From Spirochaetota bacterium (GTDB taxonomy: Bacteria > Spirochaetota > UBA4802 > UBA5550), in the NCBI GenBank assembly GCA_025457915.1, contig JALOTL010000006.1, forward strand, positions 186,001 through 250,000: a stretch of DNA of 64,000 nucleotides, written 5' to 3'. Shown one piece after another: positions 1 to 64,000 of this stretch. A program made the translations under genes and the position numbers. Within the stretch, counting starts at the first letter, position 1. The number at the start of each line of letters is the position of its first letter. The notes under the pieces were generated by a model. It was not told where the DNA came from. It saw only the letters and a program-made list of their open reading frames with translations, and ran no database searches.

Positions 1-152
1 TTAAATTACAAAATTTTTTAATCGCTTGTTTTTTTTTACATTAATCCCAAAAACTTGTTATATTACAATATCTGTTATCATTAACTTATAATGATAAATA
101 AAAGTAATTAAATATATAAAATATTAATATGTGAGGAAGGTTTTTATACTAT

Positions 153-869
153 ATGAAAACTACCCATGTCATAATCCTATCCGCTGTATTTTTGGCGATA
201 TCGATAACGGTTAATTCCGAAGAAGCCTTCACGGGAAACATATATCTCGCAGGAAGCAACAGGACGGTATTATTGTTCCAGCAGAAAAACAGCGCGTTAA
301 AAAAAGACGGGAAATCAATCCTGAGGCATATATATACTGATACAAACGGGAGGACGGCTGTAATCGAGGACGTGATTTTTGAAAAAGGTTCATTTATCGA
401 ATACCATGTCGAGTTCGCTGATACGGAATGCGGTTGCAAATTGGAAAGGAACGGAAACAAATTGAAATTCGGATTCACAAGGGGAGACACTTCCAAATCC
501 GGGGAGGATGATTATTATCAAAACCTCGTCATGGGGCCCACCCTGAGGAGCTTCATCAAAGCCAACTGGAATCCCATGGAATCAGGGGAGACGGTATATT
601 TTTACCTTCCGGCCATGACACTGATGAGGGTAGCAAGATTCAGAATGTTCAGGCACGATGATTCACCATATAACAGGCCTGGCGTGATCGTCTTTAAAAT
701 GGACCTGTCGAACTTTTTCCTGCGCCCATTCGTAGATCCCGTAGACCTTGTTTATGACGTTAAAACAAAAAGGCTGACGGAGATACACGGTAAAAGTCTT
801 TTACGAAGAAAGGTAAACGGCAAAATGGAAAACCCGGTAGTGGACATATATTACACTTATAAAACGTAA
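153..869 (+). CDS. Secreted hypothetical protein
   Basis: I do not recognise a family. The 238-residue product opens with a typical Sec signal peptide (basic MKTTH, then a hydrophobic core, with cleavage plausible near residue 22 at VNSEE), so it should be periplasmic or secreted. No transmembrane segment follows, and there is one Cys pair (ECGC, about residues 91-94). The start is supported by a GAGGAAGG ribosome-binding sequence, although its spacing to the ATG is long (about 12 nt). A membrane-protein gene follows closely on the same strand, so the two may be co-transcribed. The 152 bases upstream are very AT-rich and hold no gene. Function is unknown. Confidence 0.7.
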   Translation: MKTTHVIILSAVFLAISITVNSEEAFTGNIYLAGSNRTVLLFQQKNSALKKDGKSILRHIYTDTNGRTAVIEDVIFEKGSFIEYHVEFADTECGCKLERNGNKLKFGFTRGDTSKSGEDDYYQNLVMGPTLRSFIKANWNPMESGETVYFYLPAMTLMRVARFRMFRHDDSPYNRPGVIVFKMDLSNFFLRPFVDPVDLVYDVKTKRLTEIHGKSLLRRKVNGKMENPVVDIYYTYKT

Positions 870-894
870 AACATAACAGATGCGGAGAAGAATG

Positions 895-1440
895 ATGTTA
901 AATGCAAAAAAACTGACTCTAATAATAATAAACATAACCGGAGGGGCGGCCGTGCTGGGCAGCTATGCACATGGGATCCTGGCCCATCCAGAAACAGCGG
1001 GGCTCCTGTGGGGTAATGTTCCGACGGAGATCATTCCGTTATACACAGCATCAATGTTTTCGGCTGCAGCGGGTTACCTTGCCTTTACCTTTTTCATTCT
1101 GTTCAGGCTGGATCCAGGGACCGTGAAAATTGCGGGGCGTTTCAATTATAAAATATTTTATGCAATTTATGCCGCGATTCTCGCGCCTTCAGCATTATGG
1201 ATGCCTCTGACCTTTTATATGCTGGCGAATCCATCTCCCTGCATCTGGACGGCAATCAGGACAGTGCTGGCAATCGTCGGCATTTCGTCTGTCGGAATGC
1301 TTGCAGCGCTTGCTCTCATCCGCCCCGTAAATAAAGGGCCGGCCTACATTCTGGCCTTAATCGGAGCCGCCGCTTTTATCATCCAGACGGGGATACTTGA
1401 CGCAATTGTCTGGACCGCTTATTTCCCGGCAGGATATTAA
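895..1440 (+). CDS. Small integral membrane protein
   Basis: The roughly 181-residue product shows about five hydrophobic segments: near the N-terminus (LIIINITGGAAVLGSYA), around residues 45-70, 95-115, 130-150 and at the C-terminal end. It looks like a polytopic inner-membrane protein with little outside the bilayer. The ORF track starts at 880, but GGAG at 884-887 is correctly spaced (7 nt) only for the ATG at 895, so I prefer that start (892 is also possible). It lies just behind the secreted protein gene at 153 and converges with the lipoprotein gene that ends at 1473. I see no family motif and cannot assign a function. Confidence 0.65.
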   Translation: MLNAKKLTLIIINITGGAAVLGSYAHGILAHPETAGLLWGNVPTEIIPLYTASMFSAAAGYLAFTFFILFRLDPGTVKIAGRFNYKIFYAIYAAILAPSALWMPLTFYMLANPSPCIWTAIRTVLAIVGISSVGMLAALALIRPVNKGPAYILALIGAAAFIIQTGILDAIVWTAYFPAGY

Positions 1441-1472
1441 GCCAGAAGATAATCGCATGAATGCAGGCAGCT

Positions 1473-2672
1473 TTACTTGAACACGGGCATGCCGGGTGTG
1501 ATTTTCCCCTGGAAAGCCGCCCCCGCGCCCGAAAGCACGCACTTGGCGATCGTCTGCATGGGAAATTTCACTTCAAGTACCGCTTTTTTCCCGTCGATAA
1601 TTATGAAAATTTTGTCCCCCATCATCATGGTCTCAGCAGCCCTTCCGGATGACACGATTATCTCCGATCCTTTAACTTCGCGTACCCTGCCTGCCAGCTG
1701 TCCGGCAAGGTCTATCCTTGACGCTTCAGTCGCCCTGTCTTTACGCAGCCCAAACAGCTGTGCGAGAAGATTTTTGTTCCTGAAGCTCCTGTCGAACTTG
1801 TTGACCGGAACAGACTCGTTCTCAAGGTTCCAGTAAAACGAATCGAACATGTCCTCCGTCCCGTCGTATTCGCCTGACGATGAAACGGCGAACCATTTGT
1901 CCCTCCCGCACAGCATGATGCTTCCAAGGTGCTTCCCCGTCCTGAATTCATAAAACGCCACAAGGCGGCCGTTGTGTTTCACCAGAATATCGTTCGCTGA
2001 ATCAGATGAAAAAGATACGTAATAATTATTCCATTCACCGATACCCAGGGTAATGCTTGCCTGGTGTCTTTTGACTTCCTGGAACCCGGGTAGAGAGATA
2101 AATGACGTCCAGCCGCTGCCGCGTCCGTCAGTGGAGCCTATTATAAGCATCGAACGCCCGAACAGCCAGAGGAACGGCCTTGAAAAGCTCATGCTTTTCC
2201 CGCCGGCGCCGTCTGTTATCTGCATATCCGTGATTATTGCATTAACGCTATCCTGACCGGCAACCGGCGCGTTTCCCTTCCTTGTTCCCGTTATTGCGAC
2301 ATTGTATCTTTTATCCGGGCTTGTCATCTGAATATTATTGTGGTAATTCGGTCCGTTAAGCTTGAAATACGGGGTTTTCATCATGTCGAGCGATTCACAT
2401 TTTGGGCGGTCATCGGTTATCAACCCCATGGCACCATTGAATAAAACGTAATTACCGTCAGTGGTGACGATAAGAAGATGCCTTTTATCCGGGCTAATGA
2501 CAGCCTTTTTTATCGTCAGGAATTCCTTGAGGCTCCTCCTGCTTTCATTCAGCTTGAGATCGACGGATTTCTGCCCTGAACTCACTGTCGCAAGCGGAGG
2601 TATGGAAGCGCATGAAATGATAAACAATGCTGAAAAAATAATGAAAATAACCTTAATTTTTTTTCTCATCAT
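1473..2672 (-). CDS. Predicted lipoprotein, unknown function
   Basis: The product (about 399 residues) begins MMRKKIKV, followed by a hydrophobic stretch ending in a clear lipobox (FIISC). It should therefore be a lipid-anchored envelope protein. The body has features seen in WD40/beta-propeller-like proteins (repeated 'SPDKRHLLIV', 'SPDKRYNVAI' strands), and its middle reads as beta-rich, but I would not assign a named family. The start at 2672 is chosen because GGAG sits 6 nt upstream; the track's start at 2690 would put this Shine-Dalgarno sequence inside the gene. The gene lies downstream of the CsgG-like/PEGA gene (44-base gap), so the two are probably co-transcribed with the TPR lipoprotein gene further upstream. 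Confidence 0.7.
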   Translation of the reverse strand: MMRKKIKVIFIIFSALFIISCASIPPLATVSSGQKSVDLKLNESRRSLKEFLTIKKAVISPDKRHLLIVTTDGNYVLFNGAMGLITDDRPKCESLDMMKTPYFKLNGPNYHNNIQMTSPDKRYNVAITGTRKGNAPVAGQDSVNAIITDMQITDGAGGKSMSFSRPFLWLFGRSMLIIGSTDGRGSGWTSFISLPGFQEVKRHQASITLGIGEWNNYYVSFSSDSANDILVKHNGRLVAFYEFRTGKHLGSIMLCGRDKWFAVSSSGEYDGTEDMFDSFYWNLENESVPVNKFDRSFRNKNLLAQLFGLRKDRATEASRIDLAGQLAGRVREVKGSEIIVSSGRAAETMMMGDKIFIIIDGKKAVLEVKFPMQTIAKCVLSGAGAAFQGKITPGMPVFK

Positions 2673-2716
2673 GACAGGCTCCATTATCATTTATGGTTTT
2701 GGATCAAACACTCTGA

Positions 2717-4216
2717 CTATTTGAAATTCGCGACCCTGGCTTCCTCGGCCGCAGGGGTTTCACCGTAGTGCTCTATGATGTATTTAAGCGTGTCCCTGGT
2801 CTTGGATTTGTTTCCCATTACATGATAAACCTTGGCCATGCCGTAATAAGCCTCGGCCCTGATCATGGCATCCGGATACCTGTTCACCAGCGTCTGGAAA
2901 GTTTCAAGGGCCTCTGGAAATCTTTTCAGGTTAACCATTTCAATGTGTCCTTTCCTGTAATACGCCTGGTTAACCTCCGGCGAATCCGAGTATTCATCAA
3001 TGAATTTCTTGTACGAAGCGACCGCGCCCTCCCAGTTGCCGGAGTTTTCGAGTCCGAGCCCGCTCTGGAAAAGCTGGAGGCTGAGCCTCTCGAGGTTCAC
3101 GCTTTTGCTGTTTATCGTCCTCGGAACAATATCGATGACCTCCTCGGCGGTTTTGAAACCGGCGAGCCTGAGCTTGAGGTCATGCTTACCCTTCTGTATA
3201 GAATAAACAAGCGGGGTGTTACCGCATGGTGCCCCGTCTATGAAGACCTCGGCGCCTGACGGGACGCTTGCGAGCTTCAGCGTGGCGATTCGGTTGTTGA
3301 GCACGTCGTTTACGGCCGCGGCTATCGACTTTGACAGGGGACGCAGAACGGACGGGGACGTTATATCCATGCTGCCGAGGTACACGACCCTCCTGTCCGC
3401 GGTTTCGAAAATCCGGTAGTTGACGGAGATGACGTCCTTGAAGGAACGGATATCCCCCTCGACCATGTATCCTATTCCGATATTCGTGAAGCTGGCGGCG
3501 ATATTGTCGTTTTCAACGACGCCGATCATTTCCAAAATTTTTTCATTCACGAGGGACCTGGCATATTTCCTTTCCACTACGAAAAGGTCCTTGTAGGCGC
3601 CGAGTTCGCTGTTCAGGACCTCCGGGAGGACGCCGCACAAGGCAGTTTTCTGAACGGCCGGGCTGAAATCCTTGAACCTTGCGACTGATATCCTGGGCTT
3701 TTTCGCGTCGGGCAGTTCCTTTTCCCTCGCGGATACGGACTCCACTGTCAGGGAGCGGCGCATTTCCCTTTCTATGTCGATTGCGGCGGCCGGGATGTCG
3801 TTAACAGTGCATCCCCTCGACTGTACGATCATCCAGTTGTCTATGTTGACAGTGCGTTCGTCAACCTCGTAGCCGTTTTCCATTTTCGCAATGGTTCCCA
3901 CCGTAAGATAATTTATCTTCAGAGTCTTTCCAATGCCCTTCAGCGCCTCGAGGTCTCCGAATCCCACCTGCGCCATTTCCAGTTTGGCAAGGTAATTCTT
4001 GATAGCCCCTTCCCTCCTTACGGTAATCTGTTTGATCCCCGTCATGCCGGTTTCAATCAGGGTGGATACCGCGAATCCCGCCTTCTCTGATTCCCCGGCC
4101 GAAGTTGTTGAATCGTCGAACCTGGCCACGGCGAGCCTGATCCCTTCATCCTGTGAAAAGAGCGATGCAGCGACGGCGGATGCCAAGATAACGGATGTAA
4201 TTATGACTTTTTTCAT
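2717..4216 (-). CDS. CsgG/TolB-N-like, PEGA and TPR domain protein
   Basis: This is a 499-residue exported protein (signal peptide MKKVIITSVILASAVAASLFS). Two repeats near residues 20-130 and 165-310 resemble the CsgG/TolB-N-type fold found in outer-membrane assembly proteins (IRLAVARFDD..., RISVARFKDF...). A PEGA domain follows at about 320-385 (VPSGAEVFIDG, GKHDLKLRLAGF), and then TPR-type helical repeats to the C-terminus (ALETFQTLVNRYPDA). PEGA domains are common in envelope proteins and act in surface binding. The ATG at 4216 is separated by a single base from the stop of the upstream TPR lipoprotein gene, indicating translational coupling; the track's extra 12 residues overlap that gene. 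It is probably a periplasmic envelope-assembly or signalling component, but the substrate is unknown. Confidence 0.75.
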   Translation of the reverse strand: MKKVIITSVILASAVAASLFSQDEGIRLAVARFDDSTTSAGESEKAGFAVSTLIETGMTGIKQITVRREGAIKNYLAKLEMAQVGFGDLEALKGIGKTLKINYLTVGTIAKMENGYEVDERTVNIDNWMIVQSRGCTVNDIPAAAIDIEREMRRSLTVESVSAREKELPDAKKPRISVARFKDFSPAVQKTALCGVLPEVLNSELGAYKDLFVVERKYARSLVNEKILEMIGVVENDNIAASFTNIGIGYMVEGDIRSFKDVISVNYRIFETADRRVVYLGSMDITSPSVLRPLSKSIAAAVNDVLNNRIATLKLASVPSGAEVFIDGAPCGNTPLVYSIQKGKHDLKLRLAGFKTAEEVIDIVPRTINSKSVNLERLSLQLFQSGLGLENSGNWEGAVASYKKFIDEYSDSPEVNQAYYRKGHIEMVNLKRFPEALETFQTLVNRYPDAMIRAEAYYGMAKVYHVMGNKSKTRDTLKYIIEHYGETPAAEEARVANFK

Positions 4217-4217
4217 G

Positions 4218-4961
4218 TCAGCCTCCCAGTTCCTTGATCCAGAACAGGACAAGGGGACGTTCCGCGCAGTCAGGCTTCATCTGTATGTACTTCCTGTAAT
4301 TCTGTATGGCGGGCCCGGCCTGTTTGAGCTTGGTATCGTATATGATGCCGAGGTTCTTGTAAGGTGTCGGCAGTTCCGGGGCGAGCTTCTTCACCTTTTC
4401 AAATTCCTTCACTGCCTCGGCCGTATTGCCGAGCATCGAGCTGATGACGCCGAGATTGTTATGCGCCTGGTAGAGCGCATCGTCAAGCTTCACGGCCGTC
4501 CTGTATTCGCCCTCGGCCTCCCTGTACTTCATCATCTTGTAAAAGGCGTTGCCCAGCTCGAAATGGGAAAGCGCGTAATCCGCCTTGAGGGATATTGAAG
4601 TCTTAAGCTCATCAACCGCCTCGGTATATCTTCCGGCTCCTATGTAGGATTTACCCAGCAGGTAATATGAAAGATACTGGTTGGGCTGGTATTTGATGGC
4701 CTCCCTGGATGAATTGATTGCAGATACGGCATCTCCCTTCTCGGACTGTATGTTGGCGATTTTTGTATAGATCTGGGCCTTTTCAAAATCCTCTTTAACG
4801 CCTCCCAACGAATCCTTGAGCTTTTTAATCTCAACGTTCACCTCGGCGTTACCGGAAAGCTTCATTTCTTTTTCCATTATTTCCTGCGGGCTCTTTTTGC
4901 ATGCAGCAGTAAAAAAAACCGTGGACGCACAGGCGATAATAGTTATAATTTGTATATACAA
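4218..4961 (-). CDS. TPR-repeat lipoprotein
   Basis: The 247-residue product has a lipoprotein signal (lipobox FTAAC, Cys21) followed by six or so tetratricopeptide repeats between residues 60 and 235, with the usual pattern (YLLGKSYIGAGRYTEAVDEL; AHNNLGVISSMLGNTAEAVKEF). Such repeats form a helical protein-binding scaffold, here on the periplasmic face of a membrane. The start codon is TTG at 4961, preceded at ideal distance by AGGAGG, which fixes the start. The gene leads a three-gene minus-strand operon with the CsgG/PEGA/TPR protein and the lipoprotein at 1473. It is probably part of one envelope complex, which is an inference from gene order. Confidence 0.8.
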   Translation of the reverse strand: MYIQIITIIACASTVFFTAACKKSPQEIMEKEMKLSGNAEVNVEIKKLKDSLGGVKEDFEKAQIYTKIANIQSEKGDAVSAINSSREAIKYQPNQYLSYYLLGKSYIGAGRYTEAVDELKTSISLKADYALSHFELGNAFYKMMKYREAEGEYRTAVKLDDALYQAHNNLGVISSMLGNTAEAVKEFEKVKKLAPELPTPYKNLGIIYDTKLKQAGPAIQNYRKYIQMKPDCAERPLVLFWIKELGG

Positions 4962-5222
4962 GATATCCTCCTGAAAATCATGTAGTAATCAGCAACAAAG
5001 TTGAAAGGCTCCTTCCCGTGAATGCGATGATAAAAAATCAATTGAGAAAGGATAAAATAAAATAATTAAATATTATTATTGAGGCATTATATCCGTGTTG
5101 ATCGTTTATTCAACTAATTTTTGATAAATTGTCATCATCCGGACCCTGCTGTACTGATTTTAATGGTTCATATGCAATCATTAAAACCAGCAGCGTTTGC
5201 ACTGCCCATATCCGAGATGTTA

Positions 5223-5251
5223 TTGACTTAATTTTTTCGCGCATATAAACT
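5223..5251 (+). promoter_or_regulatory. Sigma70-type promoter upstream of pfkA
   Basis: TTGACT (5223-5228) and TAAACT (5246-5251) are spaced by 17 bases. They lie in the 320-base AT-rich gap between the divergent TPR lipoprotein gene and pfkA. Transcription would begin near 5258, leaving a short leader with AAGGAG just before the ATG. I see nothing else in this gap (4962-5281) beyond AT-rich sequence. Confidence 0.45.
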
Positions 5252-5281
5252 TGAAAAATAATAATATAAAGGAGATATGCC

Positions 5282-6376
5282 ATGGCTTTAAAAAAGGTCG
5301 GTATACTCACGGGCGGGGGCGATTGTTCAGGGCTTAACGCGGTCATAAGGGCCGTGACCAGGGCCGCGGCAATAGAACACGGCGCAAAGGTGCTGGGGAT
5401 CGAGGGCGGATTCGAGGGCCTGATTACGGCACATACCCAGGAACTGACGGTCCGGAATACCAGGGACATACTTACCCTCGGCGGAACCATACTCGGTACC
5501 ACCAACAAGGGGAACCCTTTCGAGTTCAGGGAGATTAAGCCCGACGGCTCAATAGGCGTACACGACTATTCGGACAGGGCGGTCGATAATTTCAACAAGA
5601 TGGGCCTGGACTGCCTGTTCGTCGTCGGAGGAGAGGGGACCCTTGAGATCGGGTACCGCTTTTTCCTCAAGGGCGTGCCCGTAATCGGGATCCCGAAAAC
5701 GATCGACAACGATCTGGATAAAACCGATTATACGTTCGGATACCAGACCGCCGTAGAAGTCGCCTGCGATGCGATGGACCGTCTCCAGACGACAGGCCGG
5801 AGCCACCAGCGCGTCATGATACTCGAGGTGATGGGCAGGACCGCCGGCTGGATAGCGATAGACGCCGGAGTTGCCGGGGGCGCGCATATAATACTCATAC
5901 CGGAGATACCCTTCAACATCGACCGTGTAGTGGAAAAAATAAAATTCAGGGCCGAGGGCGGCAGTCCGTTCAGCATCATCATGGTGGCGGAGGGCGCGAA
6001 GGAGGAAGGCGGCGACGTGATAACCCAGGCGTCCGCCTCGACAAGGCTCCAGGGCGTCCCACAGCTCGGCGGCGTGGGATTCTACCTGGCTGATCAGATT
6101 AAAAAGAGGATCGATCTGGAGGTCAGGTGCACGGTCCTTGGCCACATCCAGAGGGGCGGTTCGCCGTGCGCGTTCGACCGCGTGCTGGGAACAAGGCTGG
6201 GAAGCCATGCCGTCAGGGCCGCTGCGGAAGGCTCTTTCGGGACCATGGTCGCCCTTAAAACCCCCGACATGACTCTTGTACCCCTGAAGGAGCTCGCTGG
6301 CAAGGTGCGCAGCGTGCCTGTGGATTCACAGCTCATTCAATGCGCTGAATCCATAGGAATAAGCATGGGACGGTGA
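5282..6376 (+). CDS. pfkA: 6-phosphofructokinase
   Basis: This enzyme phosphorylates fructose 6-phosphate to fructose 1,6-bisphosphate in the cytoplasm, the committed step of glycolysis. The 364-residue protein carries all family signatures: the nucleotide loop GGGDCSG (11-17), GGEGT (116-120), the catalytic PKTIDND (138-144, Asp142 as general base), EVMGR (182-186) and GHIQRGG. The phosphoryl-donor site is mixed. Gly119 corresponds to the Gly typical of ATP enzymes, while Lys139 occupies the position that is Gly in classical ATP-PFK and Lys in pyrophosphate-dependent and group III enzymes. I therefore favour ATP, but a PPi-type ancestry is evident. The start is fixed by AAGGAG at good spacing. 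The thioesterase gene follows 37 bases downstream. Confidence 0.93.
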   Translation: MALKKVGILTGGGDCSGLNAVIRAVTRAAAIEHGAKVLGIEGGFEGLITAHTQELTVRNTRDILTLGGTILGTTNKGNPFEFREIKPDGSIGVHDYSDRAVDNFNKMGLDCLFVVGGEGTLEIGYRFFLKGVPVIGIPKTIDNDLDKTDYTFGYQTAVEVACDAMDRLQTTGRSHQRVMILEVMGRTAGWIAIDAGVAGGAHIILIPEIPFNIDRVVEKIKFRAEGGSPFSIIMVAEGAKEEGGDVITQASASTRLQGVPQLGGVGFYLADQIKKRIDLEVRCTVLGHIQRGGSPCAFDRVLGTRLGSHAVRAAAEGSFGTMVALKTPDMTLVPLKELAGKVRSVPVDSQLIQCAESIGISMGR

Positions 6377-6413
6377 GAAACATTTAAAACCGATCTGAAG
6401 CAGGGAATATCCT

Positions 6414-6908
6414 ATGGAATCAAAAAAAGTAAAAGACAGCAGGGTAACCATAATCCAGCACATGACGCAGCAGGACGCTAATTTTTTCGGTAACGTCCAC
6501 GGCGGAATAATCATGAAGCTCATCGACAACACGGCCGGAATAGTCGCTGTCCGTCATACCCAGAAAAACTGCGTGACAGCCTCGATCGACCGGCTCGACT
6601 TCCACCATCCGGTATTTGTCGGCGACCTTCTTCGGATCACCGCGGGCATCAATTTTACCGGAAAGACCTCGATGGAGCTGGGGGTGCGCGTTGAATCGGA
6701 AAACGTCCTTTCTGGCGAGGTTAAACACACCGCTTCCGCCTACCTCACTTTTGTCTGCATCGATCAGAATGGGAATCCATCGGACGTGCCACCTGTTATC
6801 TTTGAGACAGAAGATGAAAAAAGAAGGAACTGCGAGGCTCAGCGGCGACGTGAAAACAGGCTCAGGGAAAAAACAAGCGAGAAAATCTGCAATGCCTGCG
6901 ATACCTGA
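6414..6908 (+). CDS. Acyl-CoA thioesterase, hot-dog fold
   Basis: The 164-residue protein belongs to the cytosolic acyl-CoA hydrolase branch of the hot-dog superfamily (YciA/BACH-like), which hydrolyses acyl-CoA to free acid and CoA. The family core is present: M-x-Q-x-D-ANFFGNVHGGIIMKLID (residues 19-42), with the conserved N and D of the active site, then DFHHPVFVGDLL and a strand ending ASAYLTFVCID. The C-terminal tail after residue 135 is charged (EDEKRRNCEAQRRRENRLREKTSEK) and probably a helix. It follows pfkA closely on the same strand, so the two may share a transcript. Substrate chain length cannot be read from the sequence. Confidence 0.85.
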   Translation: MESKKVKDSRVTIIQHMTQQDANFFGNVHGGIIMKLIDNTAGIVAVRHTQKNCVTASIDRLDFHHPVFVGDLLRITAGINFTGKTSMELGVRVESENVLSGEVKHTASAYLTFVCIDQNGNPSDVPPVIFETEDEKRRNCEAQRRRENRLREKTSEKICNACDT

Positions 6909-7173
6909 AATGCTGAGATAAAATCCCGGATTTGTAATTTTAATTCTGGAATCGCCTTACTTAGGCATGCATCATGTCTATGCCATAAAGTCACATACTC
7001 AAGATATAAAACAAACCGGGGACGTAAACGATTTTGCCACAAGAGAGATACCGGAAGGCATATTGAATAACGAAGATGCGCACATGGATAAGATCGAGGA
7101 ACCGCAGGAGCAGATTGAACAGATGTCTCTTCAGATATTCCTCAGCACCCGGACCTGATGCAGTAAGATGCGG

Positions 7174-7917
7174 CTAAAGGACCTTGTCAACGCAATAGAT
7201 GAAAGATACTCCGGCAAATCCCTCAAAACCGGTCAGAATGGATTTGTCTTTGAAGTTGTTGATTCTCACCGCCCATGCGTCCCTGACCCTTCTCACCACC
7301 TGGCCGGACAGGTAGAGATATCTCATGCCGCCGTCAATCGAAAGCACCACCCTTTGTGTAATCTTGATATTCACGCCTGCGTCCGCCGCACCGGAAACGC
7401 CGGGAAAATTGTAGGTGATCTTTTCCCTCATCGGGCCAACATAGATCAGGCTTCCGTAATATGACGGAAGGGAGTAATACATGAGCGGGTTGACGGCCTC
7501 AGCGGAATAAGAACTGAATTTCTTGTTTCCCCATATGTAATGAAAAGCAACTTGCGGTCCCAGCCATAACCGGAAGTGGTTCGTTTTTATAAGGGCTATG
7601 CAGACAGTATAGCCGATATTTATCCGGTGAAGGTTTATGTCCTTATATATATTATCGGAAAACCTCTGGTACCCAAGGTTGAGCCTGTAGCTTACGCGTA
7701 CCTCCTCTGTCGGTACAGTGTCGAATACCAGACCGCCCCCATATGCAAGACCCCTTCCGGATCCCTCCCTTTTTGTAACTGACGACTCCCTGACGCGCAT
7801 GGACAGGGCACTGTAACCGAAATTGCCGCTCAAACCGAACCCTAAAGCATATAAACCGGTATTCATGAAAAGCGGAAAAACAAGAACTCCCGGCAGCAGA
7901 ATGCTTAAAGTCTTCAT
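7174..7917 (-). CDS. Predicted outer-membrane beta-barrel protein
   Basis: The 247-residue product has a signal peptide (MKTLSILLPGVLVFPLFMNTGLYA) and then alternating hydrophobic/polar strands rich in Gly and aromatic residues (LGFGLSGNFGYSAL, VSYRLNLGYQRF, RLWLGPQVAFHY, INIKITQRVVLSIDGGMRY), ending with a strand (FAGVSFIYCV). This is the pattern of a small 8-stranded outer-membrane barrel. No specific family is recognised. The ORF track begins at a GTG at 7920, but AGGGG is better spaced for the ATG at 7917. The gene stands alone, convergent with the thioesterase gene. The 265 bases between the two hold only a weak 63-codon ORF that I do not accept. Confidence 0.7.
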   Translation of the reverse strand: MKTLSILLPGVLVFPLFMNTGLYALGFGLSGNFGYSALSMRVRESSVTKREGSGRGLAYGGGLVFDTVPTEEVRVSYRLNLGYQRFSDNIYKDINLHRINIGYTVCIALIKTNHFRLWLGPQVAFHYIWGNKKFSSYSAEAVNPLMYYSLPSYYGSLIYVGPMREKITYNFPGVSGAADAGVNIKITQRVVLSIDGGMRYLYLSGQVVRRVRDAWAVRINNFKDKSILTGFEGFAGVSFIYCVDKVL

Positions 7918-8159
7918 CACTACCCCTTAGCTTATATTACAATCATGATTGATATCTGCAGAATCGGTAATATTTATACCAATTAATACCGGATGTATTT
8001 ATTAAAATTCATTAAATAAGAGCAAATCAAAAATTATTTGTTCACAGTTTTTTTATATTTTATCAAGAAAACCCTGTAAATGAGATATAATTTTCTCTTA
8101 GCACCGATTAAACCGCTGAATAAATCAGCCAACTCCCTGTATTATATTTAAGCATTTAT

Positions 8160-8176
8160 ATATCCCGCCGGGATAT
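8160..8176. promoter_or_regulatory. Inverted repeat in the long gap upstream of formate dehydrogenase
   Basis: The 681-base gap between the barrel gene and the formate dehydrogenase gene is strongly AT-rich and contains no convincing ORF. Its most striking element is ATATCCCG-C-CGGGATAT, a perfect 8-base inverted repeat with a one-base spacer, followed at once by GCCGGC and GCATGC. It lies about 420 bases upstream of the dehydrogenase start. It could be an operator for either divergent gene; the assignment is inference. Confidence 0.35.
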
Positions 8177-8598
8177 GCCGGCATGCACTATCAGTTTTAA
8201 TCCATGATAAGCGGCTTTCAATTATTATTAGAATCTTTTCAAAGTTTTCAAATAGGAGCAATTTTAATCCAATAAATTTCTTTAAATAAAAGACCAATTA
8301 TTCCAAGAAATTACAAATAATTACTTTATAATTGAATGAAATTAACATAATATATCTAAAAATTTAAAATTATCCCTCAAAAAAATAAATATTTCTTGAT
8401 AACGGGCAGTGTTTTTTAAAAAATAATTAAATCTTCAGATTTTATGGATTTATAAGTGATTCCAATTCTTATACATCGACCATACGGATTATTTACCACG
8501 CACAGACAGTTCGTGACTTACTACAGTTATCATGAACAATATTTTGAATACTCACATAATATTTATTTAAAACCACATAAAACCAAAGGAGATTTTCT

Positions 8599-11571
8599 AT
8601 GGCACTAACCAGGAGGGAATTTTTAAAGCTCTCGGGACTTACAACTGCCGGCGCGTTTCTGGGCGGATCGGCATTCCTCAGCGGATGCAAGTCGACGCCG
8701 AAGCTCAGCGGCGCAAAGGAATCGTCGACGATATGCCCGTACTGCGGCGTCGGCTGCGGTTTGATCGTCTCGGCGCGTGACGGCAAGGTCATAAATATTG
8801 AAGGGGATCCCGATCACCCAATAAACAGAGGCGCCCTCTGCGCCAAGGGTACGGCCCTTTACCAGGTCGCCGTCAATCCCCGAAGACTCGGAAAGGTCCT
8901 TCACCGCAAGCCATACGGCGCGGAATGGGAGGAAATGTCCTGGCAGGATGCCGTTAAACTCATAGCACGGCGGGTAAAAGATACCCGCGACGCCACGTTC
9001 CAGGAAAAGGACGGCGACACGATCGTCAACCGGACTCCGGGCATAGCCAGCCTGGGCGGCGCGGCGCTCGACAACGAGGAATGCTACCTGCTGTCCAAAT
9101 TCGCGAGACTCCTCGGGGTCACCTATCTCGAACACCAGGCCCGGATTTGACACTCCGCAACTGTCGCCGGTCTGGCGGCATCTTTTGGCCGTGGAGCCAT
9201 GACGAATCACTGGATCGATCTTAAAAACGCAGACGTTATTCTTATGATGGGAAGCAATGCCGCGGAAAACCACCCGGCTTCATTCCGCTGGATACTGAAA
9301 GCCATGGAAGAGCGCGATGCGAAGCTTATCGTTGTTGACCCGCGCGTGACCAAGTCGGCCTCACTTGCCAGCCTTTACGCGCCCCTGCGGCCCGGTACGG
9401 ACCTGGCCTTTCTGGGCGGCATAATAAGCTATGCCATGGAAAAAAACCGCATACAGAAAGAATACGTTCTCGAATACACCAACGCCTCGTACCTCGTGAA
9501 TCCGCAGTACGGCTTCAACGACGGCCTTTTCTCGGGGTATGATCCCGGCAAACGCAATTACGGGGACAGGAAATCCTGGACCTATCAGCTCGACGCAAAT
9601 AAAATCCCCAAGAGGGACAAATCCCTGAATGATCCGCAATGCGTTTACCAGCTTTTGAAAAAACACTACAGCCGCTATACACCGGAAAAGGTTGAAGCGA
9701 TTACCGGCTGTCCGAAGGAAACATTCCTCAAGGTCGCGGACATTTTCACATCCACGCACAAACCCGACCGCGTTGCCACCATCATGTATGCCATGGGGAT
9801 CACCCAGCATACTGTCGGCACACAGAACGTCAGGGGCTTCTCGATTCTCCAGCTTCTTATGGGGAATATGGGTCTTGCCGGTGGAGGAATCAACGCGCTT
9901 CGCGGTGAATCCAACGTTCAGGGTTCAACCGACCACGGACTCCTTTTCCACATATTAACGGGGTATATGCCCGCGCCTACCGCCAAGAACCACCCCAACC
10001 TGGCGGCCTATAACAAGTCGCAACCACAGACCTCAGACCCGATGAGCATAAACTGGTGGTCCAACCGCTCCAAGTACCTGGTGAGCATGCTCAAGGCCTG
10101 GTTCGGCGATGCGGCAACCAAGAAAAATGATTTCGGCTACGACTGGATCCCGAAAGTCAGCAAACCCGCGCCCTACATGGTCCTTTTCGAAGACATGCTG
10201 AAGGGAATCATCAAGGGCACTTTCCTCATGGGAACAAATCCCATCGTGGGGGGACCGAATTCGAACCGGGGCGGCCAGGCGCTTGAAAAACTCGATTGGC
10301 TCGTGGCGGTCGACCTGTGGGAAACTGAATCATCGATTTTCTGGAAGCGCAAGGGGGCGAATCCTGCGCAGATCAAGACAGAGGTCTTTCTGCTCCCGGC
10401 GGCATCCTCAGTTGAAAAAGAAGGAAGCGTTTCGAATTCCGGCCGATGGGCCCAGTGGCGCTATAAAGCCCAGAACCCACCGGGGACAGCAAAGGCGGAC
10501 CTTGATATTATCGACATGATATTTCGTGAAGTCCGAAGCCTGTACAAAAAAGAAGGCGGAAAACTTCCCGAACCTATACTCAAGGCCGTCTGGGATTATA
10601 TCCATAAAGGCGAACATGAAGCCGATCCGCACATCGTTGCGAAGGAAATAAACGGCTACATCTGGAGCGACAAGGACCAGATGGAATCCTTCATGGACCT
10701 CAAGGACGACGGTTCGACCGCATGCGGCAACTGGATTTACTGCGGAAGCTATCCCGGTAAAAACATGATGGCGCGCAGGGGCACCGGTGAAGGTCCCGGT
10801 TCCATAGGAATGTACCCCGAATGGTCATGGTGCTGGCCGCTCAACCGCCGCATCATCTACAACAGGGCGGCAGTAAACAGAAAAGGCGAACCCTGGGATC
10901 CCGAACGCGCTGTAGTGAAATGGACCGGGAGCAAGTGGAAAGGCGACGTCGTGGACGGCGGCCCCAAGCTTGGACCTGATAAAAAGAACCCGTTCATCAT
11001 GAATAACGAGGGCGTAGGACGTCTGTTCGCCCCGGGTTCAGCACTGGCGGATGGGCCCTTTACCGAACACTATGAACCGATGGAGAGCCCTACTGTCAAC
11101 ACCATGAACAGCCAGAAGGTGAATCCGGCAGCCCAGATCATGGAAGGGGTCGCAGGCCAGTTTTCAAATCCGGGCCAGTATCCATATATCGGCACATCCT
11201 ACCGCGTGGTGGAACACTGGCAGGCCGGAGCCATGACCCGCAACCTTCCATGGCTCAACGAGTGCATGCCGAGCATGTTCTGCGAGATCAGCCCCAGCCT
11301 TGCAAAGGCCAAGGGGATAAAAAACGGCGACAGGGTCAAAGTTTTCAACGGCAGGGGAAATGTATCAGCCTACGCACTTGTGACAGAGCGCGTTCAGCCG
11401 ATGAATGTCAACGGAAGGGCCGTGGAAATGATCGGCCTGATATGGCATTTCGGTCAGGGCGGTGCGGCCACTGGCGATGCGGCCAATCTTCTTACGCCAA
11501 CCATCGGCGATGCCAATACCATGATCCCGGAATACAAGGCCTTCCTTGTAGATATCCGGAAGGAGGCCTAA
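8599..11571 (+). CDS. fdnG: Formate dehydrogenase catalytic subunit, selenocysteine-containing, Tat-exported
   Basis: The molybdopterin (bis-MGD) subunit oxidises formate to CO2. The ORF track splits it at an in-frame TGA (9148-9150); read as selenocysteine 184 it gives one 990-residue protein in a single frame. Residues match the FdnG/FdoG type throughout: twin-arginine motif TRREFLK (4-10), [4Fe-4S] Cys46, Cys49, Cys53 and Cys81, then ARI-Sec-H followed by TVAGLAASFGRGAMTNHW, and conserved blocks such as GGGINALRGESN and the C-terminal GDANTMIPEYKAFLVD. A SECIS hairpin follows the TGA at the canonical spacing. The Tat signal ends in LSGC (Cys30), a perfect lipobox, which FdnG of E. coli lacks. 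AAGGAG precedes the ATG. The Fe-S subunit gene starts 3 bases after the stop. Confidence 0.96.
9148..9180 (+). promoter_or_regulatory. SECIS element and UGA selenocysteine codon
   Basis: Eighteen bases after the TGA lies GGTCT, held as the apical loop of a perfect 7-bp stem (TGTCGCC / GGCGGCA, 9162-9180, with one G-U pair). In E. coli fdhF the GGUCU loop that SelB binds lies at the same 18-base distance from the UGA. This directs insertion of selenocysteine rather than termination, and implies that selA, selB, selC and selD exist elsewhere in the genome. Confidence 0.93.
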
Positions 11572-11574
11572 ACA

Positions 11575-12378
11575 ATGTCAGGTAAAGCGTTTCTTGTAGA
11601 TACAACCAAGTGCTCTGGGTGCCATGCATGCCAGGTTTCCTGCAAGCAGTGGAACAACCTCCCGGGAGAAAAAACGGAATTCTTCGGCGGTCCGGAAATG
11701 ACAAATCCGGCACAGCTTTCCGCGATTACTTTTAACCATGTCATATTTTTTCCGGTCGACAGATCCAATCCGGAAAAACCTTCCTGGACTATTATGCATA
11801 AAAAATGCTACCATTGCCAAAATGCCAATTGCGAGGTCGTATGCCCGCAGAAGGCGATCAGCAAAAAGGACGAGTGGACAGTAATCGACCAGTCCCGGTG
11901 CATAGGATGCGGCGCATGCGTAAACGAATGCATATACAAGGTCCCGCATATTCTCGAAAAGGACATGATGAAATACGGGATCGAACAGCCCCTCGCGAAG
12001 GACAAGACCTACAAGTGCCATGCCTGCACGTCGAACAAGAGGGACGTTCCGGCATGCGCCACGACCTGCCCGACAGGGGCGCTCACTTACGGAGACAGGG
12101 TCAATATTGTAAAGAGGGCCGTGGACCGTCTTGAAAAAGTAAAAAAGAACTATCCTCATGCCAGCATTTACGGCCTGAATGAATTCGGCGGACTCCATGT
12201 TATAACAATACTTAAGGAGAAACCCGAAAAATACGGTCTCCCGGTCGATCCCAAGCCCGTTAACGCGGCAAAGGTACAGCAAATCCATGATGTTTACGGA
12301 TTGCTTGCCTATTTTACTCTCGGGATCCCGTCACTGAAAAGGGCGGCTTATCGTATTTCAAAGAATCTAGTGGGATGA
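11575..12378 (+). CDS. fdnH: Formate dehydrogenase Fe-S subunit
   Basis: The 267-residue electron-transfer subunit carries electrons from the molybdenum subunit. Sixteen cysteines form four [4Fe-4S] clusters in the FdnH pattern: C13-C16-C19-C23, C78-C81-C86-C90, C109-C112-C115-C119 and C148-C151-C161-C165. It is about 27 residues shorter than E. coli FdnH, and the C-terminal tail (VYGLLAYFTLGIPSLKRAAY) is at best a weak membrane helix. Its Shine-Dalgarno GGAGG lies inside the last codons of the catalytic gene, so translation is coupled. No cytochrome b (FdnI) gene follows, so the membrane electron acceptor is unknown. It has no signal peptide and presumably rides with the Tat-exported partner. 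Confidence 0.93.
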   Translation: MSGKAFLVDTTKCSGCHACQVSCKQWNNLPGEKTEFFGGPEMTNPAQLSAITFNHVIFFPVDRSNPEKPSWTIMHKKCYHCQNANCEVVCPQKAISKKDEWTVIDQSRCIGCGACVNECIYKVPHILEKDMMKYGIEQPLAKDKTYKCHACTSNKRDVPACATTCPTGALTYGDRVNIVKRAVDRLEKVKKNYPHASIYGLNEFGGLHVITILKEKPEKYGLPVDPKPVNAAKVQQIHDVYGLLAYFTLGIPSLKRAAYRISKNLVG

Positions 12379-12386
12379 CAGACGAA

Positions 12387-12418
12387 ACACGGGCGGCATC
12401 CCGGCCGCCCGTGTTTTT
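12387..12418 (+). terminator. Strong hairpin terminator after the formate dehydrogenase structural genes
   Basis: An 11-bp perfect stem (ACACGGGCGGC / GCCGCCCGTGT) with a 6-base loop is followed by TTTT. It sits between the stop of the Fe-S subunit gene and the preferred start of mobA. It should reduce read-through into the accessory genes, so structural and accessory proteins would be made in different amounts from one transcript. Confidence 0.8.
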
Positions 12419-12425
12419 CCATGAA

Positions 12426-13013
12426 ATGAAACAATCTTCAGCATCCGCCTTCATTCTTGCCGGTGGTAAAAGTCAACGTTTCGGAAGCAACAAGGCTGTT
12501 TCCATTCTGGATGGAAAACCGATCATATCTCACGTTATCGATGCAGTTTACTCCGTAATAAAAAATATATCCATCATAGCAAACAAACCGGAGGACTTTC
12601 GTTTTCTGAACCTCCCGGTATATCAGGATCTGATCATGGATATCGGCCCGCTTGGCGGAATATATACGGCCCTGTCTCTGTCAGCAACAAGGAAGTCATT
12701 TATCGTCGCATGCGACATGCCGGGTATTGAACCTCGATTAATTGAATGGATGGTCATGGAATCTTCAGGCTATGATATCGTCGTGCCGCTATTAAACGGT
12801 AATTATGAACCCCTCCACGCGGTATATGACCGTTCCTGCCTGCCGGCAACCGGAAAAATCATCCATGACGGCGGCAGGCAGCCAGCGGCCCTTTACTCGC
12901 AAGTAAAAACCAGGGCGGTCACACTGGAGGAAATCAAGAAATTTGCCGATCCCTCAAGGATCTTCCGCAATATTAATTACAGGTCCGACCTGCATCCCGT
13001 AAAAAATAATTGA
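12426..13013 (+). CDS. mobA: Molybdenum cofactor guanylyltransferase (MobA)
   Basis: MobA transfers GMP from GTP to molybdopterin-Mo to make the guanine dinucleotide cofactor that the neighbouring formate dehydrogenase needs. The signature is the N-terminal nucleotide loop ILAGGKSQRFGSNKA, followed by the metal/GTP site (DIGPLGGIYTAL) and ACDMPGI near residue 100. The ORF track begins at 12375 (ATGA overlap with the previous stop), but that start would read straight through a strong terminator hairpin. The ATG at 12426, directly before QSSASAFILAGG, gives a normal MobA of 195 residues, though no good Shine-Dalgarno sequence is visible for it. FdhE is encoded next. Confidence 0.88.
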   Translation: MKQSSASAFILAGGKSQRFGSNKAVSILDGKPIISHVIDAVYSVIKNISIIANKPEDFRFLNLPVYQDLIMDIGPLGGIYTALSLSATRKSFIVACDMPGIEPRLIEWMVMESSGYDIVVPLLNGNYEPLHAVYDRSCLPATGKIIHDGGRQPAALYSQVKTRAVTLEEIKKFADPSRIFRNINYRSDLHPVKNN

Positions 13014-13070
13014 TAAATTCAGCATGCCGTCGATCTTATGTTATCTGACAAAAAAGGCGGGAAATTATTA

Positions 13071-13913
13071 ATGCAGAATCACAAGGAAAACCTGATCAGG
13101 AAAAAGGAACAAATACTGCAAACCGGCGTTCTCGACGATCATACAATTGATTTTTATTGCGACCTGTTCCAGTTTCACCAGGACACGGTTTCCTCCATTA
13201 CCGGTTCCGGCGAACCACCGATCCGCGTCCATGTACAGGCCGATAAATCCATGGTCCGCGATTTCGGCGTTAAAAAATCCTCCATGGAAAGCCTGCAACA
13301 GGCACTTGATGCCCTTGTAAAAATAATAGCACGGTATAATCCCGGACTCGACGCAGGACGCTGCGCCGGAATACTCGCCGCCGACAATACCTCCGTGGAA
13401 AAAATCATTTCAATTATACTTACAAAGGATTCCGGGGCATTGCTTAAGCTTGCAGAGACCTCAAAGACCGGCTTCGAGGAATTCGCTTTCATCGTTATAA
13501 ACTGGCTCAAACCTTTTTTTATATCCGCGAGGGAACTGTTAAACACTCCGGTTCAGAACGAGGACAACATGAATCTGTGTCCGTTCTGCGGTTCATATCC
13601 CGACATGGGGTTCATCGATCCGGAAAAAGAAGGAAAACGCCTGTTGAGATGCAGCCTATGCGAAAACATCTGGGAATTTAAAAGAATTGCCTGCGCTGTA
13701 TGCGGGACCGAGGACCATGACAGTCTCGAGGTTTTTACAGATGAAGACAATAAACGCTACAGGATCGAAGCGTGCCACGCATGCGGCGGATATTTGAAAA
13801 CTGTAAAACTTAACAAATTCGAAGCGGTCGATGACTGCGATCTTTCAATAGAAAACATAATATCGGCCTCAATGGATGCCGGCGCCATGAAAAAAGGATT
13901 TAAAAGATCCTGA
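13071..13913 (+). CDS. fdhE: Formate dehydrogenase accessory protein FdhE
   Basis: FdhE-type proteins are rubredoxin-like zinc/iron proteins needed to mature respiratory formate dehydrogenases. The C-terminal half holds four CxxC motifs in FdhE order (CPFCGSYPDMG, CSLC, CAVCG, CHACGGYLK), while the N-terminal half is helical and divergent. A length of 280 residues is normal for the family. I chose the ATG at 13071 because GGCGGGA lies suitably upstream; the track start at 13038 has no such site. Its place after mobA supports the role. A weak hairpin with a T-run follows the stop. Confidence 0.88.
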   Translation: MQNHKENLIRKKEQILQTGVLDDHTIDFYCDLFQFHQDTVSSITGSGEPPIRVHVQADKSMVRDFGVKKSSMESLQQALDALVKIIARYNPGLDAGRCAGILAADNTSVEKIISIILTKDSGALLKLAETSKTGFEEFAFIVINWLKPFFISARELLNTPVQNEDNMNLCPFCGSYPDMGFIDPEKEGKRLLRCSLCENIWEFKRIACAVCGTEDHDSLEVFTDEDNKRYRIEACHACGGYLKTVKLNKFEAVDDCDLSIENIISASMDAGAMKKGFKRS

Positions 13914-13914
13914 C

Positions 13915-13945
13915 GAAGCAGACAGGCTGAATCCGGCTTCTTTTT
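13915..13945 (+). terminator. Possible weak terminator after fdhE
   Basis: GAAGC pairs with GCTTC across a 16-base loop, and TTTTT follows immediately. The stem is only 5 bp, so this is a tentative call. Confidence 0.3.
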
Positions 13946-14013
13946 CTACTCCACGAATGCCGCCTTAATGTCGACAAAATCCGCATGCTTGTGGATATAG
14001 TGGACAGGGGACC

Positions 14014-15165
14014 ATGGACGTTTTATTAATAATGAAATCAAAGAAAAACATATACAAGCAGCTTCGTGAACACATGGACCGCCTTCCTGTTGGCTTTCCC
14101 TCCACAATTACAGGAGTGGAGATAAGGATCCTTAAAAAGCTCTTCACGCCGGATGAAGCGCTTACCGCCCTCGCTTTAACCGGGTTATCCGAACCCATTC
14201 AAAAAATCGCGGACAGGTCGGCCGCCCCTGAACTGTCCGGACCGGAGATGGAGGAGCGTCTCGAGGGAATGGAAAAAAAGGGAACGGTTTTTTCAAGAAT
14301 CCTGGACGGTCAGCGTCTCTATTCGCTTGTCCCATATGTCGTAGGAATGTACGAGTTCCAGGCGAAGAACCTGACCGGGGAACTTTACAGAGACACCGCG
14401 AGTTATTTCAAGCAGGGTTACGCGGTTGAATACCTCACCACCAGCATACCGCAGATGAGGGTCGTTCCAATCGAGAAAAGTCTGACCCCTGGGCATTCTG
14501 TTGCCACGTACGACGAGGTTAAAAAACTTGTGTATGAAGCCGGAGAAAGAATTTCCGTGGCGGCGTGCATATGCAAAAAGGCCATGGACCTTTCCGGGGA
14601 ACTATGTGCGGCCACTGACCTGAGGGACGTATGCATCGCGCTGAGGGACTACAGTGACTTGTTCGTCCGCCAGGGCTGGGCAAGGCCAGTAAGCCGTGAG
14701 GAAGCGTTCGGCATCATTGCAGATGCCGAGAATGACGGCCTGGTCATACAGACCTCGAACGAACGCCAACCCCAGTTCATCTGCGCATGCTGCGGATGCT
14801 GCTGCGGCATCCTGGGCATGATGAAATTCTTTCCAAGGCCGGCTGATTTCGCCGCCAGCAATTACTCGGCCGTGCTGGACGCGGAAAGCTGCATCGGATG
14901 CGGAATCTGCGTTAAGCGATGCACCATGGATGCGATCGGAATAAAAAACAAAAAGGCGGCGCTAAACAGTGCCAGATGCATCGGATGCGGATTGTGCGTT
15001 TCCACCTGCAAGCCAGGGGCCCTGAAGCTTGAACGGAAAACCGTGGAAACTGTACCTCCGCTAAATACCGATGAACTGTACGGCATCATTGCTGAGAATA
15101 AAAGGTCCCGCCCTGCCAGGTTCTTCACCATCTTGAAATCCCTGCTCGGGATGAGGGCCCGATAA
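14014..15165 (+). CDS. Protein with C-terminal 2[4Fe-4S] ferredoxin domain
   Basis: The 383-residue soluble protein ends in a bacterial-type ferredoxin domain with two clusters (CIGCGICVKRC about residue 291, CIGCGLCVSTC about 326). In front of it is an extra Cys-rich patch, CACCGCCCG (about 265), and earlier a CICKK motif. The N-terminal part (residues 15-110) looks like a helical/winged-helix region. Similar proteins occur as unassigned ferredoxin-domain proteins in anaerobes. Position behind fdhE suggests it receives or supplies electrons for formate dehydrogenase, but the 100-base gap and the weak terminator leave this open. AGGGG precedes the ATG. The function is not established. Confidence 0.8.
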   Translation: MDVLLIMKSKKNIYKQLREHMDRLPVGFPSTITGVEIRILKKLFTPDEALTALALTGLSEPIQKIADRSAAPELSGPEMEERLEGMEKKGTVFSRILDGQRLYSLVPYVVGMYEFQAKNLTGELYRDTASYFKQGYAVEYLTTSIPQMRVVPIEKSLTPGHSVATYDEVKKLVYEAGERISVAACICKKAMDLSGELCAATDLRDVCIALRDYSDLFVRQGWARPVSREEAFGIIADAENDGLVIQTSNERQPQFICACCGCCCGILGMMKFFPRPADFAASNYSAVLDAESCIGCGICVKRCTMDAIGIKNKKAALNSARCIGCGLCVSTCKPGALKLERKTVETVPPLNTDELYGIIAENKRSRPARFFTILKSLLGMRAR

Positions 15166-15399
15166 AAAAACCCGGATAGACATGCCGCCATATGCGCCAG
15201 GGTTTTGAATTTCATCGAGGCCTTTTTTCAATATCCACGCGGCTTTAATACAGGTGGCATTGGGGCCGATAATCGCGATCTGCATTTGATTTATCGGCCG
15301 ATGTATTAAAAAAAATTTTTTTACATGAAAAAAATTGCAACCTGTCGGCCCGCTATTTCGTCGTTATTTTAAAGCATATTTTTTTATGAGGAGACCAAC

Positions 15400-16293
15400 A
15401 TGCTGTCTAAAATCAACGGCGCAGTTTCATTGATGATATTAATAATCAACACCATTTGTAGCGCATTAATACTTTTCCCGGTCGCGCTATTAAAGTTCTG
15501 TTTCCCGTTTAAAAAAACGACCGTTTTTTTCAATATACTTCTTAACAGAATAGCAAATGACTGGGTCTACAGGAACAATCTCACCATAAACCTGACCAAA
15601 AGGATCAACTGGCGTATAACCGGCGACGGCGTTTCAGATCCCTCCGGCAGGTACCTTGTGATTTCCAACCACCAGTCATGGGTGGACATCGTCATTCTTC
15701 AAAAGGTATTATACGGGAAAATCCCGTTTATCAAGTTCTTTCTGAAAAAGGAACTGATACGGGTACCGATCCTGGGCCTTGCATGGTGGGCTCTGGATTT
15801 CCCCTTCATGAAACGATATTCGAAGGAATTCATTGCAAAGAACCCGCACCTCAAGGGGAAAGATATTGAGATCACCAGGAAGGCATGCGAAAAATTCAAA
15901 ATAGTCCCGGTTTCGATCATGAATTTCGTTGAGGGGACGAGGTTCTGCAAGGGGACCCATGAAAGACAGCAGTCGCCTTACAGCAACCTCCTGAAGCCGC
16001 GATCCGGAGGGGTCGGGTACCTTCTCTCCGCCATGGGAGACTACCTGACAGGCATCATCAACATCACAATCGCCTACCCGTCCGGGAAGAAGGACTTCTG
16101 GTCATTTCTTAGCGGGCAAATAAAAGAAATCATGGTCGATATCCAGAAAATAAGCTTCACGAAGGAATTGCTGGGAGATTACATCAACGATACCAGGTTC
16201 CAGGAATTTTTCCAGAACTGGCTCAACGGGATCTGGAATGAAAAAGACAAAAAGCTGTCCGTTATGCTCGGAGAGAACCTCGAGCACAGTTGA
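15400..16293 (+). CDS. PlsC/YihG-type acyltransferase
   Basis: This membrane-associated glycerolipid acyltransferase has the two family motifs in order: NHQSWVD (the H-x4-D catalytic pair, about residue 87) and FVEGTR (about 182), with an N-terminal membrane helix (MILIINTICSALILFPVALL). Family members transfer an acyl chain from acyl-ACP or acyl-CoA to lysophosphatidate or a related acceptor. The 297-residue length and the context motif (KFFLKKELIRVPILGLAWW) are closest to the YihG branch rather than to housekeeping PlsC. GAGGAG is well placed before the ATG. It converges with the thioesterase gene at 16308, with only 14 bases between them. Confidence 0.87.
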   Translation: MLSKINGAVSLMILIINTICSALILFPVALLKFCFPFKKTTVFFNILLNRIANDWVYRNNLTINLTKRINWRITGDGVSDPSGRYLVISNHQSWVDIVILQKVLYGKIPFIKFFLKKELIRVPILGLAWWALDFPFMKRYSKEFIAKNPHLKGKDIEITRKACEKFKIVPVSIMNFVEGTRFCKGTHERQQSPYSNLLKPRSGGVGYLLSAMGDYLTGIINITIAYPSGKKDFWSFLSGQIKEIMVDIQKISFTKELLGDYINDTRFQEFFQNWLNGIWNEKDKKLSVMLGENLEHS

Positions 16294-16307
16294 TCAATAT
16301 TGCCTGG

Positions 16308-16754
16308 TCATCCCTTTACTGCAGAAGGCAGAGTCTGAAAATCGTCAGTTCTGCCGAGCGACCGTACGGCATTTAACAGCGCTTCGGGCGGGACAAGCAG
16401 CTTTCTTTCAACAAGGCCCATCCACCCGCCCATGCTGGTGACCCTTGCGGCGAGACCGCCGCTTTCCAGGAAAAAATCATTTCTCATGAGAAAACGGCTG
16501 CCGTCCTCGGAAAGTCCGGCGACCGAAAGCGTTACGCGGATTTTTTCGAGCAGCCTTATATCCCTGAAATATTCCATCTCGTCCTTCATGATGATCGGCC
16601 CAATCCTCTGCCGGATGAACTCGTTCATTGAAAATCCGTTTTCAGAAAAAAACATCATCCGCACGTCGCCGGATTTATCCAGATAAGCCGTGTTTCTCAT
16701 GTGGGAATTGAAGCCCATGTCCCCCCAGCCGGCGTGCATTTCTTTTTCGAACAT
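16308..16754 (-). CDS. Hot-dog fold thioesterase
   Basis: The 148-residue protein resembles the 4-hydroxybenzoyl-CoA/acyl-ACP thioesterase group: an N-terminal W-G-D-M-G-F-N-S-H-M-R-N-T-A-Y block equivalent to the catalytic D-x-x-G-H-x-N-N, then FIRQRIGPIIMKDEMEYFRDI and a paired strand region. It should hydrolyse an acyl-CoA or acyl-ACP thioester, with unknown chain preference. The ORF track extends the frame upstream to 17039 inside the next gene. The ATG at 16754 has GGGGG upstream and gives the normal family length. It probably belongs with the DUF1460 lipoprotein gene just upstream (26-base gap). Confidence 0.85.
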   Translation of the reverse strand: MFEKEMHAGWGDMGFNSHMRNTAYLDKSGDVRMMFFSENGFSMNEFIRQRIGPIIMKDEMEYFRDIRLLEKIRVTLSVAGLSEDGSRFLMRNDFFLESGGLAARVTSMGGWMGLVERKLLVPPEALLNAVRSLGRTDDFQTLPSAVKG

Positions 16755-16780
16755 CACGGATCCCCCTAATCGATGAAAAT

Positions 16781-17752
16781 TCATTTGCCGGTTATGATAA
16801 TCCGCGGCGCGAGTCTTCCGTCGATCCTCCTCAGCCTGGCCATGGCATCGCCGCGGACTGCGAAAAACCTGAACCCCTCGAAGTACGGCTTCTGTTCGAG
16901 GATCCTTTTTTCGCGATCCTTGATCTGCGCCTCGAGGTACTGGCTGAACGTCAGCATGCGCACAGTGGGTATGCCTGAATGAACCATATACACTATTCCC
17001 TCGCGGTCCACTCGTATAAAGCCGAGGTGGCCGACCCACTTTTTCCCTGTATGGTTGGTCCTTATGAGATTGAAAAGATACCCGTTTTTAAGATTGGGAA
17101 TTATTTTATGCACATCATCCGCGGGGATATAGGTAAGCCTGACTGTTTGAGGTGGAAAAGGATTTTTGCGGCCGTTCATGGCGTAGAAGCGGTCACGCTC
17201 AATCTCCAGATCGTACGTCTTCAGCAGGCCGGCACCGACAACCGAATTGACGTCCCGGATCAGCCAGCGGTTGCTTTCCTGCCAGTCGGCCTCGATAAAG
17301 TGATTCCTGTTTTCCCATGAAATCAGACCATGCCTGTACCTGATCCGCTGGAGCAGTACCATATAAGACCGCCATGAATCAGCGAGGGACATCGCAAGGA
17401 CCGATTCCACGAAAGAAACGCAGTCGCTTTCCTTTATATTGTATATCGGGAGGTTGTCCGGACCGAGGTCGAACGGAAAGTCGCCTATGATGTTCTGCCT
17501 GTGGTCCTGGCCGACGTGGCGGAGTAGTATCTTATCCAGCCTGGCCACCGTGTCCTTTTCCCTGGTGCTCAGGAAGCGTATGTACCTGTCGATTTCCGCG
17601 GCGGACATGAAATATATCGGTTTCTGATACGGCGGAAACATGTCCTCGTCAGAAACGCCGCCGGACAATTCCGGCGTTTTATTCGGACAGCCCGTGCAGG
17701 CCGCAGCGGCAAGGATCAGCAGGCAGAACAGTATCCTGTATTTTTCAATCAT
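16781..17752 (-). CDS. DUF1460 lipoprotein, amidase-like
   Basis: The product (about 323 residues) has a lipoprotein signal (ILAAAAC) followed by a DUF1460 domain, a family described as N-acetylmuramoyl-L-alanine-amidase-like with a papain-type Cys/His pair. Visible family blocks are ESDCVSFVESVLAMS (catalytic Cys, about residue 115) and IRYRHGLISWENRNHFIEADW (about 150-170). The His near WVGHLGFIRV (about 260) is a candidate partner. It would act on murein peptides in the periplasm. The start at 17752 (MIEKYRIL) is preferred because the extra 10 residues of the track ORF would spoil the signal peptide. It is followed by the thioesterase gene. Confidence 0.8.
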   Translation of the reverse strand: MIEKYRILFCLLILAAAACTGCPNKTPELSGGVSDEDMFPPYQKPIYFMSAAEIDRYIRFLSTREKDTVARLDKILLRHVGQDHRQNIIGDFPFDLGPDNLPIYNIKESDCVSFVESVLAMSLADSWRSYMVLLQRIRYRHGLISWENRNHFIEADWQESNRWLIRDVNSVVGAGLLKTYDLEIERDRFYAMNGRKNPFPPQTVRLTYIPADDVHKIIPNLKNGYLFNLIRTNHTGKKWVGHLGFIRVDREGIVYMVHSGIPTVRMLTFSQYLEAQIKDREKRILEQKPYFEGFRFFAVRGDAMARLRRIDGRLAPRIIITGK

Positions 17753-17820
17753 CTTCCCTGTCAAGTCTCCTCCGTTCCTCATTCTCTTCTTCCGGCGGAT
17801 TGATCATGTCGTCGATCATC

Positions 17821-19044
17821 TTACCGGTCCAGAAGCGATGCGATCGATTTCCAGTCGATAGTTGAATGAAATTCAAGAATGACGGCAGCTTCCATGGAAT
17901 CCCCCTCATGGGTCCAGTCGAATTCATCCGGATTGTACTGTCCGTGTATCCCGTATTTAACGCTGATGCACCTGACGGCGCCCCTTGGTTTACCGTCGGT
18001 GAAATATTCCCTGTTTATCCTGACAACCGGTTTACCGTCGCCGTCGCCCAGACCGGAAGGCCTGTCCTCCGATTCGCCGGCAAACACCGCTGGAGCCTTT
18101 TTTCTCGACTGGGAAAGCGAAGCAAGCTCTGCGCGGAGACCAGCTATCCTGTCATCGTACATTTTTTTATGCTGCGACCTAATATCGTCGCTCGTTTCGT
18201 TCCGCGATGATGCCTCCTCAGCGAACCTTTTTTCATTTTCTTCGAATTCCCTTTTCGCCTTTTCCGCTTCCGCAGGGTTCATTTTTTTCAGCATCAGGTA
18301 CGCCTCATTGAAGGACTTTTGCCTTTCGGCCTTTCCCTTGCTGACAATTTCCTTCGGACCGAGCGTTTTTCCCTTCAGCTCCTTCATGGTTTCATCCCTT
18401 TCCGCCTCGGTGCGTTTGATGCATATGCCGATGAACTCCTCTGAGCTTACCGGCACCCACATGGGCCTTGAAGATGCGTTCATGAAAATGATATGGCGGT
18501 TAGAGTTGTAGACGGAATGGCCGCGGAAAGTTCCGATCCTTTCCGGCTGGTAATAGAGGTCCGTCCCTATGCCGCTTGTATAAATTGCCTGACCCTCGAA
18601 AAGGCCCCTCATCCCGTTGAATTCAATGGACACCACTCCGGCCGATGTGATCGTTTCAGCAGGCTTTCCGCCCGGACCGCTACCAAACTCATGGACAACA
18701 ATACTGTATTTCCCGACCAGGGGCCGTCCGGTGAAAAAGTTGGAATATTCTTCCGGCCTGTACACTCCCATGCTGCCGTACGCGTTATATCCCTTAAGAT
18801 TGCTCAGCAGACGGTGGCTTGCAAAAAGGGTTTCCACGGCTTTCAATTTATTCATGAACGGGACCGTGTCAGCGGGAGACGCCCCGTAGAGCCTCAAGCT
18901 TTCGGTAAATTGCTTCTTTTTGAAGGCTCCTGGATGGTTTCCGTATTTAGACCTGGAACGGGTTTCCTCGACCGTCTTTGTTCCAGCCCATACGGGAGTG
19001 ATCAGCATGACCATGGCAAGGATAATGAACCTGTTTAATCTCAT
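17821..19044 (-). CDS. Secreted hypothetical protein with coiled coil
   Basis: I do not recognise this 407-residue protein. It has a Sec signal peptide (MRLNRFIILAMVMLITPVWA). A beta-rich region with many Gly and aromatic residues follows (about 80-190), then a highly charged Glu/Lys-rich segment (KAKREFEENEKRFAEEASSRN, about 260-320) likely to form a coiled coil, and a final beta region that ends in SIASLLDR. It is 68 bases upstream of the DUF1460 gene on the same strand and could be co-transcribed with it. It is probably periplasmic. Confidence 0.65.
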   Translation of the reverse strand: MRLNRFIILAMVMLITPVWAGTKTVEETRSRSKYGNHPGAFKKKQFTESLRLYGASPADTVPFMNKLKAVETLFASHRLLSNLKGYNAYGSMGVYRPEEYSNFFTGRPLVGKYSIVVHEFGSGPGGKPAETITSAGVVSIEFNGMRGLFEGQAIYTSGIGTDLYYQPERIGTFRGHSVYNSNRHIIFMNASSRPMWVPVSSEEFIGICIKRTEAERDETMKELKGKTLGPKEIVSKGKAERQKSFNEAYLMLKKMNPAEAEKAKREFEENEKRFAEEASSRNETSDDIRSQHKKMYDDRIAGLRAELASLSQSRKKAPAVFAGESEDRPSGLGDGDGKPVVRINREYFTDGKPRGAVRCISVKYGIHGQYNPDEFDWTHEGDSMEAAVILEFHSTIDWKSIASLLDR

Positions 19045-19104
19045 AACAAAGCCCCCATTAATTAAAATAATATCAGCCTGTCGACCCGGCAGAACCCGAT
19101 ATGC

Positions 19105-20595
19105 TCAGGCCTTTTTCCCGGCAAGAAATTTCCGGATGATTAAACCCGCGACAAGGAGCGCTCCGAAAACCGCAAGCATGGGCATGATGAAATGCCAGGC
19201 CGCGATGAAGCTCAGATGCTTCACGTAGCTCCGCATGGAAAGATCGCTTATGAAATCCGGATAATAACTGAAGATATTCCGCGACAGCCAGAGAATCGCG
19301 CCGCTGGCCATGAGAATTATGAAAGAAGGATATATAAACAGCCTTTTCAGCATAGCGAGCTTGCGCCTGCGTTCCACCGTGGAAAAAAAGAGGTATATTA
19401 AAAACAGCAGCAGGAGGGCCGCGGCTCCGTATGCGGCGTACTGCCCGTATGACATGAACTGCATGGCATCGGCCGCGATCTCGGCCTTCTCGTCCTTCAA
19501 TACCAGGCCGGAGAGTCGTATGACGCCACCGTCAATCGACAGCCCGAGCTTGCCCAGGTACCTTCCCGAAAAATATTCTCCAAGGCTAGTGTCGGAAAGC
19601 CTGAACAGGGTTTTAAGGATGACCCGATTCTGCAGGGATTCGATTTTATCCAGCTCATCCGCGAGGATCTGGCTTAATATGTGCTTTCTCTTCGGAGTCC
19701 CGGAGGAATCGTCTTCAACCCAGAGGCTGATAGCGATCTCGGGGAATTTAACCCTCAGGGACCTGCCGCCCAGAACCTCCTGGTCCCCTGCCCGCGCCAG
19801 GTAAATATTGCGCTGATCGACCTGTTCGTCGTAGCTGGTTAAAAAACCAAGTACTTTCCCGAACTCTTCCTTCACCGCTCCGTCGATGAGCTTATTGTTC
19901 AGTATATCGGAAAGCGGACCCTCGATGAGTTTCAGGTCCGAATAAAGTCTTCCTGAAAACGTATTTTTGTGCTTTTCCGCGATTTTTGTAGACTCCTTTT
20001 TTTTATCCTCCATGGCGGAGACCGCGTCTTCATAATCGTCCAGTGCCTTCTTCATCGCTTTTTTCGCGATTTTTATCTCATCGCTTTTCCTGTCCTGGTA
20101 ATACTCGACCGCGGCAATCCGGTCCATGTTCTTTCTAAGCTCGTCTTCGCGGTTTTTTTCAAATTTTTCCTCGTCTGGAAAGGAATCCTTTACCTGCTTC
20201 CACTCCGTGTCTTTCAGGTCGCCGCGCTGCTTTTTCAGGGTCTGGAGTTCCTCCTCGCGGCTTACCAGGTTATAGGCCTCCTTTGCCTGCTCGTACCGCG
20301 ATTTCACCGCCTCGTATTCTTTAGTATATTTAGTGATCTGGAGATCGCGTTCGATTTCATCGCTGATCTGCTGTTCAACCTGCCAGTTCTTGGCCTCGAC
20401 AAAAGCCGTTATCAGTTTTCCATCTTTTAATATGCCGGTATAAAATCCAGGCTGGAGAAGAACTGTTATCAGGATGGCGAAGACAGTTGCGGCCGGCACC
20501 AATATTAAAGCGGAGGTACTGATGATTGTAAAAATAATCCCCCTGGGTTTTGCCGCATGATTCCCCTGCTTATCAGTGGCCTGCGTATCAGCCAT
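19105..20595 (-). CDS. Membrane protein with long periplasmic coiled-coil domain
   Basis: The 496-residue product has one hydrophobic helix near the N-terminus (residues 18-50). A long, strongly charged helical region follows (about 90-240, RYEQAKEAYNLVSREEELQTLKKQRGD), then a mixed domain, and three hydrophobic helices at the C-terminus (YAAYGAAALLLLFLIYLFF, FIILMASGAILWLS, FIMPMLAVFGALLVAGLII). I know no family for it. The track starts at 20733, but GGAAGGG lies 6 bases before the ATG at 20595 (MADTQATDK), and the longer version adds a sequence unlike a protein N-terminus. The 330 bases upstream (20596-20925) are AT-rich without a gene. Confidence 0.65.
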   Translation of the reverse strand: MADTQATDKQGNHAAKPRGIIFTIISTSALILVPAATVFAILITVLLQPGFYTGILKDGKLITAFVEAKNWQVEQQISDEIERDLQITKYTKEYEAVKSRYEQAKEAYNLVSREEELQTLKKQRGDLKDTEWKQVKDSFPDEEKFEKNREDELRKNMDRIAAVEYYQDRKSDEIKIAKKAMKKALDDYEDAVSAMEDKKKESTKIAEKHKNTFSGRLYSDLKLIEGPLSDILNNKLIDGAVKEEFGKVLGFLTSYDEQVDQRNIYLARAGDQEVLGGRSLRVKFPEIAISLWVEDDSSGTPKRKHILSQILADELDKIESLQNRVILKTLFRLSDTSLGEYFSGRYLGKLGLSIDGGVIRLSGLVLKDEKAEIAADAMQFMSYGQYAAYGAAALLLLFLIYLFFSTVERRRKLAMLKRLFIYPSFIILMASGAILWLSRNIFSYYPDFISDLSMRSYVKHLSFIAAWHFIMPMLAVFGALLVAGLIIRKFLAGKKA

Positions 20596-20925
20596 ATTTT
20601 TCCCTTCCATAAATAAATATAGATTTTGATTTAATAATATCCGGAACAAATTTTCGCGTTTGTCAATTATAATATTCATGCAATGCCAATGAATAAAACT
20701 GATAATGAATTCAGGCATGTCGATTTCTTTCAACGGGGTTATGGATATTTAATTCATTTCCCATCTTATCATTGTATTAATTGTTCCGAATTATTTAATG
20801 GATAATATCAACGCTTTTTGATGCAAAAAATTTCCTGACATGCAGGTTAATCAGATTTTTGTAAATATGTTGACTTTATAAATTTATTTTTTATTCATCA
20901 AATTAGCAGACGTATTGCCATTAAA

Positions 20926-21263
20926 TCCGAGAAAAGTCCGTCCGCGCCGTTACCGGATTTGCAAGGGAGTGTTTTGAGAAAGTTGAAACATACGGCATAC
21001 GTACAGGAGATGCATCCGCTGACATGAACGAAGATAAAAAGCCCCTGGAAAAGCTTGATCTTCCGAAGACGGCGCCTGTAATCGGCATGGAGAGGCTCGA
21101 GGCAGCGCTCAATGAGGAAAGAAATCCATACATGGAATGGCACGACGGTCCGGATTTTTCATCCGTGTCCGCGGCTTTATCCGCGCTTTTCCCTGGCGAA
21201 CGGCAGGCTGCGGACACGGACTTTATTTATTCTGACCGGAATGAATTAATTTATTTAATTTTC
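20926..21263 (+). pseudogene. Possible gene remnant (no start, overlaps next gene)
   Basis: An open frame without a plausible start runs from about 20926. It has the codon character of a real gene: SVRAVTGFARECFEKVETYG, then LDLPKTAPVIGMERLEAAL, and on to a GERQAADTDF block. It then continues out of register into the 3' end of the antisense gene at 21251. The ATG at 21024 used in the ORF track has no ribosome-binding site and cuts into the middle of this block. I read it as the decayed or truncated internal part of a lost gene; the family is unknown. Confidence 0.3.
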
Positions 21264-22021
21264 AGAAATTCGCCGTACATCCAGACGCCGTCGCCGGCGC
21301 CAGCCCTTACATAGTACCAGAAATTATTCCAGTTTCCGACTTTCGTCTTTTCAAGGGTCCTTGCTATGACGGTAACATCTGTGTTTTTCGGCACGGAGTC
21401 ATATTCCCTGGCATCGTCTCCGAACAGCCCGGCCCGGTATTTCACGCTTTCGGAATCGACCGACGGCCGTTTTCTTATTTTTACGTTATCGGTGGTAGTC
21501 CCGTTCTTCATTCCCATAACGATAACCTGTACATTTCCGATAAACCTTTTCGAGCCCTCCCTGACTTTCGATTCCTGTATTTCAAATTCAATATAACTGC
21601 CCCCGCCCTTCGGGTCCTGTGTAAAAACGCTCCTCTTCGAGACGGACGATACCTTCAAACAATGGGTGAAATAGAGCGAGCCGATGGATTCATGAAGCGA
21701 GCAGACCGCTTCGCCCATCGTGTCCCCGCAGGGCATGGCCGGTCCTTTTTCATGATGCAGGCACTTCTGGGGATGCAGGTATATCTTCCCGTCTTTGTAT
21801 TTATATTCACCTTCGTTGTACCAGTACCAACCCTCGGAGCCGTATTCAATCCTGTAGCTATTATCGTCGAAAAATTTCAATTTAGCTTCGCCGATGGCGT
21901 AACTGAAGCTCAGGGTCCTGGATACAAGATATTTTGAATCCGGCACTGGGATCTCCTTTCCAGTGACATTCATGGCTAAAAACATCACAATCATGGAAAA
22001 CACAAAGATTGACCTTTTCAT
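21251..22021 (-). CDS. Secreted protein with C-terminal SH3-like domain
   Basis: The 256-residue product has a Sec signal peptide (MKRSIFVFSMIVMFLAMNVTG). Its first half is beta-rich with aromatic residues (SYRIEYGSEGWYWYNEGEYKY) and four Cys. The C-terminal part (about 185-256) reads as a bacterial SH3-like domain: TTTDNVKIRKRPSVDSESV, VPKNTDVTVIARTLEK, WYYVRA, DGVWMYGEFLKI. Such domains bind murein or cell-surface ligands. It is probably an envelope protein of unknown role. The next gene upstream is the methyltransferase, 43 bases away on the same strand. Confidence 0.75.
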   Translation of the reverse strand: MKRSIFVFSMIVMFLAMNVTGKEIPVPDSKYLVSRTLSFSYAIGEAKLKFFDDNSYRIEYGSEGWYWYNEGEYKYKDGKIYLHPQKCLHHEKGPAMPCGDTMGEAVCSLHESIGSLYFTHCLKVSSVSKRSVFTQDPKGGGSYIEFEIQESKVREGSKRFIGNVQVIVMGMKNGTTTDNVKIRKRPSVDSESVKYRAGLFGDDAREYDSVPKNTDVTVIARTLEKTKVGNWNNFWYYVRAGAGDGVWMYGEFLKIK

Positions 22022-22064
22022 TCATAATCTCCCGTTATAAATCATTTTGCCGTTGAACCATCGG

Positions 22065-22826
22065 TTATTTAACAGCCACGACGAGCATTTCAAAATCCTC
22101 CGTGGTTAGCAGGTCGTTCCTTGAAAAAGCACCGAGTTTCGCGCCGAAAATTTCTATACTGTTGAATCCAAGGGATTTCAACAGCCACGTGATTTCGGAA
22201 GGGGCATAATACCTCTCGTTGCATACCAGCTCCTTTTTGTTGCCGTCGTCGTCTTCAACTGTAGTGATATCATGGTTCCTGAAAGTCATCAAATCGAAGG
22301 TATTGCTTCTGTAAGTTGCATTACCCTCCTCCGATTCGGAGGCCAGGAACTTCTCGACTGAATGATACAGCGGGAACAGGCCGTTAAGGGTCGTGAATAT
22401 AAATTTACCGTGATTTTTAAGCGCTCGCGCCGCGTTTTTCAGGATTTCGAAATTCATTTCATCAGTTTCCATCAGGGGGAAGGCGCCTTCGCAGAGCATG
22501 ACGGCCAGGTCGAATTCATTTTCAAAAGGCAGGTCCCGGGCGTCGTGTTTCCTGAAATCGATCTCCATATCCAGATTCCCTGCCTTATGCCTTGCGCGCT
22601 CCAGCTGTGATTCCGAAAGATCGATACCGGTTACCATGTATCCCCTTGCAGTCATTTCTATCGCGTGCCTTCCAGTACCGCAGCCGATATCGATGATCCT
22701 TTCGGACCTGTCGTAGTTTATTTCCTTTTCAATGAAATCGCACTCGCCGACCGTGCCTGCAGTGAAACATTCTTTGTCGTATTTTTTACCGTAGTTTTCG
22801 AAAAGTTCTTCATACCATTGCTTCAT
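22065..22826 (-). CDS. Class I SAM-dependent methyltransferase
   Basis: The 253-residue cytosolic protein has the class I methyltransferase core: motif I IIDIGCGTGRHAIEM (about 41-55), the acidic end of strand 2 (VTGIDLS, about 63-69), HDARDLPF (about 91-98) and LAVMLCEGAF (post-II). The C-terminal half carries the substrate region, with no diagnostic motif. The substrate (small molecule, protein or lipid) cannot be deduced. AAGG precedes the ATG. It sits alone between the SH3-like protein gene and the oxidoreductase remnant. Confidence 0.85.
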   Translation of the reverse strand: MKQWYEELFENYGKKYDKECFTAGTVGECDFIEKEINYDRSERIIDIGCGTGRHAIEMTARGYMVTGIDLSESQLERARHKAGNLDMEIDFRKHDARDLPFENEFDLAVMLCEGAFPLMETDEMNFEILKNAARALKNHGKFIFTTLNGLFPLYHSVEKFLASESEEGNATYRSNTFDLMTFRNHDITTVEDDDGNKKELVCNERYYAPSEITWLLKSLGFNSIEIFGAKLGAFSRNDLLTTEDFEMLVVAVK

Positions 22827-22971
22827 TTTTACCTTTAATAAATGAATTCTCTTGAATATTTGGCATACGAAATATGTAATTGTATTTTATGCCGGATGAC
22901 AATTGATTTCACCCGGCCCTGCAGAAACTCCAGGCCCGTCATTCATGAAGTTCAGTCAGCCCATTATTGAA

Positions 22972-23549
22972 TCAAGTCGTTTTGACAATCTTTTTGCCGG
23001 GAGACAACAGGGTCCAGACGACGGTCGTGCCCGGTGATGCGGGAAATACGCTCGCGTCGCAGCAATAAAGGCCTCCGATGAGCGTTTCAAGGTTAGCGTC
23101 CACTACGGTGCCTATCCGGCAGGTGACTGACTGATGGGCGCCGATCTCCTTCATGATATGGATGCTGTCTTCACCTGCGCCTGCAGCTTTGAATATCTTC
23201 TTGATGATGCCAATGCCCTTGTTTAATTTTTTCCGGTCGTTCTCAGTGACGGGTCTGACGAACGATCCGCCCTTCCCGATCGCGCCGGCGGCATCATCCC
23301 GCACCTTTCCACGGACACGAGCTGGCCGTCGTGGAATTTTTCCGCCAGCGGGTTCACCGTCAAGGTGACGCAGGTATCGGGATGGCAGTTGAAGATCAGA
23401 CCCGTGCTCCCTCCTGTCGCCACCTTGAAGAAGGCCTGAGTCACGCACCCCATCTTCCTGAACTTCTTGACGATATCAAGCGCCTTGTCTGAATTAAATT
23501 TTATCTTCATAGCAGGCAATGCGGATTCTGCAACCAATTTTTTTATCAA
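22972..23549 (-). pseudogene. Truncated and frameshifted GMC-type oxidoreductase (C-terminal part)
   Basis: Two overlapping minus frames together read as the end of an FAD-dependent GMC-family oxidoreductase. The upstream frame gives GGSTGLIFNCHPDTCVTLTVNPLAEKFHDGQ, and the downstream frame continues SFVRPVTENDRKKLNKG to the family C-terminus LYCCDASVFPASPGTTVVWTLLSPGKKIV, which corresponds to the FAD/substrate-binding end motif. The frame change falls near 23300-23320. Most of the N-terminal part (FAD-binding GxGxxG) is missing, so it cannot make a working enzyme. A second, more decayed copy of the same region lies at 28275-28465. Confidence 0.7.
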
Positions 23550-23983
23550 ATGACTACAATACGGTGTATTTATTTTTCATAATTTCCATACCGGGCTTTT
23601 TTTATATGATCGATAAAATTAAGCATGTTGCAGCCTTACTCCGTTTTATCATCAAGCAGCCCGCTTATGCTTAACAATAATTTTCATCTCCAACCCGATG
23701 AAACCATTTCATTCATAGTGATCAACTTCGAATCAACCTCGCTTCAGCCCCTATCTTTCCAGTATCCCGGCAGATTGCGCCGGATATTTTTTTCTCTCTG
23801 TTTTTTATTGAATTGTTAAAAAAAATAGGTAAAATACAGGCGCGGTCCATGGTATTGATAAATGTATCAGTAGACACCGACGTCGAGAAACAATGGACTG
23901 TTATAAAACAATGTCTTTAAGACATTATAAAAAATATTGCAGGAGTAATGATATGACAGAATCAACAGGAATACCTATGCGGC
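23550..23983. other. 434-base gap with inverted repeat and 16-codon ORF
   Basis: This AT-rich gap lies between the oxidoreductase remnant and the first glycosyltransferase. It holds AATGTCTT-T-AAGACATT (23910-23926), a perfect inverted repeat. Then AGGAG is followed by an ATG at 23953 that opens a 16-codon frame (MTESTGIPMRPNC...) ending with a TAA at 24001-24003, inside the 3' end of the glycosyltransferase gene. It looks like the promoter, operator and first codons of a gene whose body was replaced by the glycan island. A 64-codon ORF at 23625 has no ribosome-binding site and is not accepted. Confidence 0.4.
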
Positions 23984-25216
23984 CTAATTGCTCTTCTTTT
24001 TAATTTCTTCGGAAAATAGTTTATAATATTGATCAGCGGTCTTCTCCCATGTGACATTCTGAAGCATCTTTTTTGAATATAGAGCATCGGTTTTATATTT
24101 GTTGTAGTTCCTTAAAATTTTATGAATTTTTTTTGCAATATCTTCCGGGTTTTTTGGATTGAATATTTCGGCCCTTACGCCCTGTACCGTAACATGCTCT
24201 CTAAAGGCAGGGATATCCGACATCGCGACAGGGACTCCTTTTGACCAGGCGTCCATTCCCGGACCATTCCCTGCTTCATAAAGCGAACAGCTTATCACGA
24301 TTTTCGCGCACATGATAAGAGCCGCAATTTCTTTATTTGAAACATATCCCAGCCCGAGGACATTGAAGCCGCTATCGCAGCGTTCAATACCGATGCTGCA
24401 TGCTTTTCCTTTTATCCCTTCCGTATCCGGACCGGTAATTATCAAAATAATTTTTTCCCCCATTTTTCTCAGCATCGACATGGCAACCAGCAGGGTATTG
24501 ATGTTCTTGTGGGTAGACATGTTTGCCGGATAGATAATGTATTGAAAATCAATATTGAACCGGTTTTCAATTATGTTCCTCGCCTCTTTTATATCCATAT
24601 CATCAGTGGCAAAAGGCGCAAGATGTATAACTTTGCATTTGGACGCGTATTCAGGGTAAAACTTTTTTAATTCAGACTTCATGAAATAAGTTGAAACAAC
24701 CGGCGTCGCCTGTTCCATCCATAAAGAAAACTGGGAGTCTAGTTCTTTTAGCTGTTTACTGCCATAGCTGTAAAAACCAAAGAAATATTTAAAATTAAAA
24801 TCATGAAAAACCGCAACCGAAGGGATATCCAGTTTAATAAAATCCAGAAAAAAAGGCCATGGGAAAAAAACAAGATCATAACTTTTTACATGATCGTGTA
24901 TCATCCTTGAAAGATTCCTAAAAGATAATTTTTTTAAAATAACCGGCATGAACCTCTGAAGTTCAGGGTATCTCCTTGAAATCAAATAAACCAGCCTGTA
25001 AGCAAACCTCTGCATTATTGAACCATTGATAGCTTTTGTGCTGATCCCCTTTTTCGCGAATTCAGCCTCGGCCCCTTCTCTCATCATGCTTTCATACTTG
25101 CCGAAATATGTAATGAGGGCATCAGGGTGCCTTTCTTTCAACCCGATAATCAGGGAACGCGTAAATCTGCTCCCGCCGCCAAAATTTCCCACTTGATCGA
25201 TTACTGCTATTTTCAT
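23984..25216 (-). CDS. Family 4 glycosyltransferase
   Basis: This is a retaining GT-B glycosyltransferase of the GT4 type (410 residues), which transfers a sugar from a nucleotide-sugar in glycan or lipopolysaccharide building. It shows an N-terminal Gly-rich loop GNFGGGSRFT, a mid-protein linker PANMSTHKNINTLLVAM, and the C-terminal nucleotide-sugar region (CSLYEAGNGPGMDAWSKGVPV, equivalent to the E-x7-E motif with the second acidic residue replaced by D). The first four residues of the track ORF are omitted because MKIAVIDQ is the typical start. Base composition is clearly more AT-rich than the genes before 23 kb. The neighbouring GT4 and FkbM-like genes point to one surface-glycan locus. 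Confidence 0.88.
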   Translation of the reverse strand: MKIAVIDQVGNFGGGSRFTRSLIIGLKERHPDALITYFGKYESMMREGAEAEFAKKGISTKAINGSIMQRFAYRLVYLISRRYPELQRFMPVILKKLSFRNLSRMIHDHVKSYDLVFFPWPFFLDFIKLDIPSVAVFHDFNFKYFFGFYSYGSKQLKELDSQFSLWMEQATPVVSTYFMKSELKKFYPEYASKCKVIHLAPFATDDMDIKEARNIIENRFNIDFQYIIYPANMSTHKNINTLLVAMSMLRKMGEKIILIITGPDTEGIKGKACSIGIERCDSGFNVLGLGYVSNKEIAALIMCAKIVISCSLYEAGNGPGMDAWSKGVPVAMSDIPAFREHVTVQGVRAEIFNPKNPEDIAKKIHKILRNYNKYKTDALYSKKMLQNVTWEKTADQYYKLFSEEIKKKSN

Positions 25217-25465
25217 AATTCTTCCCATAAATCGTCAGATATTATCATCATATGATAACTTATTTATAAATGAAAATTTTAAAACTTATTTTTTTTTGAA
25301 TTATTAAAAAAATAAAGCGGAAGCGATAATGTCCCAATACCCCGTATGGGGCCTTGAAAACCCGCGTCAGTTTGTTTATATTTGTTTATTATTTGATAAA
25401 AATTTCGGGTTGATGGTTATAATTAAAATCATTATTAATTCCATAAAAAAGACAGCGCATATTTT

Positions 25466-26788
25466 TTACTGTGAAATTGTCTTGTAAACCGATATCGTTT
25501 CCCTGGCACATTTTTCCCAGCTGAAGAGTTTTGATCTTTCAAGTAGTTTTACCGAAAGCTCCTCCCTCAACATGGGATTATTATAAATCCTTAAAATACC
25601 GTCGCACAGCCCGTCTTTGTCTTTTGGATCTATCAATATTCCCGCTTCACCGACCACTTCCGGCAAAGATGAAACATTAGAAACTATCACCGGCGTACCG
25701 CACTGCATGGCTTCAAGGGGTGGAAGGCCAAAACCCTCGTACATGGACATATATAAAAACATGATAGCGCCGCTGTAGATTAAGGACAGATCTTCATCGG
25801 GCACGTATCCGGTAAAAATAATGCGCCCTTTTATGAATTCATCGTTGCCGATTTCTTCAAATATGCTTTGAAAATTCCATCCTTTTGTCCCAACCAGTAC
25901 AAGATAAAGATCATTTATTTTTTCCTGTTTGAGAAGAGTGATAAAGCTTTTAACGACATGCTTCAGGTTCTTTCTGGGCTCAAGCGTTCCGACACTCAGA
26001 CAATAATTGCATTCTTCAGGAATATTATACTTTTTTTTCATTCCCGATATGCTTTCTTTATCTTTTACCTGATAAAATTTTGGAGATGCCGCCTCATAAA
26101 TCACATGGACCCTGGATGGATCAATGTCGGTACGGTAATTGCATAAATCATTCTTCGTTGATTCAGAAACGCATATCACGTTGTCATTAATGCCTATGTC
26201 CGATATGCATTTATTTACCACTTGGGCAGCTTGTTCGTTCGTTGTGAAATATTGAGGATACATAACAGTAATCAAATCATGTATAGTGTATAATTTGCTT
26301 ATTTTATTATTAATTAAAATATTTTCAGATATTGGGAAAAATGTGGAATGATAAATATTAAAACCGCAGGAATTCCTTGAAGCTCTTTTTCCCTTATTTT
26401 GCATTAATAAATTCATTAAATTGTTTGACCAGGAGCCCAAACGCAGCAGCTTCCTTTCGACCCTCAAAAGATATCCATGAAAGTCCCGGGAATGATCGAG
26501 TTCTTGGGATATTAAAAATATTTTTTTCTCAATTTTATTTTCCGTCATCGCTTTCATGTTGTCAGCTGCCGGAAATTTATGCATATATGGATGCTCATTT
26601 ATATACTTTAAAGTATAAAATGGATTCGTATACTTATCCGTGTTGCCCCATATTATCTGCACATCAAGATTTTCAAGCTCAGTAAAGACTTTAGATATGC
26701 TTTCAACAAGGCGGAATACGCCGGTCTTTGCCGTTAATGCGCTATAGCTTCCGCCGCATACTGTTATATCAAAACATACTTTTATCAT
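25466..26788 (-). CDS. Family 4 glycosyltransferase
   Basis: The 440-residue GT-B enzyme is of the mannosyltransferase-like GT4 group. Signatures are STFFPI and [12 protein letters not shown] in the acceptor domain, [15 protein letters not shown] at the domain linker (about 260-275), and [21 protein letters not shown] (E-x7-E, about 348-368) followed by [16 protein letters not shown] in the donor-binding domain. It would add one sugar during surface polysaccharide or O-antigen assembly. It shares strand and AT-rich composition with the glycosyltransferase at 23984, 237 bases downstream; the gap between them contains no gene. Donor and acceptor sugars are not predictable here. Confidence 0.9.
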
Positions 26789-27344
26789 TAAATACCCTTT
26801 AAATCGATTCCAGGCAATTGAGTCTTTTCAAATAAAACATTTTTTAAAAATCACCATGGGCAATATATCAATATCAACGCTAACTGATTACACAATGGAT
26901 ATTTATTGTCAAGAATGAATCACTTCATTCTGATATATTGCTTCTAACCGTACATTTTTACAATAATAAACATGTATTAATTTATTACATTTCAAATTGG
27001 TTTATTAACAACCGCGATATAACCATTATATTTCATAATTAACTGCCAGTTGATGCAGACAATCATTTTAACGGTTAATGATTAAATCATCCCACTATTT
27101 GTTAATTTTTATATAAATGACATCGAAACTTTTTTGGGTAAATATAAATTCATAAAAACACTTAATAGCTTTTTTTTTGCTTTCAAAATTTATTAATATG
27201 ATATATGCATGTCAAACAAATATCCGGGTTTAGTATATCCTTTGGGATATTCTATAAATTATAAACGACAAGGTCGTAATTCTTCAGTTTAAAATTTTCC
27301 TGCCATGCTTCACGGATGGCTTAAGAAAAAAAAGGTTATAGAAA
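26789..27344. other. 556-base AT-rich intergenic region
   Basis: This is the divergent gap between the second glycosyltransferase gene and the FkbM-like gene. It is extremely AT-rich and holds no ORF, RNA or clear repeat that I can see. It should contain both divergent promoters. AAAGG about ten bases before the ATG at 27345 is the only recognisable signal. Confidence 0.5.
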
Positions 27345-28262
27345 ATGATTAAAAAATCAATTAGAAAAATAGCTAGTTTGATAGGTAATTCAATTCCAAT
27401 ACCTGATCGCATGAAAGATGAGACTGAATTATTGGCAATCGGCTCAATGCTCTCCAATCAGCAATACTTAATGAATTCCAGGAATATTAATGATTATGAA
27501 TTTCGGATATTCAGTCAATTTGGTGATGATGGAATAATTCAATATCTTATAAAAAACATCAAAATAGAAAATGAAATATTCATTGAGTTTGGTGTTCAAA
27601 ATTATATTGAATCAAACACACGATTTTTGATGATGAATAACAATTGGTCCGGCTTTGTAATGGACGGTTCTGAAGAAGCAATGAATTCATTGAAAAATCA
27701 AAGCTGGTATTGGAGATACTGCCTGACTCATAAAGCTGTTTTTATCGACAAGGAAAATATTAACCAGTTGTTGGCAGATACAGGTTTTTCAAACATCGGA
27801 CTATTGCACATAGACCTTGATGGAAATGATTACCATATTTTAAATGAAATTGATTTATCGAAATTAAACCCGTCAATAATAATTCTGGAATACAATAGTG
27901 TTTTTGGAAAAGATAGACCGATAACAGTCCCATACGATAAAAAATTTGTCAGAACAAACGCGCATTATAGTAATTTATTCTGGGGGGCTTCATTGCCGGC
28001 ACTTAATTATGCGACCTCAAAGAAAGGATATACTCTTATTGGATGCAATCTTGCAGGTAACAATGCTTATTTTGTAAAAAAATCTTTATTGAATGACAAA
28101 GTAAAAGAATTGTCGGTAGAAGAAGCCTTTAAAAAAAGTAAATACAGAGAAAGCCGCAATAAAGATTATTCACTTTCATATCTTTCTGGAAATGATAGGC
28201 TTGAGATAATCAAGGGGCTTGAAGTGATAAATGTGATCACAAATGAAAAGGAAAAATTATAG
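27345..28262 (+). CDS. FkbM-like protein of a glycan locus
   Basis: The 305-residue soluble protein has a Rossmann-type core reminiscent of FkbM-like methyltransferases often found in polysaccharide loci: EIFIEFGVQNYIESNTRFL (motif I-like, about 84-102), GFVMDGSEEAMNSLK (acidic end of strand 2) and GLLHIDLDGNDYHILNEI (about 152-169, the D-x-D-G-x-E/D region of FkbM). It may methylate a sugar hydroxyl, but a catalytically different SAM-fold enzyme is possible. It is the third gene of the AT-rich island and is transcribed away from the two glycosyltransferases. The oxidoreductase remnant lies immediately downstream. Confidence 0.6.
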   Translation: MIKKSIRKIASLIGNSIPIPDRMKDETELLAIGSMLSNQQYLMNSRNINDYEFRIFSQFGDDGIIQYLIKNIKIENEIFIEFGVQNYIESNTRFLMMNNNWSGFVMDGSEEAMNSLKNQSWYWRYCLTHKAVFIDKENINQLLADTGFSNIGLLHIDLDGNDYHILNEIDLSKLNPSIIILEYNSVFGKDRPITVPYDKKFVRTNAHYSNLFWGASLPALNYATSKKGYTLIGCNLAGNNAYFVKKSLLNDKVKELSVEEAFKKSKYRESRNKDYSLSYLSGNDRLEIIKGLEVINVITNEKEKL

Positions 28263-28274
28263 AGACATTATACC

Positions 28275-28465
28275 TGGAAACACCCTCGCGTCGCGGCAAT
28301 AAAGGCCTCTGCTGCGCGTTTCAAGGTCGGCATTCACCATTGTGCCTATCCGCCACTTTACCATCGGATGAGCTCCCATCTATTTTCAAACATGGATGCC
28401 GTCTTCACTGACGCCGGCCGCCTATAATATCTTCTTGAAGATGTCTACGCCTGTGTTTAATTTTT
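28275..28465 (-). pseudogene. Second remnant of the same GMC-type oxidoreductase gene
   Basis: Read on the minus strand the sequence gives KLNTGVDIFKKIL-stop-AAGVSEDGIHV, then GAHPMVKWRIGTMVNADLET and GLYCRDARVFPG. It aligns without large gaps to the remnant at 22972-23549 (KLNKGIGIIKKIFKAAGAG..., CRIGTVVDANLET, GLYCCDASVFPA). Three in-frame stops show it is dead. The long shared stretches at DNA level (for example GGCAATAAAGGCCTC versus AGCAATAAAGGCCTC) make the relationship clear. The remainder of the gap to 28652 is AT-rich with no gene. Confidence 0.65.
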
Positions 28466-28652
28466 CATAAACGTTCACGTAATGGACTATTTCCCTGTTT
28501 ATTTATTGAGTTTTTGCTCAATTTTACGGCAATTTTAAACACCGCAACTGTATAATAAATATTATACCGTAAATTTTTATTGTAATTATACAGATAAATC
28601 ATAATAATTTTTGATGATAAATAATTCTATAAATATCGCTGGAGGATGGTCT

Positions 28653-29213
28653 ATGAAAAATTTCATGTTGTTTGCCATGCTCGCAATTCTCATCGCACCG
28701 GGGTGCAAGATGATGGGGGGCGACCCTCCGTGCCTCAAGAGCTCGATCAAAAAGTACGACAACGGCAAGGTCACGGAATGCGAGTTGACCAAGAACTACA
28801 AGGTCGGCGAGATAACTTGCGCCGCAAAAACGAAACTGCAACTCCGGGACGACGGGTCCCTGAAGAGCTGCGACCTGGCGGAACCTGTCGAGGTACAGGG
28901 CTTCCCGTGCAAGTCAGGCACGCTGAGCTTCGACGACAAGGGAAAGGTTTACTTCTGCTCAACAACCAGCAAGGAAATCAAGGTTGGCGATGTAACTGTT
29001 CCCGCGGGGAGCCTCATCAATCCATTCGGCTCCGGCAAGGTTAAATTTGCAGAGTGCAAGGAGGCTCCGGCCAAATACAAGGAACTCACCTGCAAAGACG
29101 TAACCTTTAACGATGCCGGCAAGCTTACAAAGTGTCGTCTCGCCGCCGATGCAAGGTGGAAAGGCAAGGCCATGAAGACGGGAACAATGGTGGATATAGG
29201 CCCCAACGACTGA
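28653..29213 (+). CDS. Small lipoprotein with repeated Cys/Gly beta units
   Basis: The 186-residue product begins MKNFMLFAMLAILIAPGC, a lipoprotein signal with a lipobox ending at Cys18. The mature part is a tandem array of short units in the pattern K-x-T-C/S-x-L (GKVTECELTKNYKVGEITC, GSLKSCDLAEPVEVQGFPC, GKVYFCSTTSKEIKVGDVT, GKVKFAECKEAP, GKLTKCRLAADARW). These resemble a repeated beta-hairpin of about 30 residues, with Cys at similar places. GGAGG with 7-base spacing fixes this start rather than 28611. A strong terminator follows. It is probably an outer-membrane or periplasmic anchored structural protein of unknown function. Confidence 0.75.
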   Translation: MKNFMLFAMLAILIAPGCKMMGGDPPCLKSSIKKYDNGKVTECELTKNYKVGEITCAAKTKLQLRDDGSLKSCDLAEPVEVQGFPCKSGTLSFDDKGKVYFCSTTSKEIKVGDVTVPAGSLINPFGSGKVKFAECKEAPAKYKELTCKDVTFNDAGKLTKCRLAADARWKGKAMKTGTMVDIGPND

Positions 29214-29264
29214 CTCTTGCCTTGTGAATTTATCAATTTTCAGGTAAAATAAAAATGCAACAAA

Positions 29265-29295
29265 CCCGGCGGAGATCCCGCCGGGCATCTTTTTC
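29265..29295 (+). terminator. Rho-independent terminator of the repeat lipoprotein gene
   Basis: A perfect 8-bp stem (CCCGGCGG / CCGCCGGG) with a 5-base loop is followed by CATCTTTTTCTT. It lies 52 bases downstream of the lipoprotein stop. Confidence 0.85.
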
Positions 29296-29368
29296 TTATC
29301 CTCACATAAACAGTTAATATCCCCTAAAACCCCGCGAAAAAGGCATTTGAAAGCCTCATTTTTTACTA

Positions 29369-29404
29369 AACATTTGTTGACTATTTTGCGGGCCCGTGTA
29401 TATT
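29369..29404 (+). promoter_or_regulatory. umuDC promoter with LexA-like palindrome
   Basis: TTGACT (29377-29382) and TATATT (29399-29404) are spaced by 16 bases. AACATTTGTT (29369-29378) overlaps the -35 box and has the AAC-N4-GTT core seen in Gram-positive-type LexA boxes. A transcript from this promoter would begin about at the ATG of umuD. Regulation by LexA is inference from the palindrome and the gene pair. Confidence 0.45.
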
Positions 29405-29410
29405 TGTCAT

Positions 29411-29896
29411 ATGGATGCTTTTTACAGGCCTTACACCCCGAAGGCGGAAAACCCGGATAAACGCGGCATTGCCGTGAGGGAGGTCTTCGCCTTCGGGGCG
29501 CTTTCCTGCGTGAAAATCCCGCTTTTCGCGTCCTCAGTGCCCGCGGGATTCCCCTCCCCGGCAGACGACTACGTCGAAAAAAAGCTCGATTTCAACGAAT
29601 ACCTGGTGAAGCACCCGGCCGCCACCTTCTGCGTCAGGGTATCCGGCAGCTCCATGACCGGCGCGGGCATAAGGTCCGGCGACATACTGGTGGTGGACAG
29701 GGCAGTCGAGCCCTCGGACGGCAGGATAGTGGTGGCCGTCCTGGCCGGAGAACTCACGGTGAAGCGCATCATGAGATCCAGGGGCAGGATCTGCCTTGTC
29801 TCGGAGAACCCAGAGTACGGCCCCATGGAGGTGACGCAGGATTCTGGCTTCGAAGTCTGGGGCGTGGTCACCCACGTCATACACCACGCGGAGTAG
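29411..29896 (+). CDS. umuD: UmuD, SOS translesion polymerase subunit
   Basis: UmuD is the self-cleaving S24-family partner of the translesion polymerase. The 161-residue protein shows the cleavage site VPAGFPSP (Ala-Gly bond), the catalytic Ser in VSGSSMTG, and the general-base Lys in GELTVKRI, with order and spacing like E. coli UmuD. RecA-stimulated cleavage would make the active UmuD' form. The ATG at 29411 is preferred over 29396 because it begins the conserved part and falls at the predicted transcription start; no Shine-Dalgarno sequence is visible for either. It is separated by 3 bases from umuC. Base composition is much more GC-rich than the surroundings. Confidence 0.92.
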   Translation: MDAFYRPYTPKAENPDKRGIAVREVFAFGALSCVKIPLFASSVPAGFPSPADDYVEKKLDFNEYLVKHPAATFCVRVSGSSMTGAGIRSGDILVVDRAVEPSDGRIVVAVLAGELTVKRIMRSRGRICLVSENPEYGPMEVTQDSGFEVWGVVTHVIHHAE

Positions 29897-29899
29897 GCC

Positions 29900-31168
29900 A
29901 TGGACGACACCGTGGCGCTCGTCGACTGCAACAGCTTCTACGCCTCGTGCGAAAGGGTCTTCGCGCCCGACCTGGAGGGCCGGCCGGTGGTGGTGCTCTC
30001 CAACAACGACGGCTGCGTGGTTTCCAGGTCCGACGAGGCGAAGGCCCTGGGCATAGAGATCGGCGTGCCGATCTTCAAGTGCGGGCGCCTCCTGCTGAAC
30101 AGCGGCGGCAGGATATTCTCCTCAAACTATTCCCTCTACGGCGACATGTCACAGAGGGTCATGGAAACCCTGTCCGCGTTCACGCCGTCCATGGAGGTAT
30201 ATTCCATAGACGAGGCCTTCCTCTTTCTCTCCGGCTTCTCCCGGACCGCCCTCACGGACTACGGCCGAAAAATCAGGAAAACCGTCAGGCAGTGGACCGG
30301 CATCCCGGTATCGGTGGGCATCGGACCGACCAAGACCCTGGCGAAGATCGCCAACAGGATCGCGAAAAAGGATCCGAGGCTCGGCGGCTCGTTCAACGTC
30401 CGCGGGCACCCGCGCATCGACGCCATCCTGGAGTCGGTGGACGTCGGCGACGTCTGGGGCGTGGGCCCCCGGTACGCCCGACTCCTCAGGAAAAACGGCA
30501 TATTCACGGCCAGGGCCCTGCGCGACGCCCCGGACAGGTGGGTGCGGAAAAACATGACGATAACCGGACTGAGAACTGCCACGGAGCTCCGCGGGACGCC
30601 ATGCATCCCGATCGAGGAGGCGCCGCCGCCTAAAAAGGGCGTGGTAAGCTCCAGGTCCTTCGGCTCGCCCGTGGAATCGCTCGACGCCGTTCTGGAGGCG
30701 CTTTCGAACTACGCCGCCACGGCCGCCCGGAAGCTCCGCGCGCAGTGCTCGGCCGCGTCCGTAATCGGCGTATTCCTCGCCACTGACAGGTTCCGGCCCG
30801 GGCCCCAGTACGCGAACTTCATCACCGCGAAGCTCCCGGTGCCCACCTCGTTCACCCCGGATCTGGTGCGCCACGCCCGCGCGCTGCTCCGCGTCATATA
30901 CAGGCCCGGATACAGCTACAGGAAGACCGGTGTGCTCCTGGACGGAATCATCCCGGAGGGAAACGCCCAGCTGAACCTGTTCGAATCCGCCCCGGACGAA
31001 CGGCAGGCCGAGCTTATGAGGACAGTCGACCGCATAAACGACAGGCTGGGCGGCGACACCGTTCACCTCGGCGCGGAGGGTATACGCAGGGCATGGGGGA
31101 TGAAGAGACTGAAGCTCTCGCCATGCTACACCACCCGCTGGAACGAGCTGCCGGTGGTCCGCTGCTGA
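29900..31168 (+). CDS. umuC: UmuC, DNA polymerase V catalytic subunit
   Basis: This is a Y-family error-prone polymerase (422 residues) that copies damaged DNA with UmuD'. Family landmarks are all present: [16 protein letters not shown] (metal-binding Asp, residues 6-21), [23 protein letters not shown] (catalytic acidic pair, about 95-102), the [20 protein letters not shown] block, and the UmuC C-terminal tail ([24 protein letters not shown]). The length is normal for the family. It is in one operon with umuD and has the same high GC content, so the pair may have been acquired together. Confidence 0.95.
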
Positions 31169-31293
31169 ACTGCCGCTTTTTGCGCAATTAATGATTGCTT
31201 TTTAAAATGTCTTACGCTGTATATTAATATTTTCACAGTCTTTAACGCCGGTTTTATCGGCTTTCATTTTACTGCATGCAGGGCGGTATTCAC

Positions 31294-32937
31294 ATGGCTG
31301 ATTATCTTATAAAAGACGCTCTTATCGTCGACGGAACGGGCGGGAAACCCTTCACGGGCTCCGTTACCCTGACCGGCGGCAGAATTGACAGGATAATAAA
31401 AAAGAACGGAAGGTCCGGCGGCGCGCCCCGGGCGAAAAAAACCATAAATGCCAGCGGCCTGGCACTCTCGCCGGGCTTCATCGATATACACTCCCACTGC
31501 GACTGGCTGCTTCCCGACCCGAATAATGCCGAGGTGCTCGCGCCCCTCATGCTCCAGGGGGTCACGACCGTCGTGACGGGCCAGTGCGGAAGCTCTCCAG
31601 CGCCCGTCTTCAGGGACAATACAGGCACGCTCGATTTCGTATCAGACGTGCTCTGCGACAATCCCATATCGTTCGACAACCCGACGCTCGGGTCCTTTTT
31701 CACCGCGCTCGAGAAAAATGGTATCGCGATGAACATGGCCCATTTCATCGGACACGGCACGCTTAACCTGACCATGAAGGGCGAGGCATACAGGCGGAGA
31801 TTCACACCGGCGGAGCTCGTGAGAATGGCGGCATCCATCGACGAGTCCTTCGATTCCGGCGCCTTCGGACTGTCGTTCGGGCTCGGTTATCCTCCAGGCA
31901 TCTTTTCCGGCCTGGAAGAGCTTGAATGGTTTGCCGGATTCGCAGGCAGGAGAAAAGCGGTCGTTTCCGTGCACCTGAAGTCGCTCGGCGCCATATCCCC
32001 GGCCTATCCGTTCATCCCGGGAGGCACGCCCCACAACCTCATGGCTCTCAGGGAGATGGTCGATGTCGCGAAAAAGTCCGGCGCGGCCCTGCAGGTATCC
32101 CACCTGATATTCACAGGCAAGCCGTCCTGGAAAACCGCTGACGCCATGATAGGCGCCATCGAAAAAGAAAGCGCCTCCGGTCTCGACATCGCCTTCGATG
32201 CCTTCCCGTACACGGCCGGCAACACGGCCATGGTGGCGCTAATCCCTTCCTGGTTTTTCAAGAACTTCGACAGGAACATAAAAAGCCGGCTCATGATCGC
32301 AAGGTTCAGGGCAATGTGGAAAATCGCGAACATGATAATGGGCTTCGACGTGTACGGCGATACAATCGTCCTCAAGGCCAATTACGAACCCTTCGAGAAA
32401 TACGACGGCATGACCTTTTCAGCCATCGCCGCAGCGGAGGGGATCACAACATTCGATGCGTTCCTGCTCCTGGCTGAAAAAACGAAGGCCATGACACGGG
32501 TCCTCATCCCGGGGTATTATGACAACGAGGGACCGGACGGGATCATGACAAGGGTGCTGAACCACCCCCTTTGCCGGTTTGAAACGGACGCAATAATAAC
32601 GAGAAAAGGCTTCCAGAACCCTGCGACCTACGGCAATTTCCCGAAAATTCTCGGCGGGATATCCAGGGACATGGGACTTATGCCTCTGGAGGAGGCCGTA
32701 CGGAAGATGACAGGCGCGTCCGCCTCCAGGCTCGGAATCAAGAAAAGGGGCGAGATCAGGGAAGGATATTACGCCGACCTTGTACTTTTCGATCCGCAGA
32801 AAATCAACGAGAACCCGGAGCCGAACAAACCGGCGCTGGGAATCAAACACGTGTTCATCAACGGGGGCCACGCCGTTGACTCCGGCAGGCTGGACCGCAA
32901 AAAGACGCATGGCAGGGTACTGAGAAAAAATGAATGA
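31294..32937 (+). CDS. N-acyl-D-amino-acid deacylase family amidohydrolase
   Basis: This 547-residue member of the metal-dependent amidohydrolase superfamily is closest to D-aminoacylase, which removes the acyl group from N-acyl-D-amino acids. The metal site is visible: SPGFIDIHSHCDW (HxH, about residue 62), GVTTVVTGQCGSSPAPV, the bridging region VSVHLKS, SHLIFTGKPSW, and the late Asp in DAIITRKG. The C-terminal IREGYYADLVLFDPQKI is the usual amidohydrolase ending. I chose the ATG at 31294 because GGGCGG lies 7 bases before it; the track start at 31276 lacks a site. Whether the true substrate is a D-acylamino acid or another cyclic amide cannot be told from sequence. Confidence 0.85.
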   Translation: MADYLIKDALIVDGTGGKPFTGSVTLTGGRIDRIIKKNGRSGGAPRAKKTINASGLALSPGFIDIHSHCDWLLPDPNNAEVLAPLMLQGVTTVVTGQCGSSPAPVFRDNTGTLDFVSDVLCDNPISFDNPTLGSFFTALEKNGIAMNMAHFIGHGTLNLTMKGEAYRRRFTPAELVRMAASIDESFDSGAFGLSFGLGYPPGIFSGLEELEWFAGFAGRRKAVVSVHLKSLGAISPAYPFIPGGTPHNLMALREMVDVAKKSGAALQVSHLIFTGKPSWKTADAMIGAIEKESASGLDIAFDAFPYTAGNTAMVALIPSWFFKNFDRNIKSRLMIARFRAMWKIANMIMGFDVYGDTIVLKANYEPFEKYDGMTFSAIAAAEGITTFDAFLLLAEKTKAMTRVLIPGYYDNEGPDGIMTRVLNHPLCRFETDAIITRKGFQNPATYGNFPKILGGISRDMGLMPLEEAVRKMTGASASRLGIKKRGEIREGYYADLVLFDPQKINENPEPNKPALGIKHVFINGGHAVDSGRLDRKKTHGRVLRKNE

Positions 32938-32973
32938 GGTTACGAGGATAGCATAAAAATGAGGCGGCGGGCG

Positions 32974-35274
32974 TCAGCCCAGTTCCTCTTTTTTCTTCTC
33001 GATGGTCCTTATTGTGTCAGTGCTTCCCCTGTTGATTGAATCGACATTGGCCGTGATCTCCTCTATCGTGGCGGTCAGCTCCTCTGAAGCCGCGGCGATC
33101 TTCTCCACCTCCTGCGAGGCGATCCCGGCGGTGGCCACGATCTCCTCCGGGAGCTTCGTGATCTCGTCGTTTATCCTGTCGAGCGCGGCGGAGAGCGTCA
33201 GGTTCACGTTTTTTAAAAGCTCGACCGAGCTCTGGTTCTTTCTGTAAACGTTTTCAATGCCGGTCTGGACGTTCTTGTTTATGATGTTTATCTCCTTCAC
33301 GCCCTCCTGCGACTTCTCAGCAAGCTTTGACACCTCGTCCGCGACCACGGCGAAACCCTTTCCCTGGTCTCCCGCCCTGGCCGCCTCGATCGAAGCGTTC
33401 AGCGAAAGAAGGTTGATCTGGTCTGTTATGTCGTCGAGCACCTGCTGTGACTCGGTGATTTTCTTCGTCTCCTGTATGAGCATGTTGGTGAGCTGGTTGT
33501 TTTCGTCCACCGCGCCGTAAACCTCGCCGAAAGACCTGTTGATCTGGTCTATCAGGTTTCTGAGCAGCTGGTCGATCTTCACCCTCATGTTGTTCACGTG
33601 GTCCACGACGTCCTGGACTATGGACTGGAGCTTGGTCTGGGCCTCGACGTTCAGCTGGTTTGATTTTGAAAATTCTTCGAGTCCGTTCAGTATCTCCATC
33701 GTGGCGCGCGACGTCTTCTTCATCTCTTCAATTGTGGCATTGAAGACCGAGAGGGTATCCCCCGCCCTGGTCTCCGCCGAAGACTTCTCCCTGTCAAGGC
33801 GGTGCATCATGAACTCCTCGCGCGCCCTGTGGTCGAGTGTATCCTCCCTCCTGAGAATCGACACCCTTCTCGTCAGGCCCATGTATATATCCCGGGCCAG
33901 TCCGGCCACGATGCCAGCGCCGCATATGAACAGCGAGAGTCCCAGAATAACCGGCTCCCCGCCGAGAAGAGCGGAGGATGCCGCCGCTCCCGCCATGAAG
34001 AGGTACGCAATTTTTCTTCCCATTTTCCTCTTCCGCTTGGCAGCCCTGACGCTGCTCCTGTAATGGGTCATAAGCAGCTTCCTGATCTCGGGGTAATCGA
34101 GTTTCCTTACGTCCTTTCCGTGCTCCCTTTTTATCCTGCCGGCTATGTCCATGGCTATGGAAACATAGAACTTCTGCCATGGCATGAGCATGTCGTAATA
34201 TATGATGAACCTGTTTTTATCGGAGTTGTATACTACCGTTTCCACTACCCGGGGATCCGTTTTAACGGTATCCCCGTCGAGTCCGTATATGACCCTGTAG
34301 TCCCTGTCAAAGGCGAAGACGGCCCTGTCAGTATAACGCACCGGCTTTCCGAGTGAATCGTGGAGAACCCCGGAATCCTTGTCGTTGATGTCGAAAAAAC
34401 AACCCTCGTCGTTCATCCTGTAGCACTTGCCGTCGTAGAACTTCGGGACCTGGTCAGGAAGAAGGGGCACCTCAAAGGTCCTGTACCCTGAATTAACATA
34501 TAGCCCCTTGAAATAACCTATGCCCAGGGTGTTGTATGCGTGGGATATTATCGAAAAATAATCGGATAAACCGGTCCCGTATACGGTCTCCTCGCCCGGC
34601 CTGTATTTTTTTCCGTCGATCGTTACTTCTTCCGGCCTGTTGAGATATGGAAGAAACCTCTTCGGTGTTTTCTGGTAGGTAAAAACTAGCTCCATTTCCT
34701 TCTTCTTCTGCAGGAATCCGGAGAGTGTCCTGGATGTACAGTCCGACAGCGTACTGTACTTGTGCGCCACCTTCCCGGCCACCTTGCCCATTATGTGATA
34801 CGGAACGAGGATGAACTGCAGGGCCCCCTTTCTTTCCAGGGTAAGCTGGAATGAGGAAGTCCTGAGACCTATTATCTCCACAACTTTTCGTATGGAATCG
34901 AAATCAAGATTTTCATAAAAGGAGAGCACTCGGTATTGTATGGCAAAATAAAAGTGTTCGGTTACTTTATTAAACGGATGGCGCCTGATGGCCCGCAGGT
35001 CGGCCTTGGTCAAACCGATGTCGTCAAGCACGTTCCTGTAAGCGATTTCCGTATGGTCGTTCCTCAGGTATTCAAGGAAAGACGTAATATAGTACCATGC
35101 TAGGCCGTGCGGTTCGGACGAATGCCTGTGAGGATAAAGGTCCTTTTCGTAGCCGCCGGACCTCTTGACCACCTCGAGAAGATAATCGGATATTTTTCTG
35201 AATTCCCAGGGCCTGATGGTTTCATCCGGCTTGAAAAAAACAGGATCCCTGACGTCGTTCGCTTTCTTGTTCAT
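32974..35274 (-). CDS. Methyl-accepting chemotaxis-type signalling protein with large soluble N-terminal region
   Basis: The 766-residue protein has a C-terminal MCP signalling domain (about 530-750) with the conserved hairpin tip [36 protein letters not shown] and heptad-rich arms. Unusually, there is no N-terminal membrane helix. Residues 1-420 are soluble and of no family I can name, and two hydrophobic helices lie in the middle ([35 protein letters not shown], about 425-465). A long helix then leads directly into the signalling domain; I see no HAMP domain. It probably relays a cytoplasmic or membrane-proximal signal to CheA. It stands alone with a 192-base upstream gap, so it is not in a chemotaxis operon. 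Confidence 0.85.
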
Positions 35275-35466
35275 GTCTGATTTATTGATAAAACGATACG
35301 GAAAATATTTAGAAGATGATATAGAAGGTGCACTAAAATAATCAAGTTAAAAATATTTCCGCTGAAAAATCATGTTTAAAAAAATCAGGTTTCCCGGCCG
35401 GCATGAATAAACCCGGTGGAATCAGCCGATCATTTTGGATCAGGTGATTTTAATGGTTGTTCACCT

Positions 35467-36084
35467 TTAATCACCCTTTCTGCATTCAGGCTGGTAAAGC
35501 TTCATATAGTCCATTATTATGATCTTCGCCGGCTCTATCATGTCCTGTCTGAGATTGCGGTCCTCGTATACCCTGTTTACCGACTCCCACGCCTGGCACC
35601 AGTTTGAATCCATCGCAAGCTGGGCCTTTGCTATAGCGAGAACGACGTTTACAGTAAAGCTGGACCTGTTCCTCTGTCTTGCTTTTTCAAGAAAGACGAT
35701 CCCTTTCTTCGGGTGGAAGTAATCGTCCATTACAAGAAGATAGCCGTAGCAGAAAATCTCGTCCGGAAGCATAAGGCCCGGATTGGCGATGATTCTTTTT
35801 CCTTTCTTTTCGGATACGTATTTCAGGAAAAGCGGCGCGTTCCCCTTGCCGTCAATGTTCCATGAAAGGGCGTTTATGACCGCCGCCTTCAGATCAACCG
35901 GTTTTTTCGGATCGGAAAGAAACTCGGCAAAGGACCTGTCCATGATCCCCGAATCCTTCGCCTTCTTGACGACCGGGTTGTCCAGGTAGGCCTTGTGGAA
36001 ATCGGTTGAGGTTACAGGCGAATCCGGATATGAAGCTGCAGGCATTAAAAGAATAAATAAAAACGGGATAATCCTGTTATACAT
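35467..36084 (-). CDS. Secreted hypothetical protein
   Basis: This 205-residue protein is not recognised. It has a signal peptide (MYNRIIPFLFILLMPAASYP) and a helical, charged mature part with one aromatic-rich loop (IFCYGYLLVMDDYFHPKKG) and two late Cys. It lies 9 bases behind the zinc-ribbon gene and ends the six-gene minus-strand cluster that begins at 38892. It is probably periplasmic. Confidence 0.6.
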   Translation of the reverse strand: MYNRIIPFLFILLMPAASYPDSPVTSTDFHKAYLDNPVVKKAKDSGIMDRSFAEFLSDPKKPVDLKAAVINALSWNIDGKGNAPLFLKYVSEKKGKRIIANPGLMLPDEIFCYGYLLVMDDYFHPKKGIVFLEKARQRNRSSFTVNVVLAIAKAQLAMDSNWCQAWESVNRVYEDRNLRQDMIEPAKIIIMDYMKLYQPECRKGD

Positions 36085-36093
36085 TTTTCTACC

Positions 36094-36354
36094 TCACGAA
36101 ATGCCGGACCCGCAGTGAGGGCATTCCTCCGCCGGATACAGCTCGTCCATGGATTTCAAATCTCTGTAGACGGAACCGCATTCGTCGCAGAGATAAAATA
36201 TCTTCCCGCACTTTTTGCAGGCATACTTTTCAAGGGTCCCCTCCTCGCAGAAGGGACAGATTTTGCTGTTTTCTTCAGACAAGTTCGCCACCTCGGGTAT
36301 AAATCTTTTACGTTGATCCCGTAAGAACAGATTCATCAAGTTCTCCAGACCCAT
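36094..36354 (-). CDS. Small double zinc-ribbon protein
   Basis: The 86-residue product holds eight Cys in four CxxC pairs: ICPFCEEGTLEKYACKKCG, then FYLCDECGSVY and EECPHCGSG. This arrangement forms two zinc ribbons. Such small ribbons bind nucleic acid or act as metal-binding adaptors. The ORF track begins 31 residues earlier in sequence that does not look like protein; the ATG at 36354 (MGLENLMNLF) has GGAAA upstream and is preferred. The next gene begins 9 bases beyond its stop. The role is unknown. Confidence 0.65.
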   Translation of the reverse strand: MGLENLMNLFLRDQRKRFIPEVANLSEENSKICPFCEEGTLEKYACKKCGKIFYLCDECGSVYRDLKSMDELYPAEECPHCGSGIS

Positions 36355-36467
36355 GATTTCCGGACTGACTGGCGGCCGGATTATTGGATACGGGCAGGGG
36401 TCCGAGTCCGGGAAGCATGAAAATAAATTAACCTGATTTGCAGGCAAGTCAAGCTTTAATAAAAAAT

Positions 36468-37349
36468 CTATTTCCCGGGGGTCGTCCCGGGCGGTTTGCC
36501 ATCAATGGAAAATCGCCTCCCGCGGAAGACGGCCTCGGCAGCTTTTTTGTAAGCGCTGCTTTCAAAATAGCGTTTCAGTTTCATTGATACCGGCATGATC
36601 TGCTCCGAAGGCTCGTATAAAAAAGGCTTCCCGGCGGAGAGATCATTTACGGCGCCCTGTTCCACGGCCCATGACAGCTCGTGAATCGGACGGCCGCCCA
36701 GGTCCCTCAGTATTGCGCGAAGGACACCCTCCTTCTCGGGGTCCATGAAAAAAAACTTTTTTGAATACATCACCGCGCTGTGGATCCGCTCCGGCACGTC
36801 CATGAATCCGTCTTTCAGCAGTTCGGCGCCCAGCTTTTCAAGGATGCTGAAAAGATATTTTACCGCCCCCAGGCCCGGCTTTACCTGCCCCGGAAGGGCC
36901 GGCCTTTCGGGCGTGAATTTTTTAGCCGGGTCCTGCAGGGATATCCATTCAAGATAGAGCAGTTCAAGAGGCATCCTCTTCACTGCTTTTCTAAGTATCG
37001 TCGATCCTGTCTCAAGGGTTTTTTCTGATATCCGCAGGTCCACAAGGAGTTTCCCCGGGGCGTGCTTTCCGGAATACACCCTGAAGTAATGGATCCTGTT
37101 GTCGTCCCTGTCCACATCAATAACCAGGCTGTCATGCCCCCTGGATGCGCAGTGCCCCGCGAGTCCGGTGGCGCGTACCATTTCAACCATGTCTTCCGCC
37201 GAGTACCGGTTAAGGAAAAGCGCTTCGCATGCGTCCGTTCTTGAATAGGTGCTGAGGCTGCAACCTATATCCGACATGCCGCCCGATATGTCGTAAATGC
37301 CGCCTCCCCGTTTTTTTTTGACGAAAACTGATCTTATTTTTCCCAGCAT
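36468..37349 (-). CDS. Hypothetical cytosolic protein
   Basis: This 293-residue protein has no signal peptide or membrane helix. It contains a segment LEWISLQDPAKKFTPERPALPGQVKPGLG (about 140-170) that looks like a conserved core of some uncharacterised family. I do not know its function. Start selection: GAGG lies 8 bases before the ATG at 37349, and this leaves a 10-base gap after the MBL-fold gene, whereas the track start at 37370 would overlap that gene. It is co-directional with five other genes of the cluster. Confidence 0.65.
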   Translation of the reverse strand: MLGKIRSVFVKKKRGGGIYDISGGMSDIGCSLSTYSRTDACEALFLNRYSAEDMVEMVRATGLAGHCASRGHDSLVIDVDRDDNRIHYFRVYSGKHAPGKLLVDLRISEKTLETGSTILRKAVKRMPLELLYLEWISLQDPAKKFTPERPALPGQVKPGLGAVKYLFSILEKLGAELLKDGFMDVPERIHSAVMYSKKFFFMDPEKEGVLRAILRDLGGRPIHELSWAVEQGAVNDLSAGKPFLYEPSEQIMPVSMKLKRYFESSAYKKAAEAVFRGRRFSIDGKPPGTTPGK

Positions 37350-37359
37350 GTTCAATTCC

Positions 37360-38112
37360 TCAGAGATCAATCACAGTCCCGTCGAAGCAGGCGGCAGTAT
37401 TCCTGAATATCATTTCGGCGGCGGACCGGGCGTCCATCCTGTCTTTCCTTGTCTCGTACCTGCTCGCGTCGAAATGCGTCAGCGCAAGGCTCTTTGCGCC
37501 AGCTTCTGATGCGATCCTCGCCGCGTCTCCAGGATTGAGGTGCGGCCATTCGTGATGCGTTTCGCCCGGGCGGTACGAACACTCGGCTATGAGAAGGTCC
37601 GCCCCGCGTGCCAGCTCGACCGCGTTCGCGCAGTACCCGGTATCCGGGCAATAGGCTATTACCCTCCCGAGAATATCCATCCTTATGCCGACCGTGGGAA
37701 CGGAATGTTGAAGCGGCAGAACGGTCGCACCGAACGGTAGGTCTGCAAAGCCATCCCCGGCCTCAATGATTTTTACGTCGTACGGAAGATCGGCAAACGG
37801 GATTGTAAATGGACGGTTCTGGAAAACGTCGAGTATGCTCCTTCCCCCGTCGCCGGTGATGATGAAAAGTCCACTGGTGTAATTGAATTTTACAGAGACG
37901 TGCAGTCCCCATATATGGTCGATGTGGAAATGGCTCAGGAACATGTAAACCGGGACGGAAAAATCAATGTAATCACCCAGCCTGCGGATCCCTCCTCCGG
38001 CGTCGAGGACCACCTTGAAGCCGGGAGCGTCAATCAGCGCGCAGACCGTATTCCCAGACTCGGTATCGTACCATCCGTTTGTGCCGAGAAACACCGCCCT
38101 TACCCCGTCCAT
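37360..38112 (-). CDS. MBL-fold metallohydrolase, RNase Z/phosphodiesterase-like
   Basis: The 250-residue protein of the metallo-beta-lactamase fold has the binuclear metal motif LSHFHIDHIWG (HxHxDH, about 64-74). The following metal ligands are His in LQHSVPTVG, Asp in CPDTGY and the late His in LTHFDASRY (about 215). The layout resembles RNase Z/PhnP-like phosphodiesterases rather than glyoxalase II. It would hydrolyse a phosphodiester or related bond in the cytoplasm. It is 6 bases behind the small helical protein gene at 38119 and is followed 10 bases on by the hypothetical gene at 36468. Confidence 0.85.
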   Translation of the reverse strand: MDGVRAVFLGTNGWYDTESGNTVCALIDAPGFKVVLDAGGGIRRLGDYIDFSVPVYMFLSHFHIDHIWGLHVSVKFNYTSGLFIITGDGGRSILDVFQNRPFTIPFADLPYDVKIIEAGDGFADLPFGATVLPLQHSVPTVGIRMDILGRVIAYCPDTGYCANAVELARGADLLIAECSYRPGETHHEWPHLNPGDAARIASEAGAKSLALTHFDASRYETRKDRMDARSAAEMIFRNTAACFDGTVIDL

Positions 38113-38118
38113 GGAACG

Positions 38119-38379
38119 CTATTCCTTCTCCCATGCGTCAGCCTCGCGGAACATGTCATCGAGGAGCCTCTTCAGCTCCGCCGGCATCTCGTCCTCGGCC
38201 GGTATCGACTCGGGAAAGTATTTTTCCACTGCCTCCAGGGCCTTCATCCTTGCGCTGTCCGCCCTCGAGCTGTTATAGTAATGGAGGATAAGCTTCTTCG
38301 CCGTGTTGGAGAGCTCGTACTTCGTCAGGTACTGCACCAGATCGTATATCGATTCCCTGAAACTTTCTTTGCTCAACAT
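38119..38379 (-). CDS. Small helical protein
   Basis: The 86-residue acidic/basic helical product (FRESIYDLVQYLTKYELSNTAKKLILHYYNSS, then AEDEMPAELKRLLDDMFREADAWEKE) has no signal peptide and no Cys. The stop of the upstream lipoprotein gene and this ATG are directly adjacent (38379/38380), so translation is coupled. I do not recognise a family. Confidence 0.6.
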   Translation of the reverse strand: MLSKESFRESIYDLVQYLTKYELSNTAKKLILHYYNSSRADSARMKALEAVEKYFPESIPAEDEMPAELKRLLDDMFREADAWEKE

Positions 38380-38892
38380 TTACCCCTGTTTGCCTTCTGC
38401 CGTTTTTTCTTTTTTATGGAACACCATGTCTTTGTCGAAAAAATCCTTCTTCCCCATGTTTTTTTCGAAAAATTTCTTGAGCTCCTTGATCGTCCTGAAA
38501 TCCATCTTCAATAGGCTGTCAGTTGCAAGCGCCATTTTGAGGTCGTTTCCCTCAATCCTGTATCTGAGGAAATAAAATCCTTCTTCGCCCTCAAGGCTGT
38601 GAATGTTGAGGATCTTACCGCCATCCAGGAGGCTTATGAAGCCTCTCATCCTCTCGACTACGGGTTTGCCGTGTTCGAATCCCGACAGCTCGATGAAATA
38701 CTCGTTTTCATTAAACCTGATGATTTTCAATCCAACATCGGGCATGTCGCCCTGCCTGTCCCCTGTCCATTCGCCGATTATGGTACGGTCGATCACTGAC
38801 TTCCTGAAGTCGGACAGGGGGACCCTGGATTTATACGGGCACGCGGTGAGTATCGCAACGATTAAAAAGGGAGCTATTTTTTTCATTTTCAT
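38380..38892 (-). CDS. Small lipoprotein, hypothetical
   Basis: The 170-residue product begins MKMKKIAPFLIVAILTAC, with a lipobox at Cys18. The mature part is a beta-rich domain (IGEWTGDRQGDMPDVGLKIIRFNENEYFIELSGFEHG) followed by a charged helical tail. It heads the minus-strand cluster of six genes down to 35467. The function is unknown; location in an envelope membrane is clear from the lipobox. Confidence 0.65.
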   Translation of the reverse strand: MKMKKIAPFLIVAILTACPYKSRVPLSDFRKSVIDRTIIGEWTGDRQGDMPDVGLKIIRFNENEYFIELSGFEHGKPVVERMRGFISLLDGGKILNIHSLEGEEGFYFLRYRIEGNDLKMALATDSLLKMDFRTIKELKKFFEKNMGKKDFFDKDMVFHKKEKTAEGKQG

Positions 38893-38973
38893 ATAATTTC
38901 ATTCCTGGATTATCCTCTCCAATAACGGGGAATATGTCAATTAAATGATTATCCTCTTTAAAAAAATCGGCTC

Positions 38974-38996
38974 AAAAAAAGGGGCCATCCGGCCCC
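38974..38996 (-). terminator. Terminator downstream of the 39029 gene
   Basis: On the minus strand GGGGCC-GGAT-GGCCCC is followed by TTTTTTT, a compact 6-bp GC stem with a T-run. It lies 33 bases behind the stop of the hypothetical gene and separates it from the lipoprotein cluster. Confidence 0.85.
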
Positions 38997-39028
38997 TTCA
39001 GTATCCCTTTCAAACAATAAAATCAAGA

Positions 39029-39541
39029 TTACATCGCCATTGACTCCTCGAAACCGCCGTACCACTCGAGTTCGGAGGCCGTAAAGCCGTTTATTATCCC
39101 CATGTTGACGTAATAGTCCATCAATATTTTAAGATGAATTATATCCTGTTCGTCATCGTCGAAATCGCTTGCCCCGCTGGCAGCGACAGCGTTCCAGTTA
39201 TCTTCGACCCACTCGAAAAACGGGGAATCCTTTTCTGAAAAAATTATATAGCTGGATATGATGTCGAATTTGATCGTGCTCACCGCCCTCCTGAATTCGT
39301 CATCCGATACATGGTGCAGGGAAGTCGCAAGCTCGGTCTGGAAATAGTCCCCCCATGAAACCACCCTCGGCTTCACACCGTACTTCTTTCCAATTTCATC
39401 GGCACTTTCAGGTTCTATGTACATCCTCGTGGAGACCCTGTCTATGAATTCCTTGATATATATCAGGTCGTGCAGTTTACTGACGCTTAACAGACCCTCG
39501 TTTATCAGCGGCATAACGGTTTCATTTATGACTCTTTTCAT
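39029..39541 (-). CDS. Hypothetical acidic protein
   Basis: The 170-residue soluble protein is rich in acidic residues (ASDFDDDEQDIIHL) and predicted helical, with no known motif. The ORF track begins at 39688, but that region holds the terminator of the upstream gene. GGAG lies 7 bases before the ATG at 39541 (MKRVINETV), which I therefore use. It has its own terminator downstream. The function is unknown. Confidence 0.6.
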   Translation of the reverse strand: MKRVINETVMPLINEGLLSVSKLHDLIYIKEFIDRVSTRMYIEPESADEIGKKYGVKPRVVSWGDYFQTELATSLHHVSDDEFRRAVSTIKFDIISSYIIFSEKDSPFFEWVEDNWNAVAASGASDFDDDEQDIIHLKILMDYYVNMGIINGFTASELEWYGGFEESMAM

Positions 39542-39640
39542 TTCGTGCTCCGTCGAAGTATTATGGTCTCGTTTTATGATCGGAAAAAGCAGGATTTTAC
39601 ATGAATCATTTATTCCCAATCCGCGCATAGCCATGAAAAC

Positions 39641-39663
39641 AAAAAAGCGCCCGTAAAAGGCGC
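39641..39663 (-). terminator. Terminator of the MBL-fold gene at 39691
   Basis: On the minus strand GCGCC-TTTTACG-GGCGC is followed by TTTTTT, 27 bases beyond the stop codon. Its presence also argues against the ORF-track start for the next gene downstream. Confidence 0.85.
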
Positions 39664-39690
39664 ATTTTATTGACAGTATATGATGCAATG

Positions 39691-40314
39691 CTACAGGTAA
39701 AACCTTTTCTGCTCCTTTACCGTGGAACTGGCGCTCCTTCCGTAGTGGTGCCCGGGCCAGATCACCGTATCGTCGGGGAGGGTCAGTATTTTATTTACTA
39801 TGGAATCCATGATTTTATCATACGATCCGTCCATGAGGTCAGTACGGCCCATCCCCTCCGTGAAAAGGGTATCGCCGGTAAAGACATTTCCGGGAGAATA
39901 AAGGCATATGCTCCCCTCACTGTGTCCCGGCGTGTGCATGACCGAAAGCCTCTCCGATCCGAACTGCACCGTGTCGCCGCCATTCAACGCCACCGAGGGA
40001 CCGGGCGATTTTTTCCCGCCGATGGTCCTTGAAAAAAACCTGTTCGTAAGGCTGCCGAGCTTGGAAACGTCGGCCTCGTGGATCATAAGCCCCGCCCCGG
40101 TCCGGGCAATCACGTACTCGTTGCCGGACGTATGGTCGAAATGACCGTGGGTGTTTATCACCCACTGGACAACAGCGCCGCGCGCCTCAATTTTTTCAAA
40201 AATCAAATCATGGTCGCCCGCCGGGTCTATGAGAACCGCTTTTTTCGACCCTTCATCCGTCACGAGGTAGCAGAAAACCGCCATTGGAGTTACGAGAATC
40301 TGATCTATTATCAT
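39691..40314 (-). CDS. MBL-fold hydrolase, glyoxalase II-like
   Basis: The 207-residue protein of the glyoxalase II/YcbL type carries NTHGHFDHTSG (HxHxDH, about 54-62), His in MHTPGHSEG (about 128-132), GDTLFTEGMGRTDL (metal Asp about 147) and the terminal WPGHHYG (His about 192). It would hydrolyse a thioester such as S-lactoylglutathione or a similar thiol ester. The small size, without the C-terminal helical glutathione domain, matches YcbL-like proteins with unknown in vivo substrate. It is a single gene with a dedicated terminator. Confidence 0.9.
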   Translation of the reverse strand: MIIDQILVTPMAVFCYLVTDEGSKKAVLIDPAGDHDLIFEKIEARGAVVQWVINTHGHFDHTSGNEYVIARTGAGLMIHEADVSKLGSLTNRFFSRTIGGKKSPGPSVALNGGDTVQFGSERLSVMHTPGHSEGSICLYSPGNVFTGDTLFTEGMGRTDLMDGSYDKIMDSIVNKILTLPDDTVIWPGHHYGRSASSTVKEQKRFYL

Positions 40315-40422
40315 CGGGTCACCGCCGGATTCATGGATGGTTTATAACTGCCGGCCCGGTTTTATTCGAGCAGGGTTTAATATCCCGCAGCTTTGCTGCG
40401 GAAGAAATATAACGCGAAGAAC

Positions 40423-40492
<70 letters not shown>

Positions 40493-40508
40493 ATTTGTAA
40501 AGCAGTTT

Positions 40509-41153
40509 TTAAACGCCCTCGCAGACGAGCATGATCTCGTCTATACCCGGCCAGGACGGAGTCCTCCGTCCTTCTATCACCCTGAGTCCGGCCAGGACTG
40601 AATGGAAAGAGACGTCCGCGGATGATGCAGGATCGCCGATGTATATCATCTTCTTCCCCCCGGAGGACAGGTAGGATTCAAGGGCGGACAAGGCCATGGA
40701 ATTTTCCGCGGGCGGCCAGCACAGGAAAAGGGTCCTCCCGGGATGATGCGACGCAGAGGTTTCATCCCCATCGATGACATTGAACCAGCAGTCATCGAAC
40801 CATGCGTTTCCGCCGGACGGATCAAAGGAACCGCCTGCCGGGAATTTATCGTAAGCGACGATGTCGGCGCCCAGTCCGTGAAGGCACATCGCCCAGTATC
40901 CGCTTCCCGCTCCTATTTCAACGATGGGAGAGTGTCTCTTAACGGCATTCAAAACGCCGATGGTAGGAACCGGGAACGCGTATTTCGCCGTGAAATAATG
41001 CCTTTTATCGAGAAGGCCGGCATTTATATCCCCACCGGCTTCACGGAGCGCGCCGAGGTATTCACTCAATTCAAGAAGATACGGGTTGTAGACCGCGGAG
41101 TCGTCCGCCAGCGGTACGTAATTCCCTATGGAACATGAAGACTTGTTCATCAT
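40509..41153 (-). CDS. SAM-dependent methyltransferase-like protein
   Basis: The 214-residue protein has one clear SAM-binding motif, IVEIGAGSGYWAMCLHGLGADIVAYDKFP (motif I and the acidic residue after strand 2, about 75-105). Later strands (TLFLCWPPAENSMALSALE, KMIYIGD) fit a Rossmann fold, with the PP replacing the usual catalytic NPPY. The ORF-track start is TTG; I use the ATG at 41153, although no ribosome-binding site is obvious. The substrate is unknown. It lies downstream of the gene at 41175 (21 bases) and may share its transcript. Confidence 0.65.
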   Translation of the reverse strand: MMNKSSCSIGNYVPLADDSAVYNPYLLELSEYLGALREAGGDINAGLLDKRHYFTAKYAFPVPTIGVLNAVKRHSPIVEIGAGSGYWAMCLHGLGADIVAYDKFPAGGSFDPSGGNAWFDDCWFNVIDGDETSASHHPGRTLFLCWPPAENSMALSALESYLSSGGKKMIYIGDPASSADVSFHSVLAGLRVIEGRRTPSWPGIDEIMLVCEGV

Positions 41154-41174
41154 AAGCAAACTGCAAAAAAAGGT

Positions 41175-41522
41175 TTATTCATTCCGATCAGGAACAGGAT
41201 CGCGGCCACCTTTCGCGATTTTCTTTCTTCTTCCGCCAAGCATGTGCCGAATGGCCCTGACCGGATGCCTGCAGATCATCCTCGGTCCGGAATACCTCAT
41301 CACGACCGTGATCATCTTCCTCATGCTGGGATCATAACAATGCACCCCGCACTCCGAGCATTGCGGTTTACCGTCGCCCCACGGGCATTCATCAAGCCTG
41401 GAATGGGCGTACCGCTCAAGCCCGGCGCACCCGGAACACATTGAAGCAGACCCGTGGTTCGCCCGGCAGTATATCCCTATCATAAGGGTAACGGTCTTTT
41501 TTTCATCATCAATTATACGCAT
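41175..41522 (-). CDS. Nitrous-oxide-stimulated-promoter family protein
   Basis: The 115-residue Cys-rich protein matches the small family called nitrous oxide-stimulated promoter (PF11756): KKTVTLMIGIYCRANHG, SGCAGLERYAHSRLDECPWGDGKPQC, ECGVHCYDPSMRKMI, VMRYSGPRMICRHPVRAIRHML. Seven Cys and several His suggest a metal site. The family name comes from a promoter study and does not define a function. The basic tail (GGRRKKIAKGGRD) may contact nucleic acid. Confidence 0.85.
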   Translation of the reverse strand: MRIIDDEKKTVTLMIGIYCRANHGSASMCSGCAGLERYAHSRLDECPWGDGKPQCSECGVHCYDPSMRKMITVVMRYSGPRMICRHPVRAIRHMLGGRRKKIAKGGRDPVPDRNE

Positions 41523-41556
41523 GGATATACAGGCCCATCCGGTCAGGAAAGAGTCA

Positions 41557-41916
41557 TCATTTAATCCCGCGCAGCGGTCTCGTTTTTACCGACCTCGGAC
41601 TGATTTTTTTTCCTGGGATTTTTTCCGAGAGTTTTTTAAGCATGGAGGGCGAGGCGACAAGCGTTTCCTTGGCCTCCCTGCCGAGGCCCTTTATCAATCT
41701 CTCTATTGCCATGGCATCCGCCCTGCTTCCCTTTATTTTCCAGCAGGCGGCCATCGAAACCGGCCTGAAGCTCCTGGTATAACTTGATTTCGCGCTCCCG
41801 GAAATATGCTCGCCCATCCTCCGGTCAAGATCGTTCGTGTAGCCAGTATAAAAACTCCCGTTATCGCACTCAAGCATGTAGATGAAATAGCTTTCCTGGT
41901 GATTACTTGAAGACAT
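41557..41916 (-). CDS. GIY-YIG nuclease superfamily protein
   Basis: The 119-residue protein belongs to the UPF0213/YhbQ-like group of single-domain GIY-YIG proteins. It shows YFIYMLECDNGSFYTGYTNDLDRRMGEH (the GIY-YIG strands with the catalytic Arg) followed by the family block SYTRSFRPVSM and the late AMAIERLIKGLGREAKE. Members are stand-alone nucleases of uncertain substrate. The track extends it 30 residues upstream into the overlapping gene; the ATG at 41916 overlaps the end of the upstream gene by 14 bases, suggesting coupling. Confidence 0.85.
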   Translation of the reverse strand: MSSSNHQESYFIYMLECDNGSFYTGYTNDLDRRMGEHISGSAKSSYTRSFRPVSMAACWKIKGSRADAMAIERLIKGLGREAKETLVASPSMLKKLSEKIPGKKISPRSVKTRPLRGIK

Positions 41917-42934
41917 AAAGCCATACGTCCGGAATGAATCCGTAATGCCCGGTTTGAGTCGACACCTTGATAACAAGAAGCCACTCCAGTCTGCCATTCC
42001 CGTCATATTTGAATTTTATTATACCGTGATTGTACGTGTTGCTTTCATAAAAGGAGGACACCGGCCTGCCGTCCCTGTAAAATACGATCTTGTTGAAATC
42101 GGGCGCCTCGCTGTCGTTGTATTCCACGGCCGTTATGGCGCCGTTTTCGCGGTAGATTGAATACAGACCGGCCCTGTCAGCCGGGGCCTTCACCTCGTCC
42201 GCTGGTTCCGGCTTCATGAATATATGCTCCCGAATGTTGAACCTCTTCCTGGTTTTTAAAAAATCAGCGTCCAGATCCCTGACCCGCCTGTAATACGCGG
42301 CCTTTGAACTGACCAGTCCCTGATCCTTCAGGGGAGATGCGAGAAATCCATACAAAGGGTAGCCGTAAAGCGACTTCTGCGATGAATCAGCCGCTGCCCG
42401 GGGTCTTTCCGGTTCCGACTCCCAGAACCTTTCAGCCTGTCTCCCCGCCGCCCAGAGATAAACTATCGCGCTTGCGTATTTGTTGGATTTCAGATAGGCC
42501 AGGCTTATCATCGAGTATATTTCCGCAAGCAGGTCCTTGAGTTCGGCGTTGAAATCCGCGCCCCGGTTCGATGAAAGTACTGCCTCCGCGTTTTTAAAAC
42601 AGGCTATGCATTCGTCAGCCCTGTTAATGGCGAAATAGGCCCTTCCAAGAAGAACATATGCCCTGAGCTGGACAGAAGGCAGCGGCCTGCCGGAAAGAAG
42701 CGGCTTCAGCGTTTCAATCGATTCAGCGGACTTTGAAGCAGCCAGTTCCCTTTCCGCGGACGCTAAAATTTCATCTGGCGGCCGCTTAACAGCCGGGCCC
42801 CTGTATGAAAGAAATCCGAGAGGCAATACCCTGTACTGTTCATGGAATTCAAGACGGACCGGGACATTTTCCGCGGTACCATGGAAAATGGAAATTGCAA
42901 GTATAAGTAAAGATAATGAAATCCTTGAAATCAT
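41903..42934 (-). CDS. Secreted hypothetical protein with helical repeats
   Basis: The 343-residue product has a signal peptide (MISRISLSLLILAISIFHGTAE). The middle (about 55-170) has helix pairs similar to TPR units (ASAERELAASKSAESIETLKPLLSG, LLGRAYFAINRADECIACFKNAEAVL, SMISLAYLKSNKYASAIVYLWAAG). The C-terminal third is beta-rich (DFNKIVFYRDGRPVSSFYE, IKFKYDGNGRLEWLLVIKV). Its ATG overlaps the stop of the STAS gene (ATGA). It is probably periplasmic, partner unknown. Confidence 0.65.
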   Translation of the reverse strand: MISRISLSLLILAISIFHGTAENVPVRLEFHEQYRVLPLGFLSYRGPAVKRPPDEILASAERELAASKSAESIETLKPLLSGRPLPSVQLRAYVLLGRAYFAINRADECIACFKNAEAVLSSNRGADFNAELKDLLAEIYSMISLAYLKSNKYASAIVYLWAAGRQAERFWESEPERPRAAADSSQKSLYGYPLYGFLASPLKDQGLVSSKAAYYRRVRDLDADFLKTRKRFNIREHIFMKPEPADEVKAPADRAGLYSIYRENGAITAVEYNDSEAPDFNKIVFYRDGRPVSSFYESNTYNHGIIKFKYDGNGRLEWLLVIKVSTQTGHYGFIPDVWLYVFK

Positions 42935-43269
42935 TGAGGATATTTTTTATCGAATTCCGCCTTTGTGAGGACCTTGAAAAAGGTGTCGAGCTTGGTAACC
43001 TTGAACACATTCATGATGTTGTCGTTGATATCGTAGATTATCATCTCGGTGCCGAGCTTGATCGAATTCTTGAAAAGCTTCACCATGAGGCCAAGCGCGG
43101 AGGAATCTATATTTGTGACCCTGTTGCAGTTGAAGGCTATCGCCTTGGGCTTTTTCGCGGCCAGGTCTTTGTAGAGTTTTTCAACGTTTTCAATGCTGTC
43201 ATTATAAAATTCACCTGATAAATTAAGAATAATCAAACCTTCAGTTTCCGTAACGTTAACGCCTACCAT
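42931..43269 (-). CDS. STAS-domain anti-sigma-factor-antagonist-like protein
   Basis: The 112-residue protein is a single STAS domain: LIILNLSGEFYNDSIENVEKLY, then the switch segment NIDSSALGLMVKLFKNS, with the usual phosphorylatable Ser in D-S-S-A (about residue 57), and EMIIYDINDNIMNVFKVTKLDTFF. In partner-switching systems the unphosphorylated form binds a HPK-type anti-sigma kinase and frees its target. No kinase or phosphatase gene lies next to it, so the partner is elsewhere. It overlaps the secreted protein gene by 4 bases. Confidence 0.85.
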   Translation of the reverse strand: MVGVNVTETEGLIILNLSGEFYNDSIENVEKLYKDLAAKKPKAIAFNCNRVTNIDSSALGLMVKLFKNSIKLGTEMIIYDINDNIMNVFKVTKLDTFFKVLTKAEFDKKYPQ

Positions 43270-43403
43270 AAGAAAGTCCCTTAGATTTTAAATTTATCCG
43301 GAATTACAAAAAACATTATTCGGCCTCAATATCGGTCCCGTAAAAAAAATTAATACCGGATTTTAGTATCATACATCCAGGCCTTTAAAAATGCAAGATA
43401 ATT

Positions 43404-45098
43404 TTATGTCTCCCTCTTTCTGACGATCGCTGCTTTCTGCTTTTCCTTCTCCTTCATGCCCCTTTCCACGAAAATCCCCTTTCCGGTGAAAGGGTCCCTC
43501 CCGGTATAATACATTAGCGCGGACAGGGTCGATGGAGAAGGGGTATAAATCTGGACCTGTTCCGGTTTTGTCCCGAGTTCTTCCTTTACAATCGCGGCAA
43601 GGCCTTCCATGTCGCCGATAGTGCATCCCGGGTGTGCGGCAATGAAATAATATGTGAGGAACTGGTTTTTCCCGAACCTCCTGTTCAATCTCCTGAAAGA
43701 CCTGACGAATTTCACGAGGAGCCTGAAATCCGGCTTCCCCATGAGATCAAGCACGCGCCTCTCCGAGTGCTCCGGCGCTACCTTCATCTGCCCTGAGACA
43801 TGGTGCTTAACGAGCTCTTCCATGTACCTGCCGCCGGACCTTGCGTCGTTCAGGACCATGTCGTGTCTTATGCCGGAAGAGATAAAAACCTTCCTGACGC
43901 CTTTCATCGACCTCAATTTCACGAGCAGCGAGATCTGGGGTTCGTGGTCTGCTTTCAGCGAAGCGCACTGTGACGGGTACAGGCACTTTTTGTCCGCGCA
44001 GACCCCGCCATCCTTCATCTTCCTGCACCCGGTGCCGTACATGTTGGCCGTCGGCCCCCCCACGTCCTGTACTATTCCCCTGAATAACTTCATGCGTGCA
44101 AGCGCCTCCGTCTCCCTGATTATGGATCCCTCGCTCCTGGATGTCACGGCCCTGCCCTGGTGAACGGTTATCGAACAGAATGAGCACTCGCCGTAGCATC
44201 CCCGGTGGGAAGCGATCGAAAACCTCACCGTATCGACAGCCTTCACCTTCCCGACAGAGCCGGAAACGGGATGCACGGACCGCTCGTACGGCAATTCACA
44301 GACCCGGTCGAGTTCTCCGGCAGTCAGCGGGACCTGCGGCGGGTTATGGACCACGTACCTTCCGCCAGTCTTCTGGCACATCCCGCGGGATCCCGGTGAT
44401 GATGAATTCCTGTAGAACTCCAGGAACATCGCCTCGAAGGACCTGTCGTCTGCAGCGCATTCCTCGTAGGAGGGAAGCATGATGTAGCTACCGCGGGGCT
44501 CCGGCGACATGACGCAGGTGCCGGGGATTGAACCCGCGTCCCGTCCGTTCCGCAGTGCTTCGGCGATCCCGAGGACGGCCTTTTCCCCCATCCCGTACAC
44601 CAGCAGGTCCGCCTTCGAATCCGCGAGCACGGAGCGCCTTACTGATCCGCTCCAGTAATCGTAATGGGCAAGCCTTCTCATGCTGGCCTCCACCCCGCCG
44701 ATCACGACCGGCACGGTGTCCTTGAAGTACCGTCTGATGAGGTTCACGTAGGCTATAACGGCTCTGTCAGGCCTCCTGTCATTCACGCCGCCCGGCGTAA
44801 GGTCATCCTTCCTCCTGGGCTTTTTCAGGGGGGTATAGTTCGATATCATCGAATCCACGCTCCCTGAGCTCACGCCCCAGAAAAGCCCGGGGGACCCGAG
44901 CCTTGATATGTCATCGGCGGAAGAAACGTCCGGCTGCGGGATTATGCCGACCCTGTATCCCTCGTCCATCAGCAAATGACCGATAACCGCGATCCCGCTG
45001 TGCGGGACGTCGATATAGGCGTCTCCGGAAACGAGTATCACGTCGAAGGATTTCCACCCCCTGAGCGCCGCTTCCTCCATGGTTGCCGGTATGAACAC
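43404..45098 (-). CDS. ygiQ: YgiQ family radical SAM protein
   Basis: The 564-residue UPF0313/YgiQ protein has an N-terminal B12-binding-like Rossmann region (DVILVSGDAYIDVPHSG, GYRVGIIPQPD), the family block VVIGGVEASMRRLAHYDYW, and the radical SAM cluster HRGCYGECSFCSIT (CxxxCxxC, about 295-305), with CGxxC-type Cys later (GCRKMKDGGVCADKKCLYPSQC). It reduces SAM for radical chemistry; the substrate is not known. The start codon is GTG at 45098, with AGGAGA at good spacing. Confidence 0.92.
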   Translation of the reverse strand: MFIPATMEEAALRGWKSFDVILVSGDAYIDVPHSGIAVIGHLLMDEGYRVGIIPQPDVSSADDISRLGSPGLFWGVSSGSVDSMISNYTPLKKPRRKDDLTPGGVNDRRPDRAVIAYVNLIRRYFKDTVPVVIGGVEASMRRLAHYDYWSGSVRRSVLADSKADLLVYGMGEKAVLGIAEALRNGRDAGSIPGTCVMSPEPRGSYIMLPSYEECAADDRSFEAMFLEFYRNSSSPGSRGMCQKTGGRYVVHNPPQVPLTAGELDRVCELPYERSVHPVSGSVGKVKAVDTVRFSIASHRGCYGECSFCSITVHQGRAVTSRSEGSIIRETEALARMKLFRGIVQDVGGPTANMYGTGCRKMKDGGVCADKKCLYPSQCASLKADHEPQISLLVKLRSMKGVRKVFISSGIRHDMVLNDARSGGRYMEELVKHHVSGQMKVAPEHSERRVLDLMGKPDFRLLVKFVRSFRRLNRRFGKNQFLTYYFIAAHPGCTIGDMEGLAAIVKEELGTKPEQVQIYTPSPSTLSALMYYTGRDPFTGKGIFVERGMKEKEKQKAAIVRKRET

Positions 45099-45235
45099 CG
45101 TCAGTCTCCTCTTAAAAAAATATTATAATACATTATACAAAAACGCTTGCTTGCTAACAACAAAATTATTCGCATATTGCGCCTCTCAACGGAAAACTGT
45201 TTGACTTTATCCTTAACAAAAATCAGATATCGGCC

Positions 45236-46219
45236 ATGAGTTCCGGAAAAGACAAAACAACGCGAAACAGCAGGGGGAAAACCGGACCGGCCGGAAAACC
45301 CGGATGGACGATGCCGGACGAGTACAGCCGCGCCATTTACGGCGGGCTCAGGACGAAGGGACACGCAAAGAAAGGCATGCCAGGAAAGCCCCTTGTGACT
45401 GTGATAACCGCCGTATACAACGGCGCTAAAACCATCGATGCCACGATCAGGAGCGTGGCAGGCCAGACCTACGGCAATATCGAGTACATCGTGATAGACG
45501 GCGGATCGACCGACTGCACGCTGGACGTCATAAGGAAAAATGAAGACCGCATCGACCTGTGGATAAGCGAACCCGACAGGGGCGTGTACGACGCGATGAA
45601 CAAGGGCATAGCCCTGGCATCCGGCGAGTGGCTTAATTTCATGAACTCGGACGACAGATTCATAGATAAAGGAGCCGTAGCGCGCGCCTTCCGGAAAAAA
45701 ACGGACGGAACGGACATCCTTTACGGCGACACTGGGCTGGTCGGAGAAGACGGCTCCGTCAGGATAAAAAAGGACCCGACGCTGGAGCGCATATGGGACG
45801 CGGTATTCTTCACCCACCAGAGCTCGTTCGTCAGGACGGACATATACAGGTCGCACGGATACGATCTCAGGTACAGGTACACGAGCGATTATGAATTCTT
45901 CCTGAAATGCCTCCTGGAAAAAAGAAGGTTCGTCTATACCGGTACGGCGATCGCGGAATATTCCACTGGCGGAATGTCGAACAGGCACCTTTTCAGGCAC
46001 TCGGTCGAGTGCTGGACGATAGTCCGAAGGCTTACCGGCAGGGGCGAGGACGGGGTCGGGGCCTTGAGGTTCCGGATCGCCAGGACCCTTTTCATCATGA
46101 AATACTTTTACGGAAGGACCTATCAGAGGCTCATAAATGAAAAGCTCCGGGAGCTTCTCCCGGCCGGCCTTTACGACGGCATAAAAAAAACGAAAAGAAA
46201 AATATTCAACAGGGGCTGA
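45236..46219 (+). CDS. Family 2 glycosyltransferase
   Basis: This GT-A inverting glycosyltransferase (327 residues) has its core at about 55-155: VTVITAVYNGAKTIDATIRSV, IEYIVIDGGSTDCTLDVI (nucleotide-binding D), SEPDRGVYDAMNKGI, WLNFMNSDDRF (the metal DxD), and SSFVRTDIYRSHGYD. The first 45 residues are a basic, low-complexity leader. No membrane helix is seen. It is similar to WcaA/WcaE-type enzymes that work on surface polysaccharides, but sits far from the other glycosyltransferases. A pyridoxamine-oxidase-like gene follows in 5 bases. Confidence 0.88.
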   Translation: MSSGKDKTTRNSRGKTGPAGKPGWTMPDEYSRAIYGGLRTKGHAKKGMPGKPLVTVITAVYNGAKTIDATIRSVAGQTYGNIEYIVIDGGSTDCTLDVIRKNEDRIDLWISEPDRGVYDAMNKGIALASGEWLNFMNSDDRFIDKGAVARAFRKKTDGTDILYGDTGLVGEDGSVRIKKDPTLERIWDAVFFTHQSSFVRTDIYRSHGYDLRYRYTSDYEFFLKCLLEKRRFVYTGTAIAEYSTGGMSNRHLFRHSVECWTIVRRLTGRGEDGVGALRFRIARTLFIMKYFYGRTYQRLINEKLRELLPAGLYDGIKKTKRKIFNRG

Positions 46220-46224
46220 ATGAT

Positions 46225-46641
46225 ATGGACAGGATTGAAATTTTCGCTCTTATGGAGGCCAACCCGGTATTTCACCTCGCAACTGTCGACGGCAACGTGC
46301 CCCGCGTGCGGGCCATGCTTCTTTACAGCGCTGACGAAAGCGGGATCGTTTTCCATTCAGGAAAAAGCAAGGACCTGCATTCCCAGATAATGAAAAACCC
46401 GAACGTCGAACTGTGCTTCAACGATTACGCCAGGAGCATCCAGGTCAGGGTGAACGGGGTCGTCGAAACCGTCGATGATATCGCTAAAAAAAAGGAGATC
46501 ATCGAAAAGAGGCAGTTCCTAAGACCCTGGGTCGAGGAAAAAGGATATGAATTCCTCACAGTTTACAGGATCCGCGACATGAAAGCCGTCGTATGGACCT
46601 TCGCCACAAACCTGGACCCCAAACAATACATCGATCTCTGA
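46225..46641 (+). CDS. Pyridoxamine 5'-phosphate oxidase-like flavin-binding protein
   Basis: The 138-residue protein is of the small PNPOx-like split-barrel family that binds FMN or a related flavin: VFHLATVDGNVPRVRAMLLYSAD, GIVFHSGKSKDLHSQIMKNPNVELCFND, VRVNGVVETVDD, FATNLDPKQYIDL. Members reduce or oxidise diverse small substrates. It sits 5 bases after the glycosyltransferase gene and converges with slipin. It lacks the extension of true PdxH, so a vitamin B6 role is unlikely. Confidence 0.85.
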   Translation: MDRIEIFALMEANPVFHLATVDGNVPRVRAMLLYSADESGIVFHSGKSKDLHSQIMKNPNVELCFNDYARSIQVRVNGVVETVDDIAKKKEIIEKRQFLRPWVEEKGYEFLTVYRIRDMKAVVWTFATNLDPKQYIDL

Positions 46642-46657
46642 TCGGGACCGCCCGCGG

Positions 46658-47431
46658 CTACTTGTTCTTGTTCCTGTTGTAGAAGGCCTCCATCAGGTCT
46701 ATCGGTATCGGGAACAGGGTCGTGGAATTGTTTTCCGTGGCGACCTCCCTGAGAGTCTGAAGGTACCTCAGCTGAAGGGCCACCGGGTGTTCCTCCATGA
46801 GCTTGGCGGCCTCGACCATCTTCGCCGCGGCCTGGAACTCGCCCTCGGCATTTATCACCTTGGCCCTCCTTTCCCTCTCCGCCTCGGCCTGCTTTGCAAT
46901 CGCCCTCTGCATTTCCTGCGGCAGGTCGACGTTCTTCACCTCGACGGCCGACACCTTGATTCCCCAGAATTCAGTCTGCGTGTCAAGGACCTTCTGGAGC
47001 TCATCGTTGATCCTCTCCCTGTTGCTGAGCAGGTCGTCCAGCTCGACCATCCCGAGGATGCTCCTCAGGGTCGTCTGCGCAAGCTGTGACGTCGCGTAAA
47101 AGTAATCGTCGACCTCGGTAATGGCGCGGTTCGGCTCTATTACCCTGAAGTAAAGGACCGCGCTGACCTTGACCGACACGTTGTCCCTGGTTATCACGTC
47201 CTGCGGCGGCACGTCAAGCGCGATCAGCCGGAGGTTCACTTTCAGCCACTTGTCTATGAATGGTATGATGATTATCAGGCCGGGTCCCTTGGGCCCCTTC
47301 GGCACGACAAGGAGCCTGCCGAGCCTGAATACCACGGCCCTTTCATATTCCTTGATTATCTTGATCGACATCATCAGGAGAAGCAGCACCAGGGACACGA
47401 CAACAATCATAAAATTGAAACTGAACATCAT
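46658..47431 (-). CDS. Slipin/stomatin-like SPFH protein
   Basis: The 257-residue SPFH protein has an N-terminal membrane helix ([18 protein letters not shown]). The band-7 domain starts at [16 protein letters not shown], with [38 protein letters not shown] and the [19 protein letters not shown] block, and ends in a coiled-coil region ([26 protein letters not shown]). It forms membrane microdomain scaffolds together with NfeD. The adjacent upstream nfeD-like gene, 42 bases away, is the classical pairing. GGAGG precedes the ATG. Confidence 0.93.
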
Positions 47432-47473
47432 TTCGGGCCTCCTTTATATCCAATATATATCAATACTGACTGG

Positions 47474-48784
47474 TTATTGACTGCCGGACGGCTTCACATG
47501 GAGGTCCATTCCCCTGACCCCTGTTACTATTATCTCCTGGCCGTCCGTTATCTCCGCATCCGATACCGCGCTCCATATCTCGCCATGGACCATTACCAGC
47601 CCCCTGCCCGTAAAGCTTCCCCTTGCCCTCCCCTTCTCTCCGACCATCCCCTCGCTTCCGGTGGTGACCCTAGTCCCGTGCACGTTTAACACCGACCTGA
47701 CAACGATGAAGACGAAGGCAAGCACGACCAGGAGAACCGCCAGTATTGTGGCAACGGGAAGCCCGCCCCCGGGCAGTGGCGAATCGAAGAGGAGAAGCGA
47801 CCCGGCGATGAATGCGGCCGTTCCCCCTATGGTCAGCATGCCGTATGAAGTGAATTTCAGCTCAAGGATGAAAAAGGCGACGGCGAGTATTATCAGCACG
47901 AACCCCGCCAGGTTGACGGGTATTATTCTTGCGGCGAGAAGGAACATGAAAAGTGAAACGGCGCCGGCCGTGCCCGGAAAAATCATTCCCGGGTTCTTAA
48001 ACTCCATGCCAATCCCTAAAACGGCGATTACAAGAAGAAGCAGCATTATCTGAGGGTCCGCGAAATTGTTGAGTATCCTCTGCTTCCAGTCCATCTCGAT
48101 GGCGCGTCCGGAAATCCCCGCCGTGGAAAAGACATAGGTCTTCCCGTTCAGGTTTATTTTCCTGCCGTTGAGGATCCTCAGCATGTCATTCATGTCTTCG
48201 GCAACGAAATCGATCACCCCGGCCCCGAGCGCTTCCGCGTATGAATTCGAGGCAGCGTTCCTGACCGCGTTCTCTGCCCATTGCACGTTCCTGCCCCTCT
48301 TCTGGGCAATGCTCCTCGCGTAGGCCACTGTGTCGTTGAGCACCTTTTTCTCCATCACCCCTGCAGGGTCGCCCTTACTGTCCCTCTTGAAATAATCCAG
48401 CATGGGACTGACGGGATGCATGGCGCCTATTTCAGTACCTGGCGACATGACCGCGACGTGCGCGGAAAGCATGATGAACCCGCCAGCGGACGCGGCCTGC
48501 GCCCCTTTTGGATAGGCATATACGACAACCGGTATTCCGGAGGTCATTATCGACTGGATGATGTCCCTCATCGAAATAATCAGGCCGCCGGGGGTGTCGA
48601 TCTGGATCACGGCAAACGCGTCACCCGCCTTGTTGGCGTTTCCTATGGCATCGATAACGAACCCGGAGACGATCGGGTTGATGGCGCCCTTTATCTTTAT
48701 AAGGGCGTAACTCTCAGCCGCTCCGGCCGATGACGTAAAGGCCAGAACTATCGAGACGGTGATAAATATAACTGCTTTTCTCAT
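47474..48784 (-). CDS. NfeD-type membrane-bound serine protease (ClpP-class)
   Basis: The 436-residue NfeD protein has a signal peptide and a ClpP-like protease domain (IQIDTPGGLIISMRDIIQSIMTSGIPVVVYAYPKGAQAASAGGFIMLSAHVAVMSP, with the catalytic Ser in the SAGG position). Four or five membrane helices follow (about 245-350) and a soluble OB-fold C-terminal domain (VGEKGRARGSFTGRGLVMVHGEIWSAVSD). In this family the protease cuts the partner stomatin. It lies directly before the slipin gene on the same strand. Confidence 0.92.
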   Translation of the reverse strand: MRKAVIFITVSIVLAFTSSAGAAESYALIKIKGAINPIVSGFVIDAIGNANKAGDAFAVIQIDTPGGLIISMRDIIQSIMTSGIPVVVYAYPKGAQAASAGGFIMLSAHVAVMSPGTEIGAMHPVSPMLDYFKRDSKGDPAGVMEKKVLNDTVAYARSIAQKRGRNVQWAENAVRNAASNSYAEALGAGVIDFVAEDMNDMLRILNGRKINLNGKTYVFSTAGISGRAIEMDWKQRILNNFADPQIMLLLLVIAVLGIGMEFKNPGMIFPGTAGAVSLFMFLLAARIIPVNLAGFVLIILAVAFFILELKFTSYGMLTIGGTAAFIAGSLLLFDSPLPGGGLPVATILAVLLVVLAFVFIVVRSVLNVHGTRVTTGSEGMVGEKGRARGSFTGRGLVMVHGEIWSAVSDAEITDGQEIIVTGVRGMDLHVKPSGSQ

Positions 48785-48913
48785 TTTTTATTCCATAATA
48801 ACGGGGCATGAGGTTATTTACTGTTCCGATAAATAATAATATATTAAATCCGGGATTTTTTCAATAGTACATTTATCCGCCAGGCAATAAATCCAGCCGA
48901 TTCGAAAAAAAAT

Positions 48914-50335
48914 TCAATTCACAGTCATGGGATCTATCATAAGCTTGTCCAACCTGCTTTTTATCCTGCCGTAAATCCCGTCAAACCCTCCGTTCGACAT
49001 GATCACCACGACATTCTTGCCCGAAGGGTCGATCCTTCCCGATATGAATTCAATTATTCCATCCACGTCGAGAAACACGTGCACGTCATCGTTGAAGGAC
49101 CGGATGTCGTTCATGAGCCTTTCAATATCAAGCCTGTCTTCCTTCTTTATATTCGTCTGGTCGTACGGGGTCTTGAAAATGACCGTGTCGGCGGACCTGA
49201 AAGCTCCGGGAAGTTCTTCCTGGAACACGCTCCTCCTGCTCGTGGCTGATCTCGGCTCGAACACGGCCCAGATGGAGTGACCGGGGTGCCTCTCCCTCAT
49301 CGATTCCAGGACCGACTTTATCGCGGTCGGATGGTGCGCGAAGTCCTCGTATATAATGACGTCCCTTTCCCTGTAGATGATCTCCTGCCGCCTCTTCACC
49401 CCCATGAACGATTCGATTCCATCGGCTACCGCATCGCGGTCCATTCCAAGGCAGAGGCACATGGACGCCGCCGCGGCGATGTTGGAGTAATTGAAGTCCC
49501 CGAAAAGCCTCGTCCTGACCCTGAACGCTGAACCCCCGCATGCCAGATCCAGGACGGAGAATTCGCCGTCATATGAATCGAACCCGTATACAAGGTCGCC
49601 TTTCCTGCCCGAGAAGGAAAAATTCCTTGAAAAGGATCCAGAGACGATTCCCGGGATGTTGCCGTAATCCGCGCAGTAAACGATGGAGCCTTCCGACGGA
49701 ACGGTGTTGACAAGCCTCCTGAACCAGAGCTCTATCTCATCAAGCCCGGAATAAATGTCCGCGTGGTCGTATTCAAGGGATGTTATAATAAGGTGTGTCG
49801 GTTTGTAAAAAATAAATTTAGGCACCTTTTCAAAAAACGCTGAATCGTACTCGTCGCCTTCTATAACAAAGTGCCTGCCGCTCCCGAGCCCATAATTGGA
49901 CCCGCTGTTTCTCGAAACTCCACCCACAAGGTATGACGGGGCAAAACCGGCGGTCCCGAGCATGTGTGCAAGCAGGGCGGTTGTCGTGCTTTTACCATGG
50001 GTCCCGGTAACCGCAACAACCTCCCTGTCGGAAAGGAAAAACGTCCTTATCGCCTGGGCCATGGAGACGTAGTGAATGCGGCCGTCGAGCACCGCCTCGA
50101 CCTCCGGGTTGCCCCTGCTTATGGCATTGCCTATGATCACCAGGTCCGGCGAGGACAGGTTCTCCGCGCGGTAACCCTTCATCACTCGGATGCCCTTTTC
50201 TGAAAGCATGACGCTCATCGGCGGGTAGACGTTTTCATCGGATCCGGAAACATCATAGCCGCTGTCGGCGAGCATCTGCGCGAGAGTGCCCATGGCGATG
50301 CCGCAGATGCCGACCATATGGACCCTGCGGATCAC
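48914..50335 (-). CDS. mpl: UDP-N-acetylmuramate:L-Ala-gamma-D-Glu-meso-DAP ligase (Mpl)
   Basis: Mpl rejoins recycled murein tripeptide to UDP-MurNAc using ATP. The 473-residue Mur ligase has the Mpl-specific N-terminus VHMVGICGIAMGTLAQML, the ATP loop VTGTHGKSTTTALLAHML (about 110-127), EGDEYDSAFFEK, TSLEYDHADIYSG (Mpl signature, in place of the MurC form), EDFAHHPTAI, and FEPRSATSRRSVFQ. This implies meso-diaminopimelate peptidoglycan and a recycling pathway. Its ATG overlaps the stop of the 102-residue gene upstream (ATGA). Confidence 0.93.
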   Translation of the reverse strand: MIRRVHMVGICGIAMGTLAQMLADSGYDVSGSDENVYPPMSVMLSEKGIRVMKGYRAENLSSPDLVIIGNAISRGNPEVEAVLDGRIHYVSMAQAIRTFFLSDREVVAVTGTHGKSTTTALLAHMLGTAGFAPSYLVGGVSRNSGSNYGLGSGRHFVIEGDEYDSAFFEKVPKFIFYKPTHLIITSLEYDHADIYSGLDEIELWFRRLVNTVPSEGSIVYCADYGNIPGIVSGSFSRNFSFSGRKGDLVYGFDSYDGEFSVLDLACGGSAFRVRTRLFGDFNYSNIAAAASMCLCLGMDRDAVADGIESFMGVKRRQEIIYRERDVIIYEDFAHHPTAIKSVLESMRERHPGHSIWAVFEPRSATSRRSVFQEELPGAFRSADTVIFKTPYDQTNIKKEDRLDIERLMNDIRSFNDDVHVFLDVDGIIEFISGRIDPSGKNVVVIMSNGGFDGIYGRIKSRLDKLMIDPMTVN

Positions 50336-50640
50336 CTGCAGTCGCTCTCTTTGATGATGACCAGCTTTATGATTTCCTTTTTAGAATTTCCGGCAGCTTT
50401 ATAATAGGCCCTTGCAACCTGACAGACCTCTATGTCCGCAGTCTTCGCCTCCTTGCCGTTTCTCATCACAACTGTTTTATCGGTTACCGCGAATGTTTTT
50501 TCGGTCCTCCCGCGTTTCAATTCCACCTGACCGTCCCTGACATCGATTACCCTGCCCCTGAAGACCGGGGCCGCGGATTTTGAATACAGTAAAGACCCCG
50601 TAAAAAGCATTATCATCAGCGCAGCAAGCGTTTTCTTCAT
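50332..50640 (-). CDS. Small secreted protein, OB-fold-like
   Basis: The 102-residue product has a signal peptide (MKKTLAALMIMLFTGSLLYS) and a beta-rich mature part (FRGRVIDVRDGQVELKRGRTEKTFAVTDKTVVMRNGKEAKTADIEVCQVARAYY). It resembles small DUF5666-like single-domain OB proteins of the periplasm. Its stop overlaps the ATG of mpl, so the two are one operon, although a functional link to murein recycling is only inferred. Confidence 0.65.
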   Translation of the reverse strand: MKKTLAALMIMLFTGSLLYSKSAAPVFRGRVIDVRDGQVELKRGRTEKTFAVTDKTVVMRNGKEAKTADIEVCQVARAYYKAAGNSKKEIIKLVIIKESDCR

Positions 50641-50855
50641 AGCATACCTCCACGGTTAGTAGTTGCGGCAATCGTATCATACCCCTGTTTTTTTTCAATA
50701 ATATAAGAAAAAACATACTTATCACGATATGCCGTCATATTTACATATATAGCGGACAAAACATAAATTTTCAATATAGTTTTTAAAATATTTTTATGCG
50801 CATGGGGAAAACATAATCAAAACAGGAATGGCCGGGTACTATTCCCATAAAACAT

Positions 50856-50955
50856 TTGACAAAAACAATTTTTCCGTTAAATTGTTACCATCGCCTGAAA
50901 AACGGTCGTTTCGGGATAAAGTTAAGAAGGAAATGGAACTTTGCAGGGGTTCCAT
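50856..50955 (+). promoter_or_regulatory. Promoter and leader hairpin in the 430-base gap upstream of 51071
   Basis: TTGACA (50856-50861) and TAAATT (50878-50883), spaced by 16, form a good sigma70 promoter, but the ATG at 51071 is about 180 bases beyond. That leader contains a perfect 7-base inverted repeat ATGGAAC/GTTCCAT (50933-50955) with a 9-base loop. A 71-codon ORF through the same region has no ribosome-binding site. The rest of the gap (50641-51070) shows no gene. Confidence 0.45.
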
Positions 50956-51070
50956 GCACAGGGATTTATCATTTCAATCCACCTATGCCGGTTGAAAAAA
51001 ATCAAACCCTCCCGTATTTCAGTGCGTTTCATGAAAAGTTCCGTCTGGAATTCTTAAATAACCGTATATA

Positions 51071-51619
51071 ATGAAAAATATTCCGTTCCCGACATTAATT
51101 CTATCGGTATATCTTCTCTGTTCCGGCATTGATGCATTTCCCGCGTCACAGGCAGAGCATTCGACTTTCCTTGAATGGGGTACCACCATTGATATAATGA
51201 AAAAATCGAACGATGCAAGATACACGCTATTCACTCCAATCGAGAAGCCTGAGTATAAAAACAGGATCATCAAACACCTTTCCAGGATGGATGAAGGCCT
51301 GTTGAAAAAAATCATCATCATGAGAATCAAATCCGAAAAGCAGGTGGATTATCTGTTTCTGGATGGAAAGCTGTTCTCGGTGCTCGAGGACTGGGGAAAG
51401 GTCGACGGCCAGAAGCTGGCCGATCTGAAAAAGTCGCTCGCGGGAAAATACGGCGAACCCACCGTGAGATCCGGCGACAGGTTCACGGTTTATTCATTTA
51501 ATAACGCCAGTTCCAGGATTTTCTGCTACGCAACCCCTTATAAGGGCGGTAAAACCCGCTGCAGGATATATTACTACACGAAGAAACTGTATAAAATGCT
51601 CCTGCTTGATAATCAATAG
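51071..51619 (+). CDS. Secreted hypothetical protein
   Basis: The 182-residue product has a signal peptide (MKNIPFPTLILSVYLLCSGIDAFP). Its mature part has alternating helices and beta strands (TTIDIMKKSND, LLKKIIIMRIKSEKQVDYLFLDGKLFSVLEDWGKVDGQK, TVYSFNNASSRIFCYATPYKGGKTRCRIYYYTK). I cannot name a family. There is no clear Shine-Dalgarno sequence before the ATG. The long leader with a hairpin suggests post-transcriptional control. Confidence 0.65.
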   Translation: MKNIPFPTLILSVYLLCSGIDAFPASQAEHSTFLEWGTTIDIMKKSNDARYTLFTPIEKPEYKNRIIKHLSRMDEGLLKKIIIMRIKSEKQVDYLFLDGKLFSVLEDWGKVDGQKLADLKKSLAGKYGEPTVRSGDRFTVYSFNNASSRIFCYATPYKGGKTRCRIYYYTKKLYKMLLLDNQ

Positions 51620-51755
51620 ACAAATCACGAAAAATTTTCAGTAATCCGGAATATTTTCTTGACAGTTCCCGGGGTAAAGGCATATTTGCCATTCATACGG
51701 TAACCTTTATAAATTACATTTTTGATGTTCCCGTATAGACAGAATATCTGATAAT

Positions 51756-51800
51756 ATCAGGAGTTATGATTGATTATATCAATGAAACTCCTGATTTTTA
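51756..51800 (+). promoter_or_regulatory. Nested hairpin upstream of rpsT
   Basis: ATCAGGAGTT (51756-51765) and AACTCCTGAT (51786-51795) are perfect 10-base arms. The loop holds a second inverted repeat (TTGAT-TAT-ATCAA) and TTTTT lies at the right edge. It ends 40 bases before the TTG start of rpsT. It could be a terminator of the gene at 51071 or a leader structure that regulates ribosomal protein S20; the T-run favours the former, the position the latter. Confidence 0.55.
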
Positions 51801-51840
51801 TAGGTACCCATAAAATAAATTAATACATCAAGGTGCTAAA

Positions 51841-52122
51841 TTGGCCAACATCAAGTCACAGGAAAAAAGAAACAGGCAGAATGAAAAAAAGAGGGTCAAG
51901 AATTCAAAGGTCAAGAATTCGATAAGAACTGCCGTCAAAAAGGTCCAGAAGACCATCGACGCCAGCAAAAAGGAAAATCCGGCTGCGGTTACACAGAGCC
52001 TCAATCTCTGCATAAAAACCATAGACAAGGCCGCATCAGGCGGGACCATCCACAAGAGGACCGCCGCAAGAAAAAAATCCAGGCTTGCGAAAAGGGTCAA
52101 CGCCGCGCTGAAGCAGGCATAG
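51841..52122 (+). CDS. rpsT: 30S ribosomal protein S20
   Basis: S20 binds 16S rRNA helices in the 30S body. The 93-residue product is strongly basic and helical, with the family patterns ANIKSQEKRNRQNEKKR and SGGTIHKRTAARKKSRLAKRVN. The start codon is TTG (51841), with AAGGTG at 5 bases spacing. E. coli rpsT also uses UUG, where it is linked to autoregulation. The gene is followed 11 bases on by the HU/IHF-type gene. Confidence 0.95.
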   Translation: MANIKSQEKRNRQNEKKRVKNSKVKNSIRTAVKKVQKTIDASKKENPAAVTQSLNLCIKTIDKAASGGTIHKRTAARKKSRLAKRVNAALKQA

Positions 52123-52133
52123 GGTATCGTCAC

Positions 52134-52418
52134 TTGACCAAATCCGATATCGTTGACCGCATCACCAGGCAGAGCGGGATGAAAAAAAAGGAAGTCCTTT
52201 ATATCATCGATAATTTCATAGAAAAAGTCCTTGAAAGCGCGAACCGGGGAGAAAGGATCGAGATAAGGGGATTCGGAACGTTTTACCAGGCCGAGAAAAG
52301 GTCAAGGGAGGTCTACTCCCCCATAGCAGGAAAAAAAATATTCATACCGGCAAAAAAAACCATCATTTTCAGGCCAAGCAAGGCTACCGAAAGGCAGCTT
52401 GATATAAAGGGCGCTTAG
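52134..52418 (+). CDS. HU/IHF-family DNA-binding protein
   Basis: The 94-residue DNA-bending protein has a family N-terminus (TKSDIVDRITRQSGMKKKEVLYIIDNFIEKVLESANRG), RIEIRGFGTFYQAEKRSREVYSP, where RGFGTF is the HU/IHF signature, and the C-terminal IIFRPSK. The start codon is TTG and its spacing from rpsT suggests coupling. The last codons (GGC GCT TAG) overlap the first ten bases of tRNA-Val, so processing of the tRNA must cut within the mRNA end. Confidence 0.92.
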   Translation: MTKSDIVDRITRQSGMKKKEVLYIIDNFIEKVLESANRGERIEIRGFGTFYQAEKRSREVYSPIAGKKIFIPAKKTIIFRPSKATERQLDIKGA

Positions 52419-52481
52419 CTCAGCTGGGAGAGCATCTGCCTTACAAGCAGAGGGTCGGCGGTTCGATCCCGTCAGCGCCCA
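52409..52481 (+). tRNA. tRNA-Val (UAC)
   Basis: A complete cloverleaf folds. The acceptor stem is GGGCGCT / AGCGCCC, the D arm GCTC...GAGC, the anticodon arm TCTGC-CTTACAA-GCAGA (anticodon UAC), the T arm GGCGG-TTCGATC-CCGTC, and the discriminator A at 52481. CCA is not encoded. Its 5' end overlaps the stop of the HU/IHF gene. Its 3' side abuts the integrase stub and island, as expected for an integration site. Confidence 0.95.
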
Positions 52482-52593
52482 AAGATAACCCCTGATTCAA
52501 TCAGGACTTATGAAACTACCGGTAAACCGGCGTTTCTCAAAAACTCAAAAAATGTGAGAAGAATGTGAGAAGCTTCTTACAGGGAGGATGAGA

Positions 52594-52695
52594 ATGGCCG
52601 GTTTTTCTATTTTTAAACGCCCCCGCAAGAACGGTAAACCCATCTTTTACGCCCAGTTCAAGACACCCGCTCGTCATGCCGCGGCCGTAGATTAA
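52594..52695 (+). pseudogene. Integrase N-terminal stub
   Basis: GGGAGG and an ATG open a short frame MAGFSIFKRPRKNGKPIFYA followed by QFKTPA, then a sudden change to unrelated residues and TAA. The first 25 codons read like the arm-binding start of a tyrosine recombinase (K-x-G-K-x-I-F-Y-A-Q-F). It is cut at about 52665, where the IS256-type remnant begins on the opposite strand. It lies 113 bases beyond tRNA-Val, in the typical place of an element integrase. Confidence 0.55.
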
Positions 52696-53040
52696 AATGA
52701 TTTTGTCGTCAAACCCCTCGAACCGTCGTTGATCTTTCTTGACGATCTGTGGTTCGCAATCACCATTCCTGTCCCGTGGATATTCGATGGTAACCGCTTC
52801 CTGCTCCGTGATGATGGTCTTTTTGCTTTTTCCGTTTCTGGAATTTCCCCTGTTTGCACCGGCAGGGTCGCGTCTGGCATACCCAAGATGCTGGTCCATC
52901 TCGGATTACATTGCCTTTTCGATAATCCTCCCGGCAAGGATCTTCAACAAACCGTCCTTGCAAGTTATCTGCTCGGCGGTAAGGTTCTTGAAGTCAATAT
53001 TATCAAGCAATTTCTCAAGTTCTTCTTCTTTCGTGGCCAT
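52663..53040 (-). pseudogene. IS256-family transposase remnant
   Basis: Read on the minus strand it gives MATKEEELEKLLDNIDFKNLTAEQI, a premature TAA after EKAM, then SEMDQHLGYARRDPAG, GNSRNGKSKKTI, VTIEYPRDRNG and FEGFDDKIILIYGRGMT. This is the usual N-terminal region of Mutator/IS256 transposases. The catalytic domain is missing and the frame runs into the integrase stub. The element is dead: an internal stop and a 3' truncation. Confidence 0.8.
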
Positions 53041-53066
53041 AATACTCTCCTTTTCAAGTATATATA

Positions 53067-53098
53067 ATATGGCCGTTTACACAATCTTTTTTACACCC
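53067..53098 (-). repeat. IS256-type terminal end
   Basis: The upstream side of the transposase remnant ends in GGGTGTAAAAAAGATTGTGT (minus strand), which resembles IS256-family terminal repeats (GGGTGTA...). The last two or three codons and the TAA of the activase gene (53091) overlap this end, so insertion supplied the stop. No opposite end is found in the window. Confidence 0.5.
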
Positions 53099-53894
53099 TC
53101 AAAGACGCAGCAAGACGCCTTGCGTAGACTGCAGCGCCAAGCGCACCCATAAGCTGGGGATCTACAGAAAGCGGCGTGATCTCTTCTTTAAGAATTCCCT
53201 CTAATGCCTTGAGAAGCCCCCTGTTTTTCGCACATCCCCCTGTTACTGTAACTTCAGGCCTTATACCGACACGTTTCAGGAGTGTAAAGCACCGCTTTGC
53301 AACTGCAGCCTGTATTCCTGCTGCAATATCAGCAGGAAGATTTTTCTGCGCAAGAAGGCTGATAACTTCTGTCTCTGCAAAAACGCTGCACTGGGCTGTT
53401 ACGGATAACGGGCTCTTTGACTTCAGCGAGATTTCAGAAAAATCATCAAGCTCAAGCCTGAATATCCTGCTCATGGCTTCAAAAAATCTTCCGGTTCCAG
53501 CAGCGCATTTGTCGTTCATGGCAAACTCAAGAACGCTGCCGTCTTCGTTCACGGCTATTCCCTTGACATCCTGCCCGCCGATATCTACGATTGTTTTGAT
53601 AGCCGGATTACAAAAAAAAGCACCCAGTGCATGGCAGCTGATTTCGGAAACATTCTCCTGAGCAAATGAAATCTCGCTTCTGCCATAGCCTGTACCCACA
53701 AGATATGCAACATCACTAATGTTATCCAGGCCGCTCACCTTCTCGATTACCCGGCTTAAAGACAGCCGGGCAGTTTCCTCGGGGTCGATCTCGCGCGGAA
53801 TTATAGCTGAAGCGACAATTCCTTCATCATCAATGATCACAGCCTTACCCGTGGTTGATCCTATATCACATCCTGCGTAGTATTTCTTTGTCAT
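53091..53894 (-). CDS. 2-hydroxyacyl-CoA dehydratase/benzoyl-CoA reductase activase
   Basis: This ATPase of the BadF/BadG/BcrA/BcrD/HgdC family uses ATP hydrolysis to inject a low-potential electron into its dehydratase or reductase partner. The ASKHA fold motifs are present: GCDIGSTTGKAVI (phosphate 1), VGTGYGR, VDIGGQDVK, NDKCAAGTGRF (Cys130, bridging [4Fe-4S]), AQCSVFAE (Cys169) and VTGGCAKN. At 267 residues the length is normal. The final residues and stop overlap the IS256-type end. It is the last gene of the operon and next to a dehydratase subunit, 45 bases upstream. Confidence 0.93.
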   Translation of the reverse strand: MTKKYYAGCDIGSTTGKAVIIDDEGIVASAIIPREIDPEETARLSLSRVIEKVSGLDNISDVAYLVGTGYGRSEISFAQENVSEISCHALGAFFCNPAIKTIVDIGGQDVKGIAVNEDGSVLEFAMNDKCAAGTGRFFEAMSRIFRLELDDFSEISLKSKSPLSVTAQCSVFAETEVISLLAQKNLPADIAAGIQAAVAKRCFTLLKRVGIRPEVTVTGGCAKNRGLLKALEGILKEEITPLSVDPQLMGALGAAVYARRLAASLRV

Positions 53895-53939
53895 TTTATA
53901 TATCCAGCCGCTTTAATAGTTTCCCCGTGTCGCATTAAC

Positions 53940-55349
53940 TCATATTCTTTTCTTAGTATTCATAACATTTTCCATGAAATGATCCACCTGTGCCATTATA
54001 CCGGTTCTCGGAACAATACGCGTGTCTGAAAGATCGTAATCGATGATTAAAACCGGCAGACCGAGCTCACGCGCTTTCTCTCTGAGTATTCCGTTCAGGG
54101 CCTGTGTATTTTTGCAGCCGATATGGCCCGCAAGGAATATCATGTCTATATCAAATGCTTTCACGATATGAAACATATCATCGAAAAAGTTCTCCATGGG
54201 ACCGCGCGTGTGCCGGGCCATAGGACCCTGCATGATGTTTCTGCCCAATCCGCGCAGCATGGTTTCCTCATTTTCTGTATCTATAAACGGCAGCCTGTTA
54301 TATGACATGCTGTCCATGATGAGAGAAACCCCGTATGCCTGCTCTGCCCAGGCAAAAAGATCTATAAAATGCATTGTTGGCGGATTCCACAGTAGCGCAC
54401 GGTATTTTTCATCCTGTACTGCAGCAATTCCTTTATCAAGGTTGCCTTTAGCAAGACTGGCAATTTTTCTGAAAAGTTCCGTTGATGATTTATATCCAGG
54501 AAAGACATTAAATCCCCAGAGATGACTTATATAAACCGCTTCTGCAGAAACAGGAGCAGGTTTCTGTCTGATCATATCCCATAGTTCCAGTTCAATTTCC
54601 GCCATGCGGTTGCGTTCAATACATATCTCCCTGAGTAGATTCCAGTCCATCTTTCCCAAAGTATGCTTCTCAAGCCATGAAATCATTCGGCGGAGTTCAC
54701 CTGCAAAATAAACTTCAGCTTCATCGTTGTAAAAATTATAGGGGATATCAAGCCGGAAGGTCGGCAGTTTCAGTTTTTTTTCAATAAGCGCATAGGAGTT
54801 CATGCCGCCGTCACAGGGAAGATTTGATGTGACTATTGCCTGCCCGACAGGAATGTATCCCTTGACAGCAAGACCCATTGTAGCTTTGGGAAGGCTGCAT
54901 AAATCGGGCGGTATACCCTCATTTTCCGCTGCGTCAATATACTTTTCCATGACTGATGGATCCATCATAGGAAGCAGTATCCCCAGAATTTCAGGCATCC
55001 AGGGTTTAAGGCCCATGGCCCTGAGAATTTCTGGAGGGACCATGTCTTCATGTATAACCAGGCGGTCCCGGTGATGAAATATCCCTTCTAAAAGTTCAAC
55101 CATGTCTTTGGTAACCTGCGTGACAACCAGCGACACGGCTTTTCTGTAATTGCCTGTTCTGCCTGCAGCGAATTTATTCAGCAGCCGGTTGACTTTTAAA
55201 AGATCCATCATCCAGGGATATCGCTTCAAATCAAGAAGCATATAATAAACCCCGCGTCTGAAAACCATACCAAGTATGACCGCCCAGTTTATTATCTTGT
55301 GCTTCAAAAGAATAAAGGCGTCAGCTATTCCCGGCTTTTGTCTGTTCAT
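53940..55349 (-). CDS. 2-hydroxyacyl-CoA dehydratase family protein, beta-type subunit (pair 1)
   Basis: This 469-residue member of the HgdB/BadE/double-cubane family is a [4Fe-4S] protein that accepts electrons from an activase. Blocks seen are IHEDMVPPEILRAMGLKPWMPE, DLCSLPKATMGLAVKGYIP, SNLPCDGGMNSY, LPTFRLDIPYNF and LAGHIGCKNTQ. These have the layout of the family core, with Cys in the expected D-x-C-S and N-x-P-C-D sites. The N-terminal 70 residues are an extension. It is 10 bases behind the second member of the pair (55360), so they likely form a heterodimer. The substrate is unknown. Confidence 0.85.
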   Translation of the reverse strand: MNRQKPGIADAFILLKHKIINWAVILGMVFRRGVYYMLLDLKRYPWMMDLLKVNRLLNKFAAGRTGNYRKAVSLVVTQVTKDMVELLEGIFHHRDRLVIHEDMVPPEILRAMGLKPWMPEILGILLPMMDPSVMEKYIDAAENEGIPPDLCSLPKATMGLAVKGYIPVGQAIVTSNLPCDGGMNSYALIEKKLKLPTFRLDIPYNFYNDEAEVYFAGELRRMISWLEKHTLGKMDWNLLREICIERNRMAEIELELWDMIRQKPAPVSAEAVYISHLWGFNVFPGYKSSTELFRKIASLAKGNLDKGIAAVQDEKYRALLWNPPTMHFIDLFAWAEQAYGVSLIMDSMSYNRLPFIDTENEETMLRGLGRNIMQGPMARHTRGPMENFFDDMFHIVKAFDIDMIFLAGHIGCKNTQALNGILREKARELGLPVLIIDYDLSDTRIVPRTGIMAQVDHFMENVMNTKKRI

Positions 55350-55359
55350 TTTTTCACTG

Positions 55360-56484
55360 TTATTTCTTCATACTTTCGATAAATGCCTGCACCCGGGTAC
55401 GAAGCTGGCCCTCGCCTCCGGTTCTATACTCCCTCTCAAGCCGCAGAACGGGAATCCCCGCATCCCTGAGCGCAGCAACCAGAAGGCTCGACTCAACTCC
55501 CCATGTATCGCAGAACTTTATGGTTTGTATAATGATGCCATCCGCAGAATACTCCCGCGCAATATTAATGATATAATCCGCTCTCCGGTCAAATTCCTCC
55601 ATCATTCGCGGACACCGATTTTTTTCGAGTATATATAATGCAATAGCTGCGAGCGGTTTGCCGGATTCTGATATTGGTTCGAGGCCGGGGAATGAGCCTG
55701 TGCAGTAGCGGTCAGCTACCACGCGTCCGCCCATGGATTCGATTACACCTGTATACGCCGGATCATCGAGCTCTCCGCCCACGATCATGAATCTTGCGCG
55801 GAATTTACCTGCCCCGCCGCGCTTAAGAGCAGCATCGCGGAATCGTCCGGGGATATCAGATAACAGCTTTCTTGGTGCAGCCTGCAAGGCCATCATCAGG
55901 CGGTGAAACTCGGTGCCTGTAAAAAGAGGCATAGCCTCTTTTCTCATGTCACCGATTGAGCGCAGTTCGGCTAACATTATGTTATTTTCTTTAATGGAGG
56001 TTGATATTACTTCATCGCTCATATCAATATTAAAATGTGACGATAAGGCTGTTCTGAGTTTTTCCAGTTCCAGTTCCAGCCATTCCATAGCAGCCTCGTT
56101 GTTCTTATGGGGAACGTCCAGAATAAAGCTGAATTCAGGTTTGTTCAGATAACCAAGATTATCATACAGCCTTCGCAGATGGTCGCAGCTTGCTGCAAAT
56201 ACCCACCCCTTCAGAAAATCATATTTTGAATCGAGAGCAAGCTCGAGCAGGCTTCTTGTATAGGAACAGATTACACTGGATAGATAAATATCCGCGGTTT
56301 CCGTGCCCGATACACCCGGCGCACGCAACCGCAATGGAAATAAACGGCCTGCTGAAAGCACAGGTTCTGGAATAAGGCTGCAGGTGTAGCCCAGAGGAAT
56401 CATTCCATACGCAACAGCCTGTTCCACAACTTCATTACAGGGATCATCAAGCAGTCCTGCAAGATATTCCTGCAAATTATTCAT
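55360..56484 (-). CDS. 2-hydroxyacyl-CoA dehydratase family protein, alpha-type subunit (pair 1)
   Basis: The 374-residue protein has the compact family layout: GYTCSLIPEPVL (Cys35), SVICSYTRSLLELAL (Cys73), FAASCDHLRRLYD (Cys100), DVPHKN, and the late IQTIKFCDTWGVES and LRLEREYRTGGEGQLRTRVQAF. The three early Cys and the FCD Cys are the cluster ligands in this family. It could act as a dehydratase, a reductase or a double-cubane protein; the family does not settle the reaction. The start at 56484 leaves 2 bases after the CooC-like gene, instead of the overlap of the track ORF. Confidence 0.88.
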   Translation of the reverse strand: MNNLQEYLAGLLDDPCNEVVEQAVAYGMIPLGYTCSLIPEPVLSAGRLFPLRLRAPGVSGTETADIYLSSVICSYTRSLLELALDSKYDFLKGWVFAASCDHLRRLYDNLGYLNKPEFSFILDVPHKNNEAAMEWLELELEKLRTALSSHFNIDMSDEVISTSIKENNIMLAELRSIGDMRKEAMPLFTGTEFHRLMMALQAAPRKLLSDIPGRFRDAALKRGGAGKFRARFMIVGGELDDPAYTGVIESMGGRVVADRYCTGSFPGLEPISESGKPLAAIALYILEKNRCPRMMEEFDRRADYIINIAREYSADGIIIQTIKFCDTWGVESSLLVAALRDAGIPVLRLEREYRTGGEGQLRTRVQAFIESMKK

Positions 56485-56486
56485 TT

Positions 56487-57296
56487 TCAGCAGCACCCGC
56501 ATTTTGTATCAGGAATTTCATGGTGAAAAATTCCCATTTTATCAAGGCATTTACGGATAGAATCAAGTGCCGGACAATCAGACAGATTCAAAAGACTTTT
56601 TCCTTCAATATCGCTGTTTCGTATGGTTTCTTCTTCAGGAACAAATCCTAAAAATTCCACGTCTGACGGCAGCTGCATTTTACCCAGCTCAATTTCATCG
56701 CGTATACGGTTGATAATATATCCAATGCGCTCGTAGTGAACTGCTTCAGCAGCAACTTTCCTGAGGGTGGCTATCACGCCAATTCCCTTGGCCGACTGAT
56801 CTGACACAAGCATGAGGTGAGTTACGCTTTCCATAACGCGGCGATTGATCTGCTCTATGCCGGCTTCACCGTCAATTACCACGTAGTCAAAATTTCTTGA
56901 AAGATCCTTAATGACATCTTTCAGTATATCATTTACCTGGCAATAGCACCCTTCTTTTTCGGGTCTGCCTATTGCTAGAAACGCGAGATTTCCACGCTCC
57001 TCCAGCGCATTCGTTATTTCATAATCGAGAAGTGATATAACCTGCTTCCTGTCACCGCTGTCCCGATTTTCAATTTTATTTATTAGCAGATTCCGCACAT
57101 CATCCACAGTAGAGCGCACTGTGATATTCAGAGCCGATGCAAGACCTACTGCCGGATCAGCGTCTATTGCGAGCACCCTGGAACGCGGATCCGATATAAG
57201 AATTTTAGTCACAGCAGCAGCTATCGAAGTTTTACCGACACCGCCCTTTCCGCATAAGGCTATTATCTTTGTCTTCCTTTTATCAGTGCTGCACAT
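56487..57296 (-). CDS. CooC-type ATPase with CxC metal motif
   Basis: The 269-residue MinD/CooC-family ATPase has a deviant Walker A loop, GKGGVGKTS (16-24). The CooC hallmarks are all present: AIDADPAVGLASAL, the GRPEKEGCYCQVN segment (C117-x-C119, the nickel-binding motif in CooC dimers) and VIDGEAGIEQINRR. Members load nickel into CO dehydrogenase or acetyl-CoA synthase. No CO dehydrogenase gene is in the window. It overlaps the ACS-domain gene by 14 bases. The C-terminus ends CGCC, another possible metal site not typical of CooC. Confidence 0.9.
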   Translation of the reverse strand: MCSTDKRKTKIIALCGKGGVGKTSIAAAVTKILISDPRSRVLAIDADPAVGLASALNITVRSTVDDVRNLLINKIENRDSGDRKQVISLLDYEITNALEERGNLAFLAIGRPEKEGCYCQVNDILKDVIKDLSRNFDYVVIDGEAGIEQINRRVMESVTHLMLVSDQSAKGIGVIATLRKVAAEAVHYERIGYIINRIRDEIELGKMQLPSDVEFLGFVPEEETIRNSDIEGKSLLNLSDCPALDSIRKCLDKMGIFHHEIPDTKCGCC

Positions 57297-58023
57297 TTTT
57301 TTCTTCCCTGGTCAAAGTATTTCTTATGTTCCTGAGGTCTTTCACTTCGCTGCACACATCTACAAAATCGCAGGTTCCGCATTCAAACGACATTTCCGCA
57401 GCCATTTTTTTCAGAGCCCCGATTAGTCTCGATGCCCTGCCGCCTAACACTCCAAGTTCCCGTACATCCGATGGTGATGAAGTCACAAAAACAATCTCAA
57501 CTGATTTTACATAATATATTTTCCTGTAGAGCTCATTCAGCGCACTTCCTAAAACTTCAAAACTGAATGCCCGATCCATTGCCTCTCTGCTTATCCGGCT
57601 CCATTCGCGGCCATACTGCGACACTGCACGCATCATGTACCCGGAAAGCTTAAGATCGTACCGTGATAGTTCGAGTTCCATGTGCCTTTCGTAACAGTTA
57701 TCCTCATTCATGCCGCTCAATCCCAGAATCACAACCTTTCCGAAAGGAATGTTTTTCTGTTTCGATTCGCCCAGATCAGGACCGATGAGAGTAATACATC
57801 CATCTTTTATTCTGTTTTCATCTCCGGACCACAGCATAAATGAAACAGACTCATCCCGCGGATTGCCAAGCTCAATTGCGGTATCAGGTCCAAGCACTAC
57901 ATTGCCCCTGTCTGCAGCAGGCCAGTCTGATTTTATCGGGATTGAATATTCCCTGAATTGTCCGGATTTTTTCCTGTCAATATATTTTTGCAGATCAGAG
58001 ATGGCGTCATCAAAGAGATTCAT
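57283..58023 (-). CDS. Stand-alone acetyl-CoA-synthase middle-domain-like protein
   Basis: Residues 45-190 align by eye with the central domain of AcsB/CdhC. ELGNPRDESVSF matches the AcsB E-x-G-x-x-R region, IKDGCITLIGPDL matches ITDGKIEVIGPDI, and SQYGREWSRISREAMDRAFSFEVLG matches the AcsB GQRNINWLRVSKDAVAKGF block. A Cys-rich tail follows (FECGTCDFVDVC, CxxCx5C, Cys215-218-224), reminiscent of the start of the A-cluster site (CxxCx8C in AcsB), but the Ni-binding C-terminal domain is missing. At 246 residues it cannot be an ACS by itself. It may bind a corrinoid or methyl donor and a cluster. The gene overlaps both neighbours. Confidence 0.65.
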   Translation of the reverse strand: MNLFDDAISDLQKYIDRKKSGQFREYSIPIKSDWPAADRGNVVLGPDTAIELGNPRDESVSFMLWSGDENRIKDGCITLIGPDLGESKQKNIPFGKVVILGLSGMNEDNCYERHMELELSRYDLKLSGYMMRAVSQYGREWSRISREAMDRAFSFEVLGSALNELYRKIYYVKSVEIVFVTSSPSDVRELGVLGGRASRLIGALKKMAAEMSFECGTCDFVDVCSEVKDLRNIRNTLTREEKNVQH

Positions 58024-58850
58024 TTTATTTTTAAGCCTGATACGGCGGGATCCGCCGTTTCTCCGTTCTTTTTTAATAATTCAAGCGCATCAATTGCGAA
58101 TAGCGCTGCTCCTATAGCGCCATTAATCTGCGGATTATCCACCCTGTGAAGTTTAACTCCAAGAGCCCTTTCAAGAGCAGCAAACATTCCCGAGTTTTTT
58201 GCCACACCGCCTGTCATAACAGCATCCGGCGTCAGAAGAATGCCCTTTGCAAGAGATGCTGCGCGGTTTGCAACAGCCTGGTGCAGCGCGCATATAATAT
58301 CAGCGATTTCCCTGCCTTCATTTACAAGAGAAATGATTTCTGTTTCAGCAAAAACCACGCACTGATTCGACAGCGTCAGCTTCTCCGAACCGCGCCCGGA
58401 AATATCGCCCATGTCATCCAGTTTGATTTCAAGTGAATCGGCGATTATCTCGAGAAACCTGCCTGTGCCTGAAGCGCACTTGTCGTTGTATTCATATCGT
58501 TCCACGTTTCCTTTTTCATCAACCCTGATTGCTTTTGCATCCTGACCGCCTATATCAACCACAGTTCTTGCAGATGGCATCTGCCATACAGCGCCTCTTC
58601 CGTGGCAGGCAATCTCGGACTCCGTGGAGTTCATAAATGGAATATGTTTGCGGCCGTATCCTGTGCCAACACAGTATTCTATATCATCCATTGATATTCC
58701 GGCCTTTTCCACTGCAAGCTTCATTACTTCAAGTGCTGACTTTTCAGGAAGAGCTGATGCGCGGATTACCTCCGAAGAGAGCATTTCCCCATGTTTCATA
58801 ATAACGGCTTTGGCAGTAAGAGACCCTATGTCACAACCGGCAGTAATCAT
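58020..58850 (-). CDS. Dehydratase/reductase activase, second paralogue
   Basis: The 276-residue HgdC/BadF-type activase has GCDIGSLTAKAVI, VGTGYGRKHI, VDIGGQDAKAI, NDKCASGTGRF (Cys125), NQCVVFAE (Cys164) and MTGGVAKNSG. All residues for ATP binding and for the bridging [4Fe-4S] cluster are retained. It overlaps its neighbours by 4 bases on both sides. A third paralogue follows immediately upstream; why two activases sit side by side is not known, although BCR-type systems can use heteromeric activators. Confidence 0.93.
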   Translation of the reverse strand: MITAGCDIGSLTAKAVIMKHGEMLSSEVIRASALPEKSALEVMKLAVEKAGISMDDIEYCVGTGYGRKHIPFMNSTESEIACHGRGAVWQMPSARTVVDIGGQDAKAIRVDEKGNVERYEYNDKCASGTGRFLEIIADSLEIKLDDMGDISGRGSEKLTLSNQCVVFAETEIISLVNEGREIADIICALHQAVANRAASLAKGILLTPDAVMTGGVAKNSGMFAALERALGVKLHRVDNPQINGAIGAALFAIDALELLKKNGETADPAVSGLKIK

Positions 58851-59638
58851 ATAACGCCTCCAGATGCTTTTTCCATTGCAAAAAGCGCGGCTCCTATTGC
58901 CCCTGCGATCTGCGGATCTTCACGCCGTATTCTTTTTATTCTTATACCCAGATGCTTTTCAAGGGCATTCACAACTCCATTGTTTTTTGCAACTCCGCCT
59001 GTCATGCACACATCGTTCTCAAGCCCTATGCTGTTTGCAAGTATGGCCATACGGCTTGCCATCGCATTATTGACGCCTGCTGCGATATCCTCAATTGGAA
59101 CCTTATCATTTAGCTGCTGTATCACATCAGCCTGAGCCCACACAGTGCATGCAGAAGCGAAGGTAACAGGCTGTTTGGATCTGGCTGACATTTCTCCCAG
59201 TTCATCAAGATCCAGGTTCATCACCTTTGCCATTACCTCCAGAAAACGTCCTGTACCGGAAGCGCACTTGTCGTTCGTTATAAATTTCATCATATCGCCT
59301 TTGGCATCCAGGCGAATTGCCTTACAGTCCTGGCCGCCTATATCAATGACTGTTCTTACAGACGGGACTAGCCATCGCGCGCCCCTGCCGTGGCAGGCAA
59401 TCTCCGATACAGCCTCATCGATGAATGATATTTTATCCCTGCCGTAGCCTGTGCCCACGCAGTTTTTAATATCTTTCCTGTCCAAACCGGCCCGGGCGAG
59501 CGCCATATCCATAACCTCATCAGCTGACTCCCATGGCCTGGCCTTTGATTTTATAATAACAGATTTTACGATCCTGTCGTCTTTCATGATAACTGCTTTG
59601 GAGGTAAGTGACCCGACATCAACTCCGGAAACAAACAT
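58847..59638 (-). CDS. Dehydratase/reductase activase, third paralogue
   Basis: The 263-residue activase has GVDVGSLTSKAVI, VGTGYGRDKI, IDIGGQDCKAI, NDKCASGTGRF (Cys125), SACTVWAQADV (Cys164) and MTGGVAKNNG. The segment after the second cluster Cys reads WAQAD instead of the common FAESE/FAETE, a change near the cluster that separates it from the other two. The ATG shares its G/T with the stop of the dehydratase gene upstream (TAATG overlap). Together with the 58020 product it may form a heterodimeric activator. Confidence 0.92.
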   Translation of the reverse strand: MFVSGVDVGSLTSKAVIMKDDRIVKSVIIKSKARPWESADEVMDMALARAGLDRKDIKNCVGTGYGRDKISFIDEAVSEIACHGRGARWLVPSVRTVIDIGGQDCKAIRLDAKGDMMKFITNDKCASGTGRFLEVMAKVMNLDLDELGEMSARSKQPVTFASACTVWAQADVIQQLNDKVPIEDIAAGVNNAMASRMAILANSIGLENDVCMTGGVAKNNGVVNALEKHLGIRIKRIRREDPQIAGAIGAALFAMEKASGGVI

Positions 59639-61044
59639 TATACAAGCCTCCTTACCTTAAGAAATTCCATAAACCTCTCCTCTGTGGCCTCCCATGACTG
59701 CACACGCGCGTCAAATGCATCAGCATACATGATATAAGTCGGGAAGCCGGCTTTCTCTGTATCCCGCGCAAAGAGTTTAACCATACCCCATGTATTCCTG
59801 CATCCGGGAGTTCCATTGTAGACTATAAGATCAGCATTATACAATTTCGCGAGTCCCAGAGTGTCTTCCAGCCACATGTTTGGGGCATCATAAGGTCCTC
59901 GTATGGACTTGATCATCGGCATCCGCGAGTTGATCATTGCAAGACTGTCGATCAGGGAATCTATATCCGTTGTATCAATAGTATATGCAACTTCTTCTTT
60001 ATTGTACTCAGTCACATGCGGAGCATTGTGCGCCCAAGAGCGGCTGAGTATGTTGCCCTGATAGCAGATGCCGTTAATATCCAGCATTTTCCAGAGCTGA
60101 AGATTCTGTGCGTAATGATCGATATAGCAGAAAAAGGCGCGAAGCTTTTCCACGCCTCCGCTTAATCCTGAAATATTTTTTGCTGCGTTTTCACGCGCGA
60201 CTTCCAGCATCGATTCAAGCACGCCTGTACATTCAGGCATTCCTGCAAAAAGAAACCGCGATGCATAAACCATCAGATTATATGAAACCGGAAGCGGATT
60301 CGGCACCATCCGCGCAAGATCCTCAAGTTCAGCAATGATTTCGTCCTGTTTAGCAAGCTCGCGAAGATTTGCTCTCAATTTTTCCGGATCGAGTTTTTTC
60401 CCGGTCTGCTCTTCCAGAAATTTTATAAGCGCCCTGTAATCCTCTCTATGATATTCATTGGAACGCTCACCCGTTAAATCCGGAGGCATATCAAGCTGAA
60501 AAAAAGGCTTGTCAAGATATGCTGATGCGAATGCAAAAGCATTGGCGTTTGTATCGCAGACTCCGGGTGTGTCAGTAACTATCATGTCAATATCCGCGCC
60601 TATACCTGCAAGGTACGCGCCGATAGTGCCCCGTTGCGACGAGCACGAGGTTTCAGTATAACCAACCTCGTTGCAGTAATCAAGAAACTCGGCGGTTCCT
60701 CTTTTATAAGTAAAGGTCATCATAACAGAAATAACCTCAAGACAGACCGGGATAATATCCATTGCATAAAAAATAGCGGGGGAAAAGCAGAATGTTGTAA
60801 TAGCAGTTTTTTTCCCTTTTTCTTTTGCTGTGATAACGTTTTCCATATATTTTGAGCATATATCTAAAAATTTCTGTCCCGGTTCTCCTGCATCAAGTAT
60901 TGATTCAACAACACCCCTGAAATATGGAATATATTTAAGCATTGATCTGTATTCTTTTTCAGTTCCTTTTTTTAACTGGGCTGCAGCAGTAAATGAATTC
61001 CACAGCATCCAGTCAAAATTATATTCTCTGGTTTCCTTTCTCAT
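59638..61044 (-). CDS. 2-hydroxyacyl-CoA dehydratase family protein, beta-type subunit (pair 2)
   Basis: The 468-residue protein is parallel to the 53940 product in length and order of blocks: AITTFCFSPAIFYAMDIIPV, ETSCSSQRGTIGAYL, TDTPGVCDTNANAFAFAS, LDKPFFQLDMPPDL, and near the C-terminus VYNGTPGCRNTWGMVKLF. Cys in T-F-C-F, S-C-S-S and G-V-C-D are the likely cluster ligands. Tight overlaps with activase 3 and with the 61041 gene (ATGA) indicate one complex. The reaction is not deducible; the family includes dehydratases and benzoyl-CoA-type reductases. Confidence 0.85.
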   Translation of the reverse strand: MRKETREYNFDWMLWNSFTAAAQLKKGTEKEYRSMLKYIPYFRGVVESILDAGEPGQKFLDICSKYMENVITAKEKGKKTAITTFCFSPAIFYAMDIIPVCLEVISVMMTFTYKRGTAEFLDYCNEVGYTETSCSSQRGTIGAYLAGIGADIDMIVTDTPGVCDTNANAFAFASAYLDKPFFQLDMPPDLTGERSNEYHREDYRALIKFLEEQTGKKLDPEKLRANLRELAKQDEIIAELEDLARMVPNPLPVSYNLMVYASRFLFAGMPECTGVLESMLEVARENAAKNISGLSGGVEKLRAFFCYIDHYAQNLQLWKMLDINGICYQGNILSRSWAHNAPHVTEYNKEEVAYTIDTTDIDSLIDSLAMINSRMPMIKSIRGPYDAPNMWLEDTLGLAKLYNADLIVYNGTPGCRNTWGMVKLFARDTEKAGFPTYIMYADAFDARVQSWEATEERFMEFLKVRRLV

Positions 61045-62189
61045 GCTATTGCCTTTTTCTGGTGTATTCTTTCGATAAATGCGTCAACGCGCATCTTCAT
61101 CCTGCCGGTCTCCACAAGAGGGCCATACTCCCGTTCAAGGCGCATACATGGAATACCCATAGCCTCCAGGTCACGTTCGAACAGACCGTTTTCAGAACCG
61201 TGAAGATCGCAGAACCGGATATTCTGCAAAATAACACCGTCTATTTTTGCCTTTTCTACTTTTTGCACAAGTATATCAAGCCTTCTTTTGTAATCTCCGT
61301 ACATCCTGGGGCAGTCGTTGTGTCCCAGATATCTCTTTGAAAGAGCTGACACAGGATCACCGCTTTCCTCCACCTGATCAGTATAGAACCGCGAACCGAA
61401 ACAGAGGTTATCTGCAACCACTACAGCCTTTTCCCCTTCCATCACGCGAACCAGCCCAGCGTCATCATTGGCACTGCCAACGAGCATCAGCCGTACTCTA
61501 TTCTTAATCACAGGAGAATTTTCAGCTTCAGAAAGAAACTTTTCCAGCAGAGAATTATACTCTTCACGCGGCATGGTTGTGCCAGCAAGAATAACTGCCA
61601 GTGCGTCTTCTCCGTTAAATGGAGGTGCATCAAGAGTGCGCATAGCTTCAAATCGATCGAGAAGCATTCTGCTCTGATTATACAGTTTTATTGATCTATG
61701 CAGATTTTCATCTGTAATTTTTACCTTAAAATGTTCTTCCACAGCAGCAATAAGGCGATGAGTTTCTTCGGTTAACCACTTGATTGTATAATCAGAATAT
61801 TTATGCGGAACTCCGTAATGAAAAAAGAAAGAAGGTATTACACCATCAACATCGCTGCCTGCTTTACGCCAGCATTCGTCCAGGCGCCGCATTGAATCGC
61901 AGCCTGGAGTGATAATTACTCCGTCTAAAAAGTTGAATTTCCCCTCACCCGCAAGCTGAAGCATGCACTTCGGAAGACTGCACACAAACGGGCCGAAATA
62001 TGTATCACCTATTGTGGTGTCGGCAGCGCCGAAACCGCGTATTCTAAACGGGAGTATCCCTGCTGCATGAAAAACTTCATCCGGAACATACGAGCAGGTA
62101 TAGCCCACAACTTTTTTTCCGTTTTTCTTCCATTGAATTACGTGTTTATTATTAAGAACTGTGGAAGCATCAAGTAATTCCTTAATCAT
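61041..62189 (-). CDS. 2-hydroxyacyl-CoA dehydratase family protein, alpha-type subunit (pair 2)
   Basis: The 382-residue protein is parallel to 55360: GYTCSYVPDEVFHAAGILPFRI (Cys32), FVCSLPKCMLQLA (Cys70), ITPGCDSMRRLDE (Cys97), YGVPHKYSDYTIKWL, NIRFCDLHGSENG, MRLEREYGPLVETGRMKMRVDAF. It forms the second pair with the 59638 product. The two alpha-type proteins are clearly distinct sequences, not a recent duplication, so the pairs probably act on different partners or substrates. Confidence 0.88.
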   Translation of the reverse strand: MIKELLDASTVLNNKHVIQWKKNGKKVVGYTCSYVPDEVFHAAGILPFRIRGFGAADTTIGDTYFGPFVCSLPKCMLQLAGEGKFNFLDGVIITPGCDSMRRLDECWRKAGSDVDGVIPSFFFHYGVPHKYSDYTIKWLTEETHRLIAAVEEHFKVKITDENLHRSIKLYNQSRMLLDRFEAMRTLDAPPFNGEDALAVILAGTTMPREEYNSLLEKFLSEAENSPVIKNRVRLMLVGSANDDAGLVRVMEGEKAVVVADNLCFGSRFYTDQVEESGDPVSALSKRYLGHNDCPRMYGDYKRRLDILVQKVEKAKIDGVILQNIRFCDLHGSENGLFERDLEAMGIPCMRLEREYGPLVETGRMKMRVDAFIERIHQKKAIA

Positions 62190-63601
62190 ACTTTTGCCTC
62201 CCTGCTGTTCAGCGCGCTTTTTAAATAATCAAGAGCATCCTGAATTTCTTCAGAACCTCCGGCAGGATCGTGTCGAATAAGATCAGCGATCCCCCGTATC
62301 ACAGGCGGTAAAATTTCGGACGCTACCGGTTTAACGGATTCCACTACATCAGTGGTAAACCATCGTACTGATTCACCAACTTCATAAGGATCAAGAGAAT
62401 TTATTGTCTGCGACAGTGTGTTTAGTATCAGACCCGGATGAACCTCGTGAACACGGTTCAGAATTCCGCATAGTCTGTTGATCGTATCAGCCAGTTCCTG
62501 TGCGTCAATTCCACTCATCCCGCTGGAAAATTCACGCGCAATGTCTTCGTCTGAAAACAGACGCTCGAATGCATCGGTCTTGCGGCTCCATTTACGGATA
62601 TAAGTTATTATTGAAGTAAAACGACTTTTAAAATATTCCTGAGAAAGTTGAGGGCTCTGTTCCAGCAGTTCCATAAAAGCCTGTTGTGTCTGCTCCTTTA
62701 TTTCAGCAAGAAGCGTTCCGGACTTTAGAAGCAGGCTTATATCAACTGTACTCATTGTCTCTTTTGCAAGCCGCGACAGCGTATTCGGAAGCTGAGGCTT
62801 GCCAGGTTCCCCGAGCAGTGCGCTTCCCGTATGTATCTTACGCACCAGTTCGCTTAATTCATTAATAAGCATGCCGATATTTTTGCCATTAATATCATCA
62901 GCAAGAGACAATACAACATCACCGAGCAAATCCGGAGCCATGGAATTAATCGGCTTCAGAGTTTCCTTTATTGCCGAAACTGACATGTTCACTGCAGCAG
63001 GAAGAAGAGACAACAGACAAATCATCTTGGCGGGATATCTCCACATTTCCTCATTGGCCATCTTCACCATTGCAGTAAAATTTTCTTCTGAACCGTCCAC
63101 GGCTTCCTTTATCTCGCCAAAATCAACTGCCTCGATAAAACCGTGGAAGTTTTCCCTGCTTTTACCGCTGACGGAAGCCTGACCGGCAGTGCGCGTGCTG
63201 TTGACAAGTCCGGCAATACCGGTTATAATGCTGCCTATTATTCCCGCATCAATTCCGCCTGTCAGCATTTGTGCTAAATTTACCCTCTCATCGTCTGGCA
63301 GACTTCGGGATTCTTTCAATGCTGTATCCAGTGCTCCAAGCAGAACATTTACAAGAGAGTTTGACTCTTCCGTATCCGGAACAAAACTTTTTTGAAAACT
63401 TTTTATCAGATAACCCGCAGGTATTTTTTTTAAAGGATTCTTCCCCGCCCATTGTGATGCGATTTCCGGCAGCAGGGTATGCATCATTACCTTAAACTCA
63501 CTTGTTTGAACAAAGGCCCGCATCAGATCATTTAATAATGCCGGATGCTTTTCATGAGACTTTTCCTGTTTCTTTTTTATCTCAGGCATATCATTATTCA
63601 T
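62186..63601 (-). CDS. Unassigned 471-residue protein of the dehydratase operon
   Basis: I do not recognise this protein. It is long, almost wholly helical, with one hydrophobic patch (GGIDAGIIGSIITGIAGLV, about 115-133) and a second (KMICLLSLLPAAVNMSVSAI, about 192-211), no signal peptide and almost no Cys. It overlaps the ATG of the alpha-type subunit gene by 4 bases, so it is part of the operon. It could be a membrane-associated scaffold for the complex, but that is a guess from the hydrophobic patches and position. Confidence 0.75.
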   Translation of the reverse strand: MNNDMPEIKKKQEKSHEKHPALLNDLMRAFVQTSEFKVMMHTLLPEIASQWAGKNPLKKIPAGYLIKSFQKSFVPDTEESNSLVNVLLGALDTALKESRSLPDDERVNLAQMLTGGIDAGIIGSIITGIAGLVNSTRTAGQASVSGKSRENFHGFIEAVDFGEIKEAVDGSEENFTAMVKMANEEMWRYPAKMICLLSLLPAAVNMSVSAIKETLKPINSMAPDLLGDVVLSLADDINGKNIGMLINELSELVRKIHTGSALLGEPGKPQLPNTLSRLAKETMSTVDISLLLKSGTLLAEIKEQTQQAFMELLEQSPQLSQEYFKSRFTSIITYIRKWSRKTDAFERLFSDEDIAREFSSGMSGIDAQELADTINRLCGILNRVHEVHPGLILNTLSQTINSLDPYEVGESVRWFTTDVVESVKPVASEILPPVIRGIADLIRHDPAGGSEEIQDALDYLKSALNSREAKV

Positions 63602-63620
63602 CAGGAATGGCTCTCCTTGC

Positions 63621-64000
63621 TCATATTAATATCTTTCTTTGAAAAACTGCATCTCCGCGCGGACCGGGATTTTTCATAAGCATTGTAACTATGTTATCCC
63701 TTGTCTTTTCCACAGCCAGATCAATATTTTCGGATACGTCCACAATGAGCGGTTCTACCAGGCGGCTGAAAAGTTCTATCTGGCGTGAATATTCTTTTTT
63801 ATCCGGAGTTGCCAGAGAATGAAAAACTATACCGAGAAAGTGAATAAATATGGACTGGGCAAACTGCAGCGAGATGTTGAGCTTATCCGACATGCTGTCT
63901 GAATATCTATCAAGAAAAAAAGAATAAACCTTCTCGTAATGTTCAACGCTTGTATTTCTCTGTAAGTCAATTACCAGAAGCATGAGATTCTGATAGAATT
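63621..64000 (-). CDS. Partial ORF, possible TetR-family C-terminal domain
   Basis: The frame is open from the right edge of the window (residues ...FYQNLMLLVIDLQRN), so the start lies outside. The 126 visible residues are all helical (YEKVYSFFLDRYSDSMSDKL, FAQSIFIHFLGIVFHSLATPDKKEYSRQIELFSRLVEPL), which fits the ligand-binding half of a TetR-type regulator, but no helix-turn-helix is visible here. It lies 19 bases before the 471-residue gene and may be the operon's regulator. Confidence 0.5.
   Translation of the reverse strand, partial: FYQNLMLLVIDLQRNTSVEHYEKVYSFFLDRYSDSMSDKLNISLQFAQSIFIHFLGIVFHSLATPDKKEYSRQIELFSRLVEPLIVDVSENIDLAVEKTRDNIVTMLMKNPGPRGDAVFQRKILI

Follow-up and report, generated by a model that had tools for sequence, protein, structure and literature searches.

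A free-standing acetyl-CoA synthase middle-domain protein with A-cluster-aligned cysteines, encoded beside a CooC-type ATPase among genes of double-cubane ATP-driven reductases

Acetyl-CoA synthase (ACS) is considered an ancient enzyme of carbon fixation and, to our knowledge, its domains are usually discussed within ACS alone. Double-cubane ATP-driven reductases operate at very low redox potentials. We describe here an operon in which a part of the former is encoded among genes of the latter. In the ACS of Methanosarcina nickel is bound by a CGC motif (Cys278/Cys280), and Phe195 of this enzyme is equivalent to Phe512 of the Moorella enzyme (PMC11474084). Stand-alone occurrences of the ACS family PF03598 were counted in 2015 among the most frequent Pfam 'putative partial' domains (UniProt B8FZT4; PMC4443539). 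Cys112 and Cys114 of CooC1 from C. hydrogenoformans form a Ni/Zn-binding pair with the metal at the dimer interface, and it has been argued that CooC supplies nickel and does not build Fe-S clusters (PMC6006190). For the reductases, the work on BzdNO lists Cys36, Cys73, Cys100, Cys263, Cys293 and Cys327 as the [8Fe-9S] ligands of BzdN and describes a family that acts on CoA thioesters (PMC11971306).

The window, by which we mean the whole stretch of 64,000 nucleotides of a Spirochaetota contig that was analysed, contains an ORF with an ATG start whose product carries the motifs DGCITLIGPD and WSRISREA and which we call mini-ACS (Table 1). The ORF is real, being packed tightly into an operon with overlaps of 4 bp with BadF2 and 14 bp with CooC, and genome contigs hold 14 relatives that are 41-60% identical. 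A preliminary description of this DNA had proposed that about 145 residues line up with the central domain of AcsB/CdhC, and this was borne out by the best profile and fold matches, all of them to ACS. The sole Pfam-A family on the protein is PF03598 (CdhC), which matches strongly over residues 37-182 (E 4.3e-12, 46.6 bits against a cut-off of 24) with no better unrelated family. The top NCBIfam models are all ACS as well (NF040764, E 1.2e-13), at scores far under their full-length cut-offs, and the best matches of a PDB sequence search are likewise all ACS. An AlphaFold2 model built from 57 homologues reached a pLDDT of 92.5 and a pTM of 0.88; at E<=0.001 all 23 PDB fold matches of this model are ACS structures, and the next match follows at E 0.24. 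The A3/A-cluster domain PF19436 found no match on the protein in the Pfam-A scan. Judged by these comparisons, mini-ACS is homologous to ACS and comprises A2 followed by no more than the beginning of A3. A chance match or artefact is ruled out by profile, fold and conservation, and a mere ACS fragment by conserved gene order and invariant residues.

Table 1. Operon genes and mini-ACS features, with positions counted from the first nucleotide of the window.
Feature	Position	Strand	Basis or remark
BadF3, BadF/HgdC-type ATPase activator	53091..53894	-	TIGR00241 E 1.6e-68
HgdB2L, large HGD-D subunit, BzdO-like	53940..55349	-	best PDB match BzdO 8s02_A, E 3.4e-13
HgdB2S, small HGD-D subunit, six conserved Cys	55360..56502	-	PF06050
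CooC-type MinD/Mrp ATPase	56487..57296	-	best PDB match 3kje CooC, E 1e-19; sole copy in genome
Cys117-x-Cys119 of CooC	56940..56948	-	44/44 relatives; counterpart of Cys112/Cys114 of C. hydrogenoformans CooC1 (PMC6006190)
mini-ACS, free-standing ACS-middle-domain protein, 246 aa	57283..58023	-	PF03598 E 4.3e-12; ACS-only fold matches; 57-member family
C215-x2-C218-x5-C224, aligned with A-cluster cubane Cys 1-3 of ACS	57352..57381	-	invariance in 57 members; profile alignments; shuffled controls
Stretch homologous to ACS A2 (middle) domain, residues 37-182	57478..57915	-	PF03598; hhalign to ACS E 1.5e-17
BadF2, BadF/HgdC-type ATPase activator	58020..58850	-	PF01869, TIGR00241 E 9.5e-69
BadF1, BadF/HgdC-type ATPase activator	58847..59638	-	TIGR00241 E 9e-77
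HgdB1L, large HGD-D subunit	59638..61044	-	PF06050; conserved Cys 134, 163, 415 plus Cys86
HgdB1S, small HGD-D subunit, six double-cubane Cys	61041..62189	-	PF06050; alignment to BzdN
471-aa all-helical conserved protein	62186..63601	-	conserved in operon; no Pfam/NCBIfam match
TetR-family regulator, C-terminal part	63621..64000, gene to about 64292 past window	-	full ORF in L066; homologues PF00440

The tail behind A2 carries three cysteines. In 57 free-standing relatives, whose identity goes as low as 20%, G53, P55, G128, R143, C215, C218 and C224 never vary; the weak match L071 was excluded from this alignment as it has no Cys motif. The three cysteines are among the strictest-conserved residues of the family, above most of the fold core. 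When aligned by hhalign with five full-length ACS, the protein matches past A2 up to the motif, with CxxC-x5-C on CTLC-x8-C (E 1.5e-17 for the whole alignment). In an independent hmmsearch of the PDB, the mini-ACS profile matches Moorella ACS up to residue 510 and Methanosarcina ACS up to residue 193, in both cases two residues short of the equivalent Phe512 and Phe195, and this places C218 on the second A-cluster cubane cysteine. We take the latter to be Cys509 in Moorella numbering. Residues 183-226 on their own pick the same site in a 769-column ACS profile (score 18.9, E 0.016), while the best of 60 shuffled tails scored 17.4 and the best of another 60, shuffled around fixed cysteines, scored 16.3. 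Homology of the tail to the A-cluster loop, of which it would be a shortened copy, has moderate, not overwhelming, support from these alignments. Three cubane cysteines are aligned and invariant, and the fourth is absent from mini-ACS in the profile alignments; the CGC nickel-binding motif and the rest of A3 are also absent, the protein ending 22 residues past the Cys motif. The preliminary description had called the protein free of an A-cluster domain, which holds as far as PF19436 is concerned but not for the tail, which aligns with the first three cubane cysteines. The same description had named a location of Cys215, Cys218 and Cys224 near the cubane position as a test of its reading, and the sequence profiles support such a location. 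The tail probably holds a small cluster.

On the minus strand the genes follow each other in the order TetR regulator, 471-aa helical protein, HgdB1S, HgdB1L, BadF1, BadF2, mini-ACS, CooC, HgdB2S, HgdB2L and BadF3, the majority of neighbours overlapping, and a gene for a GMC-type FAD oxidoreductase lies upstream of the regulator, beyond the window. The adjacent ATPase and the ATP-dependent reductase genes had not been part of the preliminary description. The CooC-type protein carries a deviant Walker A motif (GKGGVGKT) together with Cys-x-Cys. Gene order is largely repeated across Spirochaetota and Desulfobacterota-type genomes: of 51 distinct mini-ACS loci with at least 1 kb of flank on each side, 41 have CooC directly next to mini-ACS and 48 have HgdB/BadF genes, which belong to the ATP-dependent 'Birch-type' class of 2-hydroxyacyl-CoA dehydratases and benzoyl-CoA reductases, no more than 6 kb away. 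Subfamilies that are merely 20-35% identical retain this company. The 471-aa protein gave a low-confidence structure model, no PDB fold match and no Pfam/NCBIfam match, and provides no hint at a substrate.

Some loci show other arrangements. A subclade (L076, L077, L085) has a different setting with neither CooC nor HgdB/BadF near mini-ACS, and the mini-ACS loci L059 and L060 are flanked by an acyl-CoA dehydrogenase-like gene. At L070:8431-13571 (G139:C7) two mini-ACS genes stand one on each side of HgdB2S/HgdB2L/BadF3, the second copy being followed by the one CooC present. An apparent fusion in L049 was rejected as merely an open frame in GC-rich DNA.

The six double-cubane cysteines are conserved in both small subunits (C32/70/97/263/293/327 in HgdB1S, C41/79/106/267/297/331 in HgdB2S), and those of HgdB1S match in alignment the BzdN ligands listed in PMC11971306. 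Both large subunits have three conserved cysteines (C134/163/415 in HgdB1L, C151/179/412 in HgdB2L), putative counterparts of the BzdO [4Fe-4S] site. In BzdO the catalytic His131 stands three residues behind the second cysteine; at this place HgdB2L has Gly and HgdB1L has Gln. Since this histidine is missing in both, the reaction probably differs from benzoyl-CoA reduction. A CoA-bound hydrophobic compound is probably the substrate, a candidate suggested by the TetR regulator and the GMC-type FAD oxidoreductase of the operon and by acyl-CoA ligases or enoyl-CoA hydratases beside related operons. A hint at a hydrophobic substrate also comes from the surroundings of another mini-ACS operon (L069:10440-10907 and 14359-15804), where SCP2 sterol transfer is matched weakly, under the cut-off, and a FAD enzyme resembling phytoene desaturase is encoded. 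Another HGD-D pair lies within one 800-aa open frame in the same genome, apart from the operon (G000:C30:14963-17230).

The genome is 96% complete, and in it we found one copy of CooC, no match to Ni-CODH (TIGR01702) or to the A3 domain (PF19436), no second PF03598 match, and no CoFeSP subunit (PF03599) above cut-off, with one match below it. The CooC of this genome has no known client except possibly mini-ACS. Neither CODH nor A3 was matched in 18 of the 26 other carriers of mini-ACS, and six of these 18 are at least 90% complete (G139, G162, G131, G007, G032, G057); the mini-ACS family is therefore independent of the Wood-Ljungdahl pathway. ACS was detected by PF19436 in 7/26, and some carriers have full-length ACS alongside mini-ACS. 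A 1167-aa ORF at L101:2864-6367 (G166:C19) joins a full ACS to a CdhD corrinoid-protein domain (PF03599, residues 873-1102); its ACS part comprises CODH_A_N, CdhC and A3 with the complete CxxCx8Cx9CG motif, and four further Spirochaetota genomes have ACS open frames of comparable size (1085-1170 aa).

In a survey of bacteria outside the Firmicutes, the mini-ACS family recurred in Spirochaetota and Desulfobacterota-type bacteria, and with its 57 members it agrees with the earlier proposal that an ACS middle domain is reused alone. A single long branch with support 100/100 splits five ACS A2 domains from all free-standing members in the unrooted tree. A plasmid search gave no match. A literature search, whose coverage took in neither most subscription-journal papers nor bioRxiv preprints, returned no account of the Cys tail, the pairing with CooC or the operon.

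What could such a protein do? We give about an even chance to the reading that mini-ACS serves an ATP-driven double-cubane reductase as a small Fe-S protein whose maturation is the task of its own CooC and possibly involves nickel; the cluster, the nickel and the role of CooC are what we infer from motif and context. C215, C218 and C224 would serve as ligands to a cluster, [4Fe-4S] or [3Fe-4S], that has one position without a protein thiolate. The adjacent CooC-type ATPase might, via its Cys-x-Cys, ready or load this open site, possibly with nickel. Holo mini-ACS would then carry electrons at low potential, or act as an accessory redox subunit, for the two reductases encoded alongside it, HgdB1S/L with the activators BadF1/2 and HgdB2S/L with BadF3. 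The ACS ancestry and the presence of CooC make nickel plausible, yet it is not required, because CGC is missing. Against this reading, the three cysteines could hold zinc and the client of CooC might be a different operon protein. CooC is not adjacent in 10 of the 51 loci, reductase genes also being missing at L076/L077/L085; the absence of CGC counts against it too, and the alignment of the tail alone is short and weak (E 0.016).

That mini-ACS is a scaffold or substrate-docking subunit is possible, on the unlikely side. The A2 fold would bind CoA or partner enzymes, the cysteines would form a structural Fe-S or Zn site, and CooC would mature another protein. A reductase family working on CoA thioesters (PMC11971306) would suit such a role, and so would the conserved fold with its intact core and the missing CooC at some loci. 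It accounts poorly for cysteines that are conserved more strictly than most of the fold core, and the position of CooC next to mini-ACS in 41/51 loci is more readily explained if the two work together than if CooC has its client elsewhere. We also hold it rather unlikely that mini-ACS is a natural minimal Ni-Fe-S protein, its A-cluster pared to three cysteines, loaded with nickel by its own CooC and working outside CO/acetyl chemistry in an ATP-driven double-cubane reductase; if true, mini-ACS would open a new class among the components of nickel enzymes.

An assembly factor seems improbable to us. Here mini-ACS would be a transient Fe-S or metal scaffold that builds the HgdB/BadF clusters together with CooC and stays outside the active enzyme, an idea consistent with its place nearly always beside reductase genes and usually with a CooC-type ATPase, and with the suitability of three-Cys sites for cluster transfer. 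Yet BzdNO is reported with its double-cubane cluster and no such factor is named in the accessible sections of PMC11971306, and nickel delivery by CooC, not Fe-S building, has been argued for (PMC6006190). Both the scaffold or CoA-docking and the assembly-factor alternatives fit the context less directly than a small Fe-S protein. The docking domain for a corrinoid protein that the preliminary description had envisaged is very improbable and finds no partner here, as no CoFeSP subunit scored above cut-off in this genome, none of the scanned operon proteins is a corrinoid protein, and many carriers are without CODH and the ACS A3 domain. A functionless, decaying remnant of a truncated ACS, which would explain why part of ACS only is present, has virtually no chance in view of reading frames kept intact, a motif that does not vary and a gene order preserved across many genera.

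The data suggest the reuse of a part of an ancient nickel enzyme that is seemingly undescribed. A widespread stand-alone A2 with A-cluster cysteines and its own CooC, in the absence of CODH, would either mean that the A-cluster scaffold has been put to use a second time or offer a clue to the origin of the A-cluster site; the unrooted tree gives no direction. Mini-ACS and CooC offer a concrete protein pair for the nickel question, and the operon stands for a separate branch of the double-cubane ATP-driven reductases that is still uncharacterised.

Among described systems, the 'putative partial' PF03598 proteins resemble mini-ACS in their stand-alone occurrence and are tied to CATH 3.30.1650.10; the accessible part of PMC4443539 handles them as an annotation question, without cysteine motif, operon or function. 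With ACS (AcsB/CdhC, PF03598 plus PF19436) mini-ACS shares the A2 sequence and fold and the alignment of the first three A-cluster cubane cysteines, but it lacks A1, the fourth cubane cysteine, the CGC nickel motif and the A3 domain, its cysteines are spaced CxxCx5C instead of CxxCx8C, and it occurs without CODH. The neighbouring gene product shares homology, the P-loop and the Cys-x-Cys pair with CooC1 of C. hydrogenoformans (3kje), whereas CODH, the usual CooC client, is missing from this genome and the neighbour CooC travels with mini-ACS. Like the class I benzoyl-CoA reductase (BCR) BzdNO, HadBC and the double-cubane protein DCCP, the operon encodes S/L pairs, two of them here, with six small-subunit and three large-subunit cysteines and BadF/HgdC activators. 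Unlike class I BCR, HadBC and DCCP, it combines two reductase sets with mini-ACS, CooC and a GMC-type FAD oxidoreductase.
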